From IMG/VR virus record IMGVR_UViG_3300047550_001550, positions 1 to 27,776 of that record: DNA of 27,776 bases, one strand, 5' to 3'. This document shows, piece by piece, positions 1 to 27,776 of the stretch. The stretch comes from a virus. Each line of letters starts with the position of its first letter. The stretch's first letter is position 1. The notes below the pieces were generated by a model. It did no database searches, was not told where the DNA came from, and was given only the letters and a program-made list of their open reading frames with translations. Made by a program: the position numbers and the translations under genes.

Positions 1-231
1 TCTTCTCCGTTCTACCACTATGGATCTCAGACCCAAAATGCTAATGCTGACATTCCAGTGGTACCCCCATTTGCTTTTGAATTAAATCGAACTTACTACA
101 TTGGCAAATGGGGAGGTGCTCCGGGAGAAGAGATCTTCACTCATCCTTACAATGATTCTACTTTACATTACTTTCAATGGAACCCTAACAATCAAGAAAA
201 TAATCTTCATGTTTGGAATCCTCCTTGCTAA
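1..231 (+). CDS. C-terminal end of an unrecognised protein (5' partial)
   Basis: An open frame enters from the left edge in frame 1 and stops at TAA 229-231, leaving 76 residues. The visible part is rich in aromatic residues, Asn and Pro, and ends in LHVWNPPC. There is no membrane segment or motif I can name. It is on the same strand as everything downstream and is followed by about 110 bases of promoter-like DNA, so it is probably the last gene of an upstream phage operon. The composition would suit a beta-rich structural or secreted protein, but that is only an impression. The start and most of the protein lie outside the window. Confidence 0.6.
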   Translation, partial: SSPFYHYGSQTQNANADIPVVPPFAFELNRTYYIGKWGGAPGEEIFTHPYNDSTLHYFQWNPNNQENNLHVWNPPC

Positions 232-242
232 ATAATTTTAGT

Positions 243-275
243 GAATTCCTAATGTGTTCTGTTGAATTGGAATTC
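243..275. repeat. Short inverted repeat upstream of the reductase gene
   Basis: GAATTCC (243-249) and its exact reverse complement GGAATTC (269-275) are separated by 19 bases. The right arm lies in the spacer of the putative reductase promoter, so an operator role is possible. No T-run follows, which argues against a terminator. With 7-bp arms it could also be chance. Confidence 0.3.
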
Positions 276-299
276 TCCTTGTGCTAAAGTAGATATACT
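262..299 (+). promoter_or_regulatory. Putative promoter of the ribonucleotide reductase gene
   Basis: TTGAAT (262-267) and TAAAGT (285-290) are spaced by 17 bases. A second -10-like box, TATACT, lies at 294-299. Transcription from either would give a leader of roughly 35-45 bases containing a small CCCG/CGGG hairpin (305-316) and the AAGGAG ribosome site (329-334). Which -10 is used cannot be decided from the sequence. Confidence 0.4.
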
Positions 300-340
300 T
301 TCCCCCCGAATCCGGGCAAATTAATGAGAAGGAGAATTTA

Positions 341-2365
341 ATGACGGAAGAATCTAGAACCTTAGAGATTCCTGCGCTTTTTTCGAAGTCAGGGTATCAA
401 GGATACAAAATCTTTTTAGATAGATATACGAAGAAGGCCCCGAAGGGTGATCTTCAAGTTGATGACTTGGTATTAGTTATTACCAAGAAAGACCCCAAGT
501 TTCCCCAGAAGGATCTGGGCTGGGTTACGGATATCGCAGCCAAGGGCGCGACAATCCAGCTTTACAATGGTGAGGAAATCTATCAAGATTTTGATCTTAT
601 CTCTAAGCCGACTGAGACTAGCCCTCAGCAGGTTCGACGCCGCGTTGCTCATGCTCTTGCGTCGTGTGAAGATGCCGAGATTCGTCAGTCAGTAGAAGAT
701 GATTTCTATGATATTCTTCTTGATTACTTTATTCCGGGTGGTCGTATTCTCGCTGGAGCGGGGCTCGATGTTCTGACTCTCCAGAATTGCTTCGTGCTTC
801 CGGGCGCTGAGGATTCTCGTACTGGCGTATTTGATAGAGTTAAGGAAATGGCCGAGACTCATAGCCGGGGCGGTGGCGTGGGTGTAAACCTTTCATCGTT
901 GCGGCCCCGCTATGCTCACGTTAAGGGCGTGAATGGTATCTCATCTGGTGCCGTTTCATGGGGGCAAGTATTCAACCTTTCCACTGGCCTTATTGAGCAG
1001 GGTGGCTCTCGTCGTGGTGCCACGATGCTTATGATTGACGACTGGCACCCAGATGTGTTTGAGTTCATTCAGGTCAAGCGCACGCCGGGGCAGTTTGAGA
1101 ATGCCAACATGAGTGTTTGTATTTCTGATGCGTTTATGGAAGCAGTTGAGGCAGACGGTGACTGGGATCTCGTATTCCCTGACACCAATGACCCTCGTTA
1201 CGATGAACTGTGGAATGGCAACCTCCAGCAATGGCAGGAGAATGGTGGAGAGGTTAGAGTATATGACACCGTAAAGGCTCGTGATATTTGGAGTCTGCTT
1301 ATCGAGTCAGCTTGGGCTTCTGCTGAGCCGGGCCTGCATTTCCTTGAGCGCAGCAATAAAATGTCTAACTCTTGGTACTTTGCTCCGCTTGTGGCCACCA
1401 ATCCCTGCGGCGAGCAGCCGCTTGAGGCTTACGGCGTCTGCACGCTTGGCGCTCTTGACCTTTCCAAGTTTGTTTCACCTTGGGACCGTGGTATTAATTG
1501 GTCGTTACTTGGTAGAGTGATTACTACTGCCGTTCGTTTCTTGGACAACGTGATTGATATCAATAACTACCATCTTCCAGAGATTGAGGAAAATCACAGA
1601 TCGAATCGTCGCATTGGACTTGGCACAATGGGCCTTGGCGAACTTCTGTTGCGTCTGAATGTGCGCTACGGATCGGACGAGTCGGTTGAACTTGTAGACA
1701 CTCTCTACCAATTTATCGCTGAAAAGGCTTATCACGCATCTATCAATCTTGCGATGGAAAAGGGGGCTTTCATTAAGTACGACGAGAGATACCTTCGCTC
1801 CGGCTTTATGGAGGCGATGCCGGAATCGGTGCGCACGAGGGTCCAGAAGCACGGCATCAGAAATGTATGTCTGCTCACACAGGCCCCTACGGGTACAACG
1901 GGAACTATGATGGGAACCTCCACTGGTATTGAGCCGTACTTCTCTTGGCAGTACACAAGGACTTCTCGTCTTGGTGTGCATGTTGAGGTAGTACCTGTGC
2001 TGAAAGACCTCGGGTTGAAGCTTGGCAATCTGCCAGAATACTGCGTAACAGCACAGGATCTGGCTCCAGAAGATCATGTAAAGGTTCAGGCTGCGATCCA
2101 GCGATGGACAGACTCTGCTATCAGCAAAACTACTAATGCTCCTTCGCACTACAGCATTGAGCAGACGGACAGGCTTTATAGACTGGCTTACCAGATGGGC
2201 TGCAAGGGTGTGACGATCTATCGGGATCAATCTCGCCATGAGCAAGTTTTATCGGCTATTGATGAGCAGGTGGAGCCTGTTGAGGATGGCGTTGAGGTCA
2301 TTCATCAAGGCGCTTGTGAAATTGCTTATCTGCCCGACGGTACTGTTTATTCAAAATGTGATTAA
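341..2365 (+). CDS. nrdJ: Adenosylcobalamin-dependent (class II) ribonucleotide reductase
   Basis: This enzyme reduces ribonucleotides to deoxyribonucleotides for phage DNA synthesis, using adenosylcobalamin to make the thiyl radical. The ten-stranded-barrel signatures are clear. QNC at C150 and VCTLGALDL at C367 fit the redox-active disulfide pair. NPCGEQPL around C356 carries the radical cysteine with its Asn and Glu partners, and a TGT-rich loop near 517-532 (TGIEP) fits the phosphate/substrate site. The C-terminus ends GAC(659) ... YSKC(673)D, which resembles the shuttle cysteines of NrdJ but lacks the usual CxxC zinc-ribbon pairs. Residues 38-88 look like a small beta-barrel inserted between the N-terminal helix and the specificity region. 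AAGGAG lies 6 bases before the ATG. No small subunit gene (NrdB) is present, as expected for class II. The family is secure; substrate level (NDP or NTP) is not. Confidence 0.93.
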   Translation: MTEESRTLEIPALFSKSGYQGYKIFLDRYTKKAPKGDLQVDDLVLVITKKDPKFPQKDLGWVTDIAAKGATIQLYNGEEIYQDFDLISKPTETSPQQVRRRVAHALASCEDAEIRQSVEDDFYDILLDYFIPGGRILAGAGLDVLTLQNCFVLPGAEDSRTGVFDRVKEMAETHSRGGGVGVNLSSLRPRYAHVKGVNGISSGAVSWGQVFNLSTGLIEQGGSRRGATMLMIDDWHPDVFEFIQVKRTPGQFENANMSVCISDAFMEAVEADGDWDLVFPDTNDPRYDELWNGNLQQWQENGGEVRVYDTVKARDIWSLLIESAWASAEPGLHFLERSNKMSNSWYFAPLVATNPCGEQPLEAYGVCTLGALDLSKFVSPWDRGINWSLLGRVITTAVRFLDNVIDINNYHLPEIEENHRSNRRIGLGTMGLGELLLRLNVRYGSDESVELVDTLYQFIAEKAYHASINLAMEKGAFIKYDERYLRSGFMEAMPESVRTRVQKHGIRNVCLLTQAPTGTTGTMMGTSTGIEPYFSWQYTRTSRLGVHVEVVPVLKDLGLKLGNLPEYCVTAQDLAPEDHVKVQAAIQRWTDSAISKTTNAPSHYSIEQTDRLYRLAYQMGCKGVTIYRDQSRHEQVLSAIDEQVEPVEDGVEVIHQGACEIAYLPDGTVYSKCD

Positions 2366-2374
2366 TGCTATTAT
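2366..2374 (+). promoter_or_regulatory. Extended -10 promoter giving a leaderless mRNA
   Basis: TGCTATTAT (TG at 2366-2367, TATTAT at 2369-2374) starts on the base after the reductase stop codon. Six bases separate it from ATG 2381, so the expected transcription start is the A of the start codon. No good -35 (tttatt at the right distance) and no Shine-Dalgarno site are seen, both consistent with an extended -10 and leaderless translation. Confidence 0.5.
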
Positions 2375-2380
2375 GTAGTC

Positions 2381-2584
2381 ATGTTCAAAAAACACTGGCC
2401 ATATGAGTGGTGGGGCGTATTCTTGGTGGTAATAGTGTATGATATCTTTGTATACAAGACCAAGAAACGCCCTACCTTGACCAGCGTAGTCAAGGGATTT
2501 CGGAACGATAATCTGAGCAGATCTATTCTTTGGGCATTTTGGTGTTGGTTAACATATCACTGGCTATTGGAGTCTAACAATTGA
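2381..2584 (+). CDS. Small predicted membrane protein, unknown function
   Basis: This 67-residue protein has a hydrophobic stretch at about residues 9-25 (WWGVFLVVIVYDIFVY) and a second, Trp-rich one at about 48-62 (ILWAFWCWLTYHWLL), separated by a basic linker. Two membrane passes are likely. Size and topology are compatible with a holin-like or membrane-modulating phage protein, but no specific family is recognised and no lysis gene is nearby. It has no Shine-Dalgarno sequence; instead an extended -10 box sits 6 bases upstream, suggesting a leaderless transcript. Its TGA stop overlaps the TTG start of the next small gene. Confidence 0.6.
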   Translation: MFKKHWPYEWWGVFLVVIVYDIFVYKTKKRPTLTSVVKGFRNDNLSRSILWAFWCWLTYHWLLESNN

Positions 2585-2727
2585 AGTCAACATATATATC
2601 ATATGAGTGCGATGAGCAGCTGGAAATGGACACGGAGCGTAAAAATTTACGCTTTACCATCAATATATATTGTGATGAATGTCAGATTGTTCATACTTTC
2701 ATCCTGAAAACGACAAAAAAGCGCTAA
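2581..2727 (+). CDS. Small cysteine-containing protein with TTG start, unknown function
   Basis: This 48-residue frame begins with TTG 2581, overlapping the TGA of the preceding gene (TTGA). GGAG at 2569-2572 lies 8 bases upstream, a well-placed ribosome site. The protein has a YECDEQ motif near the start and YCDEC in the middle, so three cysteines in CDE contexts could bind metal. The C-terminus is basic (KTTKKR). It would be missed by an ATG-only search. No homologue is recognised. Coupled start, ribosome site and a compact cysteine pattern support it; the short length keeps confidence moderate. Confidence 0.5.
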   Translation: MKSTYISYECDEQLEMDTERKNLRFTINIYCDECQIVHTFILKTTKKR

Positions 2728-2742
2728 AAGCTGTAGAAAACT

Positions 2743-2771
2743 TTGAGTTTTCAGAGAAAACGTGGTAGGAT
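2743..2771 (+). promoter_or_regulatory. Putative promoter for the 2781 gene, near-leaderless
   Basis: TTGAGT (2743-2748), a 17-base spacer and TAGGAT (2766-2771) are followed 9 bases later by ATG 2781. The predicted start of transcription leaves a leader of about 3 bases. TAGGA itself could act as a weak ribosome site if transcription starts further upstream, so the two readings compete. Confidence 0.4.
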
Positions 2772-2780
2772 TATATTAAT

Positions 2781-3107
2781 ATGAGTTCAGTGCAGCCAAA
2801 TAGAGTCATTGCGGTTCCAGAATCTTCTTATGGAGTGTGTCTTTGGAGGATGCCAGATGGCTCATACTTCGGAGCTGATGGTAAATACCTCTCACTAGAG
2901 GGTGTTATGGGCGATTCCAGAGTAGAGCACAAGATGCGGAAGGCTGCCTACTACTGGATTGGTGAAGAGATTGGCAAACCTGCTTGGATTTCTGGCGCCA
3001 GAAAAGTCACTGACATGGAATATGATGACCAAAATGAGAGATTTCTCGATGGTAAAATTCCCGATGAGTACGACGAGGCTCAGCAGTTAATACGGAGATA
3101 CACATGA
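2781..3107 (+). CDS. Hypothetical phage protein upstream of portal
   Basis: This 108-residue soluble protein has no membrane segment. The N-terminal half contains short strands and turn-rich segments (MPDGSYFGADGKYL), followed by helical segments with GEEIGKPAWISGARKV and an acidic C-terminus ending in QQLIRRYT. I do not recognise the family. It overlaps the portal start by ATGA (3104-3107), so the two are translationally coupled and probably expressed together. Its position just before the portal is where a small terminase-type protein could sit, but no DNA-binding helix-turn-helix is evident and I do not claim that role. Confidence 0.7.
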   Translation: MSSVQPNRVIAVPESSYGVCLWRMPDGSYFGADGKYLSLEGVMGDSRVEHKMRKAAYYWIGEEIGKPAWISGARKVTDMEYDDQNERFLDGKIPDEYDEAQQLIRRYT

Positions 3108-4717
3108 GACATGAGGCTTCATTAGTAGACGAATCGCAGGATACTGTCGTTTTCCTGCCCGAGATCGACATCGATGCGATCCAGCCGCAGTTAGAGAAGG
3201 TTTCTACTGATCCATTTCGTAAGGTTAGTGCTGCCGATCAGTCTAAGAAAACACAGCGTCTGATCAAGCGATTAGTTGGCGTAGAGGGAGCGAAAAGCAA
3301 GTATGAAGATCCACTTTTAATCGACGGATACGGCTTGTTTAATGTTGCTGTGCCGCCTTACGACATTGACGCATTGTCTGTTTTGTATGACGAATGTGGA
3401 TTCCTGCACGCTACTGTCGATGCTCGCGTTATGAATACTGTGGGCCTTGGTTATGACTGGAAGCCGACAAGCAAGGCACAGAAACGAGTTTCACGATCCG
3501 CCACCAACACTGAAAAAGCAGAAAGAGTGCGCCAGATGCACCAAGCTGAGAAGGATCGGCTTGAGCTGCTTTTTGAGAGTTTCAATGAAGAAGAAACTTT
3601 CACAGAGACTATGATTAAAATCTGGACTGATGTGTTGGTAACCGGAAACGGCTATATGGAAATTGGTCGTACAAATGCTGGTAAAATCGGATATGTTGGA
3701 CACATCCCCAGCAAATTAATGCGAGTGCGCAAAGATCGCGATGGATACGTCCAGTTAGCCAACCGCATGGCTATTTTCTTCAGAAACTTTGGGGATACTG
3801 ACATGAAGGACCCGATCAATAATGATCCGGCCCCCAACGAAGTTTTGCACTTTAAGATGTACAGCCCCAACAATACATACTACGGGATTCCACCGTCTGT
3901 ATCGGTAATTTCGGCTATCATTGGGGATAAGTTTGCTAAAGAATACAATATCGATTACTTTGAAAATAAGGCAATTCCTCGTTATGCGATTGTCCTCAAG
4001 GGGGTGAAGCTCAGTGAAGCTTCCAAGCGTGAACTTATTAACTACTTCAAGAAAGAAGTTAAAGGAAGAAATCACGGCACACTCGTGGTCCCTATCCCTG
4101 CTACTATTGGAGCAAATAATGATGCGGACATCCGATTTGAGAAACTTGAGACGGGAGTGCAAGAAGGTTCTTTCGATCAATACCGTAAGTCGAACCGTGA
4201 CGAGATTATCTCAGCCTATCGTGTCCCACCTACCAAAGTAGGGGTGTTTGATAATGCCAACATGGCAGTAGCCAGAGATGCAGATAAGACATTCAAGACT
4301 CAGGTTGTCAGCCCAGATCAAGTTATTGCCGAGAAGAAGATCAATCGCATTGTCACGGAGTTTACCGATCTGTTCCTGTTCTTCTTTGAGCAGCTGGACA
4401 TTATTGATGAAGACCTTCGCTCCAGAATTCATGATAGATACCTGCGTACAGAGGTGCTTACTCCCAACGAGGTACGCGGCGAGATCGGCTTACCATCTAT
4501 TGCCGGTGGAGATGAGGTTTTACCATACCCCACTAGCGTGAAGATGCAGCAGGCGAATGCAAAATCCGACAACGGTGAGGGGAACACAAACGCTATGTTT
4601 GGTACTCCACCCAAGTCCGGACAGGACAATGGTTCTAACGCAACCCCCCGCACAGACGGAACGGGCCAAGAGCGTGGCGAAGCACAAGACACGCAAGGAG
4701 TAAGAGAAAGAGGTTAA
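3104..4717 (+). CDS. Portal protein
   Basis: This 537-residue protein fits the PBSX/HK97-type portal family, the dodecameric ring at the capsid vertex through which DNA is packaged and ejected and onto which the connectors dock. Features seen are a wing region with CGFLHATVDARVMNTVGLGYDW, a core with VTGNGYMEIGR and HIPSKLMRVRKD, NEVLHFKMYSPNNTYYGIPP, and the YRVPPTKVGVF segment near residue 371 followed by a long helix. The last 50 or so residues are Gly/Asn/Asp-rich and probably disordered. GGAG lies 6 bases before the ATG, which overlaps the previous stop. No terminase large subunit precedes it in the window, which is unusual. Confidence 0.9.
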   Translation: MRHEASLVDESQDTVVFLPEIDIDAIQPQLEKVSTDPFRKVSAADQSKKTQRLIKRLVGVEGAKSKYEDPLLIDGYGLFNVAVPPYDIDALSVLYDECGFLHATVDARVMNTVGLGYDWKPTSKAQKRVSRSATNTEKAERVRQMHQAEKDRLELLFESFNEEETFTETMIKIWTDVLVTGNGYMEIGRTNAGKIGYVGHIPSKLMRVRKDRDGYVQLANRMAIFFRNFGDTDMKDPINNDPAPNEVLHFKMYSPNNTYYGIPPSVSVISAIIGDKFAKEYNIDYFENKAIPRYAIVLKGVKLSEASKRELINYFKKEVKGRNHGTLVVPIPATIGANNDADIRFEKLETGVQEGSFDQYRKSNRDEIISAYRVPPTKVGVFDNANMAVARDADKTFKTQVVSPDQVIAEKKINRIVTEFTDLFLFFFEQLDIIDEDLRSRIHDRYLRTEVLTPNEVRGEIGLPSIAGGDEVLPYPTSVKMQQANAKSDNGEGNTNAMFGTPPKSGQDNGSNATPRTDGTGQERGEAQDTQGVRERG

Positions 4718-4718
4718 T

Positions 4719-4964
4719 ATGAGTTACGGACAGTTAATTCGGGCCGGTGAATTGAATGTTGGAGACACCCTGACCATCACAGATAGAACTACTTGCTGGA
4801 TGGTCGTACAACACCTGAGCAACTCTGAGATTATTGCTACCTTTGATGATGAATATGCTGTTCATCTCTCCAAGGATTTAACAGACTACGTTAAGATCCC
4901 CGGTAGCTACCAGAAGGTTGCTGTAACAGGTCATGGTTCACTCCACTATATGATTTTTGGTTAA
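4719..4964 (+). CDS. Small hypothetical protein between portal and protease
   Basis: This 81-residue protein starts one base after the portal stop codon, with AAGAGG just upstream as ribosome site. It reads as a small beta-rich domain: LNVGDTLTITDRTTCWMVVQH, then DDEYAVHLSKDL, then KIPGSYQKVAVTG. The alternation of strands resembles a small beta-barrel, but no family is recognised. Its location between portal and prohead protease makes a role in head assembly possible; this is inference from position only. Confidence 0.65.
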   Translation: MSYGQLIRAGELNVGDTLTITDRTTCWMVVQHLSNSEIIATFDDEYAVHLSKDLTDYVKIPGSYQKVAVTGHGSLHYMIFG

Positions 4965-4993
4965 TTGACACATTTAGATATCGGTGATATGAT
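4965..4993 (+). promoter_or_regulatory. Strong consensus promoter before the protease-scaffold gene
   Basis: A perfect TTGACA (4965-4970), a 17-base spacer and TATGAT (4988-4993) begin directly after the TAA stop of the preceding gene. It matches the housekeeping sigma consensus better than any other site in the window. The start of transcription would be near 5000, giving a leader of about 68 bases. It would drive protease-scaffold and capsid expression up to the terminator at 8201. Confidence 0.7.
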
Positions 4994-5018
4994 AATGTGG
5001 ACAACATAGCCGTTGCTA

Positions 5019-5057
5019 TCCCAATCAAATCTGCGTTGCCACACGCCGGTTTTGGGA
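5019..5057 (+). promoter_or_regulatory. Leader hairpin that may hide the protease ribosome site
   Basis: TCCCAA (5019-5024) can pair with TTGGGA (5052-5057), and GCGT (5033-5036) with ACGC (5043-5046) inside that loop. The outer 3' arm contains most of GGGAG (5054-5058), the ribosome site for ATG 5068. The stem is short (6 bp), so its effect is uncertain, but it could hold protease translation low relative to the strongly initiated capsid gene. Confidence 0.3.
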
Positions 5058-5067
5058 GAATATATAT

Positions 5068-7131
5068 ATGTCAGAAGATATTACATTATCAATCCCGTTC
5101 AGCAAGGTAGATACCGCCCGTCGCATTGTGACGGGCTATGCCACTGCTGAAAACATTGATCCCTCAGGTGATTTAATCGAATACTCTGCTTCCGAGCAGG
5201 CGTTCAGAGATTGGGTAGGAAATATCCGAGAAATGCACGCCCCGAAGGCAGTAGGGAAGGCGATTAATTACCGTCCAGTGATGGTCCCATATCAGGGTCG
5301 TGAGTACCGAGGTTTTGAGGTTGACGCCTACATTTCCAAGGGTGCTCAGGACACATGGGAAAAAATTCTGGACGGCACCCTGAAGGGTTTTTCTGTCGGT
5401 GGACGAATCGTTAAAGCTTCGGAAGATATCGACAAATCAAGCAATAGAACAATTCGACGTATCAAACAATATGAATTAAACGAATTAAGTCTTGTTGATA
5501 ATATGGGCAATCCTGCCGCTACCGTCACTATGGTGAAGATGGCTCAGGATGGTTCATTAACATATGATTTAGTAAAGTATAAGGTATTCTATTGCGACCG
5601 CCACGGTATCTCCAGCATCAATAATTCACAGTGTGAGCATGGTGACACCATGCGTGAAATTGGTTCTGTAGATGAGTTAGATGTGGATGTAATCGTAAAG
5701 ATGGTGCAAACAGAAATCGTCAAGGCCGCTGAGGGCTTTGTTCCACCGCAAGGTGCCCGCGCTGAGGCTCGCAAGGGTCTGGAGTGGCGTCGTGAGTTTA
5801 ATCGTGGCGGTACGGCAATCGGTGTAGCACGTGCTCGTGATATTTCCAACGGTAAGGAACTTTCCATAAGCACCATCAATAGAATGGTTAGCTATTTTGC
5901 AAGACACGAAGTTGACAAGAAAGGTCAAGGTTGGTCGCCCGGTGAGGATGGATTTCCATCTGCTGGGCGTATTGCTTGGGCTCTTTGGGGTGGAGACGCC
6001 GGAAGAACTTGGGCTAATTCAATTGCTGACCGCATGAATAAAGTAGATATGTCATCAGAAATTGAGATCCTTCAAATTTTAGAAGGTGACGAAGTAATGG
6101 AGAAGGAAGTGGCTTATGGTCACAAGACTCCTCCGAAGGGGTTCCCTGAAAGTCGTAGTCAGTACGCTGACCCAGATAATTACAAGTACCCTCTTGATAC
6201 TGCTGAGAGAATTATGGCGGCTTTCCGTTATTATAATCAAGCAGGTCAGCAGAGTGCTGGTGGATATGACGATGCTCAGTGGGCTTCAGTTGGTAGACGA
6301 ATTATCGCTGCATTAAATCGTCTTTCGGAAACGGATTACACGATGGAAAGTGGTAAGATTGTTCGTAAAGATATAGGAGGCGACATGGATTTGCAAAAAA
6401 ACATTACAGATGATACAGTTGAGTCTGTGCAGACGCTTTCGGAGAACACAAAGATTGGCTTAATTGCGAAGTTTATTTCGTGGGTTAATGGTGAGTCTGA
6501 TGACGTAACCAAGTCAGTCGATGTTGCCGAAACTGTCACAGCCGAAGCTGTTTCATCTGTTTCGCCTGTAGTCCCCAATGTTAACATCTACATCAACCGC
6601 AATGGAGATGTAGAGAAGGCAGTGGAGACAGATTCTATCGAAGAGGGTCAGGAGATCACCAAGGCTATGGAGTGCCCAGAATGCGGCGCTTCTGTCCCCG
6701 AAGGTGCGGAAGCCTGCCCCGGTTGTGGTTATGAAATGGACGACGACGAGATAGAGGAAGGCTACATGAAGAAGTCTGTTGAGTCAGATGAAACAATCAC
6801 CGATGGTGAAGACAATGGAGGTAATGAAGTGGATCTCGAAAAGCTTATGGAGGGTATTGGTACCCTTCTGGACGAGAAGATCAGCAAGATTAAGGAAGAG
6901 GTAATCGAGACAGTGGATGAGAAGCTGGCCGAGATTACAAAGTCTGTTGACGAGAAGGTAGAGACAGTTTCTGAGCGTGTTGAGACAGTTGAGAACGCTG
7001 GCGCTATCAAGAAGTCGGTAGATGAGGAAGTTGTGGGCGATGAGGAAATCATCGAGAAGAAGGCTCAGTCATTCTGGGGTGGCATCTTCGTACCCGCGGA
7101 AATCGCAGAAGTATTGGGCTACGAGTCCTAA
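5068..7131 (+). CDS. Prohead protease fused to accessory domains and scaffold-like tail
   Basis: At 687 residues this is about three times the length of a simple prohead protease. Residues 1-158 form an S78/XkdF-like protease, with likely catalytic His57 (EMHAPKAVGKA) and Ser109 (LKGFSVGGR). Residues 172-192 contain CDRH and CEH, possibly metal-binding. Residues 222-327 match a phage domain marked by ARKGLEWRREFNRGG, YFARHEVDKKG and PSAGRIAWALWGGDAG. Residues 350-420 resemble DUF6582 (DPDNYKYPLDTAERI). A zinc ribbon uses C536, C539, C550 and C553. Residues 588-645 are an acidic coiled coil. The protein should process the procapsid and supply scaffold. The motif KSV(D/E) occurs four times (482, 569, 625, 649) and may mark self-cleavage. 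GGGAG precedes the ATG. An internal ribosome site lies at 6375. Confidence 0.85.
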   Translation: MSEDITLSIPFSKVDTARRIVTGYATAENIDPSGDLIEYSASEQAFRDWVGNIREMHAPKAVGKAINYRPVMVPYQGREYRGFEVDAYISKGAQDTWEKILDGTLKGFSVGGRIVKASEDIDKSSNRTIRRIKQYELNELSLVDNMGNPAATVTMVKMAQDGSLTYDLVKYKVFYCDRHGISSINNSQCEHGDTMREIGSVDELDVDVIVKMVQTEIVKAAEGFVPPQGARAEARKGLEWRREFNRGGTAIGVARARDISNGKELSISTINRMVSYFARHEVDKKGQGWSPGEDGFPSAGRIAWALWGGDAGRTWANSIADRMNKVDMSSEIEILQILEGDEVMEKEVAYGHKTPPKGFPESRSQYADPDNYKYPLDTAERIMAAFRYYNQAGQQSAGGYDDAQWASVGRRIIAALNRLSETDYTMESGKIVRKDIGGDMDLQKNITDDTVESVQTLSENTKIGLIAKFISWVNGESDDVTKSVDVAETVTAEAVSSVSPVVPNVNIYINRNGDVEKAVETDSIEEGQEITKAMECPECGASVPEGAEACPGCGYEMDDDEIEEGYMKKSVESDETITDGEDNGGNEVDLEKLMEGIGTLLDEKISKIKEEVIETVDEKLAEITKSVDEKVETVSERVETVENAGAIKKSVDEEVVGDEEIIEKKAQSFWGGIFVPAEIAEVLGYES
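6375..6380 (+). promoter_or_regulatory. Internal Shine-Dalgarno site inside the protease gene
   Basis: A perfect AGGAGG lies 4 bases before the in-frame ATG 6385. The same AGGAGG-to-ATG spacing of 4 is used by the independent gene at 10344, so the geometry is functional in this genome. It falls at the junction between the accessory domains and the acidic, low-complexity part of the fusion. Confidence 0.6.
6385..7131 (+). CDS. Putative nested scaffold protein (internal start of protease gene)
   Basis: Starting at Met440 of the fusion, this in-frame product would be 248 residues: an N-terminal helical region, the zinc ribbon (CPEC/CPGC), then the acidic coiled coil and a conserved-looking C-terminal stretch (FWGGIFVPAEIAEVLGYES). 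Small acidic helical proteins of this kind act as internal scaffolds around which capsid protein assembles. Phage lambda makes its scaffold Nu3 from an internal start within protease gene C in the same way (established). The perfect ribosome site supports separate synthesis here (inference). The major capsid protein lacks a long N-terminal delta domain, so a separate scaffold is needed. GGAGG (6817-6821) before in-frame GTG 6829 could give an even shorter form, less convincingly. Confidence 0.55.
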   Translation: MDLQKNITDDTVESVQTLSENTKIGLIAKFISWVNGESDDVTKSVDVAETVTAEAVSSVSPVVPNVNIYINRNGDVEKAVETDSIEEGQEITKAMECPECGASVPEGAEACPGCGYEMDDDEIEEGYMKKSVESDETITDGEDNGGNEVDLEKLMEGIGTLLDEKISKIKEEVIETVDEKLAEITKSVDEKVETVSERVETVENAGAIKKSVDEEVVGDEEIIEKKAQSFWGGIFVPAEIAEVLGYES

Positions 7132-7146
7132 TTAGGAGGAAATAAT

Positions 7147-8175
7147 ATGGGTTCTAGAGAACTTTTAGAAAAGGTTGTTTCTACTACGCAGATTGGTGCC
7201 GGTGGCGGGGGGCTTCTTAACCCTCAGCAGTCAAACCGATTCCTTGACTACTTAGTAGAGCAGTCAGTGCTCCTTAACGATGTTCGTGTTGTGCGAATGA
7301 ACCAGCCAACAGTGGAGATCGATAAGGTTAACGTGGGCACACGTATCATGCGTAAGGCTACTGAGGCTGTTGATGACGGGACGAATGTGGACCCCACATT
7401 CACCAAGATTTCAATGACCACAGTTAAGCTTCGTCTCGACTGGGAACTCTCAACAGAGGGCCTTGAGGACAACATTGAAGGGACAAGTCTTGAAGACCAC
7501 GTTGCTTCGCTTATGGCTCGCCAGACAGCGAACGACCTTGAGGACCTTGCCCTTCACGGTGACACCACATCATCGGACGCGCTTCTGAAGTCGCTTAACG
7601 GCTACATCAAGCGCGCCCGCAACGACGCCACGGTAGTTGATGCCGCTGGTGCGAACCTTACACGTTCACTCTTTGACCGTGCGCTTCGCAACCTGCCCAA
7701 CAAGTACCTCCAGCGTCGTAGCCAGCTTTCATGGTACACATCATCAAGCCTGCTTCAGGACTACATTTGGTCACTGAGCATCGGTAGCGATGCGGGTCTT
7801 GGTGGTACTGGCGCTCCTTCACCCGGTAGCGCTATGGGCGACCTTATTGTGAACGCTGGTACTGGTGCCGGTTCAGGTGGCGGTAGCGCTGTTGTACAGG
7901 GTATTCGTCCCTTCGGTATTACACTGAAGGAAGTTCCGCTTATGACGGAGACGGAGACTGGTACATACTCAGGTGCTGCTGGCAACCACGGTATCGTGGA
8001 GCTTACGTTCCCCGACAACCGTATCTGGGGTATCCAGCGTGACATCGTGGTTTACCGCGAGTTCAAGCCTAAGAAGGACACAATCGAGTACACGCAGTTC
8101 ATCCGAGTTGCGAACCAGATTGAGAACGCTGAGGCTTACGTTCACATGCGCAACGTTAAGGTGCGCAGCCTTTAA
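7147..8175 (+). CDS. Major capsid protein (HK97 fold)
   Basis: This 342-residue protein follows the protease-scaffold, preceded by AGGAGG 7 bases before the ATG. It reads as an HK97-fold capsid protein without a cleavable delta domain. The N-terminal segment has LLNPQQSNRFLDYLVEQS, followed by strands around VRVVRMNQPTVEIDKVNVGTR and an E-loop-like region. LSTEGLEDNI leads into the spine helix with DHVASLMARQTANDLEDLAL, and the C-terminal strands include ITLKEVPLM and IVVYREFKPKKDT. A Gly/Ser-rich loop lies at about 218-247. Codons are strongly biased (CTT for Leu, GGT for Gly, AAC, GAC), as expected for the most abundant virion protein. It is followed by a strong terminator. Confidence 0.9.
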   Translation: MGSRELLEKVVSTTQIGAGGGGLLNPQQSNRFLDYLVEQSVLLNDVRVVRMNQPTVEIDKVNVGTRIMRKATEAVDDGTNVDPTFTKISMTTVKLRLDWELSTEGLEDNIEGTSLEDHVASLMARQTANDLEDLALHGDTTSSDALLKSLNGYIKRARNDATVVDAAGANLTRSLFDRALRNLPNKYLQRRSQLSWYTSSSLLQDYIWSLSIGSDAGLGGTGAPSPGSAMGDLIVNAGTGAGSGGGSAVVQGIRPFGITLKEVPLMTETETGTYSGAAGNHGIVELTFPDNRIWGIQRDIVVYREFKPKKDTIEYTQFIRVANQIENAEAYVHMRNVKVRSL

Positions 8176-8200
8176 TATCATAATATTATTATGGTTAGTG

Positions 8201-8228
8201 GAGAGCGGTTCCTTCGGGAACCGCTTTC
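8201..8228 (+). terminator. UUCG-tetraloop terminator after the capsid gene
   Basis: AGCGGTTCC (8204-8212) and GGAACCGCT (8217-8225) form a perfect 9-bp stem closed by a TTCG loop, extendable to 12 bp with one G-U pair. It ends in a short TTTCT. The stem is very stable but the T-run is weak, so partial read-through is likely; the hairpin may also protect the capsid mRNA 3' end. Confidence 0.75.
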
Positions 8229-8237
8229 TGCTATAAT
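8229..8237 (+). promoter_or_regulatory. Extended -10 promoter directly after the terminator
   Basis: TGCTATAAT (TG 8229-8230, TATAAT 8232-8237) is a perfect extended -10. It overlaps the last bases of the capsid terminator. The -35 position falls inside the terminator stem and is poor (ttcctt). ATG 8247 follows after 9 bases, so the leader would be only 2-3 bases. It allows the fibre block to be expressed independently of the capsid operon. Confidence 0.6.
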
Positions 8238-8246
8238 GGACAAGAT

Positions 8247-8435
8247 ATGAAGATTCTCTTGTATATGGAGAGTGGAATCGGATATTCGACGGCCACTGGA
8301 GTCATCTTCTCCAGAGAGCATCCATATCAGCTGGTGGAAGAGTCGGAAGCCGAGATTCTGCTCAGTTCGGGCCGCTTTAGAACGGCAGAGGCAGAAGAGT
8401 TACGTTCATATTACGACTATAAGATTGCTACTTAA
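8247..8435 (+). CDS. Small hypothetical protein following the capsid gene
   Basis: This 62-residue protein starts with MKILLYMESGIGY, continues through HPYQLVEESEAEILLSSGRF and ends in a helix with an EELRSYYDYK motif. Short proteins with a 'PY-x-L-V-E ... A-x-x-LL-x-x-G-x-F' pattern are common next to capsid genes, but I cannot assign a role. An overlapping frame at 8272 also gives 62 residues but has low-complexity Arg/Ser content and no initiation signals. The frame chosen is supported by the extended -10 box 9 bases upstream of its ATG and by the absence of a Shine-Dalgarno site, matching the other near-leaderless genes here. Confidence 0.65.
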   Translation: MKILLYMESGIGYSTATGVIFSREHPYQLVEESEAEILLSSGRFRTAEAEELRSYYDYKIAT

Positions 8436-8455
8436 ACTAGAGTATGCGAGAATAT
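8425..8455 (+). promoter_or_regulatory. 31-bp conserved element, copy 1
   Basis: TTGCTACTTA (8425-8434), 8 variable bases, TATG, one variable base, then GAGAATAT (8448-8455). The same architecture with identical spacing occurs at 10277-10307. TTGCTA resembles a -35 and GAGAAT lies exactly 17 bases later, the position of a -10, although its sequence is not housekeeping-like. The 5' block overlaps the end of the 8247 gene. It lies 17 bases before the beta-helix fibre gene. Confidence 0.5.
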
Positions 8456-8472
8456 ATTAGAATGGAGAATTA

Positions 8473-10275
8473 ATGACTGCATCCTATCCTAACAGCGCAA
8501 GAAGCTTTAGAAATCCGACGAGTTCCACGACTGCGGTCCAGTCTGATGGAACCGACCTTCACGCTGCAGACCATACTGCGGTAGAAGAAGAAGTTGCTGC
8601 AATCTCTAGCGACCTACGCACTGCCAAAGGTGCATCGGGCAACATGGCTGCCAAGATTACAGCAATGGATGCCTCTATCGCTTCTGCGTATGTTGCGGGC
8701 GGTACAGATGTTGCTATTGCTGATGGCGGAACCGGAGCAAGCACAGCGTCCGGGGCCAGAACCAATCTTGGTCTTGGCGGTGCTGCTGTCTTAAATGTTG
8801 GCACCACGGCTGGCACTGTTGCTGCCGGTGACGACGCACGATTCGGAGCGGCGTCACTGCAAAATACTCGTCCATATGTTCTAGTGGCAGCAAGCGATGC
8901 TACCACTGCGGTTAAAAATGCGGCCGACTATGTTTGCACCGGGACTTCGGTTTCATCAACAGACCATACAACCATTCAGACCGCTATTGACTATGCTGCT
9001 ACTAACGGAATTAATCATATTAAGCTGAGTTCTGGTACATTTTATATTTCTACTTTAAATAGTTTAAATTTGGGTGGAAATGCAGCAGGTACCACTTTTT
9101 ATTCTAATATGAAATTAGAGGGTAGCGGAAGCCCTCATTCATTCTTAACTGCACAGGCTGGCGGTGGAACTAGGTTAGTTTACATGGGATCAGACCCGGG
9201 AACGACTAAGGGATCTATCTTAAAGGTGCAACCCGCTGCCACCAATCCCAACGGCAGCCGTAAATCACGTTTTGTCATATCTGGCATCGCAGTTGATGGT
9301 AAGGGTTTGGGTAACGGTGGCATAGGTGGCATCATGCTTCAGTGGGTTAATGTATGGACTTTATCTGATATTGAAATTACAGGCTGCCGTGGTCATGGCC
9401 TTTATTTAAATGGTGCCGCTGATGGCACGCTCCAAAGGATAAGATTTCAGTCTTGCGGAACAACAAACTATTCTACGACTACGGCGTATCCTCAAGATAG
9501 CGCCTCAGCTGCTGCCGCATTGATGATGTCTTCAGATAATAATACCACTGCAGGTTATGGGGTTGATAATGTTGTTGTACGCGACTGCTGGTGGGAAAAC
9601 GGTATGGCTCGCATGGTTTGGATTACCGCCAATGACCCCAATATAAATTACACAGGAGCACAAAGATTACGTCCCAATATTATTACATTTGATAGATGTA
9701 AATTTGAGGCTCAAGCACTTTCTGGTGGCACATACAATGCTTTATTCTGTGCAGATGCTGTGATTGACTTAACAATTAAAGATTGTTTTTTCTTTATCAA
9801 TCGTGCGGCTACTCAGGCAGATACTGCTACAGAAGTGGCGGCGCAACAGCCAGATGCTTGCATTCGCATTAGATCATCTTATAATGTCAATATTCTGGAT
9901 AATTTATTTGTTACCGGGAATGGCGGGACTATCCCCGGCACCAATAAGGGCATCTTAATCGACCGAGCCAATGGATTGGTCAACTCTAGTGCGCAGACAA
10001 GCCCGGGCTCAGCTATTACTGAGTACCCAGCCGTCTTTGATGGTGTTAATATTTCTAATAACAACTTCGATCCGGGCGGCGTGGCTGGTAAAAAATGGGC
10101 TGCTAAAAGCATTTACTACAATACTGGCGGCAGTACTATTACTAATGTTGTAAGAGAAAATAACTACGAGCGCAATACTGATACTACTTATGTAATAGAA
10201 ACACTTAAGCAAGTAGCTAGCGTAGGCAGTTTGGTAGGCAGAACAACAGCTTCTCCGACCGCTACGAATTCATAA
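8473..10275 (+). CDS. Parallel beta-helix fibre/spike protein
   Basis: This 600-residue virion fibre is probably used for glycan contact or decoration. Residues 1-50 form an attachment-like region (ADHTAVEEEVAAISSDL) like those at the base of phage fibres. Residues 85-124 carry a phage tail-fibre repeat (GGTGASTASGARTNLGLG, then AVLNVGTTAGTVAAGDDARF). From about 155 onward it is a right-handed beta-helix of the pectate-lyase type, with many short strand-turn units such as DIEITGCRGHGLYLNGAADG and IIKFDRCKF-like steps. No catalytic site can be assigned. GGAG lies 5 bases before the ATG. Its place directly after the capsid gene, rather than in the tail-tip module, suggests a head-attached fibre, though a tail spike is also possible. 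Confidence 0.75.
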   Translation: MTASYPNSARSFRNPTSSTTAVQSDGTDLHAADHTAVEEEVAAISSDLRTAKGASGNMAAKITAMDASIASAYVAGGTDVAIADGGTGASTASGARTNLGLGGAAVLNVGTTAGTVAAGDDARFGAASLQNTRPYVLVAASDATTAVKNAADYVCTGTSVSSTDHTTIQTAIDYAATNGINHIKLSSGTFYISTLNSLNLGGNAAGTTFYSNMKLEGSGSPHSFLTAQAGGGTRLVYMGSDPGTTKGSILKVQPAATNPNGSRKSRFVISGIAVDGKGLGNGGIGGIMLQWVNVWTLSDIEITGCRGHGLYLNGAADGTLQRIRFQSCGTTNYSTTTAYPQDSASAAAALMMSSDNNTTAGYGVDNVVVRDCWWENGMARMVWITANDPNINYTGAQRLRPNIITFDRCKFEAQALSGGTYNALFCADAVIDLTIKDCFFFINRAATQADTATEVAAQQPDACIRIRSSYNVNILDNLFVTGNGGTIPGTNKGILIDRANGLVNSSAQTSPGSAITEYPAVFDGVNISNNNFDPGGVAGKKWAAKSIYYNTGGSTITNVVRENNYERNTDTTYVIETLKQVASVGSLVGRTTASPTATNS

Positions 10276-10276
10276 C

Positions 10277-10307
10277 TTGCTACTTAGTTGCTCATATGAG
10301 AGAATAT
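10277..10307 (+). promoter_or_regulatory. 31-bp conserved element, copy 2
   Basis: TTGCTACTTA (10277-10286), 8 variable bases, TATG, one variable base, then GAGAATAT (10300-10307), in the same spacing as copy 1. It lies just after the stop codon of the fibre gene and 36 bases before ATG 10344. A separate housekeeping-like reading, TTGCTC (10288-10293) plus TAGGGT (10311-10316) at 17-base spacing, overlaps it. Confidence 0.5.
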
Positions 10308-10343
10308 GGGTAGGGTAAAAACCCGCAAATTTTAGGAGGAAAT

Positions 10344-11054
10344 ATGTCTATCTTTGGACTTAAGAAGTCACAAACCAAGAATCCTCACTCTCTTGCTGCT
10401 TCCGGCACGGTCGGCCTGCAGGTTATTCGTATGAATGAGGGTCCCAAGGATTTAAATGAATTAGTTAATGAGTACGCTATGCCGCACTCAAACTTAGACG
10501 ACGAGGTTCGTCAATACCGCACAATGAACTGGCAGAACATCATGCGAGGCTGGAAGCACGCCAAGATGGCCTACGACAACAAGATTCCCACATTTTACGG
10601 GACACTCTGGGGTACGGTAATCCGCAACGGTCAGTCATTAGACCTCGGCATCATCTCGATGCGCGTAGTTACCACAGTAGGCGTTGAGGCTATTGTTGAC
10701 GCTTTCCAGAACACGCTTGAGCTTGAAAACTTCAAGTACCACGCTCTTGGCACTGGCGACAATGCTGAGGCTGCTGGTGACACAACGCTTGAGACAGAGC
10801 TTACAACTGAATACGCTACCAACAACACACGCCCAACAGGTACAGTTGGTGAGGGGGCTTCCGGAAACATCTTCCGTACAGTTGCCACCAACACCCTTGA
10901 CGGCACAGCCGCTGTGGGCGAGCACGGTATCTTCAATCAGGCTTCAAATGCTGGTGGGATTCTTCTTGACCGCTCAGTGTTCTCGGTAGTTAACCTTTCA
11001 TCCGGTGACGCGTTGCAGACAACCTATGACTTAACGTTCACCGCGGGGGGTTAG
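10344..11054 (+). CDS. Virion structural protein, probably abundant
   Basis: This 236-residue protein has AGGAGG 4 bases before the ATG, and its codon choice approaches that of the capsid and tail-tube genes, so it is likely made in many copies. The N-terminal third is helical (LNELVNEYAMPHSNLDDEVRQ). The C-terminal half is a beta domain of a kind common in phage appendages: YHALGTGDNAEAAGDTTLETEL, then a GTVGEGASGNIFRTVAT strand, EHGIFNQ, GGILLDRSVFS and a final DALQTTYDLTFTAGG strand. A capsid decoration protein or fibre/collar subunit would fit. No exact family is named. Confidence 0.75.
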   Translation: MSIFGLKKSQTKNPHSLAASGTVGLQVIRMNEGPKDLNELVNEYAMPHSNLDDEVRQYRTMNWQNIMRGWKHAKMAYDNKIPTFYGTLWGTVIRNGQSLDLGIISMRVVTTVGVEAIVDAFQNTLELENFKYHALGTGDNAEAAGDTTLETELTTEYATNNTRPTGTVGEGASGNIFRTVATNTLDGTAAVGEHGIFNQASNAGGILLDRSVFSVVNLSSGDALQTTYDLTFTAGG

Positions 11055-11055
11055 T

Positions 11056-11499
11056 ATGTCAAACGGTATTTATGTTGCTACCAACAGTGGTATGGCCACA
11101 GGCACATCTGCCAAGACTCTGATTGAGCTCGATACATCGTCCACAGTCCGTGCGACGGTATTAAGCTGGTGGGTTGAGTTTGAGGGCACATCAGGTACAG
11201 CCACCCCTATTACTGTCAAAATCAGAAGAGGGACTGCCACTATCACAGGTACCAGCTTAACAGTTACAAAATACACTGATAAGTACGACGCTGCCGCTAC
11301 GACAGCCAAGCATACTGCTACTGCAGAAGGTACGGCATCTGACACTCTTGAGACGCACTACGTGCATCCTCAGTCAGGCATCTTAGTGCAGTACCCGATG
11401 GATAGAGAGATTCAGATTCCAGTGGACAGTTTCCTTCGCTTGGAGGTTACAGCAGCCGCTTCCGTGAATGCTGCTGCAGGTATCGTCTGGCAGGAGTAG
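11056..11499 (+). CDS. Beta-rich virion protein, putative capsid decoration
   Basis: This 147-residue protein starts one base after the preceding stop. It consists almost entirely of alternating strands rich in Thr, Ala and Val (SSTVRATVLSWWVEFEG, PITVKIRRGTATITG, FLRLEVTAAASVNAAAG), typical of a jelly-roll or immunoglobulin-like sandwich. Such small beta-sandwich proteins near the capsid gene often decorate the head surface. The ribosome site is weak (a G-run), so translation is probably coupled to the upstream gene. No enzyme motif or signal peptide is present. The role is inferred from fold-like pattern and position. Confidence 0.65.
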   Translation: MSNGIYVATNSGMATGTSAKTLIELDTSSTVRATVLSWWVEFEGTSGTATPITVKIRRGTATITGTSLTVTKYTDKYDAAATTAKHTATAEGTASDTLETHYVHPQSGILVQYPMDREIQIPVDSFLRLEVTAAASVNAAAGIVWQE

Positions 11500-11501
11500 C
11501 C

Positions 11502-12155
11502 ATGACTATATCATATTTTACTCATGTTCGATGTTTAGGAGATGGTTCACAAGAGAATCCATTCTTTTATAATTATGAATTTTTACCTGAGATTGATGCT
11601 TTATTGATGTTTATCAATAACAGAGCGGCTTGCGTAGATTTAACCAATAACATCGTGAGTGAAAATATGTCCAAACCTCGTTGGTTTGATACTATCAATA
11701 TTGCTCGTAATAAACATATTACTATTATTTATACTTCTTCTGAAGAGGAAGATTTTGCTAATCAGTTAGCATCATTCAGTTCTCAAAGGCCAGTCCGTCC
11801 ATATGCTGAAACATATGAAGCATATATTAACGCAGTATCTAATCATCGTATATGGCTTATAGATTTTTTATCTAATGTTGATGAAACTTTTGACGCTCTA
11901 GATATTAGACAGTATATTCAAAATATATCTTTTATAGATGAAGATTTTAGTGCTATACGGCAGTGGATGATAGATATCATAGATGGCAATAATATTTTAT
12001 TTCCTACAACATTAGTCAACGATAAATTTTGGAATATGGAAAATTTTAATAGACTTTATTCTAACTGGACTCTAGAGGGACCATATTCAGACATTAATAA
12101 AATATTTAAAGCTTTTGAGATTTACAATATGAATTGTATTTTGGAGGTTGTATAA
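11502..12155 (+). CDS. AT-rich orphan protein inside the virion gene block
   Basis: This 217-residue protein has no recognisable domain, membrane segment or signal peptide. It is rich in Asn, Ile, Phe and Asp, and contains an NKHITIIYTSSEEEDF segment and several helical stretches (SAIRQWMIDIIDG). Base composition and codon use are clearly more AT-rich than the genes on either side (many ATA, TTA, AAT and TAT codons), suggesting recent acquisition. Nevertheless it is well integrated: AGGAG lies 5 bases before the ATG, overlapping the previous stop, and its own stop overlaps the next start (TAATG, 12153-12157). A fibre-associated chaperone or moron gene is conceivable, but I assign no function. 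Confidence 0.7.
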   Translation: MTISYFTHVRCLGDGSQENPFFYNYEFLPEIDALLMFINNRAACVDLTNNIVSENMSKPRWFDTINIARNKHITIIYTSSEEEDFANQLASFSSQRPVRPYAETYEAYINAVSNHRIWLIDFLSNVDETFDALDIRQYIQNISFIDEDFSAIRQWMIDIIDGNNILFPTTLVNDKFWNMENFNRLYSNWTLEGPYSDINKIFKAFEIYNMNCILEVV

Positions 12156-13651
12156 TGCCTTTAATTACAAACTTCTCCACAGGTAATGAGTTTACTGGTA
12201 GCCAATCTGGTTGGCCTAATTTAACTGGCACAAAGACACTAAATTTTGATGTATTGAGCAGTGATTCCAATACACCCACTCCTCAGTTAAAACTGACATC
12301 AGGCATTGCTGAATCGGTATATCCACTTCCCGCAAAGGGGAATACGGTTTTATCTGCAACAACAGGAACTGGTACGTCTCTTAACGTCGCACCATCTGCT
12401 ACGCCCGGTTCTAATCGGCTGGTTCTGCTTTGTGTTGTTAACCAAATCGCCAGCGGTACTGCTACGGAGCCTACCATCACAGCGGGATGCGGATTAACGT
12501 GGACTAAAGTAACCACGCAGACATATGGTACGCGTCGTATTACTGTGTTTAGAGCATTAGGGGCATCTCCAACATCGGTCAATATCAATGTTGACTTCGG
12601 TAGCGTATCGCAAGCTCGTATATATGCTTGGGCGTATGATTTTACTAACTGTTATAAAGTGGAAGCTACGGCAGTAAATGCAAGTATCCAAAGTTCGTCT
12701 ACGACCTCCTCATCTGTAACGGGAACCTTAAGCGATCCTGCGGATGAATTTCATAAAACGATGTTTTTCTTTTCGCGTAGCGCGACTACCGGCGGCACCC
12801 CAACCTATACAACTAAAAATAATACCACCCCAACGGCCGTTGATTACTACAGCACCGGCAACAGTCAAGGCTGGGGCGATGTATTAATTGCTAATACACC
12901 AGCAAATTTAGACGATACAGGTTATGATACAGCGACTATTACGTGGGCCGGAACAGCAAATAATGCCATAATTGGCATTAGGCTCATACCGTCATCTTCT
13001 AGTTCTATAAAAGTGCCATTATGTTCATCTGGTACAACTCAAGATAATCTATTAAATGGCACTATTGATTTTAGCTTTATTTATGGTGGCCATCGTACTT
13101 TACTTACTTCTGGCAATTACTTTAGATATCCGCTAAGTACTCCTCAATTTTATTTTTGGACTGATTCATTTACAGGCCCCCCTAGTGGTTATTTTCTAGA
13201 TATATCTCATACTATGACTAAATCTGCTGGTATTGGTTCGGGTGGCAATACGGGAACTATAACAGTTGCTTTATTTTCGTCCGGAGCAGGACAACTTGCA
13301 TCAGCAGGTGCATTTACTTATAACTTAACATCCAGTGGCTTCCGACCTGCGGGAGAGGAGTGGAAATTTTCTATTGTTCTATATCAACAAACGGCAACTA
13401 CTGTTGGTGTAAAGATTATTTATGAAATACCGCCTGTACCGGGAGGCACAGAGAAATATATTGGTGGATTAACATATGAGAATGTCTCAAATCCATCCAA
13501 TTTAAAATATGGAGTATTATTCCCAGCCGCTGAATCTTGGGAGCCACAGACCACCACAAATAAAAAACTTGGTTACTTAAGGGTATCAGATACCGCTTCT
13601 GTTCCGAAGGCCGCTCGTATTCAAGCAGTAAATAGATCGGTGGTCTGGTAA
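12155..13651 (+). CDS. Large beta-rich virion/adhesin-like protein
   Basis: I place the start at ATG 12155, giving 498 residues, because GGAGG (12143-12147) lies 7 bases upstream and the ATG overlaps the preceding stop; an in-frame ATG at 12134 lacks these signals. The protein is Thr/Ser/Gly-rich with repeated beta strands. Residues 60-285 resemble a secreted-type beta sandwich (SNRLVLLCVVNQIASGTATEP, RITVFRALG, NNAIIGIRLIP). Residues 290-490 form a second beta module with a lectin-like feel (FYFWTDSFTGPPSGYFLDISH, EWKFSIVLYQQTATTVGVKIIYE). Function is probably surface attachment or decoration. No catalytic motif is evident and no family can be named. Confidence 0.7.
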   Translation: MPLITNFSTGNEFTGSQSGWPNLTGTKTLNFDVLSSDSNTPTPQLKLTSGIAESVYPLPAKGNTVLSATTGTGTSLNVAPSATPGSNRLVLLCVVNQIASGTATEPTITAGCGLTWTKVTTQTYGTRRITVFRALGASPTSVNINVDFGSVSQARIYAWAYDFTNCYKVEATAVNASIQSSSTTSSSVTGTLSDPADEFHKTMFFFSRSATTGGTPTYTTKNNTTPTAVDYYSTGNSQGWGDVLIANTPANLDDTGYDTATITWAGTANNAIIGIRLIPSSSSSIKVPLCSSGTTQDNLLNGTIDFSFIYGGHRTLLTSGNYFRYPLSTPQFYFWTDSFTGPPSGYFLDISHTMTKSAGIGSGGNTGTITVALFSSGAGQLASAGAFTYNLTSSGFRPAGEEWKFSIVLYQQTATTVGVKIIYEIPPVPGGTEKYIGGLTYENVSNPSNLKYGVLFPAAESWEPQTTTNKKLGYLRVSDTASVPKAARIQAVNRSVVW

Positions 13652-14442
13652 TGGCGCGATCGGGAAGAGGGACATTAACCAGATCTGTATATCGTCCTAT
13701 ACCAAGACAATCATTTTATACACAGATATTGACAGCAGCAATTACCATTGCTGGGGCTAATACAAAATCGGTGGGTAAAGCTTCCAGTGGCTCTATAGCG
13801 TCGTCTGGTGTATATGCATCAGATTTAAGTATCGCTCGGCTTCTTAGCGGAACCCTTGGTCTTGATTCATCTATTATTAAATCCTCAACGAAGCGATTTA
13901 GCGGAACAATTACATCGAATGCTCTAGTAGATGATTTACTGGTATTAACCATAAGTTTATTAGGATCTGTATCTATCGTTAGTGGTGATATTTCATATAT
14001 ACCATCCAAATATTTCACTGGACAGCTGGACAGCAGTGCCACCAAGCAGTTTGCGGTTTCCGCATATTTGACATCATCTTTGGCCGCAGCCGGGACAGTT
14101 CAGAAACTATCAGCCAAGATCTTTGATGGATATCTGGTACCTCAAAGCTCCTTTGCCGAAATTCTATCTGCTTTCCGGATTCTGAGTGGCTCGGTACTAC
14201 CCGCTCAGGTCCTCTCTAAGGTGGCTAGAAAGCCGCTGAGTGGAAATATTTCGGCATCTGGCACCACGAGGCGCACTCTCGCAAAAGTGTTCGCTGGTGC
14301 CTTATCTATGGCGGCTAGTTTAGTTAAGCAACGAGTCGGAGATATTAATGCTGTCTCTGCTGTAATCAGCATTGAGACGATTGTCAATATCACCATGACA
14401 TATGAGGATAAATCAATAGTACTTGCTATTGATGGCATTTAA
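13651..14442 (+). CDS. Repeat protein of 18-20-residue units, unknown virion role
   Basis: This 263-residue protein starts in a TAATG overlap with the preceding gene. From about residue 28 to 240 it is built of some ten or eleven degenerate units, each beginning (F/L)-(S/T/A)-G-x-(L/I/V), followed by Ser/Ala-rich residues and often ending in Lys. Unit glycines fall at 47, 67, 85, 105, 124, 160, 180, 198 and 216, with a degenerate unit near 142. The even period and lack of charge in the cores suggest a beta-solenoid or a stacked helical hairpin rod. Placed among fibre genes, it may form a shaft. The N-terminus is basic (MARSGRGTLTRSVYRPIPRQ). No named family is assigned. Confidence 0.65.
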   Translation: MARSGRGTLTRSVYRPIPRQSFYTQILTAAITIAGANTKSVGKASSGSIASSGVYASDLSIARLLSGTLGLDSSIIKSSTKRFSGTITSNALVDDLLVLTISLLGSVSIVSGDISYIPSKYFTGQLDSSATKQFAVSAYLTSSLAAAGTVQKLSAKIFDGYLVPQSSFAEILSAFRILSGSVLPAQVLSKVARKPLSGNISASGTTRRTLAKVFAGALSMAASLVKQRVGDINAVSAVISIETIVNITMTYEDKSIVLAIDGI

Positions 14443-14467
14443 GGAAGAAGGGAGTTATAATAACACT

Positions 14468-14761
14468 ATGGCAATAACGACTGTTTACACGGGGGACACA
14501 ATTAGAATCAAAGGGACATTTAAAAACAGTTCTAACGTCTTGATTGACGCTGATGCCAATGCCGTCACTTTTACGGTATATAGCTATGAAACCAAGAAGA
14601 TTTTAAGCACTGGCAATGCCAGTCGGCTGTCTACGGGTATTTTTTATTACGACTACGAGGTTCCCAGCACGGAAACCAAGTATATAGTGGAGTTAAAGGG
14701 TGACTTTGATGGCTACCCACAACTGGCAAGGTCAGTGATAAAAGCCAAGTTTAGGATTTAA
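14468..14761 (+). CDS. Single-domain beta-sandwich protein, duplicate of the next gene's N-terminus
   Basis: I choose ATG 14468 (97 residues, MAITTVYTGDTIRIKG). In-frame starts at 14423 (TTG) and 14432 (ATG) exist but have no ribosome site, whereas a purine-rich AAGGAAGAAGGGAG run (14441-14454) precedes 14468, at a rather long spacing. The protein is one small beta sandwich: strand patterns FKNSSNVLIDADANAVTFTV, GIFYYDYEVP and KYIVELKGDFDG. Its pattern matches residues 1-98 of the following connector protein, which suggests an in-situ duplication. It resembles the small BppU/Ig-like domains found in phage structural clusters. Role unknown; it probably packs on the connector or neck. Confidence 0.65.
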   Translation: MAITTVYTGDTIRIKGTFKNSSNVLIDADANAVTFTVYSYETKKILSTGNASRLSTGIFYYDYEVPSTETKYIVELKGDFDGYPQLARSVIKAKFRI

Positions 14762-14763
14762 AT

Positions 14764-15651
14764 ATGGCCACACAGGTGTATACGAAGCAAAATCAAGAGT
14801 ATGAAGCTACGTTGAGTTTAGCCTCTGACGCCGACATCGTTAGTGGTGATTATCAAGTCTTTGCCTCGCTAGTGCATGAGTGGGGTGACACGATTGTAGA
14901 TGAAGAGTTAGCGACAAGAGACGCCGCCGGTGAATATAGCTACAATTTTACTGCCACGGATCTTAATAGCTTTGGAAAACACAAAATCGTCTGGAAATAC
15001 ACAGAAGGCGGAGATGATTTTACGTCTACGGCGTTTATCAATGTTTATACCCCCTACATCACAGAGGGTGAGTTTTTTGAGACGTATCCAGAGCTAGAAA
15101 CTGACTTCTCAGAGAAGTTTGATGGCTTGGAGCGCAGGGTTCGATCCTTTATCGACACCATTTGCGGTCAGAATTTTCAATCGATCCAGAATAAGTCCTT
15201 GACTTATGAAGGGGACGATCATGAAAACATCTTCCTTGGCATCCGTTGCACCAAATTAATTAGTGCTACAGAGAAACCCGATGTTGACATCTCAGATCAA
15301 GTAGAGGTAACGGTAGAGTCAAAAATGTACATGCGACGAATCGAGCAGATTATCCCTATCGCTACACAGGAAAAGCAGTACATTCAACCTAAATTTATGG
15401 ATGGCAGCTTTTATACTTTCACAGCCAACTGGGGATGGGACCATGTTCCATCAAATATCACCGAAGCCGCTAGCTTATTGATTTATGACTTCATGAACGA
15501 CGACACTGCTTATCCCAAGCATGGTATTTCTAATGCTAAGATGGATCAATACTCGCTGACATTCTCTGATGCTGCAATGTCTGGTACTGGAAATATTGAG
15601 GCTGATGTGCTACTGATGGATTACACCATCTACACAATGGGGCTAATATGA
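14764..15651 (+). CDS. Head-tail connector (adaptor) with N-terminal beta-sandwich
   Basis: This 295-residue protein has two parts. Residues 1-98 form a small beta sandwich like the preceding gene's product. Residues 99-295 look like the helical gp6/gp15-type adaptor that docks under the portal: YITEGEFFETYPELETDFSEKFDGLERRV (segments), a helix around RSFIDTICGQNF, then strands and the TEAASLLIYDFMNDD helix near the C-terminus. Plain adaptors are about 100-200 residues, so the N-terminal domain is an addition. It starts two bases after the upstream stop. Its TGA overlaps the next start (ATGA), placing it in the coupled connector cassette. Confidence 0.75.
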   Translation: MATQVYTKQNQEYEATLSLASDADIVSGDYQVFASLVHEWGDTIVDEELATRDAAGEYSYNFTATDLNSFGKHKIVWKYTEGGDDFTSTAFINVYTPYITEGEFFETYPELETDFSEKFDGLERRVRSFIDTICGQNFQSIQNKSLTYEGDDHENIFLGIRCTKLISATEKPDVDISDQVEVTVESKMYMRRIEQIIPIATQEKQYIQPKFMDGSFYTFTANWGWDHVPSNITEAASLLIYDFMNDDTAYPKHGISNAKMDQYSLTFSDAAMSGTGNIEADVLLMDYTIYTMGLI

Positions 15652-16022
15652 TAATCACCAGTGTGCGTATGGTTCACAAGGTCGATATCTATAAAAAGAC
15701 GACTACAACAAATGCTGCCGGACAGAAGAAACCCACATGGAGTGCCGATCAAGTATCGGTGAAATGTGCCTTTATTCCTCAATTTAACGATAATCGCAAC
15801 TATATGACGACTCCGGTGTATGCACATAACGAAATTATTTCTTTTGCATTTAATGGAGATACAAATATAGACTTTAGTAAAAGATTGTACAATGTTACTG
15901 ATCGGTTTGGTAATGTGTTAGAAACAGGCCCTATTGAGATTACTAGCATTGTCAAAGTACCGGGATTTTATGGTAAAATTCATCATATTGAAGTCTCTGG
16001 TTATAGGGTGGTGGATGAATAA
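15648..16022 (+). CDS. Head-closure protein
   Basis: This 124-residue protein has the size, order and strand pattern of head-closure (stopper) proteins of the SPP1 gp16/HK97 type, which seal the portal after DNA packaging and form the tail interface. Typical features are the start VHKVDIYKKTTTTNAAGQKK, a middle segment with NEIISFAFNGDTNIDF and the late strands HHIEVSGYRVV. It overlaps the upstream stop as ATGA and the downstream start as TAATG. A methionine at residue 8 (VRMVHKVD) is an alternative start, but the upstream overlap favours 15648. Confidence 0.75.
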   Translation: MIITSVRMVHKVDIYKKTTTTNAAGQKKPTWSADQVSVKCAFIPQFNDNRNYMTTPVYAHNEIISFAFNGDTNIDFSKRLYNVTDRFGNVLETGPIEITSIVKVPGFYGKIHHIEVSGYRVVDE

Positions 16023-16510
16023 TGTTGGATATCAACATCAAAAAACAGAGTATTTCACAAATTAAAAGTTTTGCGGTTAAAACGACCAACGACCAAAGGA
16101 AGAATATCTCTAAAGCTTTGAAGTATGCCCGTGAAGACACCATCAAAGAAGCCACGATGGAAATTGAAAGCCTTTTTACCGAGCACGAAGGAAGGCATCC
16201 CGATGCTGAGAAGCATGGCATGGAGCATTTTGAGTTTGTGCCTAATCAGAGTTTCATGGGTAATCAGATTGTTTTTGGATTGGAAGCCAGACCAGCAGAT
16301 GAAGTTGGTATTTTCTTGATGGGCGGCACCGAGCCTCATGTCATTGAGGGTAGAGACTGGAACCTTTTATCGTTTGAGTTTACTGAGGGTGGCAGGTTCA
16401 TTGGCCCATCAACTTTTCATCCCGGCATTGAAGGTCGGATTGATGAGATGGAAGAAATTGTCAATGAGATATTTATAAAAAATATTAATAAATATTTAGG
16501 AATGGCATAA
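16022..16510 (+). CDS. Neck/tail-completion protein, HK97 gp10-like
   Basis: This 162-residue protein fits the HK97-gp10 family found between head closure and tail terminator. It has a long N-terminal helix (QRKNISKALKYAREDTIKEA), a central segment including GTEPHVIEGRDW, the family-typical FHPGIEGRIDEM motif near the end, and a closing helix (EEIVNEIFIKNINKYLG). It acts in joining the pre-assembled tail to the filled head or in tail completion. Its ATG overlaps the previous TAA by one base and its own stop overlaps the next ATG, so the cassette is tightly coupled. Confidence 0.8.
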   Translation: MLDINIKKQSISQIKSFAVKTTNDQRKNISKALKYAREDTIKEATMEIESLFTEHEGRHPDAEKHGMEHFEFVPNQSFMGNQIVFGLEARPADEVGIFLMGGTEPHVIEGRDWNLLSFEFTEGGRFIGPSTFHPGIEGRIDEMEEIVNEIFIKNINKYLGMA

Positions 16511-16923
16511 TGTTAATTTATAGCGTCAATGACTTTTTACAAAATGATGCTACGATCTTATCTCTATCTGAAAAAGAAGAGATCACAATCTTTCCTATGG
16601 TTGGATACGACGAAGAAGTAGCACCAATTATTATCTATGATTACCTGCCCGACATCAAAGATGAGCACATGTTCTATATTCATCACGACAGGGTGATTTA
16701 TTCGGTTCTTGATGTTGACGCTGAGCGTGGGTTTGCCGTGCGGAACGAGATAATATCTAAACTCAATCAATCAGACGAAATTCAGTTAGAGGCTATAGAT
16801 GATACATATGGTAGAATGTTATATATGAATCTGGTGAGATCGACTGACCGTCAGCCGACTCAGCCCGAGGGTTATTATCAGTTCATTTCCATCTTTGAGA
16901 TGTGCTGGATTCCCAACGACTAG
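16510..16923 (+). CDS. Tail terminator protein
   Basis: This 137-residue protein fits the lambda gpU / SPP1 gp17 type terminator, a hexamer that caps the growing tail tube and fixes the attachment surface. Seen here are an N-terminal helix (SVNDFLQNDATIL), strands VAPIIIYDYLP and DRVIYSVLDVDAERGF, a helix VRNEIISKLNQ and a final strand YYQFISIFEMCWI. Position between the gp10-like gene and the tail tube is exactly canonical. It is the last member of the coupled connector cassette; a promoter begins two bases after its stop. Confidence 0.78.
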   Translation: MLIYSVNDFLQNDATILSLSEKEEITIFPMVGYDEEVAPIIIYDYLPDIKDEHMFYIHHDRVIYSVLDVDAERGFAVRNEIISKLNQSDEIQLEAIDDTYGRMLYMNLVRSTDRQPTQPEGYYQFISIFEMCWIPND

Positions 16924-16924
16924 A

Positions 16925-16953
16925 TTGCTTTATATACAAAAATAAGTTATGAT
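16925..16953 (+). promoter_or_regulatory. Promoter for the tail-tube operon, near-leaderless
   Basis: TTGCTT (16925-16930), a 17-base spacer and TATGAT (16948-16953) start one base after the stop codon of the terminator gene. ATG 16962 follows after 8 bases, leaving a leader of about 2 bases. A second in-frame ATG at 16968 has AGGGG 8 bases upstream and could be used by transcripts starting further upstream. Confidence 0.6.
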
Positions 16954-16961
16954 AGGGGTAT

Positions 16962-17159
16962 ATGGCAATGTATACTGCAATTACATACATTGGCAAAACG
17001 CCAGGTTTTATCGCTAGGGTAGGTAAGCGCACATATGAATTTGAGTGGCAAAAGTCATTAGGCATCGGCAGACGGCCTGAAGAGGTTGATTTTGTCCATG
17101 CCGTGCGTCTATCCAAGCGAAGGGATAGAAACGGCAAGAAAATGTTTGTCCTTGAATAA
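16962..17159 (+). CDS. Small basic hypothetical protein before the tail tube
   Basis: This 65-residue protein reads IGKTPGFIARVGKRTYEFEWQ, then RRPEEVDFVHAVRLSKRR and a final KKMFVLE strand. The pattern of strand, strand, helix and strand with many Lys/Arg suggests a small nucleic-acid- or protein-binding domain, but I cannot name it. Two starts are possible: ATG 16962, nearly leaderless from the promoter at 16925-16953, or ATG 16968 with AGGGG upstream. Its stop codon is embedded in the AAGGAGG ribosome site of the tail-tube gene, so the two are linked. Confidence 0.65.
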   Translation: MAMYTAITYIGKTPGFIARVGKRTYEFEWQKSLGIGRRPEEVDFVHAVRLSKRRDRNGKKMFVLE

Positions 17160-17171
17160 GGAGGTTATTTC

Positions 17172-17765
17172 ATGGCTGTAACATTCGCAAATATTATTGT
17201 AGGTGAGGGTACGCTGGCCGTTGGTAGCAACGCTAGCACATCTTCAGCTCTTGGCAGCACAACTTTCTACGATGTAGGTGGTACTCAGGAAGGCGTTATG
17301 ATTTCTTGGGAGCCAGACATGGTGGACATTGAGGTTGACCAGTTCGGTGACGCTGCTCGCGTTATCCAGTCAAAGGTTAAGGTAATGGTTAAGACGACCC
17401 TTGCTGAGAACACCTTCGACAACCTTGCCCTTGCTTGGGGCTACGGTGGTGCCACCAACTTTGGTGACGCCGCTAAGGGTTCACTTGAGCCCGGTGTGCA
17501 AACTGGGGGCACAACGCTTAACCTTGGTATTCACGCTCCTCTTCCCGAAGAGCGTCAGATCAAGGTTGTAGGCCCCGCCCCGGGTACTTCGGTAACCCAG
17601 CGTAAGGTTCGTACCTACACATGCAAGCGTGCTATTTCATTCGGTACTGTGGAGCAGGGGTACCAGCGTAACGACAACGTTAAGCTGCCTGTTGAGTTCC
17701 GAATCCTTCCGGATGCTTCTGCAACTGGTAAGGAATATGGTACAATTGTAGACAGCAACGCTTAA
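17172..17765 (+). CDS. Major tail tube protein
   Basis: This 197-residue protein polymerises as stacked hexameric rings around the tape measure to make the tail tube. The sequence fits the tail-tube fold: early strands with GEGTLAVGSNAST and TFYDVGGTQEGVMISWEPDMV, the highly typical EVDQFGDAARVIQSKVKVMVKTTLAE block, and late strands KVRTYTCKRAISFG and KLPVEFRILPDAS. AAGGAGG lies 7 bases before the ATG, the strongest ribosome site in the tail module. Codon use is as biased as the capsid gene, as expected for an abundant product. It precedes the chaperone and tape-measure genes in standard order. Confidence 0.9.
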   Translation: MAVTFANIIVGEGTLAVGSNASTSSALGSTTFYDVGGTQEGVMISWEPDMVDIEVDQFGDAARVIQSKVKVMVKTTLAENTFDNLALAWGYGGATNFGDAAKGSLEPGVQTGGTTLNLGIHAPLPEERQIKVVGPAPGTSVTQRKVRTYTCKRAISFGTVEQGYQRNDNVKLPVEFRILPDASATGKEYGTIVDSNA

Positions 17766-17793
17766 TAAAATACAATTTAGGAGGTGAGTCTTT

Positions 17794-18096
17794 GTGAGCA
17801 ACAAGGACTTAGTAACTGGAACAAAAATTTCAATCGGTGAAGAGACAGTAGAGGTTCGACCTCTGACTATCCGTCAGCTTCGTAGATTCGTTAAGGTTGT
17901 AGGGGATCTCAATTTCGAGGACCAGACAGAACTTAGCGATGAGGACATTGACAAGATGGTAGAAGCTGCCAGTATCGCCCTTGAAAAGGCTGCTCCAGAG
18001 TTAGCAAAAGATACTGATGCTATTGAAGATGCTTTAGACATCAGGACCTTTAATGCAATCCTCAACGCTGCAATGGGCGCAGACCCAAACGAGTAA
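17794..18096 (+). CDS. Tail assembly chaperone, short form (G-type)
   Basis: This 100-residue protein starts with GTG, with AGGAGG 9 bases upstream. It is a soluble helper that binds the tape measure and recruits tail-tube subunits; it is not in the finished virion. The sequence is a small N-terminal beta region (TKISIGEETVEVRPLT) followed by acidic helices (LSDEDIDKMVEAASIALEKAAPEL and later). It ends DPNE at a TAA four bases... that is, one codon after the CCCAAAC slippery site. Most ribosomes should stop here, and a minority shift to make the longer GT-type fusion. Confidence 0.85.
   Translation: MSNKDLVTGTKISIGEETVEVRPLTIRQLRRFVKVVGDLNFEDQTELSDEDIDKMVEAASIALEKAAPELAKDTDAIEDALDIRTFNAILNAAMGADPNE
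18084..18090 (+). promoter_or_regulatory. -1 frameshift slippery site CCCAAAC
   Basis: C CCA AAC, read in the zero frame as Pro-Asn, fits the X XXY YYZ rule for -1 slippage. The zero-frame codon after it is GAG and then TAA. After slippage the frame runs open from CGA 18090 to TAG 18410. A 17-bp stem begins 7 bases downstream, the usual distance for a stimulator. Confidence 0.85.
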
Positions 18097-18410
18097 CGGA
18101 GGGGGGGTCGTCATCGGGTGAAGGACTTCATTTCGATGACCTCCCCCTCCTTACCTATGAAAAAGAGGTTTTCTGTGAGTGTGGAGCTTGGAGTAACTTT
18201 TATCATATGGAAGACTCGCTGACTTTGGAAGAACTCATTGAGCTATATGATTCTGCGTTAGAAAGACAGCAAAGACTTATGAAAACTGTAGCTGCTGCGA
18301 TGGGGGCCGATGTTTCTGACAGCAGTCCATCACAGCAAGGATATAATATCGCCGGGAATAATGACCTCGGCTTTTTGCCTATTAGCATAGGCTATGAGAC
18401 AATGGAGTAG
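18090..18410 (+). CDS. Tail assembly chaperone, frameshifted C-terminal part (T-type)
   Basis: This is the second half of the G-T chaperone fusion, made only by ribosomes that slip back one base on CCCAAAC. It adds 106 residues (from CGA at 18090) to the first 99, giving a 205-residue protein. The linker is Gly/Ser-rich (TEGGSSSGEG), followed by DLPLLTYEKEVFCECGAW and a helix with LTLEELIELYDSALERQQRLMK. In lambda and relatives the T part binds the tape measure and G recruits tube subunits (established). An ATG at 18207 in this frame has no ribosome site, so independent translation is unlikely. CxC residues (FCECG) are a point of interest. The stop overlaps the tape-measure ribosome site. Confidence 0.82.
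   Translation, partial: RVTEGGSSSGEGLHFDDLPLLTYEKEVFCECGAWSNFYHMEDSLTLEELIELYDSALERQQRLMKTVAAAMGADVSDSSPSQQGYNIAGNNDLGFLPISIGYETME
18098..18150 (+). promoter_or_regulatory. Stem-loop stimulating the -1 frameshift
   Basis: Bases 18098-18107 pair with 18141-18150 (10 bp, one G-U), a 2-base bulge (18108-18109) follows, and 18110-18116 pair with 18134-18140 (7 bp). The 17-base loop can itself form a small TGAA/TTCA hairpin (18119-18130). The seven-G run makes the lower stem very stable. It lies 7 bases after the slippery site. Confidence 0.75.
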
Positions 18411-18411
18411 T

Positions 18412-21400
18412 ATGCCTAAGACGCCAACTCTAAATATTGAAGTCAGAGCTTCAACTAAACAATTAGACAGTTTAATTGTCAAAATTGATCGTTTTGCTAA
18501 AACGGCTGGCGCCGCTAGTACTTCCTTTAAGGACTCGTCCAAGACGATTAAGGCGTCTTTAAGCTCGCTTGATAAGGCGACAACCGCATCGGTAAAATCT
18601 ATTCAAAAAGAGATGCAGTTAATTTCTGTCTCAATGACTAGAGTTGCTGACCACTCAAAGAGGCAGTTAGAAAAGATTACGAAATCTGGCATTACTGCCA
18701 CCGATAAGCTTGGAAACGCTACGGTACGCAATCTCAACAAGATTGAAAAAGCTTACAATGGCATCAATAGAGCGACCGCTAAGGCCAAAACAGACATAAT
18801 TGCAGCGTCTAGGGAAATCAAAGCCAATGCGGAGCAAATGGGCAAAAATACTGCCAATTTCGGGAAGAAACTCTCCTCAGCGTTATCTACCATTGAAAAC
18901 AAACTCGATGCTGTATTAAAAGGCATTCAGGCAATGTCCCGATCTGCTGCAAACGCAGCCAAAAGTGCTACTAGAGCCGTACAGCAACACGAAAAAGCAC
19001 TCAAGAATGCTGGTCAAACAGCGCGAAATGAACTCCAAGCACAGGAGCGCCTATATAAAAGTTATAGCAAGGGAATTCAGGGTCTGTTCATGCCCGCAAA
19101 GTATGAGGAGCGAAGTTTAGCTGGTCTGATCGCCCAGCGTCGTTCTTTTAATACTTTACTGAAGCAAACTGCAGTAAGAGGAGGCATGCCCGGCCAGTAT
19201 GAGGGTAAGGGGCGTTACGAAAAGGGCGAAAAGATGCCTCAACTGCCCTTTGGCAAAATTGACGATTCAGGATTACGAGCATGGGGTCGTGGTGAATCAG
19301 TAGTTATGACTCAAGCTATGAGTCATGCTGATATGTTGAGGCTGAAGTACGGGCAGTTAAGTGCTCCGTTAGACGCCCTGAGCAGGAAATTGCTGGATAC
19401 TGGGCGAAACATGAGATGGATAGGCCAAAACTTATTTATGACCTTTACCGCTCCGTTGGGATTATTAGCTAGAAGAACCACACAACTTTACCTCTCAGTA
19501 GCGCAGGAATATACTCGTATCCAAAAAGTTGCGGGGCTAGATGTAAACTCTAAAAATCTTCAAAAGCAAGCAAAAGACCTCAAAACTTTCCAGCGTATTA
19601 AAGCCGATATTGGCACTGGGGTTGGAAGATACGGTATTAGTCCAAAGTCTCAAGCGGCTTTATTTGGTGATATCGTTGCTATGGGTTATTCTGCCGATAA
19701 GACAGCCACAAGCATTCGTGGAATGACAACTGAAGCCGGTCAGATGGCAGATGAAATTATGCGTACTGCAACGCTTGGTGATATTGGTATCAAGACTGCT
19801 ACCGACTTCTATCGTACCATGTTGAAAGTTTTCGTTAGCGCCCAGCCGGGGGTTAAAACATTCTCTGACACCATTCAGGGTACAAACTTTATTGTAGACC
19901 AGTTAAACCAGATTGAAAACAAGACATCAATTAACTTAAATCAGTTAGCCGATGCTATGCCAGTGGCTGCCGGTGCAGCCAAGCTGTTCGGATTGAAAGC
20001 GGCTGAACTCGCTAGCACATTGACTGGTCTTTACGATAAAGGTATTGCCGTCAACACCGCAGCTACCGGCATGAACTTCTCTCTGACCAGAATCTTGGCT
20101 CCAACCAAAAAAGCCGCTATTGTTTTCGATCAGGCCTATGGCGCCGGGGCTCTAAGCAAAGTCCAGAGCATTGGTGGAGGTATGGAGAGACTGATCGAAT
20201 TAAGTAAGATGTATCGTGAACTTTTAGAGACTCAAGGGAAGGTAAAAGTTACGCAGGTATTCTCGGAGCTTGTATCTAAGCGTCAGATTAAAACTTTCGA
20301 GCCTTTAGTATCGTCTATCAATGAAGGTACAGATCAGGTTCGCACGGCGCTGCAGGGTATACCAAAAGCTGTAGAAATGGCCGCCAAGAAAGGCATTAAC
20401 ATCTCAGAAGCTCCATTCTATGACTTAGTACCACTGATGGCTAAATTCAAAGATGAACTCCTGAAGGGAGCAAATGGAGCAGAGGGCGTAACAAATGGTT
20501 TTATTAGAGCGTTAATTGCTTCCAATGGCTGGGCAACAACTACAACAGACAATGTAAAAGAGTTAGCTAATGAGTTACAGAAGTTGTCCGCCCGAGAAAT
20601 TGATATCAAGCTTAAGTCTGACCCGATCAGATATCAGGTGTTAGTTCAAACCATTAAGATGCTTGGAGCGGAAATTGGCCAATTTTTATTCCCGATGCTA
20701 ATCAAGCTCACTACAGTAATTAAAAAGTTGGTACAGGGGTTAAATAATTTAACCCCCTCTACAAAGGCATTGCTTTCCGGCTTAGCCGTAGCCTTGGCTG
20801 CGTTTGGTCCGGTGGCTATAGCCATAGGTAGCTTTAGATCTGTCCTTGGTTTTGTTGGTAAAACTATTGGTTTAGTCTTGCCAAAAATGACGACTATGAG
20901 TCTGGAAGCTTTGTTATTGGCAACCAACATGGGCGAGCTAAATCTTGCCAACTCTACCGTAGTTAGAGTTGGCAAAGATATGGCTGCGGTCATTGAAAAC
21001 AATAATAGCAAGCTTAGCAAACTATTTTTAAAGATGCGTGGCGCTAAAGCAATGGATGTTGCCGTAACAGAGGCGCAAGTTGCTGCTGAGCAGGCTCATG
21101 CATCTGCAATTGGTAAAACTATTACAGCAGAAGAAGCTAGGCAAAGAGCCTTAAGAAAAAATCTTCCTAAATCTCTTGTGTTTGGTCAGCAAAGAACACT
21201 GTTCGATAGGCTAGTTGGCAGAGGACCTTCTGGGGTATCACCCACGACAGGCAAGTCACCCATCGCCAGAAGAATTATGGGGATGCCGGGGCCCAGATCT
21301 CGTGGCATGGCGGGGTTCCAATACGTAGACGATGCATTTGATGCAATCCACCAACGATACGATCCTGCCCGAATTGCACAGCAGTTAGGCATCCCAACTG

Positions 21401-24400
21401 GCACGGGTCAGGCAGAAACTCGCCGTAGGGGCCTTGTAACCTCTCTAGCTGAAACTCTTGGTATTGGACCAAGAATTACAGAGCAGTTCCCAACGGCTGG
21501 CTACGTCATGCAAGGTGTTAATCCTCCAATAAAGAAATCAAAACTTTCTTTTCTTGAGTTCACAAGAAGAAGAAAAAGAGTATTAGAGAGTGGCCAAAAT
21601 CTGCCACTGCCGGATTATATCTGGAAACAACAATTAGTAAGAAATAGTAAAATTGCTGAAGGACTTGAGGCGATGGTCACGCCGGGAATGCCTCAAGCTA
21701 AAGGTGTTCAGGAAAAAAGTGCGAACATAATAAAAAAGGTTTTAGCGGCAGCTCGGGAGGGAAATTTAGAGCCTCTTATGGCTTATTACAGTAAAACATC
21801 GCCCGGGATGCAAGCCCGGTTAGATCCACTAGTGGAGATGGCTCAAGCTCCGATAGATGTAAGTATAGATCAAGGCGTAGAAAGAAAGCCTACTATGAGG
21901 CAACGAATAAGCCGTGGGTTTAGGGGGAGAAGATCGCCAGCAGCCAAAGCCGCTAAGGCGCTATTAGATGACGCTATAGAAGCACCCTTGGAAAGCGCAG
22001 CAGTCGAGCTTGGCGGAGCAGGCGGTGGGGCATTAGAAAATGCGGTAGAGAGAGAGCGAATTAAGAAGAAATTTAGAAGTGTCCTTAAACCATATAGCAA
22101 AGGTATATTGCAAACGTTAGCAACGCCATACACAGAAATAGGAAGACAGATGTTTCGCCCTGTAAGGGCGCTGGCCTTCGGCAAAGAAAAAATCTATGAC
22201 GAAAAAACAGGTGAATTCCTCAGAAAAGAAAGACGAACTGGTATAGCTAATAACCGCCTGTTCAGGGGCGTAAGAGCGGTTGCGGCTGCGCCAAAAGCAG
22301 CGCAAGCAAGAGCGCAAGAAGTTTTGAAGTCTGTAGCCGCTCAAGGCGGCATCAGGGGCGTTCTATCTTCCAAGGAAACCACTGATAAATTTAAGCAATT
22401 GCAGGGGGCTGCAACTAAAGGACTTAGATTATTCACACAATTTGGTATTTTTACGCCAATTATTTTAGCTATTGCTGCTGGTATTTTCTTAATTGCTAAA
22501 AACTGGGATAAAGTTTATAAAGCAATGGCTCCGGGGATTAAATCTATTAAAGAGGCTTGGGGCAAGCTTATGGAGGCATTCAAAGGTGTAGGCCAAATCT
22601 TTAGCGATACTTTTAGAACATTGGAAGGAGACAGTAAATCTGGCGAGGAGTCAATAACAAGTCCATTTGATGCCGTAGGACAAATTTTAAATTCGGTTTT
22701 GGAGGTTATTAGTACCACCGTAGAGGCTATTGCTTCTTTAATTAATAAGTTAGCTCCTTTATTTCAATGGCTTGCTAACATTATGTATAATGCTTTTGGT
22801 TTTATTATTCACTTGGTAAAAGCCATAGCCAAATTATTAAAAGGCGACTTCACTGAAGCATGGGGATACGCCAAACTAGCTATTGGATTTTTCTTAAAAT
22901 ACATTCTATCTATTACTCGCCCTATTCTGTCTGTATTTTCTACTATTGCTAAAATTGTATTAAAAACAATTGGAAAAATCTTAACTGCTGCATCTAAATT
23001 GCCCGGAGTTGGCAAGTACGCTGCCAAAGCGCGAGATGCCATCAACTCAATGGCAGAAGGTTTTAATTTAGAAAAAATCTTAGGTGAGCAAATTGATAAT
23101 ATCTTCATGAAAGAACGAGAGATTACCGCTACGGAAATAGCTGGTGAAAGCATCTATAAACCTTCCAAGCGTAAAACAGAAAATAAGCAAATTCAAGAAC
23201 CAGATATTCCCGGAGGCGACGCCGCAGCAGACGCGGCCGCAGATGCTGCTGATCGCTCGGCAAATAAGATGTCTAACATCTGGGATAATTTCTTAAGTAC
23301 CTTAAAGTCTAAGCTTGATGAGACGATCAATGAGCTCAAAGAAACATTAAATAAATCTTTTGAGAAAGTTTGGGAACAGCGGCTTAAGGTATATGACGAT
23401 CAGATCAAGGCCATTGATGACTTAGAGAAAAAAGAAGAGGAACTTCTGGCCACTCAAGAATATATTCAGAACCGACGAGAAGCCCTCAATAAACGATCTA
23501 TCGATCAGCAAAATTATGTAAGAAATCGCGCACTGGCTGTCTACGAAGGTAGAATTGACGATGCAAGAATGCTTGACCTTGAGTTTAGTCAGACCAATGC
23601 CGCGAACAATAAGGCGATATCAGATTTAGATACATCTAGAGCCAGAGATTTGCTTAAGAAAGAACGCGATCTTCAAAGACAGCGGATTCAAGATGCAAAA
23701 ACAGCTGCTGAAGAGTTAAAGAAGATAGAAGAAGAGAACTTCAAGAAGCAGATTGATCTCATCACGCAGTACACCCCACGCACGGATGCCGAATGGCGTG
23801 TAATGATGGACACAATCAATGCGACTATTGCCAATTACGGTATGCCCGCAATTACAGGTAGTTTCATGGATGGGATGGCCGTATTCCAGCAGGCTTCTGA
23901 TAATGCAAAGAATGATTTAATGGCTTCGGCCTTCTGGAGTGGTGAGTGGATTGATACCGCCGTGTTGGATTGGATTTCAAAACTTTCAGGTATTCCACTC
24001 CAGAACCTCATCAAAGCTGCTTCTGATGCCGGTGCAGCAGTTGGCGGGGCTTTTGCTGATGGCGTAGGCGACACAGAAGATGAGGAAAAGCCTAAGCCGG
24101 GTGATCCTAATTTTGTTGGGCCGACAGTAGAGGAAGCGATCCGATATCAGCAAAGGAAGAATTTTAATCCACAGGAACTAGCCGATGCTTTTCAAGGATG
24201 GGGGCCGTCTATGCCAGCCCCGCAGACTACTGTACCTCCGCTTTTGGATCGGGCTTGGAGCTTACGCCCGGCTCCCGGTACGCCACCTCCGCCTCCGGGC
24301 ACGCCGACACTAGGACCAGCGATTCGCAGCAGAGGGAGAAGTCGCCCCGCACCTTCCTATAGGCCAAGGAGTGTATTCCAGCGTGCTATTGATACCATGA

Positions 24401-25545
24401 AAGATCAATTTGAAGGGTCTGGTTTTGATAGCCCTATATTGAAAGGAATTGTTGGCTTAATTGGTGGGGGATCTAAGGGAACCATAAACTTATTTAAGTC
24501 TTTGGAAGATATTCCCAAAAAAGGGTTATCTATCCTTGGCAGCGTTTTCGGTACTATAAAACGTGGGATTGCCGGTGAAGAAGTTTCATTTAAAAACGCA
24601 GCAGCTAAAAATATTGGAAAACCTATAATTGAAGGCATTGGAGTTGGAGCAAACAACGAAACGGCAAGAAGAAAAGTATCGACAAATGTTAAAGATGCTG
24701 TAAACAAAGCTAATCGAGACGTTCAGCGCGATAATGAGATTGCTTCACCATCAAGAAGATTTGGTCGTGAAGTGGGTCAACCGATTACGCTCGGAATTGC
24801 TGCTGGTATCTTAAATGAAAAAGTAGTTGCAGTTCTGATGCAGTCGTTTGAGACTTTGCTGCGACCCCTTCTCAATGTAGAGCGAAATGGCAAAATCAAA
24901 ATTAATTTTGAAGTTGAAACAGGCGGAATTAGATCCGGCATTGAGGCTAAACTTAATGAAATTCTTGGTGGTCAAATTCAATTTAGAAAGCCAAGAGTAT
25001 TTACCGAAATTGAAAATATGTTCAAGTCCATAATTGCCGGAGCTAGAGCTTTTGTAAAGCAATTAGATATATCAACAGGTACCCCCGTCGGTCGGGTAGG
25101 ACCAGCACAATCTGCACTGGAGTCTTACTTAAGTTCACCTATCCCTAGACTTGCTGTTGGCGGTATCGTTAAACGTCGCCCCGGTGGCATTATGGCAAAT
25201 ATTGGTGAGGGTAGATATGATGAGGCCGTTATCCCGCTTCCTCGTGGCCTCAAGGACTTCTCCACAAGTTTTAGAGCGTCTACTTCATCAATGGGTCGAT
25301 TTGAAGGTTCAATGCAAACAGCGATGTCCGCAGCCTTAAGAGAATACGCCGGTCAAATGCCATCTGGCGATTCTGGACAGGTGAACATCTATGTTGATAA
25401 CTTCATCGGGCAACCGCAGTGGTTTGAGTCAATGATGACCGAATACGGTGTCAAAGTGGCTCCCAACAAGCAGCGCTCCTATGGTACAATGAATAGAAAA
25501 GTAACCTCGTATCAGGACAATGCATTTAGGACGGGTAGAATTTAA
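18412..25545 (+). CDS. Tail tape measure protein
   Basis: About 2377 residues, the largest gene here. It runs through the tail tube, sets its length and probably takes part in DNA entry. I choose ATG 18412 (MPKTPTLNIEVRAS), with GGAG 4 bases upstream; an in-frame ATG at 18394 adds six residues inside the preceding frame. Approximate layout: coiled coils 1-220; TP901-type tape-measure core 320-650 (EAGQMADEIMRTATLGD, TAATGMNFSLTRIL); hydrophobic segments near 787-823, 1346-1365, 1452-1476 and 1493-1524; Arg/Lys-rich poorly structured region 870-1330; charged coiled coil 1636-1783; Pro-rich linker 1934-1986; SPSRRFGREVGQPITLGI at 2112; and the typical LAVGGIVKRRPGGIM segment near 2246. No lysozyme or peptidase motif is seen. 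Two strong hairpins lie inside the gene. Confidence 0.92.
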   Translation: MPKTPTLNIEVRASTKQLDSLIVKIDRFAKTAGAASTSFKDSSKTIKASLSSLDKATTASVKSIQKEMQLISVSMTRVADHSKRQLEKITKSGITATDKLGNATVRNLNKIEKAYNGINRATAKAKTDIIAASREIKANAEQMGKNTANFGKKLSSALSTIENKLDAVLKGIQAMSRSAANAAKSATRAVQQHEKALKNAGQTARNELQAQERLYKSYSKGIQGLFMPAKYEERSLAGLIAQRRSFNTLLKQTAVRGGMPGQYEGKGRYEKGEKMPQLPFGKIDDSGLRAWGRGESVVMTQAMSHADMLRLKYGQLSAPLDALSRKLLDTGRNMRWIGQNLFMTFTAPLGLLARRTTQLYLSVAQEYTRIQKVAGLDVNSKNLQKQAKDLKTFQRIKADIGTGVGRYGISPKSQAALFGDIVAMGYSADKTATSIRGMTTEAGQMADEIMRTATLGDIGIKTATDFYRTMLKVFVSAQPGVKTFSDTIQGTNFIVDQLNQIENKTSINLNQLADAMPVAAGAAKLFGLKAAELASTLTGLYDKGIAVNTAATGMNFSLTRILAPTKKAAIVFDQAYGAGALSKVQSIGGGMERLIELSKMYRELLETQGKVKVTQVFSELVSKRQIKTFEPLVSSINEGTDQVRTALQGIPKAVEMAAKKGINISEAPFYDLVPLMAKFKDELLKGANGAEGVTNGFIRALIASNGWATTTTDNVKELANELQKLSAREIDIKLKSDPIRYQVLVQTIKMLGAEIGQFLFPMLIKLTTVIKKLVQGLNNLTPSTKALLSGLAVALAAFGPVAIAIGSFRSVLGFVGKTIGLVLPKMTTMSLEALLLATNMGELNLANSTVVRVGKDMAAVIENNNSKLSKLFLKMRGAKAMDVAVTEAQVAAEQAHASAIGKTITAEEARQRALRKNLPKSLVFGQQRTLFDRLVGRGPSGVSPTTGKSPIARRIMGMPGPRSRGMAGFQYVDDAFDAIHQRYDPARIAQQLGIPTGTGQAETRRRGLVTSLAETLGIGPRITEQFPTAGYVMQGVNPPIKKSKLSFLEFTRRRKRVLESGQNLPLPDYIWKQQLVRNSKIAEGLEAMVTPGMPQAKGVQEKSANIIKKVLAAAREGNLEPLMAYYSKTSPGMQARLDPLVEMAQAPIDVSIDQGVERKPTMRQRISRGFRGRRSPAAKAAKALLDDAIEAPLESAAVELGGAGGGALENAVERERIKKKFRSVLKPYSKGILQTLATPYTEIGRQMFRPVRALAFGKEKIYDEKTGEFLRKERRTGIANNRLFRGVRAVAAAPKAAQARAQEVLKSVAAQGGIRGVLSSKETTDKFKQLQGAATKGLRLFTQFGIFTPIILAIAAGIFLIAKNWDKVYKAMAPGIKSIKEAWGKLMEAFKGVGQIFSDTFRTLEGDSKSGEESITSPFDAVGQILNSVLEVISTTVEAIASLINKLAPLFQWLANIMYNAFGFIIHLVKAIAKLLKGDFTEAWGYAKLAIGFFLKYILSITRPILSVFSTIAKIVLKTIGKILTAASKLPGVGKYAAKARDAINSMAEGFNLEKILGEQIDNIFMKEREITATEIAGESIYKPSKRKTENKQIQEPDIPGGDAAADAAADAADRSANKMSNIWDNFLSTLKSKLDETINELKETLNKSFEKVWEQRLKVYDDQIKAIDDLEKKEEELLATQEYIQNRREALNKRSIDQQNYVRNRALAVYEGRIDDARMLDLEFSQTNAANNKAISDLDTSRARDLLKKERDLQRQRIQDAKTAAEELKKIEEENFKKQIDLITQYTPRTDAEWRVMMDTINATIANYGMPAITGSFMDGMAVFQQASDNAKNDLMASAFWSGEWIDTAVLDWISKLSGIPLQNLIKAASDAGAAVGGAFADGVGDTEDEEKPKPGDPNFVGPTVEEAIRYQQRKNFNPQELADAFQGWGPSMPAPQTTVPPLLDRAWSLRPAPGTPPPPPGTPTLGPAIRSRGRSRPAPSYRPRSVFQRAIDTMKDQFEGSGFDSPILKGIVGLIGGGSKGTINLFKSLEDIPKKGLSILGSVFGTIKRGIAGEEVSFKNAAAKNIGKPIIEGIGVGANNETARRKVSTNVKDAVNKANRDVQRDNEIASPSRRFGREVGQPITLGIAAGILNEKVVAVLMQSFETLLRPLLNVERNGKIKINFEVETGGIRSGIEAKLNEILGGQIQFRKPRVFTEIENMFKSIIAGARAFVKQLDISTGTPVGRVGPAQSALESYLSSPIPRLAVGGIVKRRPGGIMANIGEGRYDEAVIPLPRGLKDFSTSFRASTSSMGRFEGSMQTAMSAALREYAGQMPSGDSGQVNIYVDNFIGQPQWFESMMTEYGVKVAPNKQRSYGTMNRKVTSYQDNAFRTGRI
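20736..20756. repeat. Perfect 9-bp inverted repeat inside the tape-measure gene
   Basis: GGGGTTAAA (20736-20744) and TTTAACCCC (20748-20756) flank a 3-base loop TAA. It encodes part of QGLNNLTPST just before a hydrophobic segment. No T-run follows, so it is not a typical terminator. Confidence 0.6.
20945..20975. repeat. Perfect 12-bp inverted repeat inside the tape-measure gene
   Basis: TTGCCAACTCTA (20945-20956) and TAGAGTTGGCAA (20964-20975) flank a 7-base loop. It lies about 190 bases after the other inverted repeat, just past the first hydrophobic segment, in codons for LANSTVVRVGK. No T-run follows. Confidence 0.6.
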
Positions 25546-25970
25546 TGGCACTGAATAATTTCGTAACACTTGGCGAATCTGGTGGAACGGCCTATCCTTT
25601 GACGGATCAAGGTCGTACTTTTTCTATGGCACGTGACGAGCGATCTGTTCCTGTAAGCTTAGCAAACGGTATTATTAAAAAATATTTCATGGCAGTAAAG
25701 TATACTTTTAACTTATCGTGGACGTTCTTACCTAGCGCATCCACCCAAACTTATGACCAGAAATATGCACGCGATAAGATCAAAGAACTTTCTGACTACA
25801 TTAGCGGGCCTCTTACGTTGACCCTGCAGCGAACCGCCGGGGGGAGTCCTGTGGGGGCGACAACTTCTTATGAGGTCTGGGTCGAAGGCTACAGCGAAGA
25901 AATTGTGAGAAGAGACTATACAAATAACACTATATGGTATGAAGTCCAGCTGGATCTGAAGGAGCAATAG
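25545..25970 (+). CDS. Distal tail protein candidate downstream of tape measure
   Basis: This 141-residue beta-rich protein starts in a TAATG overlap with the tape-measure stop. Strands include FVTLGESGGTAYPLTDQ, VKYTFNLSWTFLP, GPLTLTLQRTAG and TTSYEVWVEGYSEEIVRRD, with a final IWYEVQLDLKEQ. In siphoviruses this position is held by distal tail (Dit-like) or tail-tip proteins that join the tube to receptor-binding parts. The protein is shorter than a typical Dit (about 250 residues), so it may correspond only to the ring-forming domain or to another tip subunit. The assignment rests on position and fold-like pattern. Confidence 0.6.
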   Translation: MALNNFVTLGESGGTAYPLTDQGRTFSMARDERSVPVSLANGIIKKYFMAVKYTFNLSWTFLPSASTQTYDQKYARDKIKELSDYISGPLTLTLQRTAGGSPVGATTSYEVWVEGYSEEIVRRDYTNNTIWYEVQLDLKEQ

Positions 25971-27776
25971 TGCAAAACCTTACTGCTTCCTTGGAGGCAA
26001 CGCTTAAAAATAGTGCTCAAACCGTTGAGCCTTTTGTTGAGGCTGAGTGGGTCAATGGTAAAAAACTTAGCAATGTAAAGGCTGCTTCATCGTCCAGCGA
26101 CTATGTGGAGTTTCTTAAGGCACAAAGTCCCGTATTTTATGCCAGACTCAATGAGTCTTTTGATGTCATTGACAATATGTATACTGGCCCCAAACCGGCA
26201 TCGCACTGGCGCATGAATAACGCCAGCAATACCTTAGCCGTAGCAACAAATCAGTACGCTATTCAGGATGAATGCGGCTATAACAATTTATACGTATATG
26301 GCGCACAAGGCACTAATTTTACCTTTGGGACGGCAGGCGTCGTCCAGAATAATGCCGGTAGCCTTTCAACAGTCATTAATATGACAAGCGCTTACGGCGC
26401 ATCTAGCCAGAAGGACACTCAAAATAGGTGGTCAATTGTTGATAATGCTAATTTCTCTGTAGAATGCTGGATTAGTCCTAGCAATATTAACCTTACAGAC
26501 GGTAATTTTATCCTCTATAAAGACTCTAAAGGATATCTTCGATCTATTGAAACTGGCCAGATTCAGCTTTCAGCAAGTGTGCCTGAGTGGACCTTAAACC
26601 TAGACAATGGCTACCCAAAATTTACCATCTACAACAGCAATACTGGTTACTGGAAGCCTCTCACAAACAGGGCTAACATCTACGTCGATGTCAAGTCTCC
26701 AACTCCGTTAGCGGTTAACAACTGGTATCACATTGTCGTTACGTTCGACAGCAAGGTTCTGTCATTGTACGTTAATAATCAACTCGTGGCATCTAGTGAC
26801 GTTCTTAACGGTAATGTCATGGATACGACCTCTGGAAACCTTTATGTCGGGGCTCGCTATTTTGACTGGACGGCGGTTCCGGGAGTGGATACGTCGATGA
26901 ATACCTATTTTCAGGGTCGTATTGATGAACTTGCTATCTACAATAGCACTTTAACTTTGTCTGATATTAAACAACGGTGGCGAACTGGCTCTTTAAATGT
27001 TGGTGTCCTGAACCGCTCTTTCGGTTCAAGCCATGACCACATCGTTGACTACTCCGGCTACGGCAGAAATATGTTCATTTATAATGAAAATAACTTAGCT
27101 GCTGGTGTAGCTTCCCCATTTACCGGCATTGACTTTCGCCCCTCTATCAGTAATGTTTTAGCTACTCCTTTTAACGGCAGAAAAGATGCGGCTAGTATGT
27201 ATTTCTCTGACGGTACCTCTATCCTGAATTACCCGTACCTCACATCAGATAATACTAGCGCAGGCAGTACAGTCTTTGATGGTACCCCCAAACTTACAGT
27301 AAGTGGCTGGATGTATGTAGAAAGCAAAACCGTGGCTAGTGAATCTATTGAGATGATCGCAGCCTATGGAGCGCCTAGCGGCACTAATGAAAACTTTCAC
27401 GATACTGCAACTTACGAAAATGGTGGCTGGTACTTAACGCTACGTCGTCAAACAAATGGGGCCGTCAATTTAAGTGGATCTATTTACATGGGTACTGTCG
27501 CTAGTCCTATTGTTACATATAATTCTATACCATTAAACCAGTGGATTCACTTCGTCTACTCAGTAGATAGCTCCAACCGCCCGGTTATTATGATTAATGG
27601 CAATACTAGCACAGTGGTTACGAGCGGATCTTCGACGGCTACAATGAATGCTAATGCTCAATGGAAATTGTTTATTGGTGGAAGACAGTCCAATGAAAGG
27701 CTAACAAAGACTTACTTATCTGAACTCTACGTATCTAACACCAAAGCAGACCTATCTCTGTGGTCATCTGCTTATC
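25970..27776 (+). CDS. LamG-domain tail adhesin (3' partial)
   Basis: A GTG start at 25970 overlaps the previous TAG by one base, with AAGGAG (25959-25964) 5 bases upstream. The frame stays open for about 602 codons to the right edge. Residues 1-50 look like a tail-attachment region. A first concanavalin A/LamG-type domain covers about 50-345, with SPVFYARLNESF, NFSVECWISP, WYHIVVTFDSKVLSLYVNNQ and GRIDELAIYNSTL. A second begins near 430, with LTVSGWMYVES and WIHFVYSVDSSNRPVIMING. Such domains bind glycans, and in tail-tip proteins they probably contact the host surface. The C-terminus lies outside the window. Confidence 0.8.
   Translation, partial: MQNLTASLEATLKNSAQTVEPFVEAEWVNGKKLSNVKAASSSSDYVEFLKAQSPVFYARLNESFDVIDNMYTGPKPASHWRMNNASNTLAVATNQYAIQDECGYNNLYVYGAQGTNFTFGTAGVVQNNAGSLSTVINMTSAYGASSQKDTQNRWSIVDNANFSVECWISPSNINLTDGNFILYKDSKGYLRSIETGQIQLSASVPEWTLNLDNGYPKFTIYNSNTGYWKPLTNRANIYVDVKSPTPLAVNNWYHIVVTFDSKVLSLYVNNQLVASSDVLNGNVMDTTSGNLYVGARYFDWTAVPGVDTSMNTYFQGRIDELAIYNSTLTLSDIKQRWRTGSLNVGVLNRSFGSSHDHIVDYSGYGRNMFIYNENNLAAGVASPFTGIDFRPSISNVLATPFNGRKDAASMYFSDGTSILNYPYLTSDNTSAGSTVFDGTPKLTVSGWMYVESKTVASESIEMIAAYGAPSGTNENFHDTATYENGGWYLTLRRQTNGAVNLSGSIYMGTVASPIVTYNSIPLNQWIHFVYSVDSSNRPVIMINGNTSTVVTSGSSTATMNANAQWKLFIGGRQSNERLTKTYLSELYVSNTKADLSLWSSAY

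Follow-up and report, generated by a model that had tools for sequence, protein, structure and literature searches.

Nested scaffold genes and the gene studied here

In phage lambda, the scaffold gene nu3 is nested in frame within the protease gene C (Shaw and Murialdo 1980, cited in PMC8508860), and gene 27 of the Mu-like phage PaMx73 has a nested scaffold arrangement comparable to that of Mu I/Z (PMC4378225). As for HK97, its scaffold is formed by the N-terminal 102 residues of the capsid protein (PMC8508860, PMC12749128), and P2 gpO combines protease and scaffold in one gene (PMC8508860). The source of the scaffold is unexplained in many phages that have an HK97-type capsid and neither a delta domain nor an annotated scaffold gene.

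The stretch analysed here (the window) is 27,776 nt of an IMG/VR virus record. We consider it highly probable that its ORF at 5068-7131 is a nested protease/scaffold gene, which yields few fusions and, from internal sites, free scaffolds. The features concerned are the following (groups 1 and 2 are described below).

3104-4717: portal gene
4965-4993, + strand: sigma-70-like promoter of the form TTGACA-N17-TATGAT ahead of the protease gene, its -10 preceded by TG (11/12 consensus matches; a consensus match only)
5068-7131, + strand: full-length protease-scaffold fusion, 687 aa (phrog_9427 head maturation protease, 6e-60; weak ribosome site GGGAG)
5068-5562, + strand: S78 (HK97-type) prohead protease domain, N-terminal 165 aa (PF04586; hhalign to HK97 gp4)
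5713-6045, + strand: phrog_2859 domain, aa 216-326 (E 1e-27)
6157-6312, + strand: DUF6582 module, aa 364-415 (PF20223, E 5e-6, just below cut-off)
6375-6380, + strand: site 1 Shine-Dalgarno (SD) AGGAGG (ATA GGA GGC identical in 9/9 close relatives)
6385-7131, + strand: nested ORF 1 from ATG (Met440), predicted 248-aa long scaffold form (in-frame start kept in all close relatives)
6442-6486, + strand: helix aa 459-473 with an aromatic/hydrophobic face, KIGLIAKFISWVNG region (low-confidence model)
6670-6738, + strand: zinc-ribbon-like motif, aa 535-557 (PF13240, E 2e-5, just below cut-off)
6817-6822, + strand: site 2 SD GGAGGT (kept in group 1; group 2 has it at the corresponding position but in a different reading frame)
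6829-7131, + strand: nested ORF 2 from GTG (Val588; ATG in L009, L010 and L011), predicted 100-aa short scaffold form (start aligns with the group 2 ATG)
6835-6996, + strand: long helix aa 590-643, coiled-coil-like putative scaffold core (AF2 model, modest to low confidence; conserved in the alignment)
7003-7128, + strand: conserved C-terminal motif (AIKKSVD ... SFWGGIF), the most conserved part of the nested proteins and a proposed capsid-binding tail
7134-7139, + strand: AGGAGG of the major capsid gene (SD:anti-SD -10.2 kcal/mol)
7147-8175, + strand: major capsid protein, HK97-type (PF05065, phrog_1623)

Regarding the protease domain, it is assigned to Peptidase S78 of the HK97 type by its PF04586 profile match (22.1 bits, cut-off 21) together with a conserved His and Ser (H57 and S109, invariant in the alignment columns of 27 relatives), and it is homologous to HK97 gp4 (hhalign E 2e-5, aa 15-164). 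The locus thus shares with HK97 a homologous protease domain and the capsid family; in HK97, however, the scaffold lies within the capsid protein, whereas the capsid protein here appears to have no long delta domain, since the PF05065 match begins at aa 20 with profile position 1, leaving ~19 residues ahead of it instead of the ~100 that precede the arm in an HK97-type delta-domain scaffold. This agrees with the preliminary description of the locus; the AF2 model of the capsid protein (pLDDT 32) is too poor for a check of the delta domain. The protease ORF stops 15 nt short of the major capsid gene, and no other scaffold candidate was found among the ORFs of the portal-to-capsid interval.

In comparison with lambda C/Nu3, the putative scaffold likewise occupies the 3' part of the protease gene, has a common C-terminus with it and lies upstream of the capsid gene. 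Lambda C, however, is annotated as an S49 peptidase, and the present gene carries additional domains and as many as two nested starts. Mu I/Z resembles it in having the scaffold start inside the protease gene with a Shine-Dalgarno ahead, but only one nested start is annotated in Mu. P2 gpO is similar in placing protease and scaffold in a single gene and differs in that the scan for internal starts (below) found no strong one in it. BLASTP and hhalign comparisons of the protease and scaffold with lambda C, Nu3, Mu I and Z gave nothing significant, so the gene probably functions like C/Nu3 and I/Z but stands outside those homologous families. The likeness to lambda C/Nu3 noted in the preliminary description is thus retained as a functional one and dropped as one of descent, neither the S78 protease nor the scaffold having any detected similarity to its lambda counterpart.

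Two predicted internal starts follow the protease domain, each with its own ribosome site, as expected of a nested gene of the lambda C/Nu3 or Mu I/Z kind. At site 1, a 4-nt spacer (6381-6384) separates AGGAGG from the in-frame ATG at 6385 (codon 440), and an in-frame TTG at 6391 sits 10 nt after the same AGGAGG. At site 2, GTG 6829 (codon 588) is in frame, and its core-to-start spacing of 7 nt is nearer the usual optimum. The preliminary description had reported both starts and had called the second one weaker; the presence of that sequence is confirmed and its ranking is not, as the two are equally strong by predicted SD:anti-SD pairing (-10.6 kcal/mol for site 2 vs -10.2 for site 1) and site 2 is the more deeply conserved.

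Site 1 was also expected to mark a change from globular domains to a scaffold-like region, which the domain boundaries bear out: the DUF6582 module ends at aa 415, the AF2 model of the fusion is disordered from aa 436 onward, and helix aa 590-643 begins directly after the second internal start. The mean pLDDT of this model is only 51 (~70-79 for aa 379-433); at such modest confidence, it suggests a helical, scaffold-like C-terminus, shared by all forms and encoded next to the capsid gene. A fold search with the full-length model gave no match below E 0.001, and a search of solved structures with the protease and capsid profiles gave none.

The phrog_2859 domain occurs also in head proteins of other phages, with tblastn matches in Roseobacter and Synechococcus phages. 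The protease-capsid fusions of Roseobacter phage CRP-831 and Synechococcus phage S-CBS1 match in this region only and have a different arrangement. The CRP-831 fusion (L085:5094) contains AAGGAG ahead of an in-frame ATG located 438 aa before its C-terminus; a start there could give a capsid protein with a delta-like domain as a nested product.

Conservation of the internal starts and chance expectation

The comparison covered 80 relatives from IMG/VR, which form three groups, and ten regions of cultured phages. A strong internal in-frame ATG or GTG start after the protease domain is present in 66 of the 67 loci having both the protease and the capsid gene (28 of 29 when non-redundant). In the remaining locus (L036), a stop codon interrupts the gene after 234 codons and both sites lie in the following ORF; the contig is metagenomic, and the stop codon could be an error. 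The internal start is also found in the Streptomyces phages Blueeyedbeauty, Faust, Mildred21 and Wofford and the Rhodococcus phages Dorin and Peregrin, and is annotated in none of them. In Brevundimonas phage Polewnik, the part of the gene behind the protease domain contains no strong internal start.

Group 1 (the close relatives, L001-L011) has both sites. Site 1 reads ATA GGA GGC [GAC/AAC/AAT] ATG in 9/9 with varying upstream codons, and the codons that form it are rare (ATA accounts for 12% of the Ile codons, GGA for 19% of the Gly codons) yet kept in all nine. Site 2 of this group is GGA GGT with GTG or ATG. L009 and L011 have no DUF6582 module, and the gap ends just before the ribosome site of site 1. 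In group 2 (most of L012-L053), AGGAGG-N5-ATG stands 117-119 aa from the C-terminus, aligned with Val588. Most members carry another site farther upstream, at a distance of 189-219 aa from the C-terminus (~370 aa where a ferritin-like domain is inserted). A segment resembling the aa 459-473 helix also occurs in group 2 (SLLKRMVNWLVP). A single site, located 171-198 aa before the C-terminus and in most cases reading GAAGGAGGT...GTG, is present in group 3 (L037, L039 and part of L044-L080) and in the Streptomyces and Rhodococcus isolates. In L017, the strong sites have unusual spacing and position. Site 1, for which a comparison of homologues had been proposed as a check, is thus kept in all close relatives and has an equivalent in all the wider ones. 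Judging by the alignment, site 2 is the start held in common with the distant group 2.

It is possible, if doubtful, that only one internal start is used in this phage, either site 2 (GTG 6829) making the scaffold with site 1 minor or unused, or the reverse. The single start of group 3 and the cultured phages and the short 4-nt spacing of site 1 fit such a reading, but every close relative whose sequence extends to the sites retains the two of them, and most of group 2 likewise has two.

Chance was assessed by synonymous-codon shuffles. The window gene has 3 strong in-frame internal starts vs 0.55 expected (P=0.0135; P=0.076 without TTG), which for one genome alone is only suggestive and does not strongly exclude chance. 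For 26 relatives pooled, 42 strong in-frame internal starts were observed vs 8.2 expected, and the two remaining frames contained 4 between them; as the relatives are not independent of one another, these counts are descriptive and carry no P-value. What decides the matter is the comparison among relatives.

Accidents of Gly-Gly linker codons, or pause sites, might also look like Shine-Dalgarno sequences without being starts. The SD does coincide with Gly-Gly codons at site 1 and in groups 1 and 3, and the shuffle background amounts to 0.01 to 1.4 strong starts per gene. In group 2, however, the SD encodes Gln-Glu-Glu in another frame, ATG or GTG is kept at a nearly fixed distance, and the other genes of the window (22 kb) contain 0 strong internal in-frame starts, which makes this explanation very improbable. 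The SD of site 2 is preserved in two reading frames (N-G-G-N-E-V in group 1 vs Q-E-E-x-M in group 2) and its start codon is always ATG or GTG, which argues that selection acts on initiation.

Predicted start strength and transcription

According to the predicted SD:anti-SD pairing, the protease start is the weaker one. Its energy is -7.3 kcal/mol in the window, about -7 kcal/mol in groups 1 and 2, and about 0 in group 3 and the isolates, vs -8 to -13.5 kcal/mol for the internal starts, bar one upstream site of group 2 (L033, -5.8). That site apart, predicted SD pairing favours the internal starts over the start of the protease in 20/20 phages compared.

The same scan was applied to the described systems as a control. 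In Mu gene I, the annotated Z start was ranked first, and no internal site of HK97 gp4 or P2 O was stronger than -6.2 kcal/mol. The presence of an SD does not always predict a start, as lambda C illustrates: the SD of its annotated nu3 start is poor (-2.7), whereas its best internal SD (L091:1843) precedes an ATG that lies downstream of the nu3 start and 131 aa before the C-terminus (CAGGAGGGCGA-ATG).

As for transcription, an internal promoter for the nested ORF was sought and none was found on the + strand from 5000 to 8500. A leaderless protease mRNA is predicted for group 3 and most isolates, in which a -10 box (TTGCCT-N17-TATAAT type) precedes the protease ATG by 6-9 nt. Among the other genes of these loci, 25 of 129 have comparable spacing, so it is not special to the protease gene. 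In L044-L080 of group 3, L081, L082 and L089, the distance from the -10 box to the ATG is 6-8 nt, and a -35 box of the TTGC type is seen 17-18 nt upstream of the -10. In Wofford (L088:3459-3465), the annotated protease start (MNMKIEK) overlaps the predicted -10 box, and a second ATG (3465) fits the relatives better.

Proposed products and their significance

The sites, their nucleotide-level conservation, the predicted start strengths, the domain boundaries and the gene order support two or three products from one frame, and very probably a capsid scaffold made separately and in greater amount than the protease. Regarding initiation, scaffold function, capsid binding and stoichiometry, we infer the following scheme. 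The full-length product, with protease, accessory domains and scaffold tail, would be made sparingly from its weak or leaderless start, and ribosome entry at 6375/6385 and 6817/6829 would give the 248-aa and 100-aa products, which have no protease and would serve in many copies as free internal scaffold. Because the coiled coil and the conserved C-terminus are common to both nested forms and the full-length protein, the scaffold part could co-assemble with the capsid protein and carry a few proteases into each procapsid, where the protease would then digest the scaffold. Protease recruitment and scaffold removal are modelled on established phage assembly (lambda, Mu, HK97). The protease-to-scaffold ratio required is plausible, given that HK97 Prohead 1 contains 415 capsid proteins and about 60 proteases (PMC12749128).

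The nested products might instead be made for another role, such as regulating the protease or being packaged as an internal protein. For a scaffold, the zinc ribbon and the ferritin-like domain of L038 and L046 are unusual; the position directly before the capsid gene, the acidic helical tail, the capsid protein without a delta domain and the lack of another scaffold candidate between the portal and capsid genes, however, render such a role improbable and favour the scaffold.

The two starts can be read, quite tentatively, as a two-tier cassette, in which the short form is the core scaffold and the long form a cargo-loading scaffold whose N-terminal module is exchangeable behind the internal start. 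A ferritin/Dps-like domain (PF00210) lies directly behind the upstream internal start in L046 (4955-6085) and L038 (3169-4278), with E-values of 2e-13 and 2e-14, respectively, and the long nested product of these two is for that reason predicted to be a ferritin-scaffold fusion. If the two-tier reading is true, an iron-binding protein may enter the procapsid of some of these phages as a scaffold component.

A literature search, which covered mainly freely available papers, found no previous account of a nested scaffold for these phages. The present gene is set apart from those of lambda and Mu by its protease, which is of the S78 type, by the two tiers of internal starts and by the exchangeable modules behind the upstream one. 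The whole protease family, including the cultured Streptomyces (Stanwilliamsviridae) and Rhodococcus isolates, would have a scaffold gene that standard annotation misses because it lies in frame inside another gene, and the nested scaffold is directly testable in the cultured phages. This suggests more than one origin of nested protease/scaffold genes, in proteases unrelated to one another, as a means of adjusting the protease-to-scaffold ratio.

A further strong SD with an in-frame start is located before the DUF6582 module in L003 (4969), L004 (5051), L005 (2863) and L006 (751), possibly giving a third nested product, and the window has only a weak equivalent of it. Adjoining the head genes, the window contains a large ORF at 341-2365 that looks ribonucleotide reductase-like by eye.
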